Below are positions 1-64,000 of a DNA stretch of 64,000 nt, one piece after another. How positions within the stretch are numbered: the stretch's first letter is position 1; each line of letters starts with the position of its first letter. The notes under the pieces were generated by a model. It was not told where the DNA came from. It searched no databases and worked only from the letters and a program-made list of their open reading frames with translations. This DNA comes from Hydrogenovibrio sp. JE_KL2. Lineage in GTDB: Bacteria > Pseudomonadota > Gammaproteobacteria > Thiomicrospirales > Thiomicrospiraceae. Position numbers and translations under genes: made by a program. Where the stretch lies: NCBI RefSeq assembly GCF_009296185.1, contig NZ_WBJR01000005.1, positions 1 to 64,000 of the forward strand, given 5' to 3'.

Positions 1-1
1 T

Positions 2-3000
2 GGCAAGCTAACAATCGACGGCAACGGCGTATGGACGCTAGATGCGACCGGCACCAGCTTGACTGACGGCACCTATACAGCGACAGCCACGGTGACAGAT
101 GTAGCAGGCAACACAGCCAATGCGAGCCAAGACATCGTCGTAGACACCAGCATAGACAAACCAGTGATAACAAATATCACAGATACTAACGGTGATTATT
201 CTCAAGTGATTATTCATGGTACGGGTGAGCCAGGAGCAACGATAAGTTTGTATAGCCGAGATGGCAGTTCATCTACAGATGCAAATGGTGATGGAAATTT
301 TGTACAAATGCCTACGGGTACTATTACCGTTGATGCTGATGGGAACTGGTCGTTTGATATGTCAGCCTTGCCGAGTAGTTATACAAATACTCCAATTAAT
401 GACAACGAATTCTTTAAGGCGACTCAAACAGACGCCGCAGGGAATGTCAGTGCAGATTCTGATTCTGTCCACTACTGGCATGGTGATTGGTCGACTGTAA
501 ATACTGAAACTCAAGATGATTATGTCATGATGGGCGGAGGTAACGATACTATCAATATCATTAGCAATGATTCTAACGACAAGTTTGTTGTTGATGGAGG
601 TAATGGAACAGATACGGCTGTATTCAGTGGCAAGTTCTCTGATTATGCATTATCAACTAGCTCAACTGGTAGTTTGATGGTTACAGAAGGCGCTAGTACG
701 GACTCCGATGGAAATGGCGTTGGCGATGTTGATGAGCTTAGAAACATTGAAAAAGTTAAATTTAATGATGGAACTTATGATGTTTCGACGGGCGTATTTA
801 CGTTAAATGGCATTAATGTAGATATTGAGCATGATACCGGTACCAGCTCTTCAGATAGAATCACGAATGACAGTACTTTAAAGGTGACTGGGGTGGTTGA
901 TGGTGCCACACTTGAATATAGTGTTGATGGCGGTCAAACCTGGACCTCACAATATAATCCTCAAGAAGGTACTAACAATATTTCAGTTCGTCAAGTTGAC
1001 GCAGAAGGGCACACTTCTGAAAGTTCGAATGTTAGTTTCACTCTTGACACCCAGGCTGGTGCTAATATTGATGTTGATAAAATCACTGGTGATGGTTACT
1101 TGACTGCCGCTGAGGCTTCTTCAGGAGTGAAGGTGCCTGTTACAGGCTATGTTCAAGGGGATGCGCAACCAGGAGATGCAATTTCCATTATCTTGGATGG
1201 CAAAGTCATTGGAACAGGAAAAGTTTCTTCAGATGTTAATTCAAACGGAGCATACACATTTAGCGTCGATGTTCTTGGTAGCGATTTAGCGGATGGTTCA
1301 GGTGTTATTCCTGAATTAAAAGCAACTGTTACCGGTTCGGATGTTGCAGGCAACACTTTCAGTGCAGAGACTACTGAAGTTTATATGAAAGATTTTGTCG
1401 CAACGGTATCTATCAATGTTACCGATGGAAATCCATCAGATAGTGATAATGTGATATCTGCATCAGAAGCCACCTCTACTGTTGTTTCTGGAAATGTGGA
1501 AGTTGGCGGTCAGGTAAATTCGATAACCATTTCTGATGGAACGAATACTCTGACGATTCCTGCAAACCAAATTACGGTTTACTCAAATGGTAATTATACG
1601 GTTAATGCTGATGTTTCTTCTCTGAATGACGGTACGTTGACTGTGAGTGTTGAAGCCAGTGATAAATTGGGTAATGTTGGCACCAATAGCACAACTATTG
1701 AGAAAGATACCCATGCTCAGGCGGGAACCGTCACTGTTGATAGCATTACGGGTGACAACATCGTTAATACTGCAGAAGGTGCTCAAACTATCGCTGTGAC
1801 AGGAACTGCTTCAGGCGGAGATATCAGTCAAGATGATCCTGTAACCATGACTATTAATGGCCATAAATACACCACAGCAGTTGCAAGTGATGGGTCTTGG
1901 AGCGTAAATGTCAATGGCTCAGACCTATCTGCCGATACTGATAAGAGTTTCACTGTCAGTGTTGCTTCAACCGACGATGCTGGAAACACTGTAACAAGTA
2001 CAGCAACACACTCTTATAGTGTAGACGCTACGCCAGAAGCACATGATGATGGAAATGTGTTGGGTAATAACTTGTTCTTAGGGTTGCAAGGTGAATACTA
2101 TGGTGTCAATACACAACTATCCAGTGTTGAGCAGTTTAGGACTATAGTAGATTCAAATACTGCGGATGCAACATTCAAGGCGCAAAACATTGATTATCAA
2201 AAAGGGTCTGGCGATGTTTCACGAGGAACACACCTTCAGAACTTCTTAGGTAGTGATGCAGCGAGTTTAAGTAATGATCCAGGCGATACTTCAGATGGAG
2301 GTATCCATTTGTATGGCTCTATTTACTTAGCTGCGGACGACTATAACTTTAAAGTTTACGCTGATGATGGCTATCAAATTTTGATTGACGGTAAACCTGT
2401 TGCTGAAGTTGATGGCAACCAAACCTCAACATCAACAACACATGATAGCTTTACGGTTGCAGATTCCGGTTACCATAGCATTGATATTGTTTGGTGGGAT
2501 CAGGGTGGTGATTATGTATTCCAACCTGAAATCAGTTCAGACGGCGGTCAAACCTATAGTCCATTGGATAATGGAACTTTATTGCCAGAAACAGATATGA
2601 GTGGTGTTTATGCTACTCAATCGGGTAATGAAGTTGAAATTGCGACCAGTAGCCTATTGGCGAATGATACCGATGCAGATCAAGATAGCTTATCTGTCAC
2701 TTCGGTAAGTAATGCCGCTCATGGTCAAGTCACCTTGGGCAATGATGGAACAGTTACGTTTACGCCAGAAAGTGGTTATGTAGGGGTTGCAACGTTTGAT
2801 TACACCATTTCCGATGGACATGGTGGTACGGATACAGCAACAGTTTCTGTCAACGTTCTTCCTGTGGACAGTAAGCCAGTTGCAACAGATGAAACTCAAA
2901 CCATGGATTTTGAAGCATCGAATGCGCAGAATCAGTCAACCTCCAATCTGGTGATTACATTGGATGTTTCGGGTTCAATGGCGGAAAGTGCATGTAATTC

Positions 3001-5311
3001 AAATGAAACACGTTTTGAAATTGCACAGGATTCTCTGGTTAAAACCATTCAAGCGTATGAAGCGCAGGGTACGACGGAGGTCAATCTGACTTTGTTCGGT
3101 GGCAATGCTCAAAATATCGGGTGGATGTCTTCGAGCGACGCTATTGACTATATTGAATCTTTAAGCCTAACGAATAATGGTATTTTTGCCGGAAATACAG
3201 CGTTGAATATATCAAATTCAACAGATTACAAAGATGCGTTAGACGCGACAAGGGCAATTTCCTTTGACGGTCATTCAGCCGATAAGACTGTGGCGTTCTT
3301 CCTGTCTGACGGTGAGCCAACAGATAATAAATATTCTGTTAATGATGACAGTGATCAAACCATTAAAGACTGGAAATCTTTTGTCGATTCAAATGTTGAT
3401 GAATTGAATGTTATTGGTGTTGGAAATAATGTTTCCGATGATTATTTGGATGTGGTACAGGTTCAGGATGGCAAAGACGCCGTTATCGTTACCGATGAAA
3501 CACAACTGGCAGATGTCATGACAAGTAATGTGACCTTGTCTGTTTCTGGAACGGTGTCCGATAATGTTACGGGCGGCGATGGCCACATTTCTATTCAGGG
3601 TATCCAAGTTGACGGTACGACTTATACATCAACTAACTTCCCTAGTGATGGTGTATCCATTGCAGGAAAAGGAACTTTGACATTTGATTTTTCAACGGGT
3701 AATTACACCTACTCAGCAGCGTCTAATGAGTTTACTCAAGATGCTACACCGTCTTTTACAGTCACTGCTGCAGATGCAGACGGAGATACCGCAAACGTCA
3801 AAGTGACGATTGATGTAAATGTCGATGACACAGCTTCAGCACCGACATTAACGCTATCAATAGGCAGTGTGGAGCAAGTTGCCGTGACGCAAACGTATGA
3901 CAATACGCATACGTATAACTTTAACTACTGCTCTGAAACAGAGGTTTACAACCTTGGTGGAACCACGAATTCAGCGACAATTGGTATTGATGATTACAAG
4001 GACTCTCACGATGAAGGAAAAGTGATTCTTTATCGCAACGGTCAAGTCGTTGACCAGTTTGAATTGGATGCTTTAACCACTGGTGCGTCAAATACAGCCT
4101 ATTCATTCGGTGTGACAAGCTCACATGAATTTGACAGCATCAAAATACAATCAGATTCATGGGGTGACTTTACGATTACAGGTGTTTCTGCACAGGTAAC
4201 ACCAGAAACAGTGATTAACAGCGCCCATAATTATTGGCTGAAAGATGAAACCATTACTGGTACAAGCGGTAATGATATTATCAATGTTGGTTCAGGTGAT
4301 AATAAAACTGTGCTTGCCGGTAGCGGGGACGACACCATTAATATGCCAGTTGGCTGGAACAACTATGGTACGGGTAGCGTCATTAACGGTGGTTCTGGTT
4401 CAGATACATTATTTATTGACGACGCTCAACAGGTTGCCCCAACATTGCTATCTCCTAGTGGTTATCGTTATGATATTACAGCAAACACGGATGGTACTTA
4501 TACGATCGAGAAAATGGGGAACAACTACATCGACCCATCAAAGTGGTGGTCTTTGAACCACTTCAAAGTAACGGTTGATGATGTTGAAAACATCCAGTTC
4601 AACAATTCATCAGTAACCATTGGTACATCGCCTAGTGACTCTGGTAACCAATTCAACTATCAGTATGATTTGGATGCTTCAGCAGCCCTTACGGATACTG
4701 ATGGTTCAGAAAAACTTTCCGATGTGAAGATTTCTGGTTTGCCTGGCGATGGTTCAACCAGCGTTATTGGTACAGGGGTTACTGACAACGGTGATGGTAC
4801 CTATAGCGTCAAGTTGCAGGATAACGGGACAATGGCTGATGACGTCAAGCTTTCTTCTTCAAGAGAGCTGACTTCTGATGAATTGAACGATGTTCATGCA
4901 GCGGTCACTTCAACAGAGAGCAATGGCGGTGATACAGCAACCACAGAGGTGGATGCTTCTGGAGATAACTTCCTGTATGCCGATACCGGAGATGATTTGT
5001 TTGTGGGAACCAATCATCCTGATACCTTCAAAGTTGATGGCGATGGCTCAACTACCGTTCAAAACTTTGATGTACAAAATGACGTTCTTGACTTGAGTGA
5101 TGTCATTGCAGATGATCAAGTTGTGACTCAAGATACCTTATCGCAGTATTTGACGGTTACGCAAACCGATAAAGGTACGGAAGTGACAGTTGATTCGAAC
5201 GGAAAAGATGTTGCCGGAGGAGAAGTTGCCAACATCATGCTTGAAGGTTTGAACGATTCAAATAATCTTCAAATTCAGATTGATGATAATAAGGTAGACT
5301 ACAACGACTAA
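2..5311 (+). CDS. C-terminal part of a giant RTX/VWA surface adhesin, type I secretion substrate (5' end outside window)
   Basis: The reading frame is open from base 2 with no convincing start, so the gene enters from the left; 1769 residues are visible. Counting from codon 59, the order is Ig-like repeats (to about 650), with an RTX-like patch near 160-190 (MMGGGNDTINI). A PA14-like domain follows at about 670-830 (GLQGEYYG, YADDGYQILIDG), then a cadherin-like repeat near 860-940 and a von Willebrand A domain near 960-1155 with a MIDAS motif DVSGS at 969 and LSDGEPTD. A second RTX-like patch (GSGDDTINM, GGSGSDTLFIDD) lies near 1420. The tail is acidic, cysteine-free and ends DNKVDYND, typical of type I secreted RTX proteins. 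The inferred role is attachment or biofilm formation. No transporter is visible; it may lie to the left. Confidence 0.9.
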   Translation, partial: GKLTIDGNGVWTLDATGTSLTDGTYTATATVTDVAGNTANASQDIVVDTSIDKPVITNITDTNGDYSQVIIHGTGEPGATISLYSRDGSSSTDANGDGNFVQMPTGTITVDADGNWSFDMSALPSSYTNTPINDNEFFKATQTDAAGNVSADSDSVHYWHGDWSTVNTETQDDYVMMGGGNDTINIISNDSNDKFVVDGGNGTDTAVFSGKFSDYALSTSSTGSLMVTEGASTDSDGNGVGDVDELRNIEKVKFNDGTYDVSTGVFTLNGINVDIEHDTGTSSSDRITNDSTLKVTGVVDGATLEYSVDGGQTWTSQYNPQEGTNNISVRQVDAEGHTSESSNVSFTLDTQAGANIDVDKITGDGYLTAAEASSGVKVPVTGYVQGDAQPGDAISIILDGKVIGTGKVSSDVNSNGAYTFSVDVLGSDLADGSGVIPELKATVTGSDVAGNTFSAETTEVYMKDFVATVSINVTDGNPSDSDNVISASEATSTVVSGNVEVGGQVNSITISDGTNTLTIPANQITVYSNGNYTVNADVSSLNDGTLTVSVEASDKLGNVGTNSTTIEKDTHAQAGTVTVDSITGDNIVNTAEGAQTIAVTGTASGGDISQDDPVTMTINGHKYTTAVASDGSWSVNVNGSDLSADTDKSFTVSVASTDDAGNTVTSTATHSYSVDATPEAHDDGNVLGNNLFLGLQGEYYGVNTQLSSVEQFRTIVDSNTADATFKAQNIDYQKGSGDVSRGTHLQNFLGSDAASLSNDPGDTSDGGIHLYGSIYLAADDYNFKVYADDGYQILIDGKPVAEVDGNQTSTSTTHDSFTVADSGYHSIDIVWWDQGGDYVFQPEISSDGGQTYSPLDNGTLLPETDMSGVYATQSGNEVEIATSSLLANDTDADQDSLSVTSVSNAAHGQVTLGNDGTVTFTPESGYVGVATFDYTISDGHGGTDTATVSVNVLPVDSKPVATDETQTMDFEASNAQNQSTSNLVITLDVSGSMAESACNSNETRFEIAQDSLVKTIQAYEAQGTTEVNLTLFGGNAQNIGWMSSSDAIDYIESLSLTNNGIFAGNTALNISNSTDYKDALDATRAISFDGHSADKTVAFFLSDGEPTDNKYSVNDDSDQTIKDWKSFVDSNVDELNVIGVGNNVSDDYLDVVQVQDGKDAVIVTDETQLADVMTSNVTLSVSGTVSDNVTGGDGHISIQGIQVDGTTYTSTNFPSDGVSIAGKGTLTFDFSTGNYTYSAASNEFTQDATPSFTVTAADADGDTANVKVTIDVNVDDTASAPTLTLSIGSVEQVAVTQTYDNTHTYNFNYCSETEVYNLGGTTNSATIGIDDYKDSHDEGKVILYRNGQVVDQFELDALTTGASNTAYSFGVTSSHEFDSIKIQSDSWGDFTITGVSAQVTPETVINSAHNYWLKDETITGTSGNDIINVGSGDNKTVLAGSGDDTINMPVGWNNYGTGSVINGGSGSDTLFIDDAQQVAPTLLSPSGYRYDITANTDGTYTIEKMGNNYIDPSKWWSLNHFKVTVDDVENIQFNNSSVTIGTSPSDSGNQFNYQYDLDASAALTDTDGSEKLSDVKISGLPGDGSTSVIGTGVTDNGDGTYSVKLQDNGTMADDVKLSSSRELTSDELNDVHAAVTSTESNGGDTATTEVDASGDNFLYADTGDDLFVGTNHPDTFKVDGDGSTTVQNFDVQNDVLDLSDVIADDQVVTQDTLSQYLTVTQTDKGTEVTVDSNGKDVAGGEVANIMLEGLNDSNNLQIQIDDNKVDYND

Positions 5312-5368
5312 GTCTCCGTTCGTACTTCCCCATGGATGGGGTAATGATTGACGCTTAAAAGGCATGAA

Positions 5369-6718
5369 ATGTCCAGTAATCCATTTGAAAATCAGGTAGA
5401 TATTACAAAATCCAAGCTATTACAAGACGATAGCTTGGTTTCATCCTATAAGGTTAAGCAAATGATTGAAGATGACAGTGTGTCTCGATGGGTTCGAGTT
5501 CTGCATGACATCAGCAATCATTATGCAATTAAGCGAGAAAAAGACCTGCTGATTTATTTGAATCAGTTCAAAGACGACTTTGTTCGTTTTGATGAAATTC
5601 GCAAGGTCCAATTCAATTATCTGCAATTTTTCGATTTTGTAGGTAAGCGAACACTGCAGGAGAAAGTCAAGAAAACAGGGGCTCTGTCTGAAAAACAAGC
5701 TCGTCACCTTCTTGAAAATATTCTATCCGGTCTAGAAAAACTGCATGGTGTGGGTTTTGTTCATAACAATATTCGACCAGAGTCGATTCTTGTCGGGAAA
5801 GATCACTATTACCTTTTTTCGATGGATCATGCGATTCCGATGCTGACCAGCTATGAGTCCGAATTGCTAGTAGGTGATCAACGCTATACCGCACCAGAAC
5901 GTATGAATGGCCAAGCTTCAGAGGCTAGCGATGTTTACGCATTGGGCTGTATGCTGTATTACGCATTGTCAGGAAAGCATATTTACCGCTTAAGGGCGAA
6001 TCAAGACCGCTACCAGCAGCTTTATGCTCATGCATTTCACTCTATGTCCAAAGAAAATAGCTTGCCATATTTTTGGCGACAACTGGTTATTTGGATGACG
6101 CAGAAACAGCCAGAGAAGAGACCCAACCTGGCAGATTTAAAGCAATGGTTGGTCGATCAGGTTGTGCCTAAGTTTATTCGTGATGAAGTCATTGGACATA
6201 ATCGAAAATCATCTGAAACACCGTTAGAAGATTTGGCCAATCAACATTATTTGTTTGCACAATTTAAACGGGCGAATGAATATGAAGCTGAAGGTAACCT
6301 TGATTCTGCATTTAACCTCTATGAAAATGGTGCATTCCGAGAGTATTCTCGTGCAGAGAACAATTTAGGCCTTATGTACGAAAAAGGTGCACCTATCAAG
6401 CAGGACTACTTTAAAGCTATGAATTACTATCATATGGCTTATCAAAAAGGAAACCCTTATGCTGCATACAATCTTGGGCGTATGTTTGAAAAAGGTTTGG
6501 GAACCAGTGTTGACTTGAAGAAGGCATTTAAACTTTTCCAGTTTTCTGCACTCAGAGGTCATCGTCCTGCACAGCATAAGATAGGCTCTTTCTATGCGGA
6601 AGGGCAAGGCATTCCTAAGAATTTAATTCAAGCACGTTTTTGGTTTGGATTAGCAGCCAGATATGGTTGTTTAGAGTCAGAAAACAGTATCAAGAAGCTA
6701 TTAACGGCTAGCCTTTGA
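5369..6718 (+). CDS. Predicted pseudokinase with C-terminal Sel1 repeats
   Basis: The 449-residue protein has a Ser/Thr-kinase-like region (about 25-270) and three Sel1-type TPR repeats (about 330-435: NNLGLMYEKG, YNLGRMFEKG, HKIGSFYAEG). Some kinase landmarks survive: AIK with Lys55, APERM and DVYALGC. Others are altered. The catalytic HRD loop reads HNNIRPESI (132-140), so the catalytic Asp and the usual Lys and Asn are changed; DFG reads DHA (153-155); no clear glycine loop is seen. It may bind nucleotide or act as a scaffold rather than phosphorylate. The ATG at 5369 follows AAAAGG; a TTG at 5348 is an alternative. It lies 57 bases after the adhesin gene on the same strand, so cotranscription is possible. 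One dispersed-repeat copy is embedded at 6122-6138. Confidence 0.85.
   Translation: MSSNPFENQVDITKSKLLQDDSLVSSYKVKQMIEDDSVSRWVRVLHDISNHYAIKREKDLLIYLNQFKDDFVRFDEIRKVQFNYLQFFDFVGKRTLQEKVKKTGALSEKQARHLLENILSGLEKLHGVGFVHNNIRPESILVGKDHYYLFSMDHAIPMLTSYESELLVGDQRYTAPERMNGQASEASDVYALGCMLYYALSGKHIYRLRANQDRYQQLYAHAFHSMSKENSLPYFWRQLVIWMTQKQPEKRPNLADLKQWLVDQVVPKFIRDEVIGHNRKSSETPLEDLANQHYLFAQFKRANEYEAEGNLDSAFNLYENGAFREYSRAENNLGLMYEKGAPIKQDYFKAMNYYHMAYQKGNPYAAYNLGRMFEKGLGTSVDLKKAFKLFQFSALRGHRPAQHKIGSFYAEGQGIPKNLIQARFWFGLAARYGCLESENSIKKLLTASL
6122..6138 (+). repeat. Dispersed 19-mer repeat, 17-base copy inside the pseudokinase gene
   Basis: The sequence is CCCAACCTGGCAGATTT, identical to bases 2-18 of the word CCCCAACCTGGYAGATTTT found across the window. 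It encodes PNLAD in the kinase frame. It is the leftmost copy seen. Confidence 0.75.
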
Positions 6719-7153
6719 CATACCGACTTTAAAAGATTTTTCTCTGTTCTGTTGTAACAGCAGTTCCGAGAAGTCTTGCAACCACTTTGATAACACATGC
6801 ATTTCTTTGGCTTGTGTGAACTCCATCAGCTCTTTTAACGTCGCCTGCTTGATTGGGTAGTTGATGCTGCTACATGCGGCTTTGATCAGATAAAAAATCT
6901 CATCCTGAGAAAATTTCGGATTTGGCAAGAAATAGGTACTTTTGGCTAAGATAGCTGCATTGATCAATGGTAGCCAATAGCGATCTGAAACATGTTTGGT
7001 TGCCAGCAGTTCTTTATCCGGCTCGGTTTTTTCTCTAAGCGCTAGAATTTGACCTAAAGAATAAGTCGACAGCAGTTCCAAAGCCAAATCCCGGGCATTA
7101 GGCGGTAATGCCTGCAGTAATGTCTGCTCATAATCGTTTTCCAACAATTCCAT
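6701..7153 (-). CDS. Hypothetical helical protein, 150 aa
   Basis: I do not recognise a family. The protein looks soluble and mostly helical, with leucine-rich segments (ENDYEQTLLQALPPNARDLA at the N terminus, FSELLLQQNREK near the C terminus) and no signal peptide or membrane segment. It converges on the pseudokinase gene and the two overlap by 18 bases at their 3' ends. A TTG at 7159 in the same frame is an alternative start; ATG 7153 is preferred although neither has a strong ribosome binding site. It stands alone between two plus-strand genes. The length and lack of internal stops support a real gene. Confidence 0.6.
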   Translation of the reverse strand: MELLENDYEQTLLQALPPNARDLALELLSTYSLGQILALREKTEPDKELLATKHVSDRYWLPLINAAILAKSTYFLPNPKFSQDEIFYLIKAACSSINYPIKQATLKELMEFTQAKEMHVLSKWLQDFSELLLQQNREKSFKVGMSKASR

Positions 7154-7297
7154 AACCAAGTGCCGTATTGATGAGGTTGAAAATAAGTTTTACTGAACAG
7201 TAAATAAAAGTTTCTGTTTACGAAACCAGAGTTTATTTCAGAATTATCTTATAGAATATATTTATTCATATTTTATCTTATAAAGAGGTTTGAAGCC

Positions 7298-7816
7298 ATG
7301 TCCAACCATTATCTTGCAAAGTATTTAGATGCTGTTCCAGACTTTCCTAAGCCTGGGATTCTGTTTCAAGATATTTCACCTTTATTGAAATCGCATTTTA
7401 CTGAGACGATTGATGCGATTTCTGCGTTGTTCTCTCATGATGAGTGGCAAGAGATTGATTGCTTGGTTGGTATTGAGTCCCGCGGCTTTATTTTTGCCTC
7501 CGCATTGGCTTATAAGCACAACAAAGGGTTTATTAAAGTCAGAAAACCAGGAAAACTGCCCAATGTGAAAGCGAAGAAATCATATGGCTTGGAGTACGGA
7601 ACAGACAGCCTTGAAATGCAGGCGGGTCAAGGGCAAAAAGTGGTGATTCTTGATGACTTGATTGCGACAGGTGGCTCAATGGAAGCAGCGGCGCACTTAT
7701 GCGAAGAAGTCGGTTATGACGTCGTTGGTTTAGCTTGCCTGATTGATTTAACCTCCCTAAACAATTTTAATTTTAAAGGAATGGGTGTCCGTTCCGTGAT
7801 TCAATTCGACGACTAG
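7298..7816 (+). CDS. apt: Adenine phosphoribosyltransferase
   Basis: This cytosolic purine-salvage enzyme converts adenine and PRPP to AMP and pyrophosphate. The 172-residue length is standard. The PRPP-binding loop reads VVILDDLIATGGSM (about 125-138). The family N-terminal pattern PDFPKPGILFQDISPLL and the block GIESRGFIFASALAY are also present. AAAGAGG at 7281-7287 serves as ribosome binding site, and an AT-rich leader from 7160 probably holds the promoter. The next gene follows 32 bases later on the same strand but is functionally unrelated. Confidence 0.96.
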   Translation: MSNHYLAKYLDAVPDFPKPGILFQDISPLLKSHFTETIDAISALFSHDEWQEIDCLVGIESRGFIFASALAYKHNKGFIKVRKPGKLPNVKAKKSYGLEYGTDSLEMQAGQGQKVVILDDLIATGGSMEAAAHLCEEVGYDVVGLACLIDLTSLNNFNFKGMGVRSVIQFDD

Positions 7817-7848
7817 TTAGACTGGTTTCTGAATAAAAGAGATATTTC

Positions 7849-9255
7849 ATGCAACTGCCTCGACTGACAAACAGTATTTTTCTCGATCAATTCCTTTTCA
7901 TGCAGCTTATCGGTGTTTTCATCGGTTTGGCGTTTCCCCATTTCCTGGTTTGGTATGGCTTTCATGCAGAAGAAGTTTTGACAATTGATTTTTATATTGT
8001 TTCTCAGGTAGCTGGGCAAATTGTCGGTTTGATCAGTTTTCTGTTGATTTCAATGGTTATTCGTCCACATTTGAAGCTTTTGTCGCACAAAATGCAGGAT
8101 ATTGCCAATGGATTGCAGAGCAAGTCTTTTGACGATCATACTTTGAACTGTGAAGAAGGCATGTGTCAGATTGAAGTGTCGTCCAATGATGAGATTGGCG
8201 TGAGTGCTCGGGCTTATAACCAATTGCTTGATGCACTAATCAAGTCGCATGAAGTTGAGCGTGTTTTTGGACGTTTTTCCAAAATCATGTCGGAAAATCT
8301 CGATTTATCGAAATTGGCGGATGAAACCTTGAGCCTGCTGATACAAACCACCAATTTTGAAGCAGGTGCATTCCTGGTGATTAGGCAGGGAACACTGAAT
8401 GTAATTGCCTCGCAAGGTATTCTCGACCCAGAAAGTCTTCCCAATCATGATGTCATTGAAAAATGTCTGAAAGAAATTAAAACCAAACGTATTTCTTTGC
8501 CGGACAATATTGAGCTGGATGGTGTTTTGACGCACTTCCGACCTTCGGAGATTTTTATCGAACCGATTGAGTTCAAGGGAACGGTTCTTGGCGTATTGGT
8601 TGCGGCAACAGGCGCTTATGCGGCGGATGATCATACCGAACAATTAGCGCAACTGTTCAGCAGAAGCATTGGTTTGGCAATCAACAACGCCATGATTCAC
8701 TCTAAATTCCAGAAATTAGCTGCGGTAGATGGATTGACTGGGGTCTACAACCGCCGCTTTGGGATGGAGCGTCTAAAAGAAGACTTTTCAAGGGCCATTC
8801 GCGAGCAGACCAATATGACACTGGCAATGGTTGATATTGATCATTTTAAATCTATCAACGACACTTATGGCCATTTAGTGGGAGATCGTGTCATTAAGAT
8901 GATTGCCTCGATTATCAAGAACACCGTGCGTGAAGGAGATATCGTGGTACGTTATGGTGGAGAAGAATTTTTGATGATTCTCCACGGCGCTTCCTGTCAA
9001 AATGCGTTTAATATTTGCGAACGTATTCGCCATCAGGTGAAAGATACGCTATTCCAAGAAAATAATCAGGTCATTCAGGTCACTGTTAGTGTTGGGTTAG
9101 CAGCTTATCCAGAGCAACCGGCTGGCGATGAAATGGAGCTTATTCATAAAGCAGACCAAGCGCTTTATCAGTCAAAAGAAGGTGGTAGAGACCAAGTCGT
9201 TAAGTTTGGTGTTTTGCCGAATGAAGCAGAAGAGAAGTCAGAGGTATTGGTTTAA
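7849..9255 (+). CDS. Membrane-bound diguanylate cyclase (HAMP-GAF-GGDEF)
   Basis: This protein is predicted to make c-di-GMP from two GTP at the inner membrane. Two hydrophobic helices (about 12-33 and 44-67) are followed by a HAMP-like linker, a GAF-like domain (about 140-285) and a GGDEF domain (about 300-460). The active-site motif is GGEEF near 370, which is competent in known cyclases. An RxxD product-inhibition site, REGD, sits five residues before it, so feedback inhibition is expected. The signature DGLTGVYNRRFG opens the cyclase domain. There is almost no periplasmic loop, so the stimulus is more likely membrane or cytoplasmic through GAF. It converges with argH. Confidence 0.93.
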   Translation: MQLPRLTNSIFLDQFLFMQLIGVFIGLAFPHFLVWYGFHAEEVLTIDFYIVSQVAGQIVGLISFLLISMVIRPHLKLLSHKMQDIANGLQSKSFDDHTLNCEEGMCQIEVSSNDEIGVSARAYNQLLDALIKSHEVERVFGRFSKIMSENLDLSKLADETLSLLIQTTNFEAGAFLVIRQGTLNVIASQGILDPESLPNHDVIEKCLKEIKTKRISLPDNIELDGVLTHFRPSEIFIEPIEFKGTVLGVLVAATGAYAADDHTEQLAQLFSRSIGLAINNAMIHSKFQKLAAVDGLTGVYNRRFGMERLKEDFSRAIREQTNMTLAMVDIDHFKSINDTYGHLVGDRVIKMIASIIKNTVREGDIVVRYGGEEFLMILHGASCQNAFNICERIRHQVKDTLFQENNQVIQVTVSVGLAAYPEQPAGDEMELIHKADQALYQSKEGGRDQVVKFGVLPNEAEEKSEVLV

Positions 9256-9282
9256 GCTTTAGGCAGTGCGCCCAAAGCTTAA
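9252..9282. terminator. Hairpin between convergent cyclase gene and argH
   Basis: TTAAGCTTT (9252-9260) and AAAGCTTAA (9274-9282) form a perfect 9-base stem, with an inner GGC/GCC pairing in the loop. The stem overlaps the cyclase stop codon region. No strong T tract follows on either strand, so the terminator role is inferred from position. Confidence 0.5.
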
Positions 9283-9294
9283 ATAGAGAAAGCT

Positions 9295-10701
9295 TTAGTC
9301 AGCTTCATTCAAAAACGCTTTTGCTCTTTGAATAGCTGCTTTAACCTGTCTCGGTGCCGTGCCGCCCAAGTGGTCGCGTGCTGAGACAGACCCCTCAAGC
9401 GTTAGCACTTCGAATACATCTTCAGTGATATCCGCATGGAAGCTCTGTAAGGTTTCCAAAGACATCTCTGATAAATCCAATTTGTTTTTCACACCATGTG
9501 CCACGGCCAAGCCAACCACTTCGTGTGCATCACGGAACGGTAATCCTTTTTTCACCAAGTAATCTGCCAAGTCAGTGGCTGTCGAGAAGCCATTTTTCGC
9601 AGCAGCGTAAGTCATGTCTCGATTAACGATAATGGCTGGCACCATATCCGCAAACGCTCTCAAACTGCCTCTAACAGTGTCAACGGTATCGAACAAGGGT
9701 TCTTTGTCTTCTTGATTGTCTTTGTTGTAAGCCAAAGGTTGAGACTTCATCAAAGTCAGTAGGCTGATTAAGTGACCGTAGACACGTCCTGTTTTGCCGC
9801 GAACAAGTTCAGGCACGTCAGGGTTTTTCTTCTGTGGCATGATTGAAGAGCCTGTGCAGAAACGGTCCGGTAAATCGATAAACTGAAATTGTGCAGAAGA
9901 CCATAAAACCAACTCTTCCGAGAAGCGTGACAAGTGCATCAAGAAGGTTGATGCAAAGGCTGTGAACTCAATGGCGAAGTCTCTGTCTGAAACACCGTCC
10001 AATGAATTTTCCGAGATGCGGTCGAAACCAAGTAGTTCCGCTGTTAATTCACGGTTAATCGGGTAAGTGGTTCCTGCTAGAGCAGCTGAACCAAGCGGCA
10101 TGGTGTTAACGCGCTTGCGGCAGTCTTGAAGACGCTCTACATCGCGCTTAATCATCTCGAACCAAGCCATCATGTGGTGCCCAAACGTCACCGGTTGAGC
10201 AGTCTGCAAGTGAGTAAAGCCAGGCATGATGGTGTCGGCTTCTTTTGCTGCCAAGCTCAGAATCCCTTGTTGTAGGCGTTTCAGTTCTGGCAAAATCGCA
10301 TCAATCTCATCCCGCAAGTACAGACGGATGTCAGTGGCAACCTGGTCGTTACGAGAACGGCCTGTATGAAGTTTTTTACCGGTGATACCAATTAGGTTCG
10401 TCAATCTGGCTTCGATATTCATGTGAATATCTTCTTGCTGAATAGACCACTGGAACTCGCCGTTGTCGATTTCCTGCTGAATTTGCGCCAAGCCGCGGAG
10501 AATGTCGCTCAATTCATCCTGCGTCAAAATACCGGCTTCCGTTATCATTTTCGCATGCGCGATAGAGCCTTGAATGTCTTGTCGATACATACGGTTGTCG
10601 AACTGGATAGATGCAGTAAATTCTTCAACGAACGCATCAGTGGCTTCCGTAAAACGGGCGCTGGAAAGTTTGGCAGTATTGACTTGATTGTCCTGATTCA
10701 T
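9295..10701 (-). CDS. argH: Argininosuccinate lyase
   Basis: This enzyme carries out the last step of arginine synthesis, cleaving argininosuccinate to arginine and fumarate. It is a 468-residue member of the fumarase/aspartase superfamily. The superfamily signature [13 protein letters not shown] is present near residue 282 and contains the catalytic serine. [13 protein letters not shown] and [10 protein letters not shown] are the other conserved blocks. It is a monocistronic-looking gene: the upstream neighbour on the same strand is unrelated and 107 bases away. No feature suggests altered function. Confidence 0.97.
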
Positions 10702-10808
10702 GAAACGTCTTCTTATAAGTCTAAATGTGGTCTAAATTCTAAATAGCGCTATTATACCGGAAGGCGAAGGGTTTTCCGAGTTGCCGAATTTGATGGCCTG
10801 TGACAAGG

Positions 10809-11351
10809 TTAATTCAAGTCTTCCGGCATTGCTGGGATGCGCAAAGGGTTCCCCATTTTGCTGTAGGCAGTGTTTAGCGCTTTATGGATCATGGCGGCAT
10901 ACAGTTCGATATTGGCTATACCGACAAGGCGTGGAGCAACTTCATTGCCATTGCCGTCAATAAACAATACGGTCGGCGTCAAATCGACACCATAGCTTTC
11001 TCCCCATTGATCTTTACGGATAGGTTTGCCATCAAATCCTGGAATGGGATTACGGTCATCCAAGCTAACATAGCGCATATACATGTACTTGCCTTCGTAG
11101 CGACCACTTAGCATCATCGGGTTGAGAACTTCATCGCGTAGCTGGTGGCAGAATGCGCACCACTCCGCACCGAAAGCCAATAGAATGGGTAGATTCTTCT
11201 GTCTTGCTTGCTCGCCAAGTGTCTGCAAATTTTGCAACTCAGGGATGATTTTAAGCTTTTGAGAAGCAGAGGCAGCAGACTCGTTGGCACAGCCTGTCAG
11301 CCAGTAAGTAGCGCTCAGGATAAAAACAAAACTGAAAATCAATGTACGCAT
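10809..11351 (-). CDS. Thioredoxin-like lipoprotein
   Basis: A signal peptide starting MRTLIFSFVFILS ends in a lipobox LTGC, so the mature protein should be lipid-anchored in the envelope. A thioredoxin-fold domain follows with the redox motif WCAFC (CxxC) after GAEW, and a cis-proline-type segment TPTVLFIDGNG. The role is probably thiol-disulfide reduction or exchange in the periplasm, comparable to SoxW/TlpA-type proteins; a link to the Sox system in this window is only a guess. A longer reading frame begins at 11390, but the extra 13 residues would place a long tail before the signal peptide, so ATG 11351 is preferred. It is divergent from hemC. Confidence 0.82.
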   Translation of the reverse strand: MRTLIFSFVFILSATYWLTGCANESAASASQKLKIIPELQNLQTLGEQARQKNLPILLAFGAEWCAFCHQLRDEVLNPMMLSGRYEGKYMYMRYVSLDDRNPIPGFDGKPIRKDQWGESYGVDLTPTVLFIDGNGNEVAPRLVGIANIELYAAMIHKALNTAYSKMGNPLRIPAMPEDLN

Positions 11352-11465
11352 AAAAGGTTCAAACCCGCTTCTGATTGTTGTAGACATCATTAGAAAAGAC
11401 TATTTTATCGAAAAAAGTGCGTGAATTCAGTAAAATGGCAACACTCAAAACACACAGGTAGATAG

Positions 11466-12404
11466 ATGAAAAAAACGCTCACCATCGCAACCCGAAAAAG
11501 CCCGCTTGCTATGTGGCAAGCAGAATTCGTTAAAGCCGAGTTGGAAAAAGCTCATCCTCACCTTGAAGTGATACTGCTTCCGATGTCGACCAAGGGCGAC
11601 AAGATTTTGGATGTTCCGCTTGCGAAAATCGGCGGCAAAGGGCTTTTTACCAAAGAGCTTGAAGACCGCATGATGGATGGTGATGCCGATATCGCTGTTC
11701 ATTCGATGAAAGATGTCCCAATGGAGCTGCCGGAAGGCTTTGCGTTGGGCGCAATTCTTGAGCGCCATGCGCCGACCGATGCTTTTGTCTCCAACAACTA
11801 CGCCAGCTTTGATGAGTTGCCGCAGGGTGCTATTCTCGGAACATCCAGTCTTCGACGTAAAGCACAGTTGATGGCGAAACGTCCTGACTTAACCGTCAAG
11901 GATTTACGCGGAAATGTCGGCACACGTTTAGGCAAGCTTGACGCTGGCGAATTCGATGCAATCGTTTTGGCAACATCCGGCTTGCAACGTTTGGAGTTGG
12001 ATGATCGTATCCGCCACGAGTTTTCTCCAGAAGTTTGCTTGCCAGCGGTGACTCAAGGTACTCTGGGGATTGAATATTTTGAAAAAGATGCAGAAGTCTT
12101 GGAATTGATTCAAGTCCTCAACCATTCCGATACCGAGATCCGTACGCGTGCTGAAAGAGCCATGAATCACCGTTTGGAAGGCGGCTGCCAAGTGCCAATC
12201 GGCGTATTTGCTGAATTGGATGGTGACAAAATCCACTTGAAAGGTTTGGTTGCCGAACTGGATGGTTCCAAAGTTTTGACGGCGCAAGCCACAGGCGATA
12301 TTACTTCTCCTGAAACCTTGGGTATTGAAGTTGCAGAGCAGTTACTGGCACAAGGCGCGGATAAAATTTTACAAGCGGTTTATCAGGACAATCCTCACGC
12401 TTAA
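11466..12404 (+). CDS. hemC: Porphobilinogen deaminase (hydroxymethylbilane synthase)
   Basis: The enzyme polymerises four porphobilinogen units into hydroxymethylbilane. The length, 312 residues, is normal. The opening [15 protein letters not shown], the block [13 protein letters not shown] and the cofactor-attachment loop [10 protein letters not shown] (Cys near 241, which carries the dipyrromethane cofactor) are all present. It is the first gene of hemC-hemD-hemX-hemY, as in E. coli, and is preceded by an AGGTAG ribosome binding site. Confidence 0.97.
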
Positions 12405-12465
12405 TGCGTCGCTATTCGACTCGAATACATTCGTTTAGCCCGTTTAAATAAAAACAGGTAGCAAC

Positions 12466-13215
12466 ATGCCAAAAGCAACGTTACTGAATACGCGTCCCGA
12501 AGCTCAAGCTGTTGCTTTGGCAGAACTACTGGAACAAAATGGGTTTGCAAACCTGTTTTGTCCAAGTATTCGCATCGAATCGCTGGATACGCTCCCCCCC
12601 AACCTGGCAGATTTTCAAGCCGTATTTTTCGTCAGCGCCAATGCGGTTAAACAGCTTGCGGCAAGTTGGCAGGCAGCGTTTGGCAAGCCTTTGTCTTTAC
12701 CTGAATCCCTGACTTGTTTTGCCATAGGCAAGGCAACGGCAAAGTCTTTACAGGCTTTGGGCATTGATGCCAAAACGCCACGAGACAAGTTCGATACCGA
12801 AAGTTTAATGTCGGATTTATCTGATGAAAGCTTTCAGCAAACTCAATGCCTAATCGTTAAGGGAGAAGGTGGGCTACCGGACCTGGCCGAGACGCTCAAG
12901 CAAAGAGGAGCGAATGTGGAAGAATGGATCGGCTACCGTCGGGTCGCTGCCGGATTCTGCCGTGAGTCGTGGCGAGCATTTAAGCAGGCGGATTATCCTG
13001 TCGTGCTTGCCAGCAGTCTGGATGCTTGGAAAAGCTTAGTGGAAGTGATTCCACCAAGCGAAAAGCAATGGTTGTTTGCACAGGACTTGCTGGCATTTAG
13101 TGAACGTATAGCGCAGAGCATCAACGATGAAGGCTGGCAAGGCAAGCTGAAAGTCATCAATCCGCAAAGTAATGACGGTATTGTGAAAGGGCTGGAAAGC
13201 TTATTGAGAGTTTAA
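12466..13215 (+). CDS. hemD: Uroporphyrinogen-III synthase
   Basis: HemD cyclises hydroxymethylbilane with inversion of ring D to give uroporphyrinogen III. The 249-residue length fits; sequence conservation in this family is low, so the call rests on LNTRPEAQA, VFFVSANAV, CFAIGKATAKSLQ and on its place directly after hemC. A copy of the dispersed repeat (12594-12615) is embedded and read as PPNLADF; because hemD tolerates substitutions, it would be an easy place for such an insertion or conversion. Confidence 0.93.
   Translation: MPKATLLNTRPEAQAVALAELLEQNGFANLFCPSIRIESLDTLPPNLADFQAVFFVSANAVKQLAASWQAAFGKPLSLPESLTCFAIGKATAKSLQALGIDAKTPRDKFDTESLMSDLSDESFQQTQCLIVKGEGGLPDLAETLKQRGANVEEWIGYRRVAAGFCRESWRAFKQADYPVVLASSLDAWKSLVEVIPPSEKQWLFAQDLLAFSERIAQSINDEGWQGKLKVINPQSNDGIVKGLESLLRV
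12594..12615 (+). repeat. Dispersed 19-mer repeat inside hemD
   Basis: This is a full copy: a run of seven C, then AACCTGGCAGATTTT. It is read in the hemD frame as PPNLADF. It carries the C variant at the variable position. Confidence 0.9.
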
Positions 13216-13288
13216 AGCGTCTCGGCTAAACTGATTAAATATTAGAATAACATCACACTCTGTAGTTGATTTGCCATAAGGGTAAACA

Positions 13289-14680
13289 ATGAGCCATTGG
13301 CAAACAGGGGTGCATAAAGAACGATTGAGGGATAGGAAACACATGAGTCAGGACAACGAACCTATTACGCCAAAAGCGAATCATCGGGTCATTGATGCCG
13401 AGCCGACTCGCCGCCCCAATTCACATTTCAAAGCTTCGGATGACGCTAAGCAGTCGGATGAACCTTTCAAGACCAAATCCTCCTTTTTCGTCCGCCTGTC
13501 TTCCGGGTTGACGCGTTTTTTTCAAAAACTGGGCTGGGTGTTTTTGATTTCAGTTGTCGGACTGTTGGGATACCTTTCTTGGGCAAACAACCAAAATGAC
13601 TGGCAGATCGAACATATCAACACGCTGCAAGCGCAAGTGGGTCAGCTTAAGTCCGATTTGAAGTCACTTAAGCAACAGCAAGTTGAGTTAAGTCAGTCGG
13701 TTGATGCAAAAAAAGGGCTGACGCAAGAACAGCAAACACAAATTGAGTCTATCGCCTTGCTTGAATCAAAACTGGATACCTTGCAGCAACAGGTCAATGA
13801 AGCCCAATCAAAGTCGCTTTCAGGTCAAGCAGCGACTCAAACAACACCAAAAGAGAGTGCACCAGCTACTGCTGCGACCGAAAATGCAGAGGCAAAAGCA
13901 GAGTTGACGCAATTGTCGCTTGATGTTCAAGAAATGAAACGCCAGTTGGCAAAGCTCAACAACGGTCAAGCACGCTTGGTTTCTGAAAATACACTGCTAA
14001 AAAATCAACTGGCAGAAAGCCCGAGCACTTTATCCGCAAACCAGCTTCAACATTGGGCAATGCAGATCAATACTGATTGGATGCTGACAGGGGATCAATA
14101 CAAAACCTTGAATGCATTGGGAGTGCTGCAAAAAGCCGTTGAACAGTCGGATTTGACCGAAAAATCGTCTTTACTCACGCAGATTGCGTTGGATCAACAA
14201 TCATTACAAAACCAACTTAATGTACCCTCTACCGAAGCGGCATCACGGGCTATTGTCAAACTTAGAGCATGGATTAAGCAGTGGAAGCTGGTGGAGAAAA
14301 CATCGTTAGTGACCACGACAAGCCTGCCAGATGGCGTTTCACATGAAACGGGCGCGCAGCAAACGGTTTGGCAGAAGCTACAACAAAAGCTGTTGTCTCT
14401 ATTCTCGGTACGTAAGCGTGACGGCGACGAAGCATTGACCCAAGTCGAGAAGATAGCTCAGCAGGAAGTGATTAAGCAACGTTTTGAGTTGTTACTGGAT
14501 CGCTTGGACTGGGCAATGGTGTCGCATTCGCAATATCAGCTCCAATCCAGCCGTGATGCGATGACGCATTTTGTTGAAAGCCAGCTTTCTGAAAATAAAG
14601 CAGCGTTTGATAGCTTGTTTCAGCCTGTTGCCAGTTTGCAATTTCATGCACGTCAACCGTTGAAAGTGGTGGGAGGCTGA
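13289..14680 (+). CDS. hemX: HemX-like membrane protein
   Basis: HemX proteins are inner-membrane proteins of the hemCDXY operon, named uroporphyrinogen-III C-methyltransferase but without a clear methyltransferase domain; their exact function is unsettled. The 463-residue protein has a disordered basic-acidic N terminus, one membrane helix (VFLISVVGLLGYLSWA, about 83-98), a long Gln-rich coiled coil (about 110-245) and a C-terminal periplasmic domain. ATG 13289 follows AAGGG at a good distance; ATG 13343 (MSQDNEP) follows AGG and is also possible. HemY begins 3 bases after this gene's stop. Confidence 0.88.
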   Translation: MSHWQTGVHKERLRDRKHMSQDNEPITPKANHRVIDAEPTRRPNSHFKASDDAKQSDEPFKTKSSFFVRLSSGLTRFFQKLGWVFLISVVGLLGYLSWANNQNDWQIEHINTLQAQVGQLKSDLKSLKQQQVELSQSVDAKKGLTQEQQTQIESIALLESKLDTLQQQVNEAQSKSLSGQAATQTTPKESAPATAATENAEAKAELTQLSLDVQEMKRQLAKLNNGQARLVSENTLLKNQLAESPSTLSANQLQHWAMQINTDWMLTGDQYKTLNALGVLQKAVEQSDLTEKSSLLTQIALDQQSLQNQLNVPSTEAASRAIVKLRAWIKQWKLVEKTSLVTTTSLPDGVSHETGAQQTVWQKLQQKLLSLFSVRKRDGDEALTQVEKIAQQEVIKQRFELLLDRLDWAMVSHSQYQLQSSRDAMTHFVESQLSENKAAFDSLFQPVASLQFHARQPLKVVGG

Positions 14681-14682
14681 GC

Positions 14683-15864
14683 ATGGGCAAACTCCTTAAA
14701 TGGGTTGTCTTTCTTGTCATTGCAACGGTGCTGACTTCTTTGGCACTGCAAGATAATGGTCGTTTATCGATGGTCTGGCACGACTGGGTTATCGAAACCA
14801 GTCTGTCTTTCGCAATCGTTTTAGCGATTATTGTCATATTGGTGTTTTATTTCCTGATCAGGCTGTGGGCATTTTTTGTTCACCTACCTAAGCATTGGCG
14901 AGAAAGGCGTGCGCTTAAACGCCAAAGCAAAGCCGGAAAAACCTTGACCAAAGGGATGATTGCTTTGGAATATGGCGATTGGAAAATGGCCGAAAAGCAA
15001 TTGATTAAAAGTGCCAAAGATTCTCCAACCGGCTTGGTCAATTATCTCAGTGCTGCGAAGATGGCGCATAACCAGAATGCACCTGATCGCCGTGATGACT
15101 ACCTTTCTCAAGCCAGAGCCCATTATCCAGAAGATTACGACACCATTGGCTTGGTGGAGGCTCGATTGCTTGGTGATAGCGAACCTCATAAAGCACAAGC
15201 GATTTTGAAGACGCTTGTACGCCAGCAGCCAAAAAATAAAGTGGCGCTAGCTGAGTATGCCCAGCTTTTGGAAAAGCTTGAGGATTGGCAGATGCTGGGT
15301 GATATTTTGCCTCAATTAAGAAAACTGTCTGCCATCGAAAAGTCCGAATTACAGCGGTTGGAAACTCGCCTGATCGCCGGCAAGGTGGCCACCGCTGAAA
15401 ATGAAGCGGCACTGGAGTCTTTGTGGTCTTCTCTCTCTGCGAAGCAACAATTACAGTCCGATATTCTGGCGGAGTTTGTTGAGCAACGCATGGGCTGGGG
15501 AATGGAGCAGGGGCTTGCCGAGCGCATTGCCAAAAGCTTGAAGCAGCAATGGAGTGATCGTCTAGTCTATCAGTATGGACGCATTCAGTTCGGTCCCGCA
15601 TTTGACCGTTTCAAAACGGCAGAAAACTGGTTAAAAGGGCGTGAAGAAAATCCGGTTTTACTGCTCACATTGGGACGATTGGCATGTATGAGTCAATTTT
15701 GGGGTGCGGCACACGCTTATTTGAAACGTAGTTTGGCCTTGCAGCCTGAAATCGAGACCTTTCATGTGTTAGCCAAGTGCTATGAGGCGGAAGGATTGGA
15801 GTCAGAAGCCGCTTTGACTTACAAAGAAGCCATCCTTCAGCTGGAAAAAAAGAATGAGAGTTAG
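14683..15864 (+). CDS. hemY: HemY-like TPR membrane protein
   Basis: This is the gammaproteobacterial HemY family (not the protoporphyrinogen oxidase of the same name): two N-terminal membrane helices (about 4-22 and 42-66) followed by tetratricopeptide-like helical repeats to residue 393. It is proposed to act in late haem synthesis or haem handling with HemX, but its biochemical role is not established. Spacing of 3 bases from hemX indicates translational coupling. Its last 11 bases overlap the start of the isomerase gene. Confidence 0.9.
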   Translation: MGKLLKWVVFLVIATVLTSLALQDNGRLSMVWHDWVIETSLSFAIVLAIIVILVFYFLIRLWAFFVHLPKHWRERRALKRQSKAGKTLTKGMIALEYGDWKMAEKQLIKSAKDSPTGLVNYLSAAKMAHNQNAPDRRDDYLSQARAHYPEDYDTIGLVEARLLGDSEPHKAQAILKTLVRQQPKNKVALAEYAQLLEKLEDWQMLGDILPQLRKLSAIEKSELQRLETRLIAGKVATAENEAALESLWSSLSAKQQLQSDILAEFVEQRMGWGMEQGLAERIAKSLKQQWSDRLVYQYGRIQFGPAFDRFKTAENWLKGREENPVLLLTLGRLACMSQFWGAAHAYLKRSLALQPEIETFHVLAKCYEAEGLESEAALTYKEAILQLEKKNES

Positions 15865-18298
15865 TCGCGTTAGTAATCGATTAAAAGGGCTAATCAAAAC
15901 AGGTTTGTTGGCGATAGGATTATTTTCGATTAGTTTGCCGATTTTTGCCGAATCCAATATGGTCGACAAGATTGATTATGGGCAGATTCGTGCCATTCTT
16001 GAAAAGCGTTGTATTGTCTGCCATGGTTGCTATGACGCCCCTTGCCAATTAAAGCTGTCTTCTTACACAGGGGTTGCTCGCGGGGCGAGTAAACAAAAAG
16101 TCTACGATGGCGAACGTATTACCAATGTAGCGCCGACACGGCTCTTTATTGATGCTCAAACCACCGAAGAGTGGCGTCAAAAAGGGTTTTATTCGGTATT
16201 GTCTGCCAAGCGCCCTGAAGATTCGGTGCTCTACCGTATACTTAAACTTAAACAAAAACATCCTCAGCCGACATCCGGCCGTTTGCCAAATGATGATGAG
16301 TTAGGACTTGGCCGCAAAGACTACTGCCCCAAATCGTCGGAATTTGATGACTTTTCCAGTAAACACCCGAATTGGGGGATGCCTTATGCCATGCCAAATT
16401 TGCCAAAAAAGGAGTATGAACAGCTTTTAGCTTGGGCAAAGTTGGGGGCACCCGGAGAGCTGGATAAACTGAACAATCCAGTGTTATCGCCGCTGGCAAT
16501 TCATTATGAAGCCTTCTTAAATCAGGACCCCTTAAAATATCAGTTGATGGGTCGTTATGTCTATGAGCACTTATTTCTAGGGCATTTACATTTTTCCGAT
16601 ACGGGTGACCGGACTTTCTATCAACTGGTTCGTTCAAAAACGCCACCGGGAATGCCGATAGAGTTGATTCCATCCGTGCGACCCTATGATAACCCGCACG
16701 TTAAGCGCGTCTATTATCGACTGCGTCCAGTGACCTGGGCCATCGTGCAAAAAGATCACCTTGTTTACTATGTGGATAATAAAACTGAGAGTAAGTATCG
16801 TGCATGGTTTATTGACCCGCTATATAAGCTCAATCGCTTGCCGGGTTATGACCCTGTAAACTCAACCAATCCGTTTAAGATTTACGCCAAGGTGCCAGCA
16901 ATGGGGCGCTATCGTTTCCTGCTGGATCAAGCGCAATTTATTATTGGTGGTTTTATTAAGGGTCCAGTGTGCCGAGGGCAAGTGGCGCTGAATGTCATAG
17001 AAGACCGCTTTTGGGTGATGTTTTTCGATCCCAAGCATGATGTCATCAGTCATGACACGCGGTTTCTTGCCAGACAAGCAAACAATCTGAGACTGCCGAG
17101 CGAAGAGGGTACGGAAACCTTCCGCATGCTGGCAACCTATACTAAATATCAAAACCGCCAGAAACTCTATCTGGAAGCCAAGAAAAAAGAATTATTGCGA
17201 ACCAAGTCTCGACAGAAACATGATTTTGGCCTGATTTGGAAGGGCGATGGTCATAATGCCAATGCGATTTTGACAATCATGCGCAATCAGGATTCGGCAA
17301 CAGTAATAAAAGGCTTCTATGGTTCGGTACCTAAAACGGCCTGGGTACTGGATTATCCATTGCTGGAGCGTATTCAGTACCTGTTGGTCTCGGGTTATGA
17401 CGTCTTCGGTAATATCGGTCATCAGCTCAATACCCGTTTATATATGGACTTTCTGCGTATGGAAGGCGAAAACAATTTCCTGAGTTTCATGCCGAATGAC
17501 AAACGTGAGTTAATGCGCAACTTTTGGTATCGCAATACACCGGAAGAGTTGTTTAGAGATAAACTGCAAGAGACCAAGACGGACATTACCTACCATGCAA
17601 ATTTGGGCATAGAAGCGATTGCCAGTGTTTTGCCTGAAGCTCAGGGTAAGTTGCTGGCTAAATATAAACTATCCGTTCAGAAAGACGCTACAAAGGTGCA
17701 GGTGCATCTTTTGATGCAGGATTTCTTCCAGCAGCTATTTGAAAAGTTCGGGCACTCGTCGGTATTGAATGAAGACCCTATCAACCGACAACTCGATAAA
17801 ACGCAGTCACCATTTCAGGAAGTTGAGGATGCCAATCCTGAAGACTCTGTGTTGAAAAAAATGAAGATTCTGGCGAGTTACCATGGCGAAGGCGTTTCGG
17901 CATGGCCGGATGTCTCTTTCTTGCGCATTAATAAGAAAGACGGCACCAAGGCCTATTTCACACTGGTACTGGATAAAGGTTTCTACAATGTCACTTCTCT
18001 GCTTTTTGATGAACAAAATAGAGTAAAAGATGAAGATGCGGTCACGGTGTTGTCCGGTTTGAAAGGGAGTTATCCGAATATGTTTTTTGATGTGAACGAA
18101 TCGGATCTGAAAAATTTCCTGATATTGGCGAAAGCTGTTTCCAACCAACATGGTCTTTCACGTTGGGTGGAAATGTTCGGTATTAGAAGAACATCGACCA
18201 AATTCTGGCCGTTTTTGGATGATTTGCATCGTGAAGCCAAGCAAGAAAATCCTATCCAATTCGGGCTGTTCGATTTGAACCGTTATCGTAACGATTGA
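15854..18298 (+). CDS. cti: Fatty acid cis/trans isomerase, cytochrome c-type
   Basis: Cti proteins convert cis-unsaturated membrane fatty acids to trans in the periplasm, quickly lowering membrane fluidity under solvent or heat stress. The 814-residue length suits the family. A signal peptide (LKGLIKTGLLAIGLFSISLPIFAES, N-terminal 32 residues, shown here as one stretch ending at the cleavage region) precedes a haem-binding motif CIVCH near residue 53. The isomerase body follows. The start codon overlaps the end of hemY by 11 bases, so it is probably cotranscribed with hemCDXY. That pairing is odd but sensible for a protein needing covalent haem. Confidence 0.9.
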   Translation: MRVSRVSNRLKGLIKTGLLAIGLFSISLPIFAESNMVDKIDYGQIRAILEKRCIVCHGCYDAPCQLKLSSYTGVARGASKQKVYDGERITNVAPTRLFIDAQTTEEWRQKGFYSVLSAKRPEDSVLYRILKLKQKHPQPTSGRLPNDDELGLGRKDYCPKSSEFDDFSSKHPNWGMPYAMPNLPKKEYEQLLAWAKLGAPGELDKLNNPVLSPLAIHYEAFLNQDPLKYQLMGRYVYEHLFLGHLHFSDTGDRTFYQLVRSKTPPGMPIELIPSVRPYDNPHVKRVYYRLRPVTWAIVQKDHLVYYVDNKTESKYRAWFIDPLYKLNRLPGYDPVNSTNPFKIYAKVPAMGRYRFLLDQAQFIIGGFIKGPVCRGQVALNVIEDRFWVMFFDPKHDVISHDTRFLARQANNLRLPSEEGTETFRMLATYTKYQNRQKLYLEAKKKELLRTKSRQKHDFGLIWKGDGHNANAILTIMRNQDSATVIKGFYGSVPKTAWVLDYPLLERIQYLLVSGYDVFGNIGHQLNTRLYMDFLRMEGENNFLSFMPNDKRELMRNFWYRNTPEELFRDKLQETKTDITYHANLGIEAIASVLPEAQGKLLAKYKLSVQKDATKVQVHLLMQDFFQQLFEKFGHSSVLNEDPINRQLDKTQSPFQEVEDANPEDSVLKKMKILASYHGEGVSAWPDVSFLRINKKDGTKAYFTLVLDKGFYNVTSLLFDEQNRVKDEDAVTVLSGLKGSYPNMFFDVNESDLKNFLILAKAVSNQHGLSRWVEMFGIRRTSTKFWPFLDDLHREAKQENPIQFGLFDLNRYRND

Positions 18299-18329
18299 AA
18301 TCTTTCCTTCAAAAAAAGAAAAACTTTTC

Positions 18330-18356
18330 TAAAGTCTCAATCAAGTCTGCCGATAT
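18330..18356 (+). promoter_or_regulatory. Sigma-28 (FliA)-type promoter of the small motility gene
   Basis: TAAAGTCT, an 11-base spacer and GCCGATAT match the established FliA consensus (TAAAGTTT, N11, GCCGATAA) at 14 of 16 positions. It ends 56 bases before the ATG at 18413. The match in both boxes with exact spacing makes chance unlikely. Confidence 0.75.
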
Positions 18357-18412
18357 TATATTTGCTAAGGTCTGTTTTTAATGTTTTGACTTTGGTCTCG
18401 AAGGAGAGAATT

Positions 18413-18622
18413 ATGGATATTTCACCTAACCAAGCGGTCTCCATGGCAATGACCATGCAGCAAGGTCAGGCGCAGCAAGCAGCACAGATTTCGATGTTGA
18501 AAAAGTCGATGGATATGCAATCGCAAGGCGCATTGGCGTTGATTGAATCTTTGCCTTCCGCAACCCCTTCTACCCAAGGGTTGCCGCCAAATCTTGGTAA
18601 TAACATCAATACCACGGCATAA
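18413..18622 (+). CDS. YjfB-family putative motility protein, 69 aa
   Basis: The short polar protein MDISPNQAVSMAMTMQQGQA... resembles the YjfB_motility family: an N-terminal MDIS, a Gln/Met/Ala-rich amphipathic helix (about 8-45) and a short Pro/Asn tail. The molecular function is unknown; family members are associated with flagellar gene sets. ATG 18413 follows AAGGAGAG, a very strong ribosome binding site, and the gene sits behind a FliA-type promoter, which supports a flagellar regulon role. No membrane segment is present. Confidence 0.82.
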   Translation: MDISPNQAVSMAMTMQQGQAQQAAQISMLKKSMDMQSQGALALIESLPSATPSTQGLPPNLGNNINTTA

Positions 18623-18663
18623 CTAGATTTAAAGATTGCAGAGCCAGATCTTGTTACCATGCT

Positions 18664-18687
18664 AACCGGGCGCAATGGCGCCCAGTT
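18664..18687 (+). terminator. Probable terminator after the motility gene
   Basis: AACCGGGCGC (18664-18673) and GCGCCCAGTT (18678-18687) form a stem with one C-A mismatch and a 4-base loop, followed by ATTTTC. The T tract is short. It lies 41 bases after the stop codon. Confidence 0.6.
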
Positions 18688-18788
18688 ATTTTCAGATTCT
18701 TAACCGACCTGCGCTCATTCTCAAGCATTCATTCGCAGTAAATCCGTTAAAATTAGCCTCTAAATTTTGTTCAGATTAGAGGTGTCGT

Positions 18789-19940
18789 TTGAACTTTACC
18801 CAACCTTTGCCACTCAGCCTGTATGTGCATTACCCTTGGTGTATCCAGAAGTGTCCTTATTGTGATTTCAACTCGCATACGCTCGGAAAAAACCAGGAAC
18901 AGGCTTATCTTGCGGCAATGATTCGCCAACTGGAGCAGACTTTGCCCAGTATATGGGGACGTCCGATTCAATCGATCTTTTTCGGGGGTGGCACGCCCAG
19001 TTTGATTTCCGAAGCTGGACTGGACAGCTTTCTTTCACAGCTAAGAGCGTTATTGGGGTTTTCCCCAGAGATTGAAATCACGTTGGAGGCCAATCCCGGC
19101 ACTGTGGATTTCGAGAAATTTGCAGGATTCCGCCAGGTTGGGGTCAATCGATTGTCAATGGGCATACAAAGCTTCGATGACGAAAAACTGAACACCCTAG
19201 GTAGGATTCATTCCTCTGATGAAGCTTACCGAGCCGTAGAGGCGGCTAAAGCTGCGGGCTTTGAAAACTTCAATCTCGACTTGATGTTTGCACTTCCCAA
19301 CCAAACGCTTGGGGAGGCGATGGCAGATGTTGAAACAGCGATTTCGCTGGCACCGCCGCATCTATCGCATTACCAACTGACGCTTGAGCCTAATACGCCC
19401 TTCTATAAAAATCCGCCGGTTTTGCCGGAAGAAGACCTAGCTTGGGAAATGCAGTTGGCCTGTCAGAAAACTTTAAGAAATGCAGGGTATCATCATTATG
19501 AAGTTTCCGCCTATGCACAACCAAGACATCAGTGTAGTCACAATTTGAACTACTGGCAGTTTGGTGATTACATCGGTTTAGGTGCGGGCGCTCATGGCAA
19601 AATTACGGACGCCCCTCAGGGCAAGATCTGGCGCACACAGATGCCAGCGTCTCCGGGTGGTTATATTCAGATGATCACCGATGGAAAGATGGGTAAAACA
19701 ACGGAAGTCAGTGATGAAGATGCGGTTTTTGAATTTATGTTGAACGCTCTACGTTTACAGGATGGCGTTCCATTGGAATATTTTTCATTAAGAACCGGTC
19801 TATCACAGCAAAAGATTTCGGCGCAACTGGAAAAGTTGACGGAAAAGCAATGGTTAGCACCAAGCGAAGATACTTTGAAACTGACCGCAGAAGGTCAACG
19901 ATTTCTAAACGATGTATTACAGGCTTTTTTGTTAGATTAG
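18789..19940 (+). CDS. hemW: HemW, radical SAM haem chaperone
   Basis: This protein was long annotated as oxygen-independent coproporphyrinogen oxidase but is now assigned to haem insertion. Radical SAM cysteines appear as CIQKCPYCDF (CxxxCxxC) near residue 18. IFFGGGTPSL and VNRLSMGIQSFDD are family blocks, and a C-terminal HemN-like domain follows. At 383 residues it is shorter than true HemN and lacks the HemN N-terminal extension. The start is TTG 18789 after AGAGG. Confidence 0.93.
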   Translation: MNFTQPLPLSLYVHYPWCIQKCPYCDFNSHTLGKNQEQAYLAAMIRQLEQTLPSIWGRPIQSIFFGGGTPSLISEAGLDSFLSQLRALLGFSPEIEITLEANPGTVDFEKFAGFRQVGVNRLSMGIQSFDDEKLNTLGRIHSSDEAYRAVEAAKAAGFENFNLDLMFALPNQTLGEAMADVETAISLAPPHLSHYQLTLEPNTPFYKNPPVLPEEDLAWEMQLACQKTLRNAGYHHYEVSAYAQPRHQCSHNLNYWQFGDYIGLGAGAHGKITDAPQGKIWRTQMPASPGGYIQMITDGKMGKTTEVSDEDAVFEFMLNALRLQDGVPLEYFSLRTGLSQQKISAQLEKLTEKQWLAPSEDTLKLTAEGQRFLNDVLQAFLLD

Positions 19941-19963
19941 TTCTAATAGATTAGCGGTCACGA

Positions 19964-19994
19964 GAACACCTCTCTAGGTTGATGAGAGGTGTTC
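19964..19994 (+). promoter_or_regulatory. Hairpin that occludes a ribosome binding site before the AsmA gene
   Basis: GAACACCTCTC (19964-19974) and GAGAGGTGTTC (19984-19994) form a perfect 11-base stem with a 9-base loop. The right arm contains GAGAGG, the Shine-Dalgarno of the ATG at 19996, which begins one base after the stem. A second in-frame ATG at 20017 has its own free GAGG. There is no T tract, so a classical terminator is less likely. Confidence 0.6.
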
Positions 19995-20016
19995 AATGCA
20001 AAGATTTGAGGCAAAC

Positions 20017-22299
20017 ATGGCGCAAGAAAGCGAAAACGAAAAAAAATTGGCAAAGATGGAAGCGACTGAGATAAGCGATGCTGAAGCTTGTGAAGCGGGC
20101 GATAAGATTGCCTGCGTCAAAGGATATCTGAATCAACGTTACGCCGATAAGCACCCATTCTTCAAATGGTTCAGACGCCTGTTTATGGTGTTTTTGATAC
20201 TTCCATTGCTGATTTTTTTGGGCTTTTGGGGGGCGATGCACTTTGTAGACTTTAACCAGTACAAGCCCGCAATAGAAAAGGAATTCTTCGATAGAACCGG
20301 ACAAAAACTCGAAATTTCGGGTGATGTAAAAGTTTCAGTGATTCCTTTTGTACTGTCTATTCACGAATTAAATATCAAAAACCCAGAAGGGTTTGCTGCC
20401 AAAGACGATTTGGCGCAAATCCAAGCAGTGGAAATGGAGTTGTCGCTGTGGGACTTATTTATCCATCGCCACTTGTCGATCAAAGGGTTGGAGGTCGAGC
20501 GACCAGTCATCAACCTGATCACCAATGCACAAGGCAAAACCAACTGGCATTACTTCCAGAAGATTGCCGGATTGGAAATGAAGTCCATTCGCCAAGGTTA
20601 TCGAAATGTTGCCTATATCCCTGAAGCCAATGCGAAGCTGTTGCATGTTGTGGATGCGCCAAGTGTTCAGAAAACGAGCCATCGCTGGCAGTTGAAAACC
20701 TTGATTTCGCAAAATGCGAAAATCAACTGGATTAATGAGCGAGCCAATAAAAGCTATCGTTTGAGAGATTTCGATGTGATGGCATTTGATGTGCGGCCGG
20801 ATCATTTGATTAACGTGATTACCGAATTTGACTATGCCAGCGGGCAATCACCGGCCAAGTTCCATGTGAAACTTACTCAAAAACTCAAGATAAGCGCAGA
20901 CTTGAGTGATTGGCAATTTTCAGACTGGCAGGGCAATGCGGTGATGAGATTGCCAAGGGATATGAAAGTGCCTTTGGTGCAAATGGAAACCAGCGGTAAG
21001 CTACTGGCTTGGAACCAAGCGACCAAACAATTGAGTGTTCAGGATGCCACCTTGTCGTCATTGGAAAGTTTTGTAAAACTGAGCATGACGGGCAATTATG
21101 GCGCTTCCCCTTATATGAAGGGGCAGCTGACGTCGAAGAATATCCAACTTAAGAAATGGCTTCGTCATGCAGGAATTGCATTACCGGATTTTGTCGATAA
21201 GAATGCTTTGACCAAATTGTCTTTAAGCTTGGATTGGGAACAAACCCCAGAACAGTTAATGGTTGATAACCTAGACATGAATTTGGATGGCTCGCAAATC
21301 AAAGGTAAGCTCTTTACACGGGCGCAAGCGGGCAATGATGTCCCTGAGCTACACTTTGACTTGGCGGTGAATGACCTCAACCTTGAAGCCTATCGTGCTT
21401 ATAAAGACAAAACCAGCAAGGCCGTGGAAAAGAAAACCACGGATGCGCCTGCCGATAAAGCAGCATCAAGCGTCTCGGAACAATCAACACAATCGCCAGA
21501 AAAAGAGACTTTCTTGCCGATTGGTCTTCCGGTGAAGACCTTGAAAAAACTCCATGCAGAGGGGCAGTTGACCTTTAAGAACTTCCAGTCCTGGGGACTC
21601 AAATTCGACCAGGGTAATCTGACCCTGTTGGCGGACAAGGGGCGCATTGATATTGCACCTTTGGATGCGGATATGTATCAAGGACATTTGTCGTCAAAAC
21701 TGATGATCAATGTTGATAGTAAAACGCCGAGCTATGAATGGTCGGGCAAAATGGAGCAGATTGCGCTGAAACCTTTCCTGACAGACGGTTGGCATTATTC
21801 AGACTTGAGTGGCGATTTTAATACCTGGTTTGATTTCCAAACTCAGGGGGTGAATGCTTATTTGCTAAGGCAGAATATGAACGGTCATCTGGAGACGCGA
21901 GTGACTTCCGGTAGTGTGACAGGGTTTGACTTGAATAAACTATTGGCCGGTGAAGGGTCAAAACCGGCAGATAAAACGCAATTCGATAAACTGACGTTTG
22001 AAGGTGAGATCAAGAAAGGCACGTTGGATTTCAGAAAATGTAATCTCAATAGTGAGCGTTTCAGCAGTATTTGTGTCGGGCAGCTCAATTTACCCAAGGG
22101 TCAAATTGGTGCCAAGCTTTTCACAACCTATCAAAAACCACCTGGAAACTTAAGCAGCCTGAAGGGCATAGAAGTGCCTGTGGTGCTCAAAGGCCCGTTG
22201 AATCAGATTCAATGGTCGGTGGATATGAAACGTTTACTGAACTCGCCTGCGAATCAGCAGAAGTTGTTGAACGGCTTGCAGCAGTTGTTTGCGAAGTAA
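20017..22299 (+). CDS. AsmA family envelope protein
   Basis: AsmA-like proteins are inner-membrane-anchored periplasmic proteins of the bridge-like lipid transfer group, tied to outer-membrane lipid homeostasis. The 760-residue protein has a charged cytoplasmic N terminus, one membrane helix (LFMVFLILPLLIFLGFWGAM, around residues 47-66) and a long beta-rich periplasmic part with the AsmA opening (FNQYKPAIEKEF, GQKLEISGDVKVSVIP) and a C-terminal AsmA_2-like section (GHLETRVTSGSVTGFDLNKLL). A Lys/Ser/Ala-rich linker lies near 470-500. ATG 20017 follows TTGAGG; ATG 19996 has its ribosome binding site within a hairpin. Confidence 0.88.
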   Translation: MAQESENEKKLAKMEATEISDAEACEAGDKIACVKGYLNQRYADKHPFFKWFRRLFMVFLILPLLIFLGFWGAMHFVDFNQYKPAIEKEFFDRTGQKLEISGDVKVSVIPFVLSIHELNIKNPEGFAAKDDLAQIQAVEMELSLWDLFIHRHLSIKGLEVERPVINLITNAQGKTNWHYFQKIAGLEMKSIRQGYRNVAYIPEANAKLLHVVDAPSVQKTSHRWQLKTLISQNAKINWINERANKSYRLRDFDVMAFDVRPDHLINVITEFDYASGQSPAKFHVKLTQKLKISADLSDWQFSDWQGNAVMRLPRDMKVPLVQMETSGKLLAWNQATKQLSVQDATLSSLESFVKLSMTGNYGASPYMKGQLTSKNIQLKKWLRHAGIALPDFVDKNALTKLSLSLDWEQTPEQLMVDNLDMNLDGSQIKGKLFTRAQAGNDVPELHFDLAVNDLNLEAYRAYKDKTSKAVEKKTTDAPADKAASSVSEQSTQSPEKETFLPIGLPVKTLKKLHAEGQLTFKNFQSWGLKFDQGNLTLLADKGRIDIAPLDADMYQGHLSSKLMINVDSKTPSYEWSGKMEQIALKPFLTDGWHYSDLSGDFNTWFDFQTQGVNAYLLRQNMNGHLETRVTSGSVTGFDLNKLLAGEGSKPADKTQFDKLTFEGEIKKGTLDFRKCNLNSERFSSICVGQLNLPKGQIGAKLFTTYQKPPGNLSSLKGIEVPVVLKGPLNQIQWSVDMKRLLNSPANQQKLLNGLQQLFAK

Positions 22300-22304
22300 T
22301 CTAA

Positions 22305-22326
22305 TACCCCCAACCTGGCAGATTTT
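22305..22326 (+). repeat. Dispersed 19-mer repeat, left arm of an inverted pair
   Basis: This is a full copy of the word in forward orientation, C variant (CCCCAACCTGGCAGATTTT plus flanking AC). It starts 6 bases after the AsmA stop codon. Confidence 0.92.
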
Positions 22327-22330
22327 AAGC

Positions 22331-22351
22331 AAAATCTACCAGGTTGGGGGT
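22331..22351 (-). repeat. Dispersed 19-mer repeat, right arm of an inverted pair
   Basis: This is a full copy in reverse orientation, T variant (reads AAAATCTACCAGGTTGGGG on the plus strand). Confidence 0.92.
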
Positions 22352-22372
22352 CAAACTCGCTTTGAGTTGAGA

Positions 22373-23116
22373 TTAGAGATCTAGCTTTTCAAAGATCAGA
22401 TCCCAAACACCGTGACCTAGACGATGACCACGTTGCTCAAACTTGGTCAGAGGGCGGTAGTCCGGGCGAGGCGTGAATTGTCCTTCACCAGAAATGTTGC
22501 GGTAATCTTCTGCTTGTGACATAACTTGCATCATCTGTTCAGCGTAATCTTCCCAATCCGTTGCCATGTGGAAATGTCCGCCAACTTTCAGATGTGAAGC
22601 GATGGTTTTGGCAAAAGCTTCCTGTAGGATACGTCGCTTTTTGTGTTTGGTCTTGTGCCATGGGTCTGGGAAGAACAGATAAACGCCTGACAAGCTGTTT
22701 TTGGGAATGCGTTGGGCAAGCACTTCAATGGCGTCGTCATTGAAGACACGTACATTGGTTAATCCTTTTTCACCCACCAACTTTAGCAATGCGCCAACGC
22801 CTGGACGGTGCACTTCTATCCCAATATAGTTTTTGTCGGGGTTGGCTTCTGCCATGGCGGCAAGGCTGTTGCCCATGCCGAAACCGATTTCGATAATCGT
22901 GTCTGCTTCACGACCAAACAGTGCCGTCAAATCAAGCAGCTCTGGCTTAAGTTCTAGTCCGAATTCTGGCCAGTAAGCATCAATGGCATTCTGTTGTGCC
23001 TGAGACAAGCGACCTTGTCGCAATACAAAACTTTTGATTCTGCGCTTATGTGGGGTATCTTGTTCGTTTGCTGCTGTTGCTTCCGAATCGGTCGGGCTTA
23101 GGCTGTCTTCATTCAT
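22373..23116 (-). CDS. trmB: tRNA (guanine-N7-)-methyltransferase
   Basis: TrmB methylates G46 in the tRNA variable loop using S-adenosylmethionine. The 247-residue protein has the SAM motif EIGFGMGNSL near 75-85 and the family signature PDPWHKTKHKKRR near 150. The N terminus is polar and variable (SPTDSEATAANEQDTPHKRR), as in other gammaproteobacteria. It is convergent with the AsmA gene and divergent from mutY, which starts 110 bases upstream. Confidence 0.96.
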   Translation of the reverse strand: MNEDSLSPTDSEATAANEQDTPHKRRIKSFVLRQGRLSQAQQNAIDAYWPEFGLELKPELLDLTALFGREADTIIEIGFGMGNSLAAMAEANPDKNYIGIEVHRPGVGALLKLVGEKGLTNVRVFNDDAIEVLAQRIPKNSLSGVYLFFPDPWHKTKHKKRRILQEAFAKTIASHLKVGGHFHMATDWEDYAEQMMQVMSQAEDYRNISGEGQFTPRPDYRPLTKFEQRGHRLGHGVWDLIFEKLDL

Positions 23117-23226
23117 CTTTGTCAGTTACAATAGTCAGTAAAAATTAAGTAGCGCCATTATATCAAAAACCCTTAGATAAAAACCCTGTCGAATGCCGGG
23201 TATTGAAATTGGTGGAAGGTCAGTTC

Positions 23227-24321
23227 ATGCAAGTCAACAACGCACAATCGCAGAGTCAGTCCAGCCGTTTTGCCGATCTCCTATTGGCGTGGTTTGATGT
23301 TTCCGGTCGTCATGATTTGCCTTGGCAACATCCTAAGTCGCCTTATCGGGTTTGGGTTTCCGAAATCATGTTGCAACAAACGCAAGTGCAAACGGTGATT
23401 CCATACTTTGAACGCTTTATGTCGGCATTTCCAACAGTACAGGATTTGGCGGCAGCTTCGCAGGATGATGTGCTGTCGCATTGGTCAGGCTTAGGTTATT
23501 ACGCGCGAGGGCGAAACCTACATAAAGCGGCACGAATTATCGTAACTGAGCATGGCGGCGAGTTTCCCAATTGTTTTGATGAGATTGTCGCTTTGCCGGG
23601 AATCGGGCGCTCAACGGCCGCTGCGATTCTCTCTATTGCCTTTAAACAGAAATATGCGATTCTGGATGGCAATGTCAAACGTGTGCTGAGTCGTTATGAT
23701 GCGATTGACCAATGGCCGGGGGAAAAGCAAACAGAGACGAAGCTGTGGCATAGAGCAGAAGACTTGATGCAAACTGAACGAGCGGATGACTATACACAGG
23801 CGATTATGGATTTGGGGGCGACGATTTGCCGTCGGACTCGACCTTTGTGTCGTGAATGTCCGGTAAAGGCCGACTGCCAAGCGCTGAAAGCCGATAAGGT
23901 CACTGCTTACCCTGTTTCAAAACCGAAAACACAAAAGCCAACACGGCAAGTCGTGATGCTGATGGCACTGGATGGAGAACGGATTTTTTTGCAGAAACGT
24001 CCTCAAACCGGTATTTGGGGAGGCTTGTGGAGCCTGCCCCAGTTTGATAATGACGCGCAGCTAAACGCTATTTTGCCTCAAGCAGGTGAGCAAGTCGGTT
24101 CGCTGGAGGCGTTGCCTGAATTCAAGCATAGCTTTACTCACTACCATCTCATCATTCAACCTAGAAAGATTGAGGTGGATGCCAAGGTGTGGGGGCTGGC
24201 GGGTCAATGGATGAATTTACCACAGGCGTTGGCGATGGGATTGCCCGCGCCAATTCGAAAACTAATAGAAAAAACGGAGAGCAAACATGTCAAGAATCGT
24301 CAACTGCGTAAAAATGGGTGA
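23227..24321 (+). CDS. mutY: A/G-specific adenine glycosylase
   Basis: MutY removes adenine mispaired with 8-oxoguanine. The 364-residue protein contains the catalytic opening WQHPKSPYRVWVSEIMLQQTQV, a helix-hairpin-helix LPGIGRSTAAAI with the following catalytic Asp region (AILDGNVKRVL), the iron-sulfur cluster loop CRRTRPLCRECPVKADC, and a C-terminal NUDIX-like recognition domain (IFLQKRPQTGIWGGLWSLP). ATG 23227 follows GGAAGG; a TTG 24 bases upstream is less likely. Its 3' end overlaps yggX by 35 bases. Confidence 0.96.
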   Translation: MQVNNAQSQSQSSRFADLLLAWFDVSGRHDLPWQHPKSPYRVWVSEIMLQQTQVQTVIPYFERFMSAFPTVQDLAAASQDDVLSHWSGLGYYARGRNLHKAARIIVTEHGGEFPNCFDEIVALPGIGRSTAAAILSIAFKQKYAILDGNVKRVLSRYDAIDQWPGEKQTETKLWHRAEDLMQTERADDYTQAIMDLGATICRRTRPLCRECPVKADCQALKADKVTAYPVSKPKTQKPTRQVVMLMALDGERIFLQKRPQTGIWGGLWSLPQFDNDAQLNAILPQAGEQVGSLEALPEFKHSFTHYHLIIQPRKIEVDAKVWGLAGQWMNLPQALAMGLPAPIRKLIEKTESKHVKNRQLRKNG

Positions 24322-24559
24322 AGAGCTGGAAGGATTGGATTTTCCGCCTTTTCCGGGAGAGCTGGGTAACAAGATTTTTGAAAATGTTTCAAAAGAAGCA
24401 TGGAAGCAATGGTTGGCACACCAAACGATTTTGATTAATGAATATCGCCTTTCAAGCTTGGATCCTAAGGCGCAAAGTTTCCTAAAAGAGGAGATGCAAA
24501 AGTTCTTATTTACCGGTGAAGATGTCGATATGCCGGAAGAATTCAACGCTGTGAAATAA
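24287..24559 (+). CDS. yggX: Probable Fe(2+)-trafficking protein
   Basis: YggX proteins protect iron-sulfur clusters against oxidation and help iron handling. The 90-residue protein shows the family pattern MSRIVNCVKMGEELEGLDFPPFPGELG with the conserved cysteine at position 7 and the block EAWKQWLAHQTILINEYRL. The overlap with mutY is a widespread arrangement in gammaproteobacteria, and MutY is itself an iron-sulfur enzyme. GGAG upstream lies within mutY. Confidence 0.96.
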   Translation: MSRIVNCVKMGEELEGLDFPPFPGELGNKIFENVSKEAWKQWLAHQTILINEYRLSSLDPKAQSFLKEEMQKFLFTGEDVDMPEEFNAVK

Positions 24560-24593
24560 TGTTTTAAGTCTCTAAGAATTATCATGGCGTCTA

Positions 24594-24631
24594 TACCATT
24601 TCTCTGGAAATGGGATTATGATGAAATGGTA
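24594..24631 (+). promoter_or_regulatory. Overlapping inverted repeats upstream of the EAL/HDOD gene
   Basis: TACCATTTC (24594-24602) can pair either with GAAATGG at 24607-24613 over a 4-base loop or with GAAATGGTA at 24623-24631. The two pairings exclude each other. It lies 21-58 bases before the start codon. It could be an operator or a leader switch; function unknown. Confidence 0.4.
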
Positions 24632-24651
24632 ATGTAAGGAATAAGGCGTAC

Positions 24652-25857
24652 ATGGATAAATTGAATAACATCTACATTGGGCGGCAACCTATATTCGACG
24701 CCAATATGCGGGTTTATGCATATGAATTGCTATTCAGAGCCTGTGCAGAAGAGAACAGAGCCAAAGTTATCGGTGGAGACAGTGCGACGGCTCAGGTAAT
24801 TATGAACCTTTTTGGTGACATGGGGTTGTCCAATGTCGTTGGTGAACGTAAGGCGTTTATCAACTTTACCGAAGGGCTTTTGTTAAGAGAAAACAGACCT
24901 TTTTTTCCCAGAAAGCAAGTCGTTATCGAGGTGTTGGAGAATATAGAACCTACCCCTGAAGTTCTGGCTGCAATCAAAAAGTTGAGGGAAGAAGGTTTTA
25001 CCATTGCCTTGGACGATTATATCTTCCAACCGAGTGCGGAAGCTTTTGAGGATTATGCTGATATTGTCAAGGTAGACATCCTTGAAGCCGGTCCTAAAAA
25101 ACTGGTTGAAAACTTGCCGAAGATGAAAGAAAAGGGCGTGAAACTGTTAGCGGAAAAAGTAGAGACGCGTGAACAGTTCGATTTCTGCAAAAAGCTTGGT
25201 TTTGATTATTTCCAAGGTTATTTTTTCTCACGACCAAAAATCATTGAAGGCAAAAGTTTGCCTGCGAATAAGGTACCGGTGTTGAGGTTGCTGTCGAGCG
25301 TTTATGATCCTGATATCGATATGAGTAAGCTGAGTGAAATCATCAGCCAAGATTTGTCGATGAGCCAGAAATTACTGAAAATGGCGTCTATGTCAGGTGG
25401 CAACCATCAGATTTCTTCTATTCATGACGCGGTGCTGAGATTTGGCTTGAAGCGTTTGCAAAGTTGGGCGAGTGTGCTGGTCTTGTCTAATATTGATGAT
25501 AAGCCGTCTGAGCTGTTTGTGATGTCGCTTATCCGTGCAAAGTTTTGCGAGTTGGTCGGAGACAAAGTCGGCGATTTCAATAAAGATAGTTATTTCACCG
25601 TTGGGTTGTTTTCGACTTTAGATGCACTGATGGATCAACCTTTGGCTGAGTTGTTGTCTGAACTTAACTTTGACGCCAAAATCAAAGAGGCTTTGATAAA
25701 GGGAACGGGTTCTTTGGGACGTGCATTAAAAGCCGTGAAGGCGATGGAGGCCAGTAAAATGGACTTTGAATTGCCGGATGGTCTGACGCCGAGTGAAATC
25801 TCTCAAATGTACTTGGAGGCGATGCAGTTCACCGAAAGCCTGAAACTGGTTGAGTAA
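24652..25857 (+). CDS. EAL-HDOD signalling protein (degenerate EAL)
   Basis: The 401-residue protein has the YuxH-type layout: an N-terminal EAL-like domain (about 5-205) and a C-terminal HDOD domain (about 205-385). The catalytic EAL glutamate region reads YAYELLFRA, and the metal-binding DDFGTG region reads ALDDYIFQPSAE, so c-di-GMP hydrolysis is doubtful; related proteins act as regulators by protein interaction or c-di-GMP binding. The opening IYIGRQPIFD is typical. It is monocistronic, with its own leader containing inverted repeats and a strong terminator behind it. Confidence 0.88.
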   Translation: MDKLNNIYIGRQPIFDANMRVYAYELLFRACAEENRAKVIGGDSATAQVIMNLFGDMGLSNVVGERKAFINFTEGLLLRENRPFFPRKQVVIEVLENIEPTPEVLAAIKKLREEGFTIALDDYIFQPSAEAFEDYADIVKVDILEAGPKKLVENLPKMKEKGVKLLAEKVETREQFDFCKKLGFDYFQGYFFSRPKIIEGKSLPANKVPVLRLLSSVYDPDIDMSKLSEIISQDLSMSQKLLKMASMSGGNHQISSIHDAVLRFGLKRLQSWASVLVLSNIDDKPSELFVMSLIRAKFCELVGDKVGDFNKDSYFTVGLFSTLDALMDQPLAELLSELNFDAKIKEALIKGTGSLGRALKAVKAMEASKMDFELPDGLTPSEISQMYLEAMQFTESLKLVE

Positions 25858-25874
25858 TCTGTTTTCGAACCAAA

Positions 25875-25904
25875 CAAAAAAGCCCGATTAAATCGGGCTT
25901 TTTT
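25875..25904. terminator. Bidirectional rho-independent terminator
   Basis: AAAAAAGCCCGATT and AATCGGGCTTTTTT flank a very short loop and give T tracts on both strands. It lies between the convergent EAL-HDOD gene and hemE. Confidence 0.9.
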
Positions 25905-25922
25905 ATCGCTGAGAATCCGCGA

Positions 25923-26987
25923 TTACTTATGGTACTGTGGACTTAACTCGGTAACAGCCTGAATAAAGGCGCCTGCATGAGCAGGATCGACTTCAGGGTG
26001 AATACCGTGACCCAAGTTGAACACATGTCCAGAACCCTGGCCGTATTTTTCCAAAATGGTCGCCACTTCCTGGCGGATGCGCTCAGGTGATGCATAAAGG
26101 ATGCTTGGGTCCATATTACCTTGTAGTGCAACCTTGTCGCCAACGCGCGCGCGCGCATCGTCAATATCAGTTGTCCAATCCAATCCAAGCGCATCACAGC
26201 CTGTTTCTGCCATGGCTTCAAGCCATTGTCCGCCGCCCTTGGTAAATAGAATGACCGGCACTTTTTTGCCTTCGTTTTCACGCTTCAGGCCATCTACGAT
26301 TTTTGCCATGTAACGTAGAGAAAATTCTTTATAGTCTCTAGGTGTTAAAACACCGCCCCAAGTATCAAATATTTGAACGGCCTGAGCACCGGATTCGATT
26401 TGTGCATTCAAATAAGCGATGACCGAGTCCGCAAGCACATCAAGGATATGATGTAGTGTTTTGGGTTCGTCATACATCATGGCTTTGATTTTTGAATAGG
26501 TTTTGCTGGAGCCGCCTTCAACCATGTAAGTTGCCAAAGTCCATGGGCTACCAGAGAACCCAATTAGCGGCACGCGACCATTCAGTGCAGCACGGATGGT
26601 GCTGACCGCATCCATAACGTAACCCAAGTCCGATGCCATGTCCGGGACAAAAAGTTTTTTCGCATCAGACATGGTTCTGACAGGCTTGTCGAAAATAGGA
26701 CCTTCCCCAGTTTCAAAACGCAAGCCTAAGCCCATTGCATCAGGGATAGTCAAGATGTCGGAGAACAGGATAGCGGCATCCAAAGGATAACGCTCCAGCG
26801 GCTGCAATGTCACCTCGCACGCAAGCTCTTTATTACGGCACAAGTCCATAAAAGAGCCTGCTTGTTTACGGGTTTCGCGGTATTCTGGCAAATAACGCCC
26901 TGCTTGGCGCATCATCCAAACAGGCGTGCGGTCGACAGGTTGTTTCAAAAGCGCGCGTAAAAAGCGATCATTTTGCAATTCCGCCAT
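25923..26987 (-). CDS. hemE: Uroporphyrinogen decarboxylase
   Basis: HemE decarboxylates uroporphyrinogen III to coproporphyrinogen III in the cytosol. The 354-residue length is standard. The family signatures [21 protein letters not shown] (read over its first 20 residues) and [18 protein letters not shown], with the active-site Asp in [13 protein letters not shown], are intact. It stands alone, about 10 kb from the hemC operon, and faces the EAL-HDOD gene. The gap to the next gene upstream is 91 bases with nothing I can name. Confidence 0.97.
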
Positions 26988-27078
26988 GGTTGAGTGTCCC
27001 TTTCAAATAAAAAGGCATATTTTAACGGATTTTGTGAGACCTTGCCTAAGTGAAAAATCTACGTAATCCGCGAGAGAT

Positions 27079-27912
27079 TTAATTTGCAGGATTTAGCTTG
27101 TTGATCGCATTCGGTGAACTGATCACCACGAACATCGCGCCTTTATATAAGAACCCGCTACCGCGCACTTCGATGGTTTGTCCTTCCAAGGACTTGAGTC
27201 GGTCATAATCAAAGTTCTTCCAGTTGTCCTTACGTACACGAATACCTGTGGTATCCATATTTAGAATATAGTGCTTTGAGCTTTTTTCGACCAGAATGAT
27301 TTTGCCCTTGTAGATATGAAACCCTTCGTCCTGGGTGTTGATTTGACTCGATATGGCAATAGGGTAGTGAAGGTCTGGATAGTCCTTTGCCATTTTCCAT
27401 AAAGCCACGCCTTGCGCTCTGGCACGGTTTTCAGCAGCGTAGTAGCACTTCTGGTGTAAAAAATTCGGTGTTTCTGAGTTGGCGAGTACATAGCCGGATT
27501 CCAGCATTAAGCGTTCAACGCTCACGGGTTTACCATTTTCTTTTACATAAAGGTGAGCTAGGCCACGATTAAAACCATCAATTTTTTTCTGATCGTATTC
27601 AATACCGACTTCCATATCATGATTGGCAAGGATACGGTTAAGCTTGTCTTGAGCTTCTTTTGCCAGCGGCTGACCTCTCATATAAAACTTTTGTTTTTTT
27701 TCGATTTGTGGTGCTTTGATGCCGATCAGTTTGAAGACGCGGTTATCAATATTTAATGAATCTCCGCTGAGTGCATAGGTGGCTTTGGTCCAAACATCTA
27801 TTTTGGCGGGGGTGCAATCGGAAATGAAATCATCCGCTGCGAAAGTTTGGGTGCTGAGCAGTAGGCTGCCGAAACCAATTACAATGGGGGTGAAGAAATT
27901 TTTAAGCATCAT
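27079..27912 (-). CDS. Secreted staphylococcal nuclease-like protein
   Basis: A signal peptide (first 25 residues, ending TQTFAADD) precedes an SNase-like OB-fold domain (about 38-170) and a further C-terminal beta domain (about 195-270). Family landmarks are present but changed: SGDSLNIDNRVFKLIGIKAPQ stands where active nucleases have D-G-D-T and an Arg/Glu catalytic pair, while FNRGLAHLYV keeps one catalytic-type Arg. Nuclease activity is therefore uncertain. It is flanked by a terminator downstream of rpmE2 and has no obvious operon partner. Confidence 0.8.
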   Translation of the reverse strand: MMLKNFFTPIVIGFGSLLLSTQTFAADDFISDCTPAKIDVWTKATYALSGDSLNIDNRVFKLIGIKAPQIEKKQKFYMRGQPLAKEAQDKLNRILANHDMEVGIEYDQKKIDGFNRGLAHLYVKENGKPVSVERLMLESGYVLANSETPNFLHQKCYYAAENRARAQGVALWKMAKDYPDLHYPIAISSQINTQDEGFHIYKGKIILVEKSSKHYILNMDTTGIRVRKDNWKNFDYDRLKSLEGQTIEVRGSGFLYKGAMFVVISSPNAINKLNPAN

Positions 27913-28032
27913 TCCGTTTCCAAATCGTTATATTCTGATTAGGGTTACTTGGTTGAGGTTTTAATAAGCAAAGCATAAACCAAAAAAAGAAACAAAACTT
28001 GAAAAGAGCATGAATGAGAAAGGCTAGAAAAT

Positions 28033-28060
28033 AAAAAAGCCGCGTTTAAGCGGCTTTTTT
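28033..28060. terminator. Rho-independent terminator after rpmE2
   Basis: AAAAAAGCCGC, the loop GTTTAA, then GCGGCTTTTTT form a perfect stem with T tracts both ways. On the minus strand it follows the L31 gene stop by 23 bases. Confidence 0.9.
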
Positions 28061-28082
28061 GAGAAGTCGATTCGAAAATCGC

Positions 28083-28334
28083 TTATTTGCGCATACCGTA
28101 CTTTTGACGGAATTTTTCAACACGCCCTTCAGTATCCACAAGTGTTTGTTTACCTGTGTAGAAAGGGTGAGAAGCACTAGATACTTCAACACGAACTAGT
28201 GGGTATTCTTTACCGTCTAGAGTAATGGTCTCGCCAGAAGTCTTCTGAATCGTAGAACGAGTCAAAAATGTTTCTCCAGTAGAGATGTCTTGGAAAACGA
28301 CTTCGTTGTAATCTGGATGAATGCCTGCTTTCAT
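28083..28334 (-). CDS. rpmE2: Ribosomal protein bL31, type B
   Basis: This is an 83-residue large-subunit protein. It has the type B features: the insertion around [14 protein letters not shown], the block [22 protein letters not shown], and no CxxC zinc-binding cysteines (no cysteine at all). Type B copies usually replace the zinc-binding form under zinc limitation; whether a type A copy exists elsewhere cannot be seen here. It has its own terminator downstream and an AT-rich leader of 126 bases from rho. Confidence 0.95.
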
Positions 28335-28460
28335 GATGACGGTCCATTCGTTAATATTTAAAAAAAGAAAGCGAAATTATAGAGATAAATCCATAAAATG
28401 CAAGCGAATTTCACTCAAACTGTAAAAGTTTTTAAAACCCGCTTGCAGAGGACAATTGTC

Positions 28461-29720
28461 CTATCGCTTCATTGCCATAAAGAGCTCTTCGTTGGTTTTT
28501 GTTACTTTCATCTGATCGATCAAAGTTTCGATAGCTTCGATTTCGTTGTTCAAGCCATGTAAGAAACGACGAAGTACCCAAATATTTTGATACTCTTCCG
28601 GTGTGGTCAGCAGTTCTTCTTTACGCGTACCGGATTTCTCGATGTTGATCGCTGGGAAGGTACGCTTCTCTGCGATGTTTCTCGATAGATGTAGTTCCAT
28701 GTTACCGGTACCTTTGAATTCTTCAAAGATTACTTCATCCATCTTAGAACCAGTATCGACCAACGCTGTCGCGATAATCGTCAGAGAACCACCTTCTTCG
28801 ATATTACGAGCCGCACCGAAGAAACGTTTTGGACGATGCAAGGCATTCGCATCAACACCACCAGATAGGATTTTCCCGGAAGCCGGTGTCACCGTGTTGT
28901 AGGCACGAGCCAAACGCGTGATGGAATCCAAAAGAATCACCACGTCGGTTTTATGCTCAACCAATCGCTTGGCTTTTTCGATAACCATTTCTGCTACTTG
29001 CACGTGGCGAGTTGCTGGTTCGTCAAAGGTTGAAGAGATAACTTCACCTTTAACGGTTCTTTCCATCTCGGTAACCTCTTCAGGACGTTCATCAATCAGT
29101 AGAACGATGAGGTAACATTCTGGATGGTTTTCAGCAATGGATTGCGCGATTTGCTGCAAAATCACGGTCTTACCAGATTTTGGCGGTGCAACAATCAAAC
29201 CACGCTGCCCTTTACCGAAAGGCGCTGCGATATCAATAATACGAGTTGTAATATCTTCGGTTGAGCCATTACCCATTTCCATTTTCAAACGCTCTTGCGC
29301 ATGAAGTGGGGTCAAGTTTTCGAAGGCAATCTTCTTACGTGCTACGTCAGGGTCTTCAAAGTTGATTTTTTCAACTTTCAACAAAGCAAAATAGCGCTCA
29401 CCTTCTTTCGGTGGGCGGATTTTACCTTGGATGGTGTCCCCTTTGCGCAAACCGAAACGACGGATTTGGCTAGGCGAAACATAAAGATCATCAGGACCTG
29501 CTAGGTAAGAACCATCGGCGGTACGTAAGAAACCAAAACCATCAGGTAGGATTTCTAATACCCCTTCGCCATAAATATCTTCACCACTTTTGGAATGAGA
29601 TTTCAAAATAGCAAAGATAATATCTTGTTTCTTTAAACGCGCTAAGTTTTCCAAGCCTTTTTCAGAGGCAAGATCCAATAACGCGGAGACGGACATTTTT
29701 TTTAAATCAGTTAAATTCAT
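28461..29720 (-). CDS. rho: Transcription termination factor Rho
   Basis: Rho is a hexameric RNA-dependent ATPase that ends transcription. The 419-residue protein matches E. coli length. The Rho N-terminal helix domain (1-45) is followed by the cold-shock-like RNA-binding domain ([22 protein letters not shown]). The motor core has Walker [13 protein letters not shown], the Walker B region [16 protein letters not shown], and the C-terminal [18 protein letters not shown]. It lies downstream of trxA as in E. coli, separated by a hairpin. Confidence 0.98.
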
Positions 29721-29778
29721 AGTTGTTCTAGTGTTTTAGTGAAGATAAGTTGTATAGGGGTTGAGGTGAAGAGGTATT

Positions 29779-29804
29779 GTGCGCTCTGTAAGGTCAGAGC
29801 GCAC
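29779..29804 (-). terminator. Hairpin between trxA and rho
   Basis: GTGCGCTCTG and CAGAGCGCAC form a perfect 10-base stem around TAAGGT. On the minus strand it lies just after the trxA stop and before rho. The following sequence (AATACCTCTTC) is a poor T tract, so partial termination or transcript processing is as likely as full termination. Confidence 0.55.
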
Positions 29805-29812
29805 GAAATGGA

Positions 29813-30139
29813 TTATAGGTTGTCGTCTAAAAATGCACTTAGTTGAGATTTAGACAATGCGCCGACTTGAGTCGCATCAACTTCACCGTTTTTGAACAAA
29901 ACAAGTGTTGGGATTCCACGTACACCGTATTTTGGTGGTGTAGATGGATTCTCATCGATGTTTAGTTTAGCGATTTTGACTTTACCTGCATATTCAGCAG
30001 CTACTTCGTCAAGGATCGGTGCAATCATTTTACATGGTCCACACCACTCAGCCCAGAAATCAACAAGAACTGGAACATCTGATTGAAGAACTTCGCTTTC
30101 AAAGTTTGCGTCGCTAGTTGCAATAATATGATCGCTCAT
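29813..30139 (-). CDS. trxA: Thioredoxin 1
   Basis: This is a cytosolic dithiol-disulfide reductant of 108 residues with the active site [10 protein letters not shown] and the cis-proline loop [11 protein letters not shown]. It would be reduced by thioredoxin reductase, not seen in this window. An AGGAG ribosome binding site precedes the start. It is divergent from uvrD and upstream of rho, a conserved gammaproteobacterial order. Confidence 0.98.
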
Positions 30140-30492
30140 ACTTTTTGAACTCCTAAATGTTTATAAATTTATTTGTACGGCCTGACAGTTAACATTCATT
30201 TTTCATTCATCGAAAAGGGGTTTAAAACCTATGAAGAGGTGTCAGTGCCGACAAGAAATTAGCTTGTGGATGCACCTTAAAAGTAGGCGCGGTATACGAA
30301 ATTTTTGCCATTATTACATTGTTTATTTAAAAAGTGCAAGTAAAAAATTGTGACAATTTTGTAAGAGTTTTTCCGAAACCCTAGTTTGAGTTTGCCTGGA
30401 TTTAACCGCGCTTTAAAGTTGGTATTGTTATAATGTTGCGAAAATCTCGACTTTTAATACGAATTCCTCAAATAAAGCCCGCTCTGAAAACA
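30140..30492. other. Divergent intergenic region between trxA and uvrD
   Basis: These 353 bases carry no gene. They should hold the trxA promoter (minus) and the uvrD promoter (plus, see 30426-30434). No LexA-type CTG-N10-CAG operator is visible, although uvrD is SOS-controlled in E. coli. No RNA gene or longer repeat was recognised. Confidence 0.6.
30426..30434 (+). promoter_or_regulatory. Extended -10 promoter element of uvrD
   Basis: TGTTATAAT is a perfect extended -10 (TGn plus TATAAT). No good -35 is seen at standard spacing, which extended -10 promoters can tolerate. The start point would fall near 30441, so the ATG at 30433 would not be in the transcript, which supports the uvrD start at 30493. 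Confidence 0.55.
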
Positions 30493-32766
30493 ATGGATAT
30501 TGCTTACATTATCGAAGACCTCAACGATGCGCAACGCGAAGCTGTTACCGTCGACAATCAACATGCCCTGATTCTTGCCGGTGCAGGAAGTGGTAAAACC
30601 CGAGTTCTTGTGCACCGTATTGCGTGGCTGACGGAAGTCATGAAGCTATCGCCCTATAATATTCTTGCGGTGACCTTTACCAACAAGGCTGCCAGTGAAA
30701 TGCGCTCAAGGGTTGAAGCTTTGATAGGAACGCAGGCCCAAGGGCTGACGATGGGGACTTTTCATGGTATCGCCTATCGTTTATTGAGAACCCATTATCG
30801 TGAAGTCGGCTTACCGCAATCTTTTCAGATTTTGGATTCGGACGATCAAAAACGTGTCATCAAGCGCTTGTTGAAAGCGATGGAGCTGGATGAAGCTCAG
30901 TGGCCGCACAAGCAAGTTCAAGCTTTTATCAATAGCGAAAAAGAAGAAGGTCGCCGCCCACACCATATTGATGCCGGGCATAACCCCTTTGTCGCCAAGA
31001 TGGTTCAGATTTACCGAGCCTATGAAGAACAGTGCCAAAGAGCCGGTCTGGTGGATTTTGCCGAACTGTTGCTGCGTGCACATGAACTCTGGTTAAAGAA
31101 CCCGGAAGTGCTGGCACATTATCAGGCACGTTATCAACATATATTGGTTGATGAGTTTCAGGATACCAATACCTTGCAATATGCCTGGCTGCGTGTGCTT
31201 GCCGGCGCGCGAGGCAAGCTCTTTATCGTTGGGGATGACGATCAGTCGATTTACGGCTGGCGTGGCGCGAAAATCGAGAATATTCGTCAGTTTGATGCCG
31301 ATTTTTCCGATGTGAAAACGGTGCGATTGGAACAGAACTATCGTTCGACAGGTACCATCCTCAAGGCGGCGAATCATCTGATTTCCCATAACCTGGAGCG
31401 TATGGGTAAAAACCTGTGGAGCGCGGGTGATGAAGGGCAGCCGATCAAGCTTTATGAAGCGTTCAATGAGTTGGATGAGGCGCGCTATCTGTGCAACCAA
31501 ATAGAAGCTTGGGAACAGCAAGGCGGTAGTCGCGGCGATGTGGCCGTGTTGTACCGATCCAACGCACAATCCCGCGTAATTGAACAGGCGTTGTTACAAG
31601 CGAAGATTCCTTATCGCGTTTATGGCGGGTTGCGCTTCTATGATCGCGCGGAAATCAAAGATGTATTGGCTTACCTGCGTTTGATTGTCAATCGAGATGA
31701 TGATGCGGCATTTGAACGGGTTTATAACCATCCTCCACGAGGCATCGGCAACAAGACGGCTGATCAGATTCGAGAAACAGCAAAGTTGCAACAGGTTTCA
31801 TTATGGCAAGCGGCGGCAGAGTTGAGTGATAGTGTGTTTACGGCGCGCGCCAAAACAGCGGTTTCAGGGTTTCTTAACTTGATTGATGATCTGACAGAAG
31901 CCTGCGAAGGGCAGGACTTAAAAGATATCGTCATCAAAGTGGTTTCGCGTTCCGGTTTGCAGTTGTTTTTTGAAAAAGATAAGTCCGAACAGGGGCAAAG
32001 CCGACTCGAGAACATTGATGAGTTGATTAACGCGGTCAGCCAGTTCAAGCCCAGAAATGTATTGCAGGCGAATGAAGACATCAATGATGACACGCCACAA
32101 TCGGCGCCTTGGATCGAGAGTGAGGCGGAAGAACTGGCGAGGGCTGAGGGAATAGAAATGCCGGCATTTGAATCCGCGCTGGCAGAGTTTCTCGCCGAAG
32201 CCGCGTTAGAAGCCGGTGAGCAACAGGCAGATCACTGGGAGTCTTCAGTTCAGCTTATGACGCTGCATTCTGCCAAGGGATTGGAGTTTCCGCTGGTATT
32301 TATGATTGGCTTGGAAGAAGGGCTGTTTCCATCGCAACAATCTCAGGAAGATGCATTGCGTATGGAAGAAGAGCGTCGCTTGGCCTATGTGGGTATCACC
32401 CGTGCGGAACAGCAGTTGGTGATTACTTATGCAAGCCGCCGCCGCATGCATGGCAACGAGTTTTATCCGCAACCATCGCGTTTTATTAAAGAGATTCCGC
32501 CAGAATGTTTGGAGGCGGTTCGTCTCACCAATTCAAATCATGGCGTTTCTGGTGAAAGTTTTGGTCGTTATGGCGCTACGCCGTTTGCTGCTAAGATTGA
32601 AGAAACGGGTTATGCGGTTGGTTCACGCGTGTTTCACCAGAAATTCGGTGAGGGTATGGTGATTGATACCGAAGGTGCTGGCGATCATGCACGCGTTCAG
32701 GTCAACTTCAAGCATGCGGGTTTGAAGTGGCTGGTGACGGCTTTTGCCAAGCTAGAAAAACTTTAA
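30493..32766 (+). CDS. uvrD: DNA helicase II (UvrD)
   Basis: This is an SF1A 3'-5' helicase for nucleotide excision and mismatch repair. The 757-residue protein begins MDIAYIIEDLNDAQREAV, which aligns with E. coli UvrD (MDVSYLLDSLNDKQREAV), so the in-frame ATG at 30433 is rejected. Motifs: Walker A AGAGSGKTR, VTFTNKAASEM, Walker B LVDEFQDTN, DDDQSIYGWRGA, LEQNYRST, TLHSAKGLEFPLVF and RLAYVGITRAEQ. The C terminus has the UvrD Tudor-like region (VGSRVFHQKFGEG). mnmC follows after 16 bases. Confidence 0.97.
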   Translation: MDIAYIIEDLNDAQREAVTVDNQHALILAGAGSGKTRVLVHRIAWLTEVMKLSPYNILAVTFTNKAASEMRSRVEALIGTQAQGLTMGTFHGIAYRLLRTHYREVGLPQSFQILDSDDQKRVIKRLLKAMELDEAQWPHKQVQAFINSEKEEGRRPHHIDAGHNPFVAKMVQIYRAYEEQCQRAGLVDFAELLLRAHELWLKNPEVLAHYQARYQHILVDEFQDTNTLQYAWLRVLAGARGKLFIVGDDDQSIYGWRGAKIENIRQFDADFSDVKTVRLEQNYRSTGTILKAANHLISHNLERMGKNLWSAGDEGQPIKLYEAFNELDEARYLCNQIEAWEQQGGSRGDVAVLYRSNAQSRVIEQALLQAKIPYRVYGGLRFYDRAEIKDVLAYLRLIVNRDDDAAFERVYNHPPRGIGNKTADQIRETAKLQQVSLWQAAAELSDSVFTARAKTAVSGFLNLIDDLTEACEGQDLKDIVIKVVSRSGLQLFFEKDKSEQGQSRLENIDELINAVSQFKPRNVLQANEDINDDTPQSAPWIESEAEELARAEGIEMPAFESALAEFLAEAALEAGEQQADHWESSVQLMTLHSAKGLEFPLVFMIGLEEGLFPSQQSQEDALRMEEERRLAYVGITRAEQQLVITYASRRRMHGNEFYPQPSRFIKEIPPECLEAVRLTNSNHGVSGESFGRYGATPFAAKIEETGYAVGSRVFHQKFGEGMVIDTEGAGDHARVQVNFKHAGLKWLVTAFAKLEKL

Positions 32767-32782
32767 ACTGTCGAAAAAATAA

Positions 32783-34870
32783 ATGGCCGCTGAAGCAATC
32801 AATCCGCAAGCACAGATTGAATGGGGTGAAAACCAAACGCCCTATTCAGCGCAGTTTGATGATTTTTATTATTCCACTGACAGCGGGTTGGCGGAAGCCG
32901 ACTATATTTTTCTTCAGCACAACCTTATTGCCGAACGTCTTTCAGCAATGGCTTCATCCGCACAAAAATCTGCCAGGTTGGGGTCGTTTTGTATTGCGGA
33001 AACCGGCTTTGGTACTGGGCTGAACTTTCTCACGACCTTATTGCATTGGCTGCAAATGGCTCAAGTTCAGTCTGCGCCGAATCTACATTTCATTTCTTTT
33101 GAAAAATATCCGCTTTCAGCTGAAGACTTGCGTCAGGCACATGCGGCTTTTCCCGTGTTGTCGGAATTATCTGATCTGCTGATTGAGCGCTACCCATTAC
33201 GTTTACCGGGCTGGCATGATGTCTGGCTCTTTGAAGGTCAAGTACGTTTGACGCTTTGGTTTGGCGATGTGCTGAAAGGCATGCCGGAGTTTAACCTGAA
33301 AGTCGATGCTTGGTATTTGGATGGTTTCACGCCATCCCGTAACCCGGACATGTGGCAGCCGGAACTCTACAAACAAATGGCTCGTCTGAGCCATCTCGAA
33401 ACCACTTTTGCCACTTTTACTGCGGCCGGTCATGTTAGAAGAGGGCTGGAAGCAGCCGGTTTTGACGTCAAGAAAGACGTTGGGTTCGGTCAAAAAAGAG
33501 AATTGTGCTTTGGCAAGCTGTTGCATGAACGGTCATATTCTCCAAAATGGCCGTGGTTTAGTCGAGTACCGCCATTGCAAAATGCTTCCAATTTAAATGT
33601 CTGTGTGGTCGGGGCAGGATTATCAGGTGCCCCTGTGGCCTATCAATTGGCGAACATGGGGATGCGCGTTACGGTGCTGGACGCGCAACCAGAACCTGAT
33701 TGGGAGCACCCTTCCCATAACGCCGAGCAGGCTTCGGCTAACCTGGCTGGTGCAGTGCACCCATTGGTAACAGCGGACTGGAACCTACGCAGCGAATTTT
33801 ATCTAAAAGGCTTTGAAACCACCCTGAAATGGCTTCAGCCCTGGCTTGAAGCCGGAGAAGTTCAAGGGAGCTTGGATGGGTTGATGCAGTTGGCGGTGGA
33901 TCAAACTCAGTTGCAGCGCTTGCAGGATGCTTTCAGGCGGGTAGGCTTGCCGGAAGATTTTGCGGTTTGGTGTGATGCCGAGCAGGCGAGTGAAATGCTG
34001 GGAATGAAAACGGACTATGCCGGCGCTTTCTTTCCAAAGGGCGGGTGGATAGAGCCTCAATCAGTGGTGAAGAAGTGTCTGTCGCACGAAAATATTACCG
34101 TTCATTGGCAGCATTCCGTGGAACAATTGATTCAGGATGAAGCATCGTCATCATTACCCCCAACCTGGCAGATTTTGACGGATAAACAGGCACTCAAAGC
34201 GGATGTGGTTGTACTCTGCACCGGCGCGCTCAGCGATGACTTAAATGACCAGTTTGGGTTGCCGATTCGTCCAGTGAAAGGACAGGTGTCGCATTTCAGT
34301 GTGGAAGATCAGGTTGAGTTGCCGAAAATGGCGGTCACCCATAAAGGATATACTTGTCCATGCCGTTTACAGCAGGATAAATTGACGGGAAAATGGATTG
34401 CCGGGGTGACGGGTGCAACGTTTGAAGCGCCGGATCGATCTTTTGATATGTCAGACGCATCCCATGAAGAAAATATCACGCAATTGACAGATGCCCTACA
34501 GGTTGCCCCCATAGAGCACTTGGACCTGATGCAAGGTAAAATCGGGTTTCGGCCAACAACGCCGGATCATTTGCCCATCGTCGGCGCCATGGCGGATTCA
34601 GCTTGGGTGAAAGAAGCTTACTATAGCCAATCCCATACCCATGCGGTGTTTCGTTATCCTTCTCAGAAATATCAAACAGGGTTGTTTGTCTCGAATGGTC
34701 ATGGTGCAAGAGGCTTGATGTCAGTGTTTTTGGCGGCGGAAATGATTGCTGCCGATATACTGGGAAGTACTCAGGTTTTACCGATGTTTTTAGCCGATGC
34801 CTGTCATCCTGAACGGTTTAGGGTGCGATTTTGGCGTAGCGCGAAGCGTCATTCCAAAAAACAAGGATAA
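32783..34870 (+). CDS. mnmC: Bifunctional tRNA wobble-uridine modification protein MnmC
   Basis: MnmC finishes 5-methylaminomethyl-2-thiouridine in tRNA. The C-terminal FAD oxidoreductase removes the carboxymethyl group and the N-terminal SAM methyltransferase adds the methyl. The 695-residue protein has the methyltransferase motifs ETGFGTGLNFL and DAWYLDGFTPSRNPDMW in the first 240 residues. It then has the dinucleotide fold VCVVGAGLSGAPVAYQLANMG (first 20 residues quoted) from about 272 to the end. Two copies of the dispersed repeat are embedded, one per orientation (32965-32983 and 34156-34176). It probably shares the uvrD transcript. Confidence 0.96.
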   Translation: MAAEAINPQAQIEWGENQTPYSAQFDDFYYSTDSGLAEADYIFLQHNLIAERLSAMASSAQKSARLGSFCIAETGFGTGLNFLTTLLHWLQMAQVQSAPNLHFISFEKYPLSAEDLRQAHAAFPVLSELSDLLIERYPLRLPGWHDVWLFEGQVRLTLWFGDVLKGMPEFNLKVDAWYLDGFTPSRNPDMWQPELYKQMARLSHLETTFATFTAAGHVRRGLEAAGFDVKKDVGFGQKRELCFGKLLHERSYSPKWPWFSRVPPLQNASNLNVCVVGAGLSGAPVAYQLANMGMRVTVLDAQPEPDWEHPSHNAEQASANLAGAVHPLVTADWNLRSEFYLKGFETTLKWLQPWLEAGEVQGSLDGLMQLAVDQTQLQRLQDAFRRVGLPEDFAVWCDAEQASEMLGMKTDYAGAFFPKGGWIEPQSVVKKCLSHENITVHWQHSVEQLIQDEASSSLPPTWQILTDKQALKADVVVLCTGALSDDLNDQFGLPIRPVKGQVSHFSVEDQVELPKMAVTHKGYTCPCRLQQDKLTGKWIAGVTGATFEAPDRSFDMSDASHEENITQLTDALQVAPIEHLDLMQGKIGFRPTTPDHLPIVGAMADSAWVKEAYYSQSHTHAVFRYPSQKYQTGLFVSNGHGARGLMSVFLAAEMIAADILGSTQVLPMFLADACHPERFRVRFWRSAKRHSKKQG
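32965..32983 (-). repeat. Dispersed 19-mer repeat in the methyltransferase half of mnmC
   Basis: This is an exact reverse copy, C variant (AAAATCTGCCAGGTTGGGG on the plus strand), read in frame as KSARLG. Confidence 0.92.
34156..34176 (+). repeat. Dispersed 19-mer repeat in the oxidoreductase half of mnmC
   Basis: This is an exact forward copy, C variant, read in frame as PPTWQIL, a frame different from the hemD copy. Confidence 0.92.
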
Positions 34871-34960
34871 AAACGGGCAACTTTACGTATTTATCCGTTA
34901 TGATATAGAACAAATTATACCTATTATAGGCTCCATTAATCATTTGAAGGTAAGTTTGCC

Positions 34961-36052
34961 ATGAACGCACATCAGACTAGATTCCTCCATTACGTACTTC
35001 TGTTTTCCGGTGCTTTGCTTGTATTAAACCTTGCAGGATGCTCTCAAATGCCAGCAGTGAAGGCTTCAGAAGGACAAGAAAAAGTTTCTGCTACCGCCAT
35101 TCCAGATTGGGTGACGAAGGCGCCACATTCCGATGCTAGCTACGATAAAGTTGTGACGGTTTCGATTAATGGCGATATTCAGCAGGCAAAAGCCTTAGCC
35201 TTGTCTTTAGCATCCAATAAAATCCGTCAGCAAGTGAGCGCAGATATTGAATCGCGTTACTTGAAAAAAATGTCATCGGATGAGCAGAGTTATGGTGAGT
35301 TGGAACGCAAAATTCGAACAGAAATCCGTAATCGTATGGGGATGTTGAATTTTGCTAAACCCAAAGCGGTCGCGACTTATGAAAATAAGACCTCGAAGGA
35401 AATCAGCGTTTGGGCTCAGTTGACTAAAAAAGAGATTGCGACTTCCTTGGGCGATGAATTACTGGCAACAGACAAAAGGCTGAAGGATTTTATTCATGTG
35501 AGCGAAAGAGGTTCTGATTTGACGCAGTTACTATCAGTCCTTCCAGCACTGCCAACGTTGGAAAAACGTCAGAGGCTTCGAGATGCGCTGAGTGGCTTTT
35601 TGAAGAAGCCTGTGAAGCTGGATTCTGATGAGCTCGCAAATTTAATGAACACGTATATAACGCGCAAATTCGATTCATTGATGGTCAATATGCAAGCAAC
35701 CACTACAGACTCTAAACCGTTTGAGCCTTATTTACAAAAAACTTTGATTGAGCAAGGTGTGCCGGTTTCAGTGCGTAAACCGGACATGATTATCAAATAT
35801 TTTCTAGAGTTTGACGATGGTGGCGTTGAACAAGGTAAACAAAAAATATCTTTAGTTGCTGATGCCGAAATGGTCGATGACAAAGGTTCAACTTTTGCCA
35901 GTGTGAGTAAAGAATACCCTGCGATGGAAAAATCTGTCTCTGATGCAAGAAAACAGGCAATGAATGCATTTACAGCAGACATTGCAAAAGCTATCATAAA
36001 CGCGACGCTTCAATACATAGATAAAGTCAATAATTCTCAAGCGTCTCAGTAG
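34961..36052 (+). CDS. LPP20-like lipoprotein
   Basis: The N-terminal signal peptide ends in a lipobox LAGC near residue 27, so it should be lipid-anchored. The 363-residue mature protein begins with an LPP20-like segment (IPDWVTKAP, then an Ala/Leu-rich helix with SNKIRQQVSADIESRYLKK). A longer helical and beta region follows, with no motif I can name. It heads a three-gene set with a small membrane coil protein and a YfaZ-type outer-membrane protein, spaced 18 bases and then overlapping. All three carry export or membrane signals, so an envelope complex is plausible. Confidence 0.75.
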   Translation: MNAHQTRFLHYVLLFSGALLVLNLAGCSQMPAVKASEGQEKVSATAIPDWVTKAPHSDASYDKVVTVSINGDIQQAKALALSLASNKIRQQVSADIESRYLKKMSSDEQSYGELERKIRTEIRNRMGMLNFAKPKAVATYENKTSKEISVWAQLTKKEIATSLGDELLATDKRLKDFIHVSERGSDLTQLLSVLPALPTLEKRQRLRDALSGFLKKPVKLDSDELANLMNTYITRKFDSLMVNMQATTTDSKPFEPYLQKTLIEQGVPVSVRKPDMIIKYFLEFDDGGVEQGKQKISLVADAEMVDDKGSTFASVSKEYPAMEKSVSDARKQAMNAFTADIAKAIINATLQYIDKVNNSQASQ

Positions 36053-36070
36053 AGGGAAGAGGGTAGAATC

Positions 36071-36271
36071 ATGAACAAACTATTTTTATTGATAATTTTG
36101 GTCATATTTGGCGTTTTGTCGATTGCATTTAACTGGTTTGATAGCCGTGATACCGTCAACAAGTTATTGAATAAAGCGCAGGAGACAAATGAAACCATTC
36201 AACAGACTGGTGATAAAATGTCAGGCGTTGTTGACCAGATACAGGATGTGAAAAAGGCTGTAGAAAAATGA
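36071..36271 (+). CDS. Small single-span membrane protein with coiled coil, 66 aa
   Basis: I do not recognise a family. A hydrophobic helix (LFLLIILVIFGVLSIAF, residues 4-20) is followed by a polar amphipathic coil (VNKLLNKAQETNETIQQTGD, then VVDQIQDVKKAVEK). A GAGGG ribosome binding site lies 7 bases before the ATG. Its stop overlaps the next start as ATGA, so translation is coupled to the YfaZ-like gene. The tight packing is the main support for its being real. Confidence 0.75.
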   Translation: MNKLFLLIILVIFGVLSIAFNWFDSRDTVNKLLNKAQETNETIQQTGDKMSGVVDQIQDVKKAVEK

Positions 36272-36864
36272 ATTTAATCTCAATCAAGAGAACATTAATT
36301 GCTGCTTCTTTAGGTGTGTTGTCATTGCAAGCTCATGCTCAGGATTACGATGGGCATTTGGGTATGGATTTGTCGCTATCGAATGATACGGCAAATGTTG
36401 GTGTATATTCTTTAAGAGAATCCGCACAGGAGCTAACAAACCTGGGTGTAAATTATTTCTTCAATCGTGATGGCGACAAGTTTGCCGATATTTTTGGTAG
36501 CATTAGTCGTAAGGGAATGGCGAATAACGAAAATCTTGAACTGGGCGTTGCAGGTAAAGTTTTCTATGCAGATGACCATTCTTCAAATAATAGTGGATAC
36601 GGCGTTATGCTAGGTGTTAATGGCCGTTATTGGTTGCCGACGGAATTGCCGATGGCAGTCGGTGCTGACTGGCTGTATGCGCCGCCGATAACTTCATTTG
36701 GTAAGGTAAAAAATGCAACTCAGGCTGATGTACGTTTAGAAGCGCGCATTTTACCAAGTGCGGTGGCTTATGTTGGGTATAGAAACTTGAGTGTCGAGTT
36801 TGACAAGCATACTCAACATATGGACAGCAATGTTAACGTCGGTGTGAATATTGCATTCCAATAA
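36268..36864 (+). CDS. YfaZ-family outer membrane protein
   Basis: The 198-residue protein has a cleavable signal peptide (first 24 residues, ending LQAHAQ). The mature part is rich in alternating beta strands and resembles the YfaZ family: ESAQELTNLGVNYFFNRDG, ELGVAGKVFYAD, YGVMLGVNGRYWLP, and a C-terminal NVNVGVNIAFQ. The final phenylalanine near the end is typical of beta-barrel insertion signals. The substrate is unknown. It ends the three-gene envelope operon and is followed by a strong terminator. Confidence 0.82.
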   Translation: MNLISIKRTLIAASLGVLSLQAHAQDYDGHLGMDLSLSNDTANVGVYSLRESAQELTNLGVNYFFNRDGDKFADIFGSISRKGMANNENLELGVAGKVFYADDHSSNNSGYGVMLGVNGRYWLPTELPMAVGADWLYAPPITSFGKVKNATQADVRLEARILPSAVAYVGYRNLSVEFDKHTQHMDSNVNVGVNIAFQ

Positions 36865-36884
36865 ACCATTTAGATTGGGTTAAT

Positions 36885-36915
36885 AAAAAAGGCGCTTTTT
36901 TAAGCGCCTTTTTTT
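36885..36915. terminator. Bidirectional rho-independent terminator
   Basis: AAAAAAGGCGCTT and AAGCGCCTTTTTTT form a strong stem with T tracts on both strands. It lies between the convergent YfaZ-like and HD-GYP genes. Confidence 0.9.
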
Positions 36916-36933
36916 ATTGCTGAAACATTCGGT

Positions 36934-38505
36934 TTATTGCCCTTCGTACCCCGGAATGTTTGATTTGATGACTTCATCAATTTGTTCAGGGTGTAGATAC
37001 TTTTTAGCATAATCCATATACACCTCTTGCTCCACAAAGAGATCAAACAGGTCGGGGTCAATGTGCCCTTCCAGTTTCAGGAAGCCAAGAATTTTTAAGC
37101 TTTCTGAAAGTTTTTTTGCCTTTTTATATGGGCGATCACCCGCGGATAAGGCTTCGAAAATATCGGCTATACCCATCATGCGAGCAGGAATGGAGAGTTG
37201 TTCTTTTGTCAGTTGGTTCGGGTAGCCTTTACCATCCATTCGTTCATGGTGACCGCCTGCGTATTCGGGGACATTTTTCAGCTCTTTCGGGAATGGCAGA
37301 ACACTCAGCATGGAAATCGACATGGCGGCATGGTCTTGCATTTTTTCTCGTTCGACGTCGGTCAGAGTGCCTTTCGGAATCGTCAAATTAATGAATTCAT
37401 CTTCCGAAATCAGAGGTAAGACCTCACCTTCCAATGAGACATAGGTTTCTTTGGATAAATTCTCAAGGAATAATTTGTCTTCCTCCGTTAAGAATTCCAT
37501 CGAATTAATTCGTGCGAGTTGTTTGAAAATCGCTTGATAGGCTTGTCTTTGGTAGCTCAACGCTTCAGGAGAGGTATCCTCCATCAAAAGAAGGTTCTGA
37601 TGAGCCTTAAGGTTAAGTCGGGTTCTAATCAGCTCGATTCGGTCATATTTGGTTTCAAGCTTGGTTGACTTGTCCATGATGTAATCTGGCGTCGTGAGTT
37701 TGCCGCAGTCATGGAGCCAAGCAGCGGTTTCCAGCTCAAACTGTTCCGAATCATTCATGTAAAAATTCTTGAATGGACCGTGGTTGGTCTTGTTTGCCGC
37801 TTCGGCAAGCATCATTGTAATGACGGGAACTCTTTGACAATGTTTACCCGTGTAAGGGGATTTTTTATCGATGGCGTCCGCGACCAGTTTTGTAAAAGAT
37901 TCAAATAGTTGTTTATGTTCTTCAATAAGTTGACGGTTAATCAAGGCAACGGAAGCTTGTGAGGCTAGTGACTTGGCGAGGCTTTCTGATTCGCTGGAAA
38001 AAGCGATAGAGTCGCCATTTTCATCCGTTGAATTGATTAGTTGTAGCACGCCGATGACTTCTTGGTCGGCATTCTTCAAAGGAACGGTCAGCATGGATTT
38101 TGTTCTGTAGTTGACGGTTTGGTCGAACTTCAAAGCACCGGAAAAATCGAACTCGTCAGCAAAGTAAATATCTTCGATGTTGACGGTTTCTCCTTTATTC
38201 GCAACATAGGATGCAATGGCCGAGAGGTTTTCTTTGCCGTCGCTTAGCTTGAGCGGTATTGCGGGAAAGGGGACCGGCGTTGGATGAGAGCCGCCCATGG
38301 CAATGTTTAGGCTAGTATTTTGCACGACGTCGAACGACAGTTGCGAGCCGTTAATAACACGATAGAAAGTTCCGCCGTCGGCGCCGGTAAGTTGCTGTGC
38401 GCTGGTTAAAATTTCAGATAACAGCGCCGCAATGTCGGTTTGAGCGGACAAAGCCATCCCGATACGGTTTAATTGGCTGATCTTGTCTAAAAGTGACGTG
38501 TCCAT
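36934..38505 (-). CDS. GAF-HD-GYP cyclic-di-GMP phosphodiesterase
   Basis: The 523-residue protein has an N-terminal GAF domain (about 15-200, ADGGTFYRV, STDENGDS) and a C-terminal HD-GYP domain. The metal-binding HD reads WLHDCGKLTTPDYIMDK (near 265-280) and the GYP motif reads HHERMDGKGYP (near 417), both intact, so c-di-GMP hydrolysis is expected. About 140 residues separate HD and GYP, more than in compact members, which suggests an inserted helical segment (EFLTEEDKLFLENLSKE region). No membrane segment is present. It is divergent from the MBL gene across a Fur-like site. Confidence 0.93.
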   Translation of the reverse strand: MDTSLLDKISQLNRIGMALSAQTDIAALLSEILTSAQQLTGADGGTFYRVINGSQLSFDVVQNTSLNIAMGGSHPTPVPFPAIPLKLSDGKENLSAIASYVANKGETVNIEDIYFADEFDFSGALKFDQTVNYRTKSMLTVPLKNADQEVIGVLQLINSTDENGDSIAFSSESESLAKSLASQASVALINRQLIEEHKQLFESFTKLVADAIDKKSPYTGKHCQRVPVITMMLAEAANKTNHGPFKNFYMNDSEQFELETAAWLHDCGKLTTPDYIMDKSTKLETKYDRIELIRTRLNLKAHQNLLLMEDTSPEALSYQRQAYQAIFKQLARINSMEFLTEEDKLFLENLSKETYVSLEGEVLPLISEDEFINLTIPKGTLTDVEREKMQDHAAMSISMLSVLPFPKELKNVPEYAGGHHERMDGKGYPNQLTKEQLSIPARMMGIADIFEALSAGDRPYKKAKKLSESLKILGFLKLEGHIDPDLFDLFVEQEVYMDYAKKYLHPEQIDEVIKSNIPGYEGQ

Positions 38506-38661
38506 GTTGAAGCTCTATTTGGTGCACCGATTAATATTTCTAATAGCAAGAAATAGCTGAAAATAAGTTTGTCACATTTGGTTGACTTTGTAAAATGAAA
38601 AGTCAGGATTTGCCTGTGAGGAAGGTGTTGTATTTATACCAAAAAGACGATAAATTATACG

Positions 38662-38676
38662 TGATAATCACTATCA
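38662..38676. promoter_or_regulatory. Fur-box-like palindrome
   Basis: TGATAAT-C-ACTATCA matches the 7-1-7 Fur recognition palindrome (TGATAAT-N-ATTATCA) with one mismatch. It lies in the 221-base divergent region, 51 bases before the MBL gene and 157 bases before the HD-GYP gene. Iron-dependent repression of either gene is inferred. Confidence 0.5.
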
Positions 38677-38726
38677 TTTATGTGGTGATTTTTCCATAAC
38701 GCACTAAATAGTGGATAATTATAAAA

Positions 38727-39503
38727 ATGAAATTAACAATACTAGGCGCTAGCGGAGGTATTTCCCCGGAGAGTGGTACGACATCGTTTTTGCTGGGAGA
38801 ATCTATTCTGATAGACGCGGGAACGGGTTCCAGCCGTTTAACCCATCAGCAGATGCACAATATCCGCTATGTATTGTTAACTCATAGCCATTTGGATCAT
38901 ATTTGTAATCTACCCTTCTTGCTGAACACGATCATTGGTGAGATGAAGCATACCGTAGAAGTGTTTGCGCTTCAGCACACAATTGATGCCCTAAAAAATC
39001 ATATTTTTAACGGTGTCATTTGGCCGGACTTTTCTAAGATTCCGTCAAAAGAAAAACCTGCGCTCAGATTTAAAACCATTGAGGTTGGAGATGCGTTAAA
39101 ACTTGATGGCTTGGATATTCAGGTTTTGCCCGCAGAGCATACCGTACCGACGGTTGGGTTTAGAGTTTCTGATCAGTCAGGAAGTTTTGCTTTCACCGGG
39201 GACTGTGCACGAAATGATTTGTTTTGGCAAGCGTTAAACCAGTATTCTCCAGTCGATTTACTGATTGTCGACGATCAGTATTTGGCCTGTGAAAGTGTCA
39301 TCAGTGAAGCTGCCAAACACTATTATCCGCAATCCCTGTCTGAAGATCTGGCAAAGCTTAATGGTCAGCCAAGACTCTATCTCACACACTTGCCGCCATT
39401 CAAAAAAGAGAAAGTGATGTCAGAAGCAGAAGCGATTTTGTCCGACTGGCAGCCTAAAGCGCTGACAGAAGGCATGGTGCTTGAGTTTCCGTTGCAGTCT
39501 TAG
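38727..39503 (+). CDS. Metallo-beta-lactamase-fold hydrolase, class II cyclic-nucleotide phosphodiesterase-like
   Basis: The 258-residue protein has the metal motif THSHLDH (HxHxDH) near residue 52, the further ligands in AEHTVPT and FTGDC, and a final TH near 220. The layout MKLTILGASGG... SFLLGESILIDAG and LTHSHLDHICNLPFLL resembles the class II cAMP phosphodiesterases (PDEase_II/CpdP type) more than RNases of this fold. Substrate assignment is not certain. It lacks a signal peptide, is monocistronic and lies behind a Fur-like site. Confidence 0.75.
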   Translation: MKLTILGASGGISPESGTTSFLLGESILIDAGTGSSRLTHQQMHNIRYVLLTHSHLDHICNLPFLLNTIIGEMKHTVEVFALQHTIDALKNHIFNGVIWPDFSKIPSKEKPALRFKTIEVGDALKLDGLDIQVLPAEHTVPTVGFRVSDQSGSFAFTGDCARNDLFWQALNQYSPVDLLIVDDQYLACESVISEAAKHYYPQSLSEDLAKLNGQPRLYLTHLPPFKKEKVMSEAEAILSDWQPKALTEGMVLEFPLQS

Positions 39504-39633
39504 GTTGCTCTAATTGACGTTAGAAGTTTTTTCGCTTTTCTCATTTTCATCATAAAAAATGTTTAGAATAAAGAGGGTTGTGGCATTTATGCCAAGCCAT
39601 TTTGATTGCATTTTGAAGAACTGGGTGATGGGT

Positions 39634-40383
39634 ATGTCGAAAAAGATTGGGTTAATCATTATCGGTGATGAAATCCTATCCGGCAAAAGACAAGATAAGC
39701 ATCTTAAACAAGCCAATGAGTTGTTGAAGCCGAGAGGTCTGGCGATTAGTTGGGTGAAGATAGTTGGCGATCATGCTGACTTTTTGGTGCAAACCTTAAA
39801 AGAGAGTTTTGCCACGGGAGATGTTGTCTTTTGCTTCGGTGGTATTGGTGCAACGCCAGATGACCGTACGCGGCAAAGTGCGGCGGCGGCATTAGGCTTG
39901 CCTTTAGAGCGCCACCCAGAGGCCGTCGCCGAAATTGAAGCACAGTTTGGTGCCGATGCCTACCCTCAACGCATTCACATGGGCGAGTACCCAAAGGGTT
40001 CCGCCATCATTCCCAATTTCTTTAACCGCGTTCCTGGATTTTCCATTAACGAACATTATTTTATGCCCGGTTTTCCGATGATGGCTCAACCCATGATGAG
40101 TTGGGTATTGAACACCTACTATACCGATTGGCAGCACGAGCCGAGAATTGAGCTTTCAATTCGCCTGATTGACGGTCAGGAGTCGGAATGGGTTGAGTTT
40201 ATGGAATCTTTTGAAGCGCGTTTTCCCGATCTAAGGTTGTTCAGTCTGCCGACGATTTCCGAGAATGGCAATCGTAGTATTGAAATGGGGGTTGAAGGCG
40301 TTAAGGCACTGGCGGTAGAAGGTCTTGAAGTGCTGAAAAAGGAAGCTGAACTTCGGAAACATCCGTTTGAAGTCATCGTATAG
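39634..40383 (+). CDS. Molybdopterin-binding (MoCF/CinA N-terminal) domain protein
   Basis: The 249-residue protein opens SKKIGLIIIGDEILSGKRQD, the start of MoCF_biosynth/CinA-type domains. It continues with FGGIGATPDDRTRQSAA, the pterin/nucleotide-binding loop, in the first 100 residues. The C-terminal CinA amidohydrolase domain is absent. Relatives are described only as competence/damage-inducible CinA-like or molybdopterin-binding proteins. ATG 39634 is preferred on the basis of the GGGTG six bases upstream and homologous start; the frame is open to 39559. It is not part of the moa cluster 10 kb away. Confidence 0.8.
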   Translation: MSKKIGLIIIGDEILSGKRQDKHLKQANELLKPRGLAISWVKIVGDHADFLVQTLKESFATGDVVFCFGGIGATPDDRTRQSAAAALGLPLERHPEAVAEIEAQFGADAYPQRIHMGEYPKGSAIIPNFFNRVPGFSINEHYFMPGFPMMAQPMMSWVLNTYYTDWQHEPRIELSIRLIDGQESEWVEFMESFEARFPDLRLFSLPTISENGNRSIEMGVEGVKALAVEGLEVLKKEAELRKHPFEVIV

Positions 40384-40427
40384 ATAGTTGATGGCAGTAT
40401 GAACTTACCCCTTTCGATATATATTTT

Positions 40428-41639
40428 GTGACAAACACTACCAGACAATTTGATGTCGTCATTATTGGCGCCGGCGCTTCAGGCTTAATGTGCGCAGCAC
40501 AAGCAGGTTACCGTGGTCGTTCTGTGTTGGTGCTTGACCATGCACCCAAGGCGGCTGCGAAGGTGCGTATTTCTGGTGGTGGCAAGTGCAATTTCACCAA
40601 TATCAACGCCTCACCAAACAACTATATTTGTGAAAACCCGCACTTTGTTAAAAGTGCATTGGCACGCTATAAACCACAAGATTTTATTGATTTAGTCGAT
40701 CGCCATGGCCTTGAGTATGAAGCTCGTGAATTGGGCAAATTGTTTTGTTTGCATCGTGCTGGAGACTTGATTCAGATTTTGCGAACGGAGTGTGATTGGG
40801 CAGGTGTAGAGCTTGAGCTCGGTGTTCAGGTTCAACAAATCTCGGCACTGTCTGATCAACAAGGGTATTTGGTTTTAACATCTAGTGGCGTGATTCAGTG
40901 CCAATCTTTGGTGGTGGCGACGGGAGCCTTGTCGTTCCCAAAGCTAAAAGCCACTGATTTGGGGTATAAGTTGGCGAAGCAATTCGGCTTGACCATCAAT
41001 GATACTCGTCCCGGGCTGGTTCCACTGGTTTTCGATAATAAGTGGCTAACTTTTTGTCAGCAGTTAAGTGGGGTGGCACTGGATGTTCGAGTGAGTGTGT
41101 TGTCTGCGGACAACAAAAGTAAAGCACCGAGCTTTGAAGAGGCGGTACTTTTTACGCATCAAGGGTTAAGCGGTCCGGGTATTTTGCAGATTTCCAACTA
41201 TTGGCAGCCCGGTCAGGGCATTGAAATCAACCTTCTGCCAAAGCTGAATGTATTTGATGAATTGGTCGCTTTGAAAGAACAAAACCTGCATTTTCATAAA
41301 TGGCTCAATCGGTTTTGGCCGAAAAAATTCACTCAAGCTTGGTTGAGCCACTTTCCTATGCCTGAACGTTTGGCTGAAGTTTCACATGAAACCTTGAAGA
41401 ATTATGCCCATCTTTTAACGCACTGGGCGTTGTATCCTGCCGACACTGCCGGCTACGATAAGGCTGAAGTGACGCTGGGTGGCGTAAACGTTGATGGCAT
41501 TCATTCTAAAGATTGCCAAGTTAAGCATCAGCCCGGGTTGTATTTTATCGGGGAAGTCTTGGATGTGACCGGGCAATTGGGGGGCTATAACTTCCAATGG
41601 GCATGGTCATCAGGATTTGCCGCCGCGCAGACGGTATAA
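40428..41639 (+). CDS. HI0933-family flavoprotein (NAD(P)/FAD oxidoreductase)
   Basis: The 403-residue protein has an N-terminal dinucleotide fold (VVIIGAGASGLMCAAQAGYRG) and the family block RISGGGKCNFTN near 60. It also has VVATGALSFPKLKATDLGY and a C-terminal FIGEVLDVTGQLGGYNFQWAWSSG (each quoted in part). This matches the BaiN/HI0933 family of flavoproteins; the physiological substrate is unknown. The start is GTG 40428 with no strong ribosome binding site. It is followed 29 bases later by the hypothetical gene at 41669. Confidence 0.9.
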   Translation: MTNTTRQFDVVIIGAGASGLMCAAQAGYRGRSVLVLDHAPKAAAKVRISGGGKCNFTNINASPNNYICENPHFVKSALARYKPQDFIDLVDRHGLEYEARELGKLFCLHRAGDLIQILRTECDWAGVELELGVQVQQISALSDQQGYLVLTSSGVIQCQSLVVATGALSFPKLKATDLGYKLAKQFGLTINDTRPGLVPLVFDNKWLTFCQQLSGVALDVRVSVLSADNKSKAPSFEEAVLFTHQGLSGPGILQISNYWQPGQGIEINLLPKLNVFDELVALKEQNLHFHKWLNRFWPKKFTQAWLSHFPMPERLAEVSHETLKNYAHLLTHWALYPADTAGYDKAEVTLGGVNVDGIHSKDCQVKHQPGLYFIGEVLDVTGQLGGYNFQWAWSSGFAAAQTV

Positions 41640-41668
41640 TGGTGTGAAACCAATGAAAGAAGAGATAG

Positions 41669-42121
41669 ATGATGAATCTTTTAAATCTTGATATTCAAAG
41701 CAGAGAGCCTTTTGCCAAAATTGTTCAGACGTTGATTCAAAAGCATCGGCTGGATCCGAATGAAATTTTCATGAATGTGCTGGAAAGCCAAGAAGCACCG
41801 GAAATGAATTATTGGATGACTAAGGTGCTGGTGCAGGAGCACTTTGTGTCGCCCCAGCAAGAAGTTGCCAGAGATGCAGAAGGTGAGCCCGTCAAGCCTT
41901 TGCAGGCTGCTTGCTTGTTGCAGAATCTCGGTATGGTTGCCGCATTATTGGAAATGAATGCTTTCCAAGGGGGCGTCACGGACAAAGATATTCAGCTGGC
42001 TGCGCGCATTGCTTCCAAACAAGAAGATCAAGCGTTGCTAGGGGTGATTATGCGCTATGCGCAAGAGGTGGGGAATCTTGAAACCTTTATGCGAGAACTT
42101 CAAGGCGCGCAATTGCAATAA
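41669..42121 (+). CDS. Hypothetical protein, 150 aa
   Basis: I do not recognise a family. The protein is soluble, acidic and helical (FAKIVQTLIQKHRLDPNEIF, LLQNLGMVAALLEMNAFQ), with no membrane segment, signal peptide or cysteine pair motif. It probably shares a transcript with the flavoprotein gene. AGAAGAG precedes the paired ATG ATG start. Its TAA stop overlaps the first base of a reverse dispersed-repeat copy, so the repeat begins exactly at the gene end. Confidence 0.7.
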   Translation: MMNLLNLDIQSREPFAKIVQTLIQKHRLDPNEIFMNVLESQEAPEMNYWMTKVLVQEHFVSPQQEVARDAEGEPVKPLQAACLLQNLGMVAALLEMNAFQGGVTDKDIQLAARIASKQEDQALLGVIMRYAQEVGNLETFMRELQGAQLQ

Positions 42122-42140
42122 AATCTACCAGGTTGGGGGT
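42120..42140 (-). repeat. Dispersed 19-mer repeat, left arm of inverted pair
   Basis: This is a full reverse copy, T variant. The stop codon TAA of the preceding gene shares its last two bases with the repeat. Confidence 0.92.
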
Positions 42141-42170
42141 GAGATGATGCCCCCCAACCTGGTAGATTTT
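42120..42170. terminator. Bidirectional terminator made of an inverted pair of the dispersed repeat
   Basis: The reverse copy at 42120-42139 and forward copy at 42151-42170 form a perfect 20-base stem with an 11-base loop. AAAA/TTTT ends give short T runs beyond each base of the stem. It exactly fills the gap between two convergent genes whose stop codons touch the stem. Confidence 0.78.
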
Positions 42171-42171
42171 T
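42150..42171 (+). repeat. Dispersed 19-mer repeat, right arm of inverted pair
   Basis: This is a full forward copy, T variant, with six leading C. The mtnN stop codon (complement of 42170-42172) overlaps its end. Confidence 0.92.
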
Positions 42172-42865
42172 AGTGAATTTCCTTTAGCATTTCGAGAATC
42201 AGTTTGGCGGAATGCGTCGCGGCTTTGTCCAGATATTGTTCAAAGGTCACCGCATTTTCTTTACCGGCAATGTCTGATAGTGAGCGGATAATCACAAAAG
42301 GTACCTCAAATGCATGGCAGGTTTGCGCAATGGCTGCCGCTTCCATCTCGCATGCAATCATGTCTGGAAATGCAGCGCGTGTCTTTTCGACGTCTTCAGG
42401 GTGATGCATGAAGCGATCCCCTGTAGCAATCAGACCATGCATATGTGAGACCTCTCCAAGGGTTTCAATGCTGTTTTTCGCAATTTCTACCAGGTTGGGT
42501 GCAGGTAAGAAGCAAGCCGGAGAACCGGGAACTTGCCCAAGTTCGTAACCAAAAGGGGTGACATCAACATCATGGTGGCACACCGCCTGACTGATAACGA
42601 TATCGCCCACGTTCAAATCGGCATGAAACCCGCCGGCTGATCCGGTGTTGATAACGTAATTGGGCTCATAGAGCTTGATGAGCAGAGCTGTGCCAATAGC
42701 GGCATTGACTTTTCCGATACCGGATTTCAAAAGAATAACTTCTTTGCTGTCAATTTGACCAAGCGAGTACTCGAACCCACCATGAGACTCCGTGGTCAGG
42801 TTTTGGATTTTAGAGCGAAGCAAGCTCACTTCTTGCTCCATGGCACCAATGATTGCGATTTTCAT
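42170..42865 (-). CDS. mtnN: 5'-methylthioadenosine/S-adenosylhomocysteine nucleosidase
   Basis: This enzyme cleaves adenine from MTA and SAH and supplies S-ribosylhomocysteine to LuxS. The 231-residue protein opens MKIAIIGAMEQEVSLLRSKI with the general-acid glutamate in AMEQE. GSAGGFH, the substrate glutamates in CEMEAAAIAQTC and the aspartate in SLSDIAGKEN are present. luxS lies 24 bases upstream on the same strand, so they form a SAH-recycling unit. A 14-base partial dispersed repeat at 42486-42499 lies inside. Confidence 0.96.
   Translation of the reverse strand: MKIAIIGAMEQEVSLLRSKIQNLTTESHGGFEYSLGQIDSKEVILLKSGIGKVNAAIGTALLIKLYEPNYVINTGSAGGFHADLNVGDIVISQAVCHHDVDVTPFGYELGQVPGSPACFLPAPNLVEIAKNSIETLGEVSHMHGLIATGDRFMHHPEDVEKTRAAFPDMIACEMEAAAIAQTCHAFEVPFVIIRSLSDIAGKENAVTFEQYLDKAATHSAKLILEMLKEIH
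42486..42499 (-). repeat. Partial dispersed repeat inside mtnN
   Basis: TCTACCAGGTTGGG matches 14 consecutive bases of the reverse T-variant word. It is read PNLVEI in the mtnN frame. It could be a decayed copy or a chance match; 14 bases is well above expectation but below the full copies. Confidence 0.45.
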
Positions 42866-42889
42866 ACCAATATTCCGTTTTGCGTCAAT

Positions 42890-43411
42890 TTAAAGTTCGT
42901 TGCCCAGCGATTTAAGGACTTCTTCACTTAAGGCGATGTCTTCGTTTTTGTTGACGCCAATACCGTGGTCAATCACCATCTGCGCGATTTCTTTCGCTTC
43001 TTCCAATGAATGCATCATGTAAGTACCGCATTGGTATTCATTCAATTCAGGGATGTCTTCCATGCGCTCAACTTTCAAAACATCTTTCATGGCTTCCAGC
43101 CAAGCCTTGGCAACACGATCTTCCGATGGCGTGCCAATCAAGCTCATGTAAAAACCTGTGCGGCATCCCATAGGAGAGACGTCGATGATTTCAACGCCAT
43201 CGCCATTCAAGTGGGCACGGATAAAACCTGCAAACAAATGCTCAAGGGTATGAATACCTTTTTCGCCCATCATGGATTCATTTGGCTTGTTGAATCTCAA
43301 GTCAAACACAGTAATGGTATCTCCACCAGGTGTTTTCATGGTTTTTGCAACGCGTACGGCAGGGGCGTTCATGATTTTATGGTCTACGGTAAAACTGTCA
43401 AGTAATGGCAT
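42890..43411 (-). CDS. luxS: S-ribosylhomocysteine lyase
   Basis: LuxS splits S-ribosylhomocysteine to homocysteine and the autoinducer-2 precursor DPD. The 173-residue protein shows the metal-binding HTLEH near 57 and the catalytic cysteine in [10 protein letters not shown] near 83, with a third metal ligand in the later Cys region ([10 protein letters not shown]). With mtnN directly downstream it forms the activated methyl cycle branch; whether AI-2 is used as a signal cannot be told. Confidence 0.97.
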
Positions 43412-43423
43412 ATGGACTCCTAT

Positions 43424-44281
43424 TTAGGGTGTAGTATTAGAGGCGGTATCTTCCGCAATCGTGTATTGGTTAAATCTGGTGAGTTTATTGTAACGAATCA
43501 TGTGTTGCAATGCTTTGACATAAACTTCTTTTCGGGCGGAATAATTAACCAGCCCTTCAGCCATCTCTATGGCAGATGGAATATGACCGCTGTTTCTTGC
43601 TTGGTAACGAATTTGACGAAGCTGTTGGTAGCTGGCATGGGTGTTGAGGTTTCTCAGGTAATCCTGAATAGAGAAAAACGGGTGATTGAATTTTTTGACT
43701 TCATGGCTGGCGTCTTCATCCCTTTGGCGAGGAATAATGCCGCACCCTGCTTGATAGCACCACTGCCCGAAATAATTATTGCCCGCTTTAGCAAAGCGTG
43801 AAGTTCCCCAAGCGGTTTCATTGGCCGCTTGCGCCAGGGCAAGAGCGATGGGTACCATATCCACACGTTTTTCCAGCGTTAGGCGATCTTTGGGTTTGCT
43901 AGGGTCAAAGTCGGTCAGTTTGTAACGTTCCGCCAGCTTTTCCAACCACTGCTGTTCTGCTGTTGTCAGTGAACTGGTCTTGTTAAGCAGAGAGAGCAGA
44001 TGCTTTCTATCTTCCAATATTTGTTGGTTGGCATAATAAATCAGCGGTGTCATGAAGTTGAAGAAAGCTTGTTTGCGCTTTGCACCTGCTGGAATCTTGG
44101 TGAAATCAGGCGCGGGTGCGAGAATTTCAGATGCAATCGACTTTTTGTCAAACGATTTCAATGGCGGTAGCTGAGGAATAGGATTGGCTGTTTGTTCGTC
44201 ATTGGATGTCGGCTCGGTTTGTGAGCAACTAAACAAGCTCGAGAAAGCGACGATAAGACCTAAAAACTTAATAAATTTCAT
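43424..44281 (-). CDS. Bax-like glucosaminidase-domain lipoprotein
   Basis: A short signal peptide MKFIKFLGLIVAFSSLFSC ends in a lipobox cysteine, giving an envelope lipoprotein of 285 residues. The C-terminal half is a mannosyl-glycoprotein endo-beta-N-acetylglucosaminidase-like domain (LAQAANETAWGTSRFAKAGN, NYFGQWCYQAGCG, with the presumed catalytic Glu in NETAWG). Relatives include E. coli Bax; peptidoglycan cleavage is likely. The frame is open to 44326 but ATG 44281 gives a proper signal peptide and GAAAG upstream. It sits 12 bases from luxS. Confidence 0.87.
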   Translation of the reverse strand: MKFIKFLGLIVAFSSLFSCSQTEPTSNDEQTANPIPQLPPLKSFDKKSIASEILAPAPDFTKIPAGAKRKQAFFNFMTPLIYYANQQILEDRKHLLSLLNKTSSLTTAEQQWLEKLAERYKLTDFDPSKPKDRLTLEKRVDMVPIALALAQAANETAWGTSRFAKAGNNYFGQWCYQAGCGIIPRQRDEDASHEVKKFNHPFFSIQDYLRNLNTHASYQQLRQIRYQARNSGHIPSAIEMAEGLVNYSARKEVYVKALQHMIRYNKLTRFNQYTIAEDTASNTTP

Positions 44282-44360
44282 CTTTCTATTATAGATTAAC
44301 TTAAGATATAAGTCATTTAAGACCAACTAAGTAGGCAACTCATTCGCACAGGAGTTATGC

Positions 44361-45317
44361 ATGTCGCTGGAAACGATTTTGTATCCCCATATCGAACCTT
44401 ATGTACAACATAGTCTTCAAGTAGATCAAACCCATACTTTGTATGTGGAAGAATGCGGCAATCCCGAGGGCATTCCAGTGTTGTTTGTGCATGGGGGACC
44501 CGGGGGTGGCTATAGTCCAACCCATCGACGTTTTTTTAACTCGGAAGGTTATCGTATTGTGTTGTTCGATCAACGAGGCTGCGGGAAGTCACGTCCACAC
44601 GCTTGTTTGACCAACAACACGACTGCGCACTTGATTGAAGACATTGAAAAAATTCGGCGTCATTTGAATATCGAGCAATGGGTGCTTTTTGGGGGATCTT
44701 GGGGGGCAACACTTAGTTTGCTTTACGCTCAGGCTTATCCCGAGCGGGTTTTGGGGATGGTTTTACGAGGGATTTTTTTGTGTCGCAATGAGGATGTCCA
44801 GTGGTTTTACCAGCAGGGCGCGGATCGCTTTTTTCCGGATTATTGGCAGGATTTTATCGCACCGGTGGCGGAAGAAGATCGCCATGACATGGTTTCCGCT
44901 TATTATGATTTGCTGACCAGTGGAGATGAAGTAGCTCGTATGCGGGCGGCTGAAGCTTGGTCTGTCTGGGAAGGAAGGACCTCCACCTTGCAACCGGATG
45001 AAGACTTGGTTGCGCACTTTGGTAGTCCTTATCACGCGTTGGCAATGGCACGCATCGAGTGTCATTATTTCAAAAACCATTCCTTTATCGAACCCAATCA
45101 AATTTTGGACAATGCGCACTATATTGAGCAGATTCCGACAACCATTATTCATGGTCATTACGACATGGTTTGCCCAGTCAATCAGGCTTATGCGTTAGCT
45201 TCCAAACTGCCGAAGGCAACACTGAAAATTTGTCATCATTCGGGGCATTCAGCAATGGAGCTGGAAATTGCGCAACACTTGGTGCAGGCGACAGACGATA
45301 TGCTGAATCAGGTTTGA
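44361..45317 (+). CDS. pip: Proline iminopeptidase
   Basis: This is an alpha/beta hydrolase that removes N-terminal proline from peptides. The 318-residue length matches family S33. The oxyanion motif VHGGPGGGYSP, the nucleophile elbow GGSWGATLS, the acid in HGHYDMVCP and the histidine in HHSGHSAME form the triad, in order. It is followed 16 bases later by dtd, which also handles amino-acid quality control. Confidence 0.96.
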   Translation: MSLETILYPHIEPYVQHSLQVDQTHTLYVEECGNPEGIPVLFVHGGPGGGYSPTHRRFFNSEGYRIVLFDQRGCGKSRPHACLTNNTTAHLIEDIEKIRRHLNIEQWVLFGGSWGATLSLLYAQAYPERVLGMVLRGIFLCRNEDVQWFYQQGADRFFPDYWQDFIAPVAEEDRHDMVSAYYDLLTSGDEVARMRAAEAWSVWEGRTSTLQPDEDLVAHFGSPYHALAMARIECHYFKNHSFIEPNQILDNAHYIEQIPTTIIHGHYDMVCPVNQAYALASKLPKATLKICHHSGHSAMELEIAQHLVQATDDMLNQV

Positions 45318-45333
45318 TGAGGAGGTTGAGCAC

Positions 45334-45771
45334 GTGATTTGCATTTTACAAAGAGTGTCGGAAGCTAGCGTGAAGGTGGAAGGGGAAATCGTGGGAAAAA
45401 TCGGACAAGGACTGATGGTGTTGTGCGGTTTTCAACCAGAAGATGACTCACAATCTCTGGAGAAAATGGCAAATAAACTCCTTAAGTTTCGGGTGTTTTC
45501 TGACGATGAAGACAAGATGAATTTGAATATTCAGCAAATCAATGGCCAATTTCTGTTGGTACCTCAGTTCACTTTAGCGGCCGATACCGCTAAGGGCAAT
45601 CGTCCAAGTTTTCACACCAGCGCACCACCGGATACCGCAAAACAGCTTTTTGAGGAGTTTGTCGCATTGATGAATGCGGTTTATCAAGACTGCCAGACAG
45701 GGGTTTTCGGTGCGGATATGAAGGTGAGTCTGATCAACGATGGCCCGGTCACTTTCCAGCTAACGACTTAG
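45334..45771 (+). CDS. dtd: D-aminoacyl-tRNA deacylase
   Basis: Dtd removes D-amino acids wrongly loaded on tRNA. The 145-residue protein carries the family motifs SQ/PQFTLAADTAKGNRPSF and NDGPVTFQ, the latter holding the Gly-cisPro pair that reads chirality. The start is GTG 45334 after GAGGAGG, a strong ribosome binding site. It is probably in one transcript with pip. Confidence 0.96.
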   Translation: MICILQRVSEASVKVEGEIVGKIGQGLMVLCGFQPEDDSQSLEKMANKLLKFRVFSDDEDKMNLNIQQINGQFLLVPQFTLAADTAKGNRPSFHTSAPPDTAKQLFEEFVALMNAVYQDCQTGVFGADMKVSLINDGPVTFQLTT

Positions 45772-45790
45772 GATAAAACGGCTCAATACA

Positions 45791-45816
45791 AAACTTATCA
45801 ATGGATATAAGTTTTT
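45791..45816 (+). terminator. Possible AT-rich terminator after dtd
   Basis: AAACTTAT and ATAAGTTT (8-base stem, 8-base loop) are followed by a T run. The low GC content makes it weak. Confidence 0.35.
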
Positions 45817-45904
45817 CTTACCGATACCTAGGGCTGTGAGCGTTTTATTTTGTCGTAAAACCCGTTAAACTGTATGCTTAATTTTCCTGCATTTGGAGCC
45901 TAGG

Positions 45905-47980
45905 TTGGTATTAGCACATCAAGATATGTCTACAGCAGTTGTCCTGGTCGTGGATGATGATCCAACAACGCTGATAACAACTCAGAAAGTTCTTGAGAAA
46001 TCCGGGTATCAAGTTCTCACCGCATCCAATGGGCGCGAGGCCATCTCCATTTATATGGAAGAAAAACCAAACTTAATCATCATGGATGTGATGATGCCGG
46101 TGATGGATGGTTATGCAGCGACTACCGCCATCCGAAGTTATACTCCTAGTCAAGCCGTTCCGATTCTGATGCTAACCTCTCAGGATGATATTGAATCCAT
46201 TGAACAGGCTTTTAATGCCGGAGCGACCGACTTCTTAATTAAGCCGATTAATTGGACGCTATTGGGGCAGCGCGTCCGTTATGCGCTTAAATCGTCTCTG
46301 ACGGAAGACCAGTTAAGAAAGACACAAGCGCAATTGCTCTATGCGCAAAAGCTTGCCAAGTTGGGCTATTGGGAGTGGGATGTAAAGGAAGATCGAATCG
46401 CCGCCTCTTCTTCAGCATTCGAAATTTTCGGAATTCCAAATCAAGCCGACGTCACGTTGGATCAATTTATTGCGAATGTCGCTCCTAAAGACATTCCGCT
46501 TATTCAGCAAGCTATTGCCGATGCCAGCCAAGGGTATCATGACATTCAAGTCAGTTTCAGGATCATGCATCATGACCAGTCCTTGACGCATATTGATTGT
46601 TTGGCTGAAGCCATTTACGAAGAAGATGAGTTGGTTAAGTTGACAGGTTCCGTTCAGGATATTTCGCGCTTGCACAAAGCCGAAACCCTGATTGATTACC
46701 AGTCAAACCATGATGTATTGACCGACTTGCCGAATCGTTCGTTCTTCAATCGTCGCATTACCCATTTCCTTGAATCCAATAATTACCAAGCGATGAGTGC
46801 TGTGGTGATTTTGGATATCGACCGCTTCAAGAAGATTAATGACACCCTTGGGCAAGAAAATGGGGATGCCTTGTTACGAAACGTCGCTTTGCGACTGAAG
46901 CGCGTCACCCGAGAAGAAGATGATATCGCCCGTTTGGGAAGCGACGAGTTCGCTATTTTGATTCGTTATGCGAAAGATGTCGCTGAATTGCATTTGTCCG
47001 TAAACCGTATTTTCCAAGACTTATCGAAAGTATTTGTCATTAACGGTCGCGAGCATTTTATTACCTTTTCGGTTGGGGTGTGTGTTGTTGAGCAAGGCGC
47101 AGAATCCGCAAACGAATTGATTGCCAATGCCAACGTCGCTCGAACCGAGGCCAAGTCCTCTGGCGGAAACCAAGCGATTTTCTATCAGTCGGACATGAAC
47201 GCCGAGGCTAGAACGCAGTTGATGCTGGAGACCGACTTGAGAAAGGCCTTGGAAAAAGGCGAAATCGAAGTTTACTACCAGCCACAGGTTGATGCAGAGA
47301 CTCTGGAAATTACCGGTGCTGAAGCCTTGGCGAGATGGAGGCACCCAACAGAAGGTTATGTGTCTCCCGGTATCTTTATCCCGCTGGCGGAGAGCACCGG
47401 GCTGATTGTCGAAATTGGTCGTCATGTGCTCAAGACAGCGGTGAAAGATGCAGAAACTTGGCAAGGTGCCGGATTTGACTGTGTTCATGTCGGCGTCAAC
47501 TTGTCTGGACGTCAATTCACGCACAGTGATTTGATGAAAGACATTCAAGCAGTGCTTCAGGAAACCACTTTGCCGGCTGGTTGTATTGATCTTGAGATTA
47601 CCGAAAGCTTGGCGATGAGCAATGCAGACCAGAATATCTCGATTTTGAAAGGGCTGAAAGCCATGGGCGTGTCGTTGTCGATTGATGACTTTGGGACAGG
47701 GTATTCTTCATTGGCTTACCTGCAAAGTTTCCCGATCGACACCATCAAGGTTGACCGTTCCTTTATTTTGAACTTGGCAACGGTAGAAGGCCAAGCGATT
47801 GTTAAGACGATTTTGGCGATGGCCGAATCATTGCAACTCAGTGTTGTGGTGGAAGGGGTTGAAGAGGATTTTCAGGTGGAGTTTTTACAAGGGAAACACT
47901 GCCAAACCTTCCAGGGCTTCAAGTTTGGTAAGCCGATGAATGCCGCAGCTTTTTTGAAATTGTTACACTCAAAACAATAG
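45905..47980 (+). CDS. REC-PAS-GGDEF-EAL response regulator
   Basis: The 691-residue protein has a receiver domain (VLVVDDDPTT, phospho-acceptor Asp in LIIMDVMMPVMDGY, Lys in FLIKPINW) and a PAS-like domain (LGYWEWDVKEDRI). A GGDEF domain whose motif is changed to GSDEF follows, then a complete EAL domain (AEALARWRHP, VNLSGRQF, LEITES, IDDFGTGYSSL, IKVDRSF, VEGVE). Net c-di-GMP hydrolysis is likely, with the GGDEF part perhaps GTP-binding only. TTG 45905 follows GGAG at ideal spacing; ATG 45926 and TTG 45893 are alternatives. The gene after it encodes an Hpt protein, a natural phosphotransfer partner. Confidence 0.92.
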   Translation: MVLAHQDMSTAVVLVVDDDPTTLITTQKVLEKSGYQVLTASNGREAISIYMEEKPNLIIMDVMMPVMDGYAATTAIRSYTPSQAVPILMLTSQDDIESIEQAFNAGATDFLIKPINWTLLGQRVRYALKSSLTEDQLRKTQAQLLYAQKLAKLGYWEWDVKEDRIAASSSAFEIFGIPNQADVTLDQFIANVAPKDIPLIQQAIADASQGYHDIQVSFRIMHHDQSLTHIDCLAEAIYEEDELVKLTGSVQDISRLHKAETLIDYQSNHDVLTDLPNRSFFNRRITHFLESNNYQAMSAVVILDIDRFKKINDTLGQENGDALLRNVALRLKRVTREEDDIARLGSDEFAILIRYAKDVAELHLSVNRIFQDLSKVFVINGREHFITFSVGVCVVEQGAESANELIANANVARTEAKSSGGNQAIFYQSDMNAEARTQLMLETDLRKALEKGEIEVYYQPQVDAETLEITGAEALARWRHPTEGYVSPGIFIPLAESTGLIVEIGRHVLKTAVKDAETWQGAGFDCVHVGVNLSGRQFTHSDLMKDIQAVLQETTLPAGCIDLEITESLAMSNADQNISILKGLKAMGVSLSIDDFGTGYSSLAYLQSFPIDTIKVDRSFILNLATVEGQAIVKTILAMAESLQLSVVVEGVEEDFQVEFLQGKHCQTFQGFKFGKPMNAAAFLKLLHSKQ

Positions 47981-47989
47981 GACGTTAAG

Positions 47990-48331
47990 GTGAGCATTCT
48001 CGACAACAGTCATCTCGATATGCTGAAAGACGTTATCGGCGAAGACTTAAAAGAAATTTTAGACGTGTTTTTACAGACGGCACCGGCCGAGTTGGCGGCA
48101 ATGCAGCAGGCATTTTCCCAACAGGATGAAGTCGGATTGCGCTTGCATTCACATACGCTCAAAGGCAGTGCTGCGAATGTCGGGGCAACCGAACTGTCCT
48201 TGCAGGCCAAGAAGGTAGAAGATGCTGCAAAGGCAAATGACTTATCTTCTGTTAGTGAAGATATTCAGCAATTGGAAGAGAGCTTGCCGGCAGTTTTGCA
48301 GGCACTACAAGACTATATAAACAAAATATAA
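47990..48331 (+). CDS. Hpt domain phosphotransfer protein
   Basis: The 113-residue protein is a stand-alone histidine phosphotransfer domain with the phospho-acceptor in HSHTLKGSAANVGATELS near residue 50 and a Gly-Ser-Ala-Ala turn typical of the family. The start is GTG 47990, 9 bases after the preceding stop, so it is probably cotranslated with the REC-GGDEF-EAL gene. No sensor kinase is visible nearby; the donor must be encoded elsewhere. Confidence 0.9.
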   Translation: MSILDNSHLDMLKDVIGEDLKEILDVFLQTAPAELAAMQQAFSQQDEVGLRLHSHTLKGSAANVGATELSLQAKKVEDAAKANDLSSVSEDIQQLEESLPAVLQALQDYINKI

Positions 48332-48341
48332 GAGAAAAACT

Positions 48342-48977
48342 ATGCATTATTTGGTGACCCCAGAAGAAACTTATGCGGCCAAGACCCCGCACCATATCTT
48401 TAACCTTAATGTGATTATTACGCATCTTGCCGTTTCTCAGGTTTCGCTGGAGTTAGGGCATGGCAATCCATACTACTTTATTTTGGTGCCGTTTCTTTCT
48501 TCTATCGTGATTGCTTATTTATATTTCCACGGAAAGACCGTTGCCAAGACCAGTAGCTGGTTTGTTGCCGCCCATTGGAAGTTGGCTTGGCGACGTAGTC
48601 GAAACCTATTAATCGCCTATGGCGCAGCCCTAGCCGTTATCCTATTGTTTGGTTTGATTGGAAAGTTGTCTGGCGGCTTGATGATGAATGACTTTTCGGA
48701 TGATGGATCGTCCAGTTCGATTGTCGGAAAAGTCGGTTTGTATTTTGGTGCCTTGATTGTCTTTGTGACCGTGTTGATCAATTTTTTGCAAACAGGTATT
48801 TCGGTTTATGACGCAGGTAGAGGAATCATTGACCCTAAAATCGAGAAGTATCTGCCAAGGGATGAAAACTCGAATGAAGAGCTTGGTGAAGGCGATGATG
48901 AAGTCGCACATGCCGGTCAAAAACAAATGAAAAGCACTACCGCTGAAGTAGATGAGAAAACCGGAGAAAAAGCATGA
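48342..48977 (+). CDS. Unknown membrane protein, three predicted spans
   Basis: No family is recognised. The 211-residue protein has hydrophobic segments at about 45-65 (YFILVPFLSSIVIAYLYF), 85-107 (LIAYGAALAVILLFGLIG) and 130-152 (LYFGALIVFVTVLINFL), and an acidic, disordered C-terminal tail (DENSNEELGEGDDEVAHAG). It starts 10 bases after the Hpt gene and its end overlaps the next gene by 4 bases as ATGA. The placement suggests a membrane partner of the signalling pair, but that is inference. Confidence 0.75.
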   Translation: MHYLVTPEETYAAKTPHHIFNLNVIITHLAVSQVSLELGHGNPYYFILVPFLSSIVIAYLYFHGKTVAKTSSWFVAAHWKLAWRRSRNLLIAYGAALAVILLFGLIGKLSGGLMMNDFSDDGSSSSIVGKVGLYFGALIVFVTVLINFLQTGISVYDAGRGIIDPKIEKYLPRDENSNEELGEGDDEVAHAGQKQMKSTTAEVDEKTGEKA

Positions 48978-49618
48978 GCGGAACATCCAAACCGGTTTTG
49001 CCTATTTATATTTGGGTGCTGTTGGCAGCGATTGGTCTGACGGCACTTTTGTTGCTGTTGGTGCCAAGCCAAGAAGAAGTGAGTCCTGAGCTGCTGCCAT
49101 GGAATAGCCAATACACGAAGGATAACCACCTTCAAGCCTTGGGTCTGACGCTGGAAGCTTCAACGGTGGCCGATGCCGAGAAGTTGTTCGGTAAAGACAT
49201 TGAAGTGCAGATATTCTCTAAGAAAGATGAGAGTAATAAAACGGCAGAGATTTACTTCCCATTTATTTCCATTGCAGCGATTACCGGTTCTTTAACCGCG
49301 ACATTGGATGTGCCTGAAGAGACGTTGAACGTCATGTATTCCCGAGGGGTGAAAACCACGGTGAATTCCTTGGGGAATCGTCAGGTCACGCCGGTGAGTA
49401 GTGATGCCAAAGCTTTACTTGAGTACAAAATCAAAAATTTGACGCTGGTTCCGAAAAAACAGTTGACCGAAAGAGGGATTAAGTTACGTTTTGGTGAGCC
49501 GGATCGAGTGACTAAGAATCATGACGGCTCGACCCGTTGGGTTTATGTAAACAAAGGCGTGGAAATTATTCTGAACCCCGATGGCCCAGATGCTTTGCAG
49601 TACTATCGCGTCCAGTGA
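48974..49618 (+). CDS. Unknown membrane-anchored periplasmic protein
   Basis: One N-terminal helix ([19 protein letters not shown], about 12-30) anchors a soluble domain of about 180 residues, probably periplasmic, rich in beta and helix. The ending [40 protein letters not shown] resembles small SmpA/OmlA-like folds, but I would not assign it. It is coupled to the preceding gene by ATGA overlap. It converges with moaC, the 3' ends overlapping by 16 bases. Confidence 0.72.
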
Positions 49619-50082
49619 CCGCTTTTACCGCCTTTCTTTTCCAATAGCTGTACCTGGTCGATAACCATGCCTTTATCGACTGCTTTACACATGTCATAAA
49701 GCGTAAGAGCAGCTGTTGTAGCAGCGGTTAAAGCTTCCATTTCCACGCCTGTTTGACCAACCAGTTTGCATATTGCGATGATCTCAACACAGTTATTATC
49801 AACATTAGGTTCAAGCTCAACCTTAACCGAGGTTAACATCAGAGGGTGGCACATCGGAATGAGGTCTGGCGTACGTTTTGCCGCCATGATGCCGGCAATA
49901 CGTGCGGTAGCCATGACGTCGCCTTTTTTGTGCGTGCCATCCATAATCATCTTGAGCGTGTTTGGTAGCATGTGGATTACAGCCATGGCACGAGCCTCAC
50001 GCTCTGTATGAGCCTTTTCGCTCACATCTACCATTCTGGCTTGGCCTTTTTCATCAATATGAGTAAGTGTTGGTTCTGTCAT
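49603..50082 (-). CDS. moaC: Cyclic pyranopterin monophosphate synthase
   Basis: MoaC turns the MoaA product into cyclic pyranopterin monophosphate, the first molybdopterin intermediate. The 159-residue length matches E. coli. Blocks seen: [46 protein letters not shown] and [23 protein letters not shown] 50082 follows GGGA; a longer frame to 50118 is rejected. It is separated from the moeA-moaEDA group by the chemoreceptor gene. Confidence 0.96.
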
Positions 50083-50292
50083 GATTTTCCCACTGTTTGA
50101 AGTTTCGAATTTTGTCAAGAGTGTTCCCGAAGGGCTTCACATACAAAATAATGGGCTATTTTAAACAATCACTATGATTATTGCATGGGATTACTTACTT
50201 TCTACATTCCTGAAAGTTGCTTACACTTGGAAGTAATGCTAATTCTTATGGCTGGGATTAAGTATTTATTTTTGGTTGCTTGTGGATTGCAA

Positions 50293-50338
50293 AAAAGCTA
50301 TCACGTATGCCGACCGAAGACATCGTCTTCGGCGTGAT
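50293..50338 (-). terminator. Probable terminator of the chemoreceptor gene
   Basis: CCGAAGAC (50314-50321) and GTCTTCGG (50325-50332) form a perfect 8-base stem; outer TCACG/CGTGA pairing may extend it. On the minus strand a run of T follows after TAGC. It lies just after the chemoreceptor stop codon. Confidence 0.55.
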
Positions 50339-50356
50339 TTGAATTGATAAAAAAGA

Positions 50357-52600
50357 CTAGAATTCAGCCCATTTATCGCCAGAGGCATTAGTTTCTTTAC
50401 TCGTTGTTTCTGACTTGTTTTCGACTTTTTTAGATCCATTTAATGTTGCAACAGTCTTTTTATGCTCAATTTTTGCCACGTTATTTTCTGAGGGTGGGGT
50501 CTCATGTTTATGGATCAATTTTGATTCTTCACCAGTGTTGAAAAATGCCATATCATTTTCTAGATTATTAGCCTGTTCACTCATACTGTCTGCGGCTGCT
50601 GCAGTTTCCTCGGCCAAAGCAGCATTTTGTTGTGTCACTTCGTCAATTTGACTGATGGCTTTATGCACTTGCTCTATACCTTCCATCTGCTGATTGGAGG
50701 CTTGGGCAATTTGCTCTATCATTTGCGTGACTTCATCAATGGATTGATCGATTCCAGATAGCACTTCACCGGACTCGGATGCGAGTGAGGTTCCTTGGTC
50801 TATACGGGTGACACTCTCGGAGATTAAAGTATTGATTTCCTTCGCGGCATCAGCTGATTTTTGTGCCAGAGAACGTACTTCTCCTGCGACTACGGCAAAA
50901 CCTCGTCCATGTTCACCAGCACGTGCAGCTTCGACAGCAGCATTTAGAGCCAACAAGTTTGTTTGGAAGGCAATGCCGTCTATCAAGGAAACAATATCAG
51001 AGATTTTATGGCTGGAATCTTGAATAGCACCCATGGCTTCGATTGTTTGTTTCATTACGGTAGAACCATTGCTGGATTGCTTTTGTACGGCATTCGCCAC
51101 TTCAGAAACATCCTTTGTAAGTTGTGAATTATTCCTAACGGTTGAAGTCATTTCTTCCATCGTGGCCGAGGTTTCTTCAATTGCGGCTGCCTGCTGTTGA
51201 ACACGTTGGCTCAAATCCATAGCACCTTGTGTAACTTCCTGAGCACCCTGTGAAACTGTGTGCGCAGCCTGATTAGCTTGCCTGATGACCTCAGCCAAGT
51301 TGCTGATCGTATTGTTGACCGTTTGTTTGAACTCATGTAGTTGACCTTTGTAATTACCACTGACGGTTTTGGTCAAGTTGCCATGTTCAACTTCCATCAG
51401 GACATTAACCGCTTCATTAACCGGTAGCACGATTCCATCAAGTATCTGGTTGACTCCAGAGATCATTTGCTTCCAATCTCCCTGAAATTGGCTGGCATCG
51501 GCACGTTTATCAAGCTCGCCATCAACTGCGGCTTGTATGAGGATGTTGGTGTCTGCAGAGATGGCTTTGAGGTTGGTTCGAACAGTTTCAATGGCTTCGT
51601 TGATAAAGGCTTTTTTGCCAGGTAATTTTTCCATATCGGCATTGAAATTCCCTTCACCAAAAGACTTGAATACAGCCATAGCTTTTTTGTTTACGGAGAT
51701 ATGGTCATCAACCATAGTGTTCACGCCACGAGCCATTTTGCGGAAGTCACCCAAGAATTTTTCTTCATTAATGTGTATGTCAATATCTCCTGCGTGGTGC
51801 TTTTGATACATTTGGTCCATATCATGCAAAAGCAATTGGACTGTTTCTTGTAAGCGTTTCATTGCGCTTAATAATAACCCTGTTTCATCAGAGGTACTAA
51901 CCTCTATAGTGCTGGATAAATTCCCTTCTGCGATCGCATTTGCGGTATTAACAGCGTTTTTTAGTTGCTTAGAAATGTTTTTAGGAATGGAATAACCAAT
52001 CCACAGTGCACCAAGCAAAATTATGGCGAGCACTGAAAAGGCAATATTTTTGAACTGATTGACCTGGTTTGCCAGTTGTTTCCGGATTTCGGCGGATTTT
52101 GATAAAGCTGCTTCGCCGGCTTTATCGAGGTTATCTCGAAGCGCAGAAAACCTAAGATCGGCATTTTTGTGTAGTTCCATGATTTCGGCTTCGCCAACTT
52201 TATCAATGGCCGTGACTAACTTATCAGATTGTTGTTTCCAGGCTTTAAAATCAGATTTAAAGGTCGACGACTTGGCGAGCACATCAGGATAATCTTGCAT
52301 TCTTGAACGATATTCTGCATAACGGTCAGAAACCTGCTGAGCATTTTCATTGCGTGACGCATTAGCTTTCTCTGCAGAACCAAGGTGAGTCACTAAATTT
52401 AGTTCTGCTAACTTTGCTTGATAAAGGTCGCGATCGGCATTTAGGGTTAATGAAATGGCTTTAACAAACTTGTCGGCTTGTAGTTCGATTGAACGTTTTT
52501 GCATGTCCAGCATTTCAGAGAAAATGAACAGTAACGCAATAATTGAGGCTGCTAAGACTAATATAGGAATTGAGGCTTTGACTCGGATAGTGTTTAACAT
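50357..52600 (-). CDS. Methyl-accepting chemotaxis protein with repeated HAMP modules
   Basis: The 747-residue protein has a membrane helix near 11-30 and a periplasmic four-helix-type sensor (about 35-185). A second membrane helix lies near 187-205. HAMP and HAMP-like segments follow (about 205-450, three similar blocks such as [40 protein letters not shown]). The signalling hairpin is present with [21 protein letters not shown] (20-residue core). The C terminus KWAEF resembles the CheR/CheB-docking pentapeptide. It should steer flagellar motility; the ligand is unknown. Confidence 0.94.
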
Positions 52601-53153
52601 TTATATTTCCTTATTGCGTTGTTGCTTGGCTAAAACTGTGGCCAGTAACTTTGCACATTTCCATTTTTGTTGTTTACGTTGCCTTTTGGGTTTTCTATTT
52701 AGTTGCTCTAGCGTTTCCCAAAAAAGTTATATTTCTACCCTAAACTCCGTTTATTTTATGTCGGATAGGGTAAAAAACGGGTTGCATAGAGGATTAATCC
52801 TGCATCCAGTTTTAAAGATAACAAAAAGATAACAAAAAGATAACAACATATTACACTATTTCTGGTCGGTTAGTCTTTACTCAAGCAATAGGATTTCTTT
52901 ATGGCGCGATTTGCATATTTACATTTAAAGAAAACTCAGCTCAACGAGAAGGTTGTATTACAAACGTAAGGTTGGGTAGTGATAGAATTTTTAAAGTTAA
53001 ATTTTGATTAGTAAGTGATTAAAGCTAGCTTTTCAAAAAAACACAGAAACTATTGATTGTGGCAGCTAACTTTAACCATAATGCAAGAACACACTTGTAG
53101 AAAACTATTTGGATGTGCATTCCTGACGTCTTTTAATGAATTGTGCAGACACA
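52601..53153. other. Gene-free stretch between the chemoreceptor and moeA
   Basis: These 553 bases are AT-rich and carry no convincing gene in either strand; short frames here lack ribosome binding sites and family resemblance. The region should contain the chemoreceptor promoter near 52620-52800. A short 11-base tandem repeat lies at 52817-52846. I see no tRNA, terminator with a T tract, or dispersed-repeat copy. Confidence 0.6.
52817..52846 (+). repeat. 11-base tandem repeat, 2.7 copies
   Basis: GATAACAAAAA is repeated at 52817, 52828 and (partly) 52839. The period is close to one DNA turn. Confidence 0.85.
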
Positions 53154-54365
53154 CTAGCTCAGGCTGTTAAAAGGAAAAAAAGCTACTTTATCGCCTTTTG
53201 CGATAGTTGTATCTTCTGGAATAACGACAAAACCGTCTGCCCAGGCGGTTGAGGTCAAAACATTAGAACCCTGTTTTGGAAAAACCTCAACCTTTGTTTC
53301 TTGAGTTTTCTCATCATTTACCAATCTACCGCGGGCGAAATCGCGACGGAAATTAGGTTTGGTCCAATCAAAATCAGCCTTTAACCATAAAGGAGTAGGG
53401 ATAACATTTTTAGCACCTTGCATGGTTAGCAAGAAAGGTCTAGCGAAAAGGTAGAAGGTTGCAAAAGCAGAAACAGGGTTGCCCGGTAAACCGATAAAAG
53501 GTGCGCCCAGAATATTTCCATAAGCTAAAGGCTTACCAGGTTTCATTTTAACCTTCCACATGTCTAATGCACCGAGTGAGTCGACAGCCGGTTTGATATG
53601 GTCTTCTTCACCAACAGAGACACCGCCTGTGGTCATCACCACATCTGCTTGAGATGCTGCGATCTTCATAGCGTCAATCGTTGCCTCTAGCGAGTCTTCT
53701 ACCTTGCCAAGATCAATCAATTCAAAGCCCAGTTGAGGGATGGCACCTGATAAAGTATATCGATTGGCATTGAAAATTTTGCCAGGTTGGGGGGTGTCGC
53801 CAGGCTCCAATAACTCATCGCCGGTGGTAAAAGTAGCAATTCTCAATGGACGGTAAACGCTGACTTCTGCGATGCCGATAGAGGCAATCAATCCTAAGTC
53901 TTGCGCCGTCAGGCGATGACCCGCTGAAAACAGGGTTTGACCGATGGCGATGTCTTCGCCAATCACGCGGACGTTATCCCCCAACCTGGCAGATTTTAAT
54001 AGGATTTTGATCTCACCGTTTTCCAGAGATTCCGTGTCTTCTTGCATGACTACGGTGTCGGCTCCTTCAGGCATGGGTGCACCAGTGAATATACGGGCAA
54101 TGGTATTAGGCGCTAGAGCAGAAGCCAATGAGCCGGCCGGAATACGTTGACTGACAGAAAAGGTATCACAGGCATTCAAGTCTTGGCAGCGAATGGCGTA
54201 GCCGTCCATTTGGCTGTTGTCGAAAGAAGGAACATTGACACTGGAGACAATGTCTTCTGCCAAGATATAGCCGCACGCCTGACCGACAGATACGGAAAGG
54301 GTTTGGTTTGTCGGCTTGGCTTGTTGAATGAGGTAGTCTAAAGCTTCATCAAATGTTTTCATCAT
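53154..54365 (-). CDS. moeA: Molybdopterin molybdenumtransferase
   Basis: MoeA inserts molybdate into adenylated molybdopterin. The 403-residue length is standard. The opening TFDEALDYLIQQ, the blocks SVNVPSFDNSQMDGYAIR, ARIFTGAPMPEGADTVVMQED, TTGGVSVGEEDHIK and GLPGNPVSAFATF are all seen. A frame open to 54545 would add 60 unrelated residues through a terminator and is rejected. ATG 54365 or 54362 follows GGAAG. Two dispersed-repeat copies lie inside (53774-53796 and 53978-53997). Confidence 0.96.
   Translation of the reverse strand: MMKTFDEALDYLIQQAKPTNQTLSVSVGQACGYILAEDIVSSVNVPSFDNSQMDGYAIRCQDLNACDTFSVSQRIPAGSLASALAPNTIARIFTGAPMPEGADTVVMQEDTESLENGEIKILLKSARLGDNVRVIGEDIAIGQTLFSAGHRLTAQDLGLIASIGIAEVSVYRPLRIATFTTGDELLEPGDTPQPGKIFNANRYTLSGAIPQLGFELIDLGKVEDSLEATIDAMKIAASQADVVMTTGGVSVGEEDHIKPAVDSLGALDMWKVKMKPGKPLAYGNILGAPFIGLPGNPVSAFATFYLFARPFLLTMQGAKNVIPTPLWLKADFDWTKPNFRRDFARGRLVNDEKTQETKVEVFPKQGSNVLTSTAWADGFVVIPEDTTIAKGDKVAFFPFNSLS
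53774..53796 (-). repeat. Dispersed repeat in moeA, one mismatch
   Basis: The plus strand reads AATTTTGCCAGGTTGGGG, one base different from the reverse C-variant word. The moeA frame reads PQPGKIF, a further reading frame. Confidence 0.8.
53978..53997 (+). repeat. Dispersed 19-mer repeat in moeA
   Basis: This is an exact forward copy, C variant; in the moeA frame it is read as KSARLG, as in mnmC. Confidence 0.92.
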
Positions 54366-54374
54366 CGGTCTTCC

Positions 54375-54398
54375 AAAAAAATCCCCGCGTTTGCGGGG
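54375..54398 (-). terminator. Terminator between moaE and moeA
   Basis: CCCCGC/GCGGGG with a 4-base loop is followed on the minus strand by ATTTTTTT. It sits only 10 bases before the moeA start, so readthrough or attenuation would set moeA level. Confidence 0.88.
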
Positions 54399-54430
54399 AA
54401 ATGACAGATTGTTCGTTGCATAAGGGTTGT

Positions 54431-54922
54431 CTATGCGGGTTTTTCTTTGTTTAGAGGTTGATGCCAGCGAGCTTCCGCTTCTTTGTCTGAAATGCGTGCA
54501 TCGACCCATCGCGTTTCGCCATTCGGAAAGGTTTCTTTTTTCCAAAAAGGCGCGTTAGTTTTTAAGTAATCCATAATGAAGTGAGCAGCTTCAAATGCAG
54601 CTTCTCTGTGACGAGAGCTGACAGCGACCAGTACGATTTGATCACAAGGCATCATTTCACCAATGCGATGGATAATCATGCTGCTTTGTAGCGACCAGCG
54701 TTCATGTGCCTGTAAACGAATGGTTTCCAGTGCCTTTTCGGTCATGCCTGGGTAGTGCTCAAGCTTCAGCACGGAAATATCGTCACCTTCGTTGATATCG
54801 CGCACCGTTCCTACAAAGGAAACCACGGCGCCAATGTCTTTGTGACCTTTGCGTAGAGCGTTGATTTCAGTGGTTAAATCAAAGTCTTCTTTTTGAACTT
54901 TGACAAAAGGAAACTCAGACAA
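54431..54922 (-). CDS. moaE: Molybdopterin synthase catalytic subunit
   Basis: MoaE, with MoaD, adds two sulfurs to cyclic pyranopterin monophosphate. The 163-residue protein has GAVVSFVGTVRD, LEHYPGMTEKAL, RIGEMMPCDQIVLVAVSSRHREAAFEA (active-site region quoted in part) and the catalytic-lysine region TNAPFWKKETFPNGE. moaD lies 3 bases upstream on the same strand, so the two subunits are cotranslated. Confidence 0.97.
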   Translation of the reverse strand: MSEFPFVKVQKEDFDLTTEINALRKGHKDIGAVVSFVGTVRDINEGDDISVLKLEHYPGMTEKALETIRLQAHERWSLQSSMIIHRIGEMMPCDQIVLVAVSSRHREAAFEAAHFIMDYLKTNAPFWKKETFPNGETRWVDARISDKEAEARWHQPLNKEKPA

Positions 54923-54925
54923 GCT

Positions 54926-55177
54926 TCAGCCTCCAGTCACCGGTGGGAAGAAAGCGATTTCATCCCCGGCCTTTAATGCCGTTGCGCGATCAGCAACATC
55001 GTGGTTAACGGCGATTTGCAGGTTGTTATTCTCCGCTAGGGCCATTTTCCATTGTTCACCACGTTCTGCCAGTGCGTTCAATACGCAGCCGACGGTTTTG
55101 AAGTTATCTGACGGCAAAGTCTCTTGGCTTTGTCCTAAGACTTCTCTAAAGTTTGCAAAGTATAAAATTTCCAGCAT
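54926..55177 (-). CDS. moaD: Molybdopterin synthase sulfur carrier subunit
   Basis: This is an 83-residue ubiquitin-like sulfur carrier ending PPVTGG; the C-terminal Gly-Gly is adenylated by MoeB and thiocarboxylated. The beta-grasp start MLEILYFANFREVLG and the block NHDVADRATALKAGDEIAFFPP are typical. It lies between moaA (27 bases) and moaE (3 bases). Confidence 0.96.
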   Translation of the reverse strand: MLEILYFANFREVLGQSQETLPSDNFKTVGCVLNALAERGEQWKMALAENNNLQIAVNHDVADRATALKAGDEIAFFPPVTGG

Positions 55178-55204
55178 ATTTGCGTTCCTTAGTTAGTTAC
55201 CTGA

Positions 55205-56200
55205 TCAGCCACCTAGGCTGACCATTTGGCGAAATTCGATATTGTGTACGTTTTCGTTGAAAAAATGACGTTCTGGCTTTTTCAACATGGCATCGACAAT
55301 CATTTGTTTGAGGTCTTCGTCGCTGATGCCTTCGCGAATTGGCGTTCTTAGGTCAACGGAGTCTTCCTGACCCAAGCAAAGAGCCAACACGCCTCTTGCA
55401 GTGAGTCTTACGCGGTTACAGCTTTCACAAAAGTGTTGTGACACTGCGGAAATGACGCCAATGCGTGTGTCGGTGCCTTTAATAATGAAATTCTTTGATG
55501 GTCCATCGTGTGACTTACCTGCTGATGGAATCAAATCTGTCCCAACATGAGCCTTAATACGCTTCATGATGGCGTCCATAGGGTAGTGCTGATCCATCAA
55601 ACTGATGCCGGCTTCACCAATCGGCATGGTTTCGATAAAGCGTACTTCAACGCTTTTTTCAAGACCGTAGTCGACCATGCGTTCAATTTCACCATCATTG
55701 GTGCCTTTCATGACAACCATGTTGAACTTGATGGGATTTAGCCCAGCTTCCAAAGCGGCATCAACACCGGCAAGCACCTTTTTCAGGTCGCCGCCACGGG
55801 TGATTTTGTTGAATAGTTCCGGTTTTAACGAGTCGATGGAAATATTGGCGCGGGTTATGCCCGCTTCCTTTAATGCGACAGCGTGTTTGTCCAGAAAGTG
55901 TCCATTGGTAGAAAGAGCGATTTCTTTGAGTCCATCGAGCGGACTGATGGTTGAAACAAAGTCAGAAAGTCCTTTACGTACCAGAGGCTCACCGCCGGTG
56001 ATGCGTACCTTGGTAACACCAAGTTCGACAAATGCTTTGATGATTCTGCTGAGTTCGTCGAAATCAAGGTATTCGGTATGACGACCTTCAGGATGTGCGC
56101 CTTGTTCAGGCATACAGTAGCCGCAACGGTAGTTACACTTGTCCGTAACGGAGACTCGCAAGTATTCTATTTTTCGGTTAAAAGGATCAATTAAAGCCAT
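55205..56200 (-). CDS. moaA: GTP 3',8-cyclase (radical SAM)
   Basis: MoaA starts molybdopterin synthesis by rearranging GTP. The 331-residue protein has the N-terminal SAM cluster CNYRCGYCMPE (CxxxCxxC) and a C-terminal cluster whose cysteines include CESCNRVRLTARGVLALCLG. It ends in the catalytic Gly-Gly (FRQMVSLGG). KVRITGGEPLVRKGL is the SAM-binding block. It heads moaA-moaD-moaE, downstream of a terminator that closes the sox pair. Confidence 0.97.
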   Translation of the reverse strand: MALIDPFNRKIEYLRVSVTDKCNYRCGYCMPEQGAHPEGRHTEYLDFDELSRIIKAFVELGVTKVRITGGEPLVRKGLSDFVSTISPLDGLKEIALSTNGHFLDKHAVALKEAGITRANISIDSLKPELFNKITRGGDLKKVLAGVDAALEAGLNPIKFNMVVMKGTNDGEIERMVDYGLEKSVEVRFIETMPIGEAGISLMDQHYPMDAIMKRIKAHVGTDLIPSAGKSHDGPSKNFIIKGTDTRIGVISAVSQHFCESCNRVRLTARGVLALCLGQEDSVDLRTPIREGISDEDLKQMIVDAMLKKPERHFFNENVHNIEFRQMVSLGG

Positions 56201-56338
56201 TTCGTTATATTCATTTGGGAATAACGGCGTATTCTACGTGATTATCTTGATTTTTCAAGACTTTATTCTGCAAAAGTCAGGGTTTATACAGAGTTTGAAA
56301 AGACGGTAGAGATGAGGAGAAAATTAGGAATAGAAAAC

Positions 56339-56364
56339 AAAAAAGCCCGCGTAAAGCGGGCTTT
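56339..56364 (-). terminator. Terminator after soxD
   Basis: GCCCGC/GCGGGC with loop GTAAA and flanking AAA/TTT is followed on the minus strand by TTTTTTG. It lies 24 bases after the soxD stop. Confidence 0.9.
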
Positions 56365-56387
56365 CTCACATCTAAACTAAGTTTAGA

Positions 56388-57473
56388 TTACATACCAGCG
56401 TGACCAACACCTGGAGGGGCTTCATGTAAACGTTGTGGAACGTTGTACTGGAAGCTACCGTCAGGTAGTTTACGCGCTTCTGTAAAGTGATGGATGTTAC
56501 CTTTACCGTCACCAACCATGTAGTCAGGACAGTCTTTCATGCAACGTGGGTTGTGAACAACTGGACGGTGGTCACAGAAGAAGTTGCCTTGGTTTTTCAT
56601 GAACTTGTTTTGCTTCATTAGCATAACAGAGTTGTAGAAATCATCATCATCCAACTGTACTGGGTTGCCGTCTTTGTCGAAACCTTTTGGAATGTAGTTA
56701 GATTGCATGATGTAACCAACCATACCCATGTAACCTGCATCACCGATGAATGGTGCATTAGGTGTCCAGAAAGGCATTGCACGACGGATGTAGTCAAACA
56801 AAGTCGTCGCATATGGCCAGTAGTTACCAACAGTTTTCATTGGTGCTGGTGCACTTGGGTCAGTTGCAACTAGGCTTTGGTCTACCGCTAGAGGTAGGTA
56901 ACCTTTAGCACCTTCACCGAATTCACCGTGACACATACCACAGAACTTAACGTAAACTTCACCACCTTTTTCTACAGTCATACCGACTTTAGGATCAGGA
57001 AGGCCGTTACCGTCACCATCTACAGAGATGTTCCAGATTTTCATTGCAGATTCAGCGATTGGCGTACCAAAACCGTTTGCAACGAAAGTCGAATCATCAT
57101 AATAGTGCTTTTTAGCAGCATTATGAACATCTAGGAAAGCGGCAGGAACCTTACATTGACCATTTCCGTGGTCACCACCGTCGATAGCATCATCAACTTC
57201 GAAAGAGTAAGGGTTGTTAGGATCCAACTTACCAATTAGACCTTCACGACCGTTCATAGCGTCTTTACCTAGGATCTGAGCAATAACTTTAGAATCTAGA
57301 TACTTACCACCATTCGCTTCGATGATTTCTTTGTAGTTGGAAGCATATTTGCCGTCCATTTTTGCAGCATCACCAGAGTTGCTGCCAGAGTTGCCAGACA
57401 TTGCGAACGCAGAACCTGCGAAAGCAAATGTAGCAATACCTGCTGCTAGTAGAGTTTTCTTAGTACTGAACAT
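56388..57473 (-). CDS. soxD: SoxD-type cytochrome c subunit of sulfite (sulfane) dehydrogenase
   Basis: This 361-residue periplasmic protein has a signal peptide (first 24 residues, FAFAGSAFA) and accepts electrons from SoxC during oxidation of the SoxY-bound sulfane sulfur. One haem motif is visible, CGMCH near residue 178; cysteines near 300-315 (CDHRP, CMKDC) do not form a second CxxCH, so it is probably a mono-haem form, unlike di-haem SoxD of Paracoccus. The N-terminal region (about 40-170) carries an extra domain. Its start overlaps the soxC end by 14 bases. Confidence 0.88.
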   Translation of the reverse strand: MFSTKKTLLAAGIATFAFAGSAFAMSGNSGSNSGDAAKMDGKYASNYKEIIEANGGKYLDSKVIAQILGKDAMNGREGLIGKLDPNNPYSFEVDDAIDGGDHGNGQCKVPAAFLDVHNAAKKHYYDDSTFVANGFGTPIAESAMKIWNISVDGDGNGLPDPKVGMTVEKGGEVYVKFCGMCHGEFGEGAKGYLPLAVDQSLVATDPSAPAPMKTVGNYWPYATTLFDYIRRAMPFWTPNAPFIGDAGYMGMVGYIMQSNYIPKGFDKDGNPVQLDDDDFYNSVMLMKQNKFMKNQGNFFCDHRPVVHNPRCMKDCPDYMVGDGKGNIHHFTEARKLPDGSFQYNVPQRLHEAPPGVGHAGM

Positions 57474-58830
57474 TTTGAATCAAGCCTCCGTTTGCACCGT
57501 TATCCCAAGGATGTACTCTCCAAGTTACCATCGCAGTACGGTGGTAAACGTTGTTCGTTCCTTCAATTGCACGCATTTGTGGCATTGTAGGTTGTACATA
57601 CCCGGTTTCGTCTGTAGTACGGCTCATCAAGAATGCTTCAGAACCATCCCAATCCCATTCGATTTCGAAACGAGTCCAAGCTTTATCAAGAACAGGTGAA
57701 GTAAAGTGTGCTTCTTTCCAGTTTTTACCGCCGTCGAATGAAACATCAACGTGAGCAACTTTACCACGACCAGACCATGCTAGACCACGAACGTAGTATT
57801 TACCAGGACCTTGCATTTTGAAGTCTGGAGATGGGTAAGTGATTACAGAGTTAGCTTCCATGTACCATGAGAAACGTTGTGCAGTACCATCAGGCATAAG
57901 CTCAGTGTACTTAGAAGTTTCTTCACGGTGTTGTAGAGGAACATCGTGTACGTAGATACGACGTAGGTATTTAACCCACATGTTAGCTTCACAACCAGGT
58001 ACTACCAAACGAATTGGGTAACCTTGTTCACGACGTAGTGCTTCACCGTTTTGTGCGTAAGCAACATAGCAGTCATCCATTGCCATATCAACAGGAACAG
58101 AACGAGACATACCAGATGCATCAGAACCTTCAGGAATAATCCACTTACCTTCTGGTTTGATACCAGCTTCTTTTAGAAGGTCAGATAGACGAACACCAGT
58201 GTATTCAACACAAGACATCATCCCGTGAGTCCATTGAACTGAGTTCAACTGAACACCTTTCCATTCCATCGCGCCGTTAGCTGGACATTCGATGAAGTGA
58301 ATACGAGAAATTGATGGGAAACGTTTTAGGTCATCCATAGTGAAAATCAATGGACGCTCAACCAAACCGTGAATAACTAGACGATGCTTAGCAGGATCGA
58401 TAGTTGGTACACCACCGTGGTAACGTTCAAAGTGAAGACCGTTTGGTGTGATAATACCGTTTAGGCTTTGGATAGGTGTCATAGTGATCGACGCCATTGA
58501 GTCAGGTGTTAGCCACTCAAGAGTACGACGTTGAACTTCTTTCTCATATGGAGAAGGCATGCCGTAAGGGTACTTACGAACACCGAAACCAAGAGATTTA
58601 CGTTCTATCTGATCAGGTAGGACGGTTGTAATTTCTTTTTCGCCTTTGTAAGGTGCGACCGCTTTAACAGGGTCGAACTTGTTGACTCCATCAACCGAGT
58701 CAGCTAGAGCGGATTTGGTGAACAGTACACCACCCGCTACAGCCGCACTTCCTTTTAGGAAAGCACGACGGCTTTGATTGCGAGATTCCTCAGTTTGGAT
58801 CGCAACCTTTTCAACGATTTTATCTGTCAT
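57460..58830 (-). CDS. soxC: SoxC, molybdenum sulfite (sulfane) dehydrogenase subunit
   Basis: SoxC is the molybdopterin subunit of the SoxCD complex in the periplasm. A twin-arginine signal SRRAFLKG precedes a hydrophobic stretch (first 45 residues). The sulfite-oxidase fold follows, with the molybdenum-ligand cysteine in RIHFIECPANGAMEW near 187 and the C-terminal dimerisation domain (HVDVSFDGGKNWKEAHF). The 456-residue length is normal. GGAGC precedes the start. It leads a two-gene unit with soxD. The moa genes lie just beyond the terminator and supply its cofactor. Confidence 0.94.
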   Translation of the reverse strand: MTDKIVEKVAIQTEESRNQSRRAFLKGSAAVAGGVLFTKSALADSVDGVNKFDPVKAVAPYKGEKEITTVLPDQIERKSLGFGVRKYPYGMPSPYEKEVQRRTLEWLTPDSMASITMTPIQSLNGIITPNGLHFERYHGGVPTIDPAKHRLVIHGLVERPLIFTMDDLKRFPSISRIHFIECPANGAMEWKGVQLNSVQWTHGMMSCVEYTGVRLSDLLKEAGIKPEGKWIIPEGSDASGMSRSVPVDMAMDDCYVAYAQNGEALRREQGYPIRLVVPGCEANMWVKYLRRIYVHDVPLQHREETSKYTELMPDGTAQRFSWYMEANSVITYPSPDFKMQGPGKYYVRGLAWSGRGKVAHVDVSFDGGKNWKEAHFTSPVLDKAWTRFEIEWDWDGSEAFLMSRTTDETGYVQPTMPQMRAIEGTNNVYHRTAMVTWRVHPWDNGANGGLIQNVQY

Positions 58831-59080
58831 TTAATGCTCCTTGATTGACATTCCTGCTAAAACAAAAATGTCCCAGATTCAAGAGTTTACTATTTAAATA
58901 TAGCTTATTGTAAAGCCGTGACCATTTTGCTCAGACAAAAAAGACACGGAATTGCTGGACGATTATATTAAGTTTAAAGGTGCTTAAGTTCAAGCATTAA
59001 ACCCCTAAAAATTAGCAAATCCTGATATAAATTTTTTATGCCATAGTGATTTTTTTCTATTTGTAGGGGATATAACCTGA

Positions 59081-59527
59081 CTATTTAGGTAGGTCTTTTC
59101 GGCTACAGATGGGGCCTGCCTTAGGATTTTCAATGTCTTCAGCAACCTGAGCCAAAAATGATTGCAGTTCGTCGATTGTCAGTACGGAAAGAATTTTATT
59201 CATGATTTCCGGCTTGATAGCAACGGTTGTATATTCGCCACTTTCAAGTTTTACTTGAACACCACAAGCATCTGCCAATGCGCCCTCTTCTCCATTGCCT
59301 TCAAATTGTGCCGCTTGCTCGCCAAACAATAAGTCTGAATAGTATTCTTCGAGTACATCGGCTTGTTCATCATCTAGACTACCTTTGATGGAAACCTCAA
59401 ATGAGGTTTCACCGTAAGGGGAGGTTTCTTCTCGAATATCGGCATCCAGATTGTGTGTCTTGGCAAAGGCAGCGAATTTTTCTGCGATAGGCTGGTCGAA
59501 AAAGGTGTATTCAAAATTTTCTAACAT
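59081..59527 (-). CDS. Hypothetical acidic protein, 148 aa
   Basis: No family is recognised. The protein is small, soluble and acidic (EETSPYGETSFEVSIKGSLD, ADVLEEYYSDLLFGEQAAQF), with a single cysteine pair far apart (DACGV, PICSR) and no signal peptide. It stands alone, with 250 bases of gene-free DNA upstream towards soxC, where nothing specific is seen, and hemB divergent on the other side. The coding potential is good (long frame, sensible composition). Confidence 0.7.
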   Translation of the reverse strand: MLENFEYTFFDQPIAEKFAAFAKTHNLDADIREETSPYGETSFEVSIKGSLDDEQADVLEEYYSDLLFGEQAAQFEGNGEEGALADACGVQVKLESGEYTTVAIKPEIMNKILSVLTIDELQSFLAQVAEDIENPKAGPICSRKDLPK

Positions 59528-59658
59528 AATATCGGACCTTAGTTTTGTTAAGTTATCTTCGCGCTGAATCCATTATCTATCCATGATTTGCCGGGTTTAT
59601 TTTGGCAGAAGAAGGGAGTATCATCTACCGCACCCAATTCAACACGCACAGAGATTAA

Positions 59659-60669
<1,011 letters not shown>

Positions 60670-60678
60670 GATTTGCAA

Positions 60679-61524
60679 ATGCCGTCCATTGATTGTTATG
60701 CAGTAGTGGGCAATCCGATTGCCCACTCAAAATCTCCACAAATTCATCGTTTGTTTGCTGAGCAGACAGATCAAGCGCTTGTGTATGAAGCGATTCGTAT
60801 CGATTCTGAACAAACCCCTTTCGAGTATGCCGTACGCCAATTGATGACAAAAGGCTATAAAGGGTTAAACGTTACCGTACCGTTTAAATTGGATGCCTAC
60901 CAGTTTGCAACGGAACTGACGGCAAGGGCAAAAACGGCACAAGCCGTTAATACTTTAAAATTTAGTGAAGACGGTTCGATACTGGGTGACAACACCGATG
61001 GTATTGGGCTGGTCAGTGATATTGAAATCAACGGCAACAGTCCGTTCAAGGACAAGCGTGTTTTGATTCTCGGTGCCGGTGGCGCGGTTCAAGGCGTTTT
61101 GCAGCCGTTATTGGAAAAGGTTCCCGCCAGTGTTCATATAGCGAACCGCACTGCTGAAAAAGCGCAGGAACTTGCGGGGCGTTTTAATGATGGTCTTGTG
61201 GTGACCGCAAGCGGCTGGGAAGATATTCCTTGTGAGCAGGGTTTTGATATCGTGATCAACGGTACATCCGCCAGCCTCGAAAAGAAAGTGCCGCCTATTT
61301 CTCCAGCCTGCTTAAAATCCGATAGCTTGGTGTATGACATGATGTATGGCGCTGAGCCGACCGTGTTTATGGATTGGGCAAAACAACATCAGCCGAGCTG
61401 CCAGGTGATGGATGGTCTGGGAATGCTCGTCGGTCAGGCGGCAGAAGCCTTTTTCTTATGGCGAGGCGTTCGCCCTGAAACGGCCAGCGTTATTCAGCAG
61501 ATTAGAGACGGCATTTCGGCTTAA
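60679..61524 (+). CDS. aroE: Shikimate dehydrogenase (NADP+)
   Basis: AroE reduces 3-dehydroshikimate in aromatic amino-acid synthesis. The 281-residue length fits. Shikimate-site residues lie in GNPIAHSKSPQIH and NVTVPFK, catalytic Asp/Asn in DNTDGIGLV, and the NADP loop in GAGGAVQGVL with basic NRT after. ATG 60679 is chosen over TTG 60673. A decayed and a good dispersed-repeat copy lie in the 82 bases behind it. Confidence 0.96.
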   Translation: MPSIDCYAVVGNPIAHSKSPQIHRLFAEQTDQALVYEAIRIDSEQTPFEYAVRQLMTKGYKGLNVTVPFKLDAYQFATELTARAKTAQAVNTLKFSEDGSILGDNTDGIGLVSDIEINGNSPFKDKRVLILGAGGAVQGVLQPLLEKVPASVHIANRTAEKAQELAGRFNDGLVVTASGWEDIPCEQGFDIVINGTSASLEKKVPPISPACLKSDSLVYDMMYGAEPTVFMDWAKQHQPSCQVMDGLGMLVGQAAEAFFLWRGVRPETASVIQQIRDGISA

Positions 61525-61557
61525 CAAGCCTGGCAGTTTACTATCGCCTCAACGTAT

Positions 61558-61576
61558 AAAATCTACCAGGTTGGGG
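61558..61576 (-). repeat. Dispersed 19-mer repeat between aroE and the DUF4010 gene
   Basis: This is a full reverse copy, T variant. Upstream at 61525-61540 lies CAAGCCTGGCAGTTTA, which looks like a decayed forward copy; together they would form a third inverted pair at a convergent junction. Confidence 0.9.
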
Positions 61577-61606
61577 TTAGACAAAAAACCAGCGGCCCAA
61601 TTCAAC

Positions 61607-62866
61607 TCAATAAAACCAACCCAATGCAATGGTAATTAATCCAAAAACGGCTAGCCAAGTGGCGCTATGTTTGCCCACTTTCGGCTCGGCGATAGCATAA
61701 GCATACACGGCTTTCAGCAAGTTGTTGGAGCCTGCGGCAATCAGAACCGCACTGGCAATCATACTGCTTGTCGCATGGTAATGACCGTTTAGCAACGACA
61801 GCACAAATGGATCAATATCGGTAAACCCGACCACCAAAGACAAATAGCGCAGACCGTCTTCTCCAAAATGCTGCGTCACCGCTTGTGTGATGACGGCCAT
61901 CATCACAAACAGTCCGGCAAATACAAAAGCGATTTTTAGCTCAAGTGGGTTGTTGTGAGCGTTTTTGTCCACCTGCTGTTGTGTACCATGACGGTCTTCC
62001 AAACGGTCGTAAACGATAGTTGCCACAAACACGAGTACCGCCAAGCCCACCATTGGCTTCCACAGTGCTAATGCCACTTGCCAATTGAACACGCCGGCAA
62101 TTCCAAGCAGTCTTAAGTACATCAATCCTGTGGCGATTAAAATGGCGCCAGTCATTTTGTAGCTGAATCTTGGGTGCAGCATAGATTTTTTACTGAGGGC
62201 GACGGTGGTGGCGGTGGAAGAATAGATACCACCAAATATCCCGGTGAGGAGCACACCTTGGTTGGGGAAAAAGTAGCGCTGTGACACATACCCGAGGTAG
62301 GAAATGGAGGATACAACCACAACCGCGAGCCAGACTTTGAATGGCGAGACCGGAATCCAGTGGCTGATAGCATTCTGAGGCAGCAAAGGCAAAATGACAA
62401 TGCTGAGTAAAATCAACTTTGCAAGCGTGGTGATTTCACTGGTATCAAGCTTAGAAACCGCTTCATTAATAGCCGCTTTGGAGCCGAGAAGTAATACGCT
62501 GATAACAAAAATACTGGCGAGTACCCAAAGAGGTTGTGTCATGACAAGCGGCGCATAGCTATAGGTAAGTGCCCACACGAGATAACTCAAAACGCCGCTT
62601 CTTTGTGCCTCGAGCTTGCGCCAGTAGAGCAACAGATAGATGGCGGTTAACGCGAGGAATCCCGCTAAAAACAGATTGGGATCGATAAGGTAAAAGACAA
62701 ATCCGAGCAGTCCGGTGAACGCATAGGTACGGATGGTGCCGAAGGAGTGCTGTTTGTCATCAGGGTGGTATTGTTGGTGGTAGTCTCTCATTTCCAGCCC
62801 GGTCAAGAAGCTGAAAAGCAATACTAAAATCAACTGTCCCCAAAGTGCATGCTGCAACACAATCAT
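61607..62866 (-). CDS. MgtC/DUF4010-type polytopic membrane protein
   Basis: The 419-residue protein is hydrophobic with about 11-12 membrane helices. Its N-terminal part (GQLILVLLFSFLTGLEMRDYH, then RTYAFTGLLGFVFYLID) is MgtC/SapB-like and the rest resembles the DUF4010 family (GIFGGIYSSTATTVALSKKS, ASAVLIAAGSNNLLKAVYAY). The transported species is not known. It converges with aroE; the carbonic anhydrase-like gene lies 47 bases upstream. Confidence 0.85.
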   Translation of the reverse strand: MIVLQHALWGQLILVLLFSFLTGLEMRDYHQQYHPDDKQHSFGTIRTYAFTGLLGFVFYLIDPNLFLAGFLALTAIYLLLYWRKLEAQRSGVLSYLVWALTYSYAPLVMTQPLWVLASIFVISVLLLGSKAAINEAVSKLDTSEITTLAKLILLSIVILPLLPQNAISHWIPVSPFKVWLAVVVVSSISYLGYVSQRYFFPNQGVLLTGIFGGIYSSTATTVALSKKSMLHPRFSYKMTGAILIATGLMYLRLLGIAGVFNWQVALALWKPMVGLAVLVFVATIVYDRLEDRHGTQQQVDKNAHNNPLELKIAFVFAGLFVMMAVITQAVTQHFGEDGLRYLSLVVGFTDIDPFVLSLLNGHYHATSSMIASAVLIAAGSNNLLKAVYAYAIAEPKVGKHSATWLAVFGLITIALGWFY

Positions 62867-62913
62867 TGATGGGCCTCTCTTGTCTTAACCATATTGAGAA
62901 TCCGGTGGATTAG

Positions 62914-63453
62914 TTAAAGCGGTTTAACTTGGGTCTGGAACTCATTTTTCAACTTGACGTAATGCTCCGCCGAATACTTGAAAAACGCTTTTTCTTCCTC
63001 TGTCAAAGGGCGCGCTTGCTTCACCGGAGAGCCAACATAAAGGTAGCCACTTTCCAGCACTTTTCCAGGGGGTACCAAGCTGTTAGCACCCACCAAAACG
63101 TGTTTTTGAACTACTGCGTTATCCAAAACAACAGCGCCCATGCCAATCAAGCTCTCATCTTCTATGATGCACCCGTGCAGTACGGCGTTATGACCTATCG
63201 TAACGTCTTTGCCTACGATGCATTTTGATCCTTTGGTCAAAGGGGATTCGTGCGTGGTGTGTACGACAGCACCGTCTTGAATATTGGTACGGTCGCCAAT
63301 TTTGATATCGTTGACATCGCCACGTAATGTTGCATTTGGCCAAATGCTGACGTTTTCACCCAGTTCGCACTTTCCGATTACAACAGCAGAATCATCGACC
63401 CAGCTTTCTTTGCCAATGATGGGAGAGATAGAGTTGTAAGTTCTTAAAGCCAT
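62914..63453 (-). CDS. Gamma-carbonic anhydrase family protein
   Basis: This is a left-handed beta-helix (hexapeptide repeat) protein of 179 residues related to YrdA/CaiE. Repeats run from about 20 to 150 (IGKCELGENVSIWPNATLRG, IGHNAVLHGCIIEDESLIGM). Metal-ligand histidines appear as VVHTTHE and IGHNAVLHGC, so zinc binding is plausible; anhydrase activity in this subgroup is variable. In a carbon-fixing sulfur oxidiser it could assist bicarbonate use, but nothing here proves that. Confidence 0.88.
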   Translation of the reverse strand: MALRTYNSISPIIGKESWVDDSAVVIGKCELGENVSIWPNATLRGDVNDIKIGDRTNIQDGAVVHTTHESPLTKGSKCIVGKDVTIGHNAVLHGCIIEDESLIGMGAVVLDNAVVQKHVLVGANSLVPPGKVLESGYLYVGSPVKQARPLTEEEKAFFKYSAEHYVKLKNEFQTQVKPL

Positions 63454-63711
63454 GGTTATTCCTTGGTTTTTTTATAACATTTTTGGTGCGATTTATTATA
63501 CGGGTTTGAAATCCTTCGGTTTTGTAAATGATGGATAAGGAAGCAGGTGGGCGTGTTATTGTTTGAAATTTCAGGACTTTTCGTGTGGATTAAAGTATTA
63601 TTAAATTATGAAATAATGTTTATTTATCAAAGCTAGGAATTTTTGAATTGTTGTGCTTGCATCTTGGCGATTAAGATAAAGCTGCATTTAGGAAAAAGTT
63701 GGGGATTTCAA

Positions 63712-64000
63712 GTGGTGACGAAAATGGATTCAATGATTTCGGTAAAGAGTAGAAGCTTCTATTCAGATGAAAAAACTTCACTTGAGAATTTAGACAAGCG
63801 ACAAACTGTTAGGGTTGCTTCTAACCGACCGGTGGTGATGAAAGTCAATGACTCAACCATCTTCGCAACCATGACAGATTTTTCAAAGCATGGGTTGGGT
63901 TTTATCGCCATGTATCAAATTGATCCCAATGAGACCGTTGAAGTGCACTTTGATATTCCCTTTAAAAACGGCTTCAAGAGCTTCTTGTTTAGTGCTCAGG
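63712..64000 (+). CDS. PilZ-domain protein, 5' part (3' end outside window)
   Basis: The reading frame runs off the right edge after 96 codons. It carries the c-di-GMP-binding PilZ signature: KRQTVR (RxxxR-type) near 28-33, then DFSKHGLGF (D/NxSxxG). GTG 63712 follows GGGG by 7 bases; ATG 63724 is the alternative. It would be an effector for the c-di-GMP enzymes in this window. The 258 bases before it are AT-rich and empty apart from its own leader. Confidence 0.8.
   Translation, partial: MVTKMDSMISVKSRSFYSDEKTSLENLDKRQTVRVASNRPVVMKVNDSTIFATMTDFSKHGLGFIAMYQIDPNETVEVHFDIPFKNGFKSFLFSAQ

Follow-up and report, generated by a model that had tools for sequence, protein, structure and literature searches.

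Two putative modules in one likely operon of Hydrogenovibrio sp. JE_KL2: a c-di-GMP phosphorelay and an undescribed candidate accessory pair of the cbb3 oxidase

Four adjacent genes of the sulfur-oxidising bacterium Hydrogenovibrio sp. JE_KL2, here called RGE, hpt, M1 and M2, probably represent two modules within one likely operon. The first (RGE and hpt) would be a phosphorelay acting on c-di-GMP, and the second (M1 and M2) an undescribed pair of accessory proteins of the cbb3 oxidase. The integrity of the RGE receiver co-varies with the presence of an adjacent hpt gene, and in the host's class M2 occurs almost exclusively in genomes that also encode CcoS.

Organization of the gene cluster

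The four genes lie in the window, the whole 64,000-nucleotide stretch of DNA that was analysed (positions 1 to 64,000 of contig NZ_WBJR01000005.1). All four ORFs were verified and share one strand (Table 1), with spacings of 9, 10 and -4 bases, the start of M2 overlapping the end of M1 by 4 bases. A preliminary description of the locus as REC-GGDEF-EAL, Hpt and two membrane protein genes with these spacings is thereby confirmed, and RGE additionally contains a PAS domain. Candidate starts for RGE are TTG 45893, TTG 45905 and ATG 45926; a GGAG at 45895-45898 is located 6 bases 5′ of the TTG at 45905. Since a pattern scan between the four genes found no promoter-like and no terminator-like site, a single transcript is plausible.

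The upstream genes pip and dtd were named by reading their sequences, the identity of dtd as a D-aminoacyl-tRNA deacylase coming from a relative that NCBIfam names so. An AT-rich hairpin is present 3′ of dtd; it was rejected as a terminator, the whole intergenic stretch folding no better than shuffles (z -0.19).

Table 1. Features of the RGE-hpt-M1-M2 locus, in positions of the window
Feature	Position	Strand	Basis
pip-dtd, upstream of RGE	44361..45771	+	names by sequence reading; dtd via relative
RGE, REC-PAS-GGDEF-EAL protein	45905..47980	+	ORF and Pfam; active-type EAL residues kept
RGE receiver domain	45941-46276	+	
RGE receiver phospho-acceptor Asp (IIMDVMMP)	46085..46087	+	sequence; column Asp in 24/24 Hpt-adjacent RGE
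RGE PAS domain	46397-46648	+	
RGE GGDEF-like (GSDEF) domain	46703-47173	+	
RGE EAL domain	47234-47935	+	
hpt, free-standing Hpt protein, 113 aa, GTG start	47990..48331	+	
Hpt phospho-accepting His55 (HTLKGS)	48152..48154	+	sequence
M1, membrane protein with four long helices, without named family	48342..48977	+	
M2, N-terminal membrane-type helix and presumably periplasmic alpha/beta domain, without named family	48974..49618	+	

RGE and Hpt as a putative phosphorelay

Pfam assigns to RGE the domains Response_reg (E 1.9e-29), PAS_3 (9.9e-6), GGDEF (4.6e-39) and EAL (3.1e-68). The receiver retains the acidic pair, Asp, Thr and Lys (columns D, D, D, T, K), and the EAL domain its catalytic residues (EAL, N, E, DD, K, E). 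The GGDEF motif is replaced by GSDEF; consequently, cyclase activity is doubtful and the net enzyme activity of RGE uncertain. In the second gene the Pfam Hpt domain (E 3e-17) spans residues 22-104 of 113, nearly the whole protein, and the H..KGS motif is found in 22/22 Hpt proteins from the first set of family loci.

Conservation was followed in 55 loci of the host's family: a first set of 33 genomes, the window's included, and 22 further loci, which are those of a second set of 33 that remain once 11 repeating first-set genomes are omitted (the fragments L163 and L164 are not among the 22). A receiver was scored as intact when both acidic positions were D or E and D, T and K were present, a criterion set on the first RGE alignment and then applied to the further loci. 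By this measure the receiver is intact in 24/24 RGE proteins adjoining Hpt versus one of 16 scorable RGE proteins without it (Fisher p 4e-10, shared ancestry ignored). The 16 come from 18 such proteins, L077 being cut by a contig end and L088 unscored. In a tree of M1 plus M2 from 54 loci (L142 has no M2 and thus falls outside it), the loci that lack Hpt and whose receiver is decayed or absent are spread over five distinct groups, of which one consists of a single locus. In 4/15 of the decayed receivers only one acidic residue is lost, so that their functional loss is uncertain.

Because receiver integrity and an adjacent Hpt co-vary in this manner, RGE and Hpt look coupled, and the earlier proposal of a phosphorelay between a receiver-containing phosphodiesterase and a lone Hpt is well supported. 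One locus, L068, has an intact RGE receiver in a genome with no free-standing Hpt. Conversely, Hpt is kept without RGE in 9/55 loci, including G015, whose genome holds no RGE-like protein at E 1e-30; Hpt therefore has, or had, other targets as well.

No kinase gene was seen among the genes adjoining RGE-hpt. The window's genome contains four Hpt matches, of which only the one at 47990..48331 is free-standing, and three frames with a kinase and a receiver and no Hpt (assigned by frame length). We infer that such hybrid histidine kinases lacking an Hpt of their own would donate their receiver phosphate to the sole free-standing Hpt at His55, from which it would pass to the RGE receiver Asp at 46085. 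The phosphorylated receiver would then switch the EAL phosphodiesterase and so change the level of c-di-GMP.

Related networks have been described in Pseudomonas aeruginosa, in which HptB is an Hpt protein. The PvrS-PvrR/RcsC-RcsB and HptB networks of this species (PMC3842833, PMC2696094, PMC5085249) resemble the present case in being two-component networks tied to c-di-GMP enzymes, and PvrR is reported to be an EAL-containing response regulator. The present locus differs in that a small hpt gene sits directly beside a REC-PAS-GGDEF-EAL gene, the two decaying together.

M1 and M2 belong to no named family

The view that both membrane proteins lack a recognised family has stood: neither Pfam nor NCBIfam reaches M1 or M2, and their relatives have no Pfam family match either. 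The models of the CcoG, CcoH, CcoI and CcoS families do not match them, and no kinase or sensor domain was found in either protein by Pfam or NCBIfam. A match of M2 to DUF4605 (E 0.11) is below the Pfam threshold. Titles and abstract openings in the literature yielded no description of M1 or M2, although one may still exist in a published paper. M2 was aligned over 27/36 proteins (A1). M1 was aligned once over 25 proteins, among them 3 paralogues (A2), and once over 28/36 (A5), omitting six with a stop after the extension and two fragments. The motif A..PH.....N....H is conserved near the start of M1 helix 1, with PH.....N....H nearly invariant.

A structural search had been suggested for the M2 periplasmic domain and returned no recognised sensor domain. 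The top fold match is YjgB of Bacillus subtilis (DUF4309, 4ygt; VIA-align Z 10.1, rmsd 3.5 over 123 residues), at 15% identity and with the N-terminal helix outside the match; the next-best fold scores Z 6.6. Foldseek found no match for M1 or M2 at E 0.001, and Pfam no DUF4309 match for M2. The M2 domain may share the fold of YjgB, whose family is uncharacterised, and a common fold says nothing on function. A motif-based guess that M2 is a BamE/SmpA-type protein was dropped, there being no such Pfam match and YjgB being the top fold; YjgB is presumably itself a kind of tandem fold related to BamE/SmpA. A profile match of M2 to adiponectin (E 2.7e-6) was taken as a chance match because it is spread over three segments of a single 442-residue chain, the two other adiponectin entries scoring 0.33 and 0.52. 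The fold matches of M1 are tied helical bundles only (Z 9.5 and lower), and its PDB sequence matches (E 0.41 and 2.6) were disregarded.

Association of M1 and M2 with the cbb3 oxidase

Many microaerobic bacteria have the cbb3 oxidase as their high-affinity oxidase, the assembly of which is still under study. CcoS is found in 75/76 genomes with M2 versus 80/198 without it, a comparison that ignores shared ancestry (155 CcoS genomes at E 0.001, 152 above the family cut-off). CydA, of another low-oxygen oxidase, served as a control and has no positive link (27/76 versus 99/198). M2 is absent from 80/155 CcoS genomes and is therefore dispensable for the cbb3 oxidase in general. Within the host's class 62/222 sampled genera have M2, as does one family belonging to a second class; M1 is rarer (27/274 genomes, paralogues counted).

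Outside the host's family 75 M2 loci were read, at least 16 of them in stretches shorter than 9 kb, and 74 have a profile-found M2 frame. A ccoG, ccoH, ccoI or ccoS gene lies within 5.5 kb of M2 in 22/74; no dtd, cco or DsbD_2-type gene occurs within the stretch read in 44/74. In the second class, where 15 of 39 M2 genomes were examined, cco genes are close to M2 in 12/15 loci (two of the 12 by sequence reading only), and three loci contain a one-strand ccoH-ccoI-ccoS-M2 run. Within the host's family, cco genes lie on the opposite strand beyond M2 in 22/33 second-set loci; in the window's genome itself, ccoS is on another contig than M1-M2. M1 was found directly behind ccoS, apart from M2, in L230, L233 and L234. 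The cco gene names were confirmed on example proteins.

Because M1 and M2 elsewhere travel with oxidase assembly genes, they are candidate accessory proteins of the cbb3 oxidase, on which they would act by a biochemical role that we infer from gene context. In many genomes they lie near the maturation genes ccoGHIS, from which they differ in having no Pfam or NCBIfam family. A parallel is offered by CcoX (DUF4006), CcoY (33 residues) and CcoZ (DUF5130) of Campylobacter jejuni, which, according to an excerpt of the report, were spotted beside cco genes and have a role in oxidase activity as revealed by deletion (PMC8267372). M1 and M2 likewise are uncharacterised proteins that were noticed by their position near cco genes, but have no Pfam match to DUF4006 or DUF5130.

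M1-M2 could instead serve respiration or the envelope broadly, for example in complex I, cytochrome c handling or supercomplexes, the tie to cbb3 arising through microaerobic life. In L245, M2 follows a Nuo-type subunit gene, which would fit a broader respiratory role; many M2 loci are distant from cco genes, and transmembrane proteins of the DsbD_2 type (PF13386) are often encoded nearby (10/74 loci outside the family and 12/15 in the second class). However, given the near-universal CcoS in M2 genomes, the CydA control and the presence of M2 in ccoH-ccoI-ccoS runs, we regard this broader role as unlikely.

Relationship between the two modules

The order RGE-hpt-M1-M2 is found in 15/33 first-set genomes, the window's included, and in 9/22 further loci, that is, in 24/55 family loci. 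M1 and M2 are adjacent in 33/33 family genomes possessing them, seven of which have Hpt but no RGE at the locus and one neither. The expected conservation of the four-gene order thus holds for part of the family, but M1-M2 stay when RGE, Hpt or both are absent.

Outside the family, M1-M2 or a lone M2 is found beside dtd, pip and typA or beside ccoG/H/I/S; in several other families M1-M2, or just M2, comes after dtd. M1 adjoins M2 in 10/74 loci and is separated from it within the locus in 3; six of 11 M1 neighbourhoods were viewed, leaving out L117, L119, L122, L126 and L129. Hpt adjoins M2 in 0/74 loci. BLAST for Hpt in these loci gave no match, and an Hpt profile only one weak match (L234, E 7e-4), in a 371-residue frame about 4.4 kb from M2.

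These neighbourhoods bear on the earlier suggestion of one four-part signalling unit, in which M1-M2 would either be the membrane sensor that signals to the Hpt-RGE relay or constitute its output. The tight spacing and the recurrent gene order favour such a unit, as does family f3, which lacks Hpt and in which M2 has a GGDEF-EAL gene as its tail-to-tail neighbour (L166, L202), an arrangement that could hint at a c-di-GMP tie of M2. Nevertheless, the persistence of M1-M2 without the relay genes, their unrelated partners elsewhere, the lack of adjoining Hpt outside the family and the negative domain and Foldseek searches make a sensor or output role quite improbable. An accidental neighbourhood, in which RGE-Hpt was inserted between dtd and M1 and the four genes are functionally unlinked, would fit the loci of other families that have dtd-M1-M2 but no RGE-Hpt (L116, L118, L120) and the genes upstream of the four, which differ within the host's family, but is very hard to reconcile with the strong co-variation of receiver and Hpt and the constant pairing of M1 with M2.

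In the preferred reading of two modules, the position of the relay genes upstream of M1-M2 could reflect either a respiration helper co-expressed with signalling or an insertion that stayed. A fuller version, which we offer as a tentative possibility, is that M1-M2 form an undescribed assembly module of the cbb3 oxidase: the PH.....N....H helix would let M1 handle membrane-located heme b or copper, and the YjgB-like domain would let M2 hold the oxidase on its periplasmic side, RGE-Hpt having joined the operon in this family so that c-di-GMP turnover is set with low-oxygen respiratory capacity.

The co-decay of receiver and Hpt assigns a free-standing Hpt a partner in a clean, testable way, something rarely achieved from gene order by itself. 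M2, a protein without a family name that in the host's class occurs almost only alongside ccoS, is together with M1 a direct target for deletion.

The four-gene locus and its conservation

Reading of the ORFs in the window bore out the four genes that the preliminary description had placed on one strand at spacings of 9, 10 and −4 bases. The first ORF (RGE) matches REC, PAS_3, GGDEF and EAL in Pfam and the second matches Hpt, and the membrane proteins M1 and M2, described earlier as having no recognised family, indeed match none in Pfam or NCBIfam. The pip and dtd genes lie upstream of RGE; downstream lies moaC in the opposite direction, sharing 16 bases with the end of M2 (pip, moaC and mcp were named by sequence reading, a dtd relative by NCBIfam). 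A methyl-accepting chemotaxis-type gene follows moaC, as in genome G003 but not in G010.

Coordinates of the genes discussed (L, fetched loci; f3, another family)
Feature	Location	Strand
pip-dtd	window:44361-45771	+
RGE (REC-PAS-GGDEF-EAL)	window:45905-47980	+
Hpt	window:47990-48331	+
M1	window:48342-48977	+
M2	window:48974-49618	+
Methyl-accepting chemotaxis-type gene	window:50357-52600	
Shorter M1-type protein	L096:6661-7191 (own genome C1:91666-92154)	
DsbD_2 (PF13386) protein	L127:5374-6111	
GGDEF-EAL gene, f3	L166:4170-5474	
GGDEF-EAL gene, f3	L202:6135-7394	
Paired M2-type genes	L242:6101-7910	
Paired M2-type genes	L243:5770-7573	
M2 after Nuo-type gene	L245:6447-7130	

A search of 55 genomes, including that of the window, placed M1 and M2 side by side in 33 of the 34 that belong to its family (Thiomicrospiraceae); the remaining one, G020, has neither. 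Conservation of the four-gene order, proposed earlier as a check, proved partial. Receiver-bearing RGE and Hpt precede M1-M2 in 15/33 family loci and in 9/22 further named loci (Hydrogenovibrio, Thiomicrorhabdus, Thiomicrospira and relatives), and the rest are arranged otherwise, with receiver-bearing RGE without Hpt (4 and 8), an EAL protein lacking both receiver and Hpt (6, among which L077 is cut by its contig and L088 was read separately, and 0), Hpt alone (7 and 2), or neither (1 and 3).

Probable coupling of Hpt and RGE

Scored on two acidic residues, Asp, Thr and Lys, the receiver pocket is intact in every RGE adjoining Hpt (15/15 in the first set and 9/9 in the second) versus only 1/8 and 0/8 scorable cases of RGE without Hpt (Fisher p 4e-10, shared ancestry ignored). 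Among the 15 failing receivers, four are absent altogether, four lack one acidic residue only and seven show greater loss. A midpoint-rooted tree built from M1 and M2 together (54/55 loci) splits them into five separate groups, one being L141 alone, so that a single event is unlikely. The one intact receiver without an adjoining Hpt is that of L068, in whose genome no free-standing Hpt was found; in G002 and G006 the pocket is partly decayed and a free-standing Hpt lies elsewhere in the genome.

The genome of the window contains four Hpt matches, and only that of the locus is free-standing; two others lie in CheA-sized frames that also encode a kinase ATPase domain, and the fourth belongs to a hybrid kinase. 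Three long frames, matched by frame length, contain kinase and receiver but no Hpt, a gap that the free-standing Hpt would fill. Together with the receiver/Hpt co-variation, these features support the phosphorelay suggested earlier, in which Hpt would pass its signal to RGE as an output acting on c-di-GMP. Phosphodiesterase is the likelier activity of RGE judging from its residues, because those of EAL are retained and GGDEF reads GSDEF. Hpt is kept without RGE at 9/55 family loci, beside M1-M2 (L072-L074, L082-L085, L144 and L153), which counts against an exclusive Hpt-RGE pairing; in genome G015 a search at E 1e-30 found no RGE-like protein.

M1 and M2 beyond the family

M2 matches 76/274 class genomes, and the M1 profile, built with paralogues included, matches 27/274, 25 of them also with M2. 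M1 adjoins M2 in 10/74 M2 loci outside the family (nine from profile matches and L177 from its ORFs), and in three more it lies apart from M2, each time directly after ccoS. In some other families M1-M2 comes straight after dtd (L116, L118 and L120) or after one intervening gene (L113), or M2 alone follows dtd (L094 and L095), and ccoS, ccoI, ccoH or ccoG is near in several of these loci. Outside the family, a ccoG/H/I/S gene lies within 5.5 kb of M2 in 22/74 loci, dtd occurs in 13/74 and a DsbD_2-type protein in 10/74, with at least one of these in 30/74 and none in 44/74. The cco proximity would be far from chance, since an 11-kb span makes up less than 0.5% of a 3-Mb genome. Among the named family loci, 22/33 have ccoS, ccoI and ccoH, and mostly ccoG too, beyond M2 on the opposite strand. 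The names ccoG, ccoS, FixH, P-type ATPase, ccoN, ccoO and ccoP were confirmed on examples with NCBIfam and Pfam.

The suggestion that M1-M2 might be sensor or output of the relay fares poorly: elsewhere the genes lie beside dtd and cco genes, and BLAST with 22 Hpt queries found no Hpt near M2 in the 74 outside loci, where the family Hpt profile gave one weak match (E 7e-4; L234, ~4.4 kb from M2). In L166 and L202, both of family f3, M2 has a GGDEF-EAL gene as its tail-to-tail neighbour, with no receiver or Hpt in view. An M1 fragment in L163 (72% identity over 60 residues), on a contig labelled Cryomorphaceae, is probably a binning error.

CcoS is present in 75/76 class genomes with M2 versus 80/198 without (Fisher p 4e-22, uncorrected), and the CydA control runs slightly the opposite way (27/76 versus 99/198, p 0.04), which ties M2 to the cbb3 oxidase and not to low-oxygen oxidases as a whole. 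The link is one-way, as 80/155 CcoS genomes have no M2.

A single family in a second class of the phylum, suspected to be the Zetaproteobacteria, accounts for a further 39 genomes with M2. Here cco genes are close to M2 in 12/15 fetched loci (L253 and L254 by sequence reading), three of the 12 having a ccoH-ccoI-ccoS-M2 run on one strand. A DsbD_2 transmembrane protein often adjoins M2 and cco genes (L127, L241-L244, L246 and L248-L254). In L245 a gene for a Nuo-type proton-pumping subunit (Proton_antipo_M) precedes M2 on its strand, with 24 bases between them, a hint of a broader part in respiration. L242 and L243 each have two nearby M2-type genes on one strand, one after ccoS and the other before a DsbD_2 gene, a possible division of labour.

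Structure of M1 and M2

The M2 model, a confident one (pLDDT 93.6), has one N-terminal helix followed by an alpha/beta domain. The structural search proposed for this domain (49.0-49.6 kb) gave no Foldseek match in the PDB at E 0.001; on realignment YjgB (DUF4309) came top (Z 10.1 over 123 residues, against 6.6 for the runner-up). M1 is modelled as four long helices (pLDDT 85.4), with no specific match in structure search. Its P16, H17, N23 and H28 are each conserved in 54-56 of the 56 M1-type rows scored; from helix geometry H17 and H28 would share one face of helix 1, and they could be heme or copper ligands. Several genomes of the genus also encode a second M1-type protein of shorter length (L096-L099), which keeps the PH.....N....H motif, with no M2 within the stretch fetched, and in L096 and L099 its gene adjoins a regulator that looks like Rrf2 by sequence reading.

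Two probable modules in one locus

The nearest parallel to a discovery of this kind is that of CcoX/Y/Z in Campylobacter jejuni (PMC8267372), which belong to other families. We consider it fairly probable that the four genes combine the output of a c-di-GMP phosphorelay, from Hpt to RGE, with a cbb3-linked membrane pair, M1-M2. The small number of outside loci with M1 beside M2 and the GGDEF-EAL gene next to M2 in f3 weigh slightly against this reading. Since dtd is followed by M1-M2 or M2 in other families, RGE-Hpt was probably inserted later, ahead of M1-M2.
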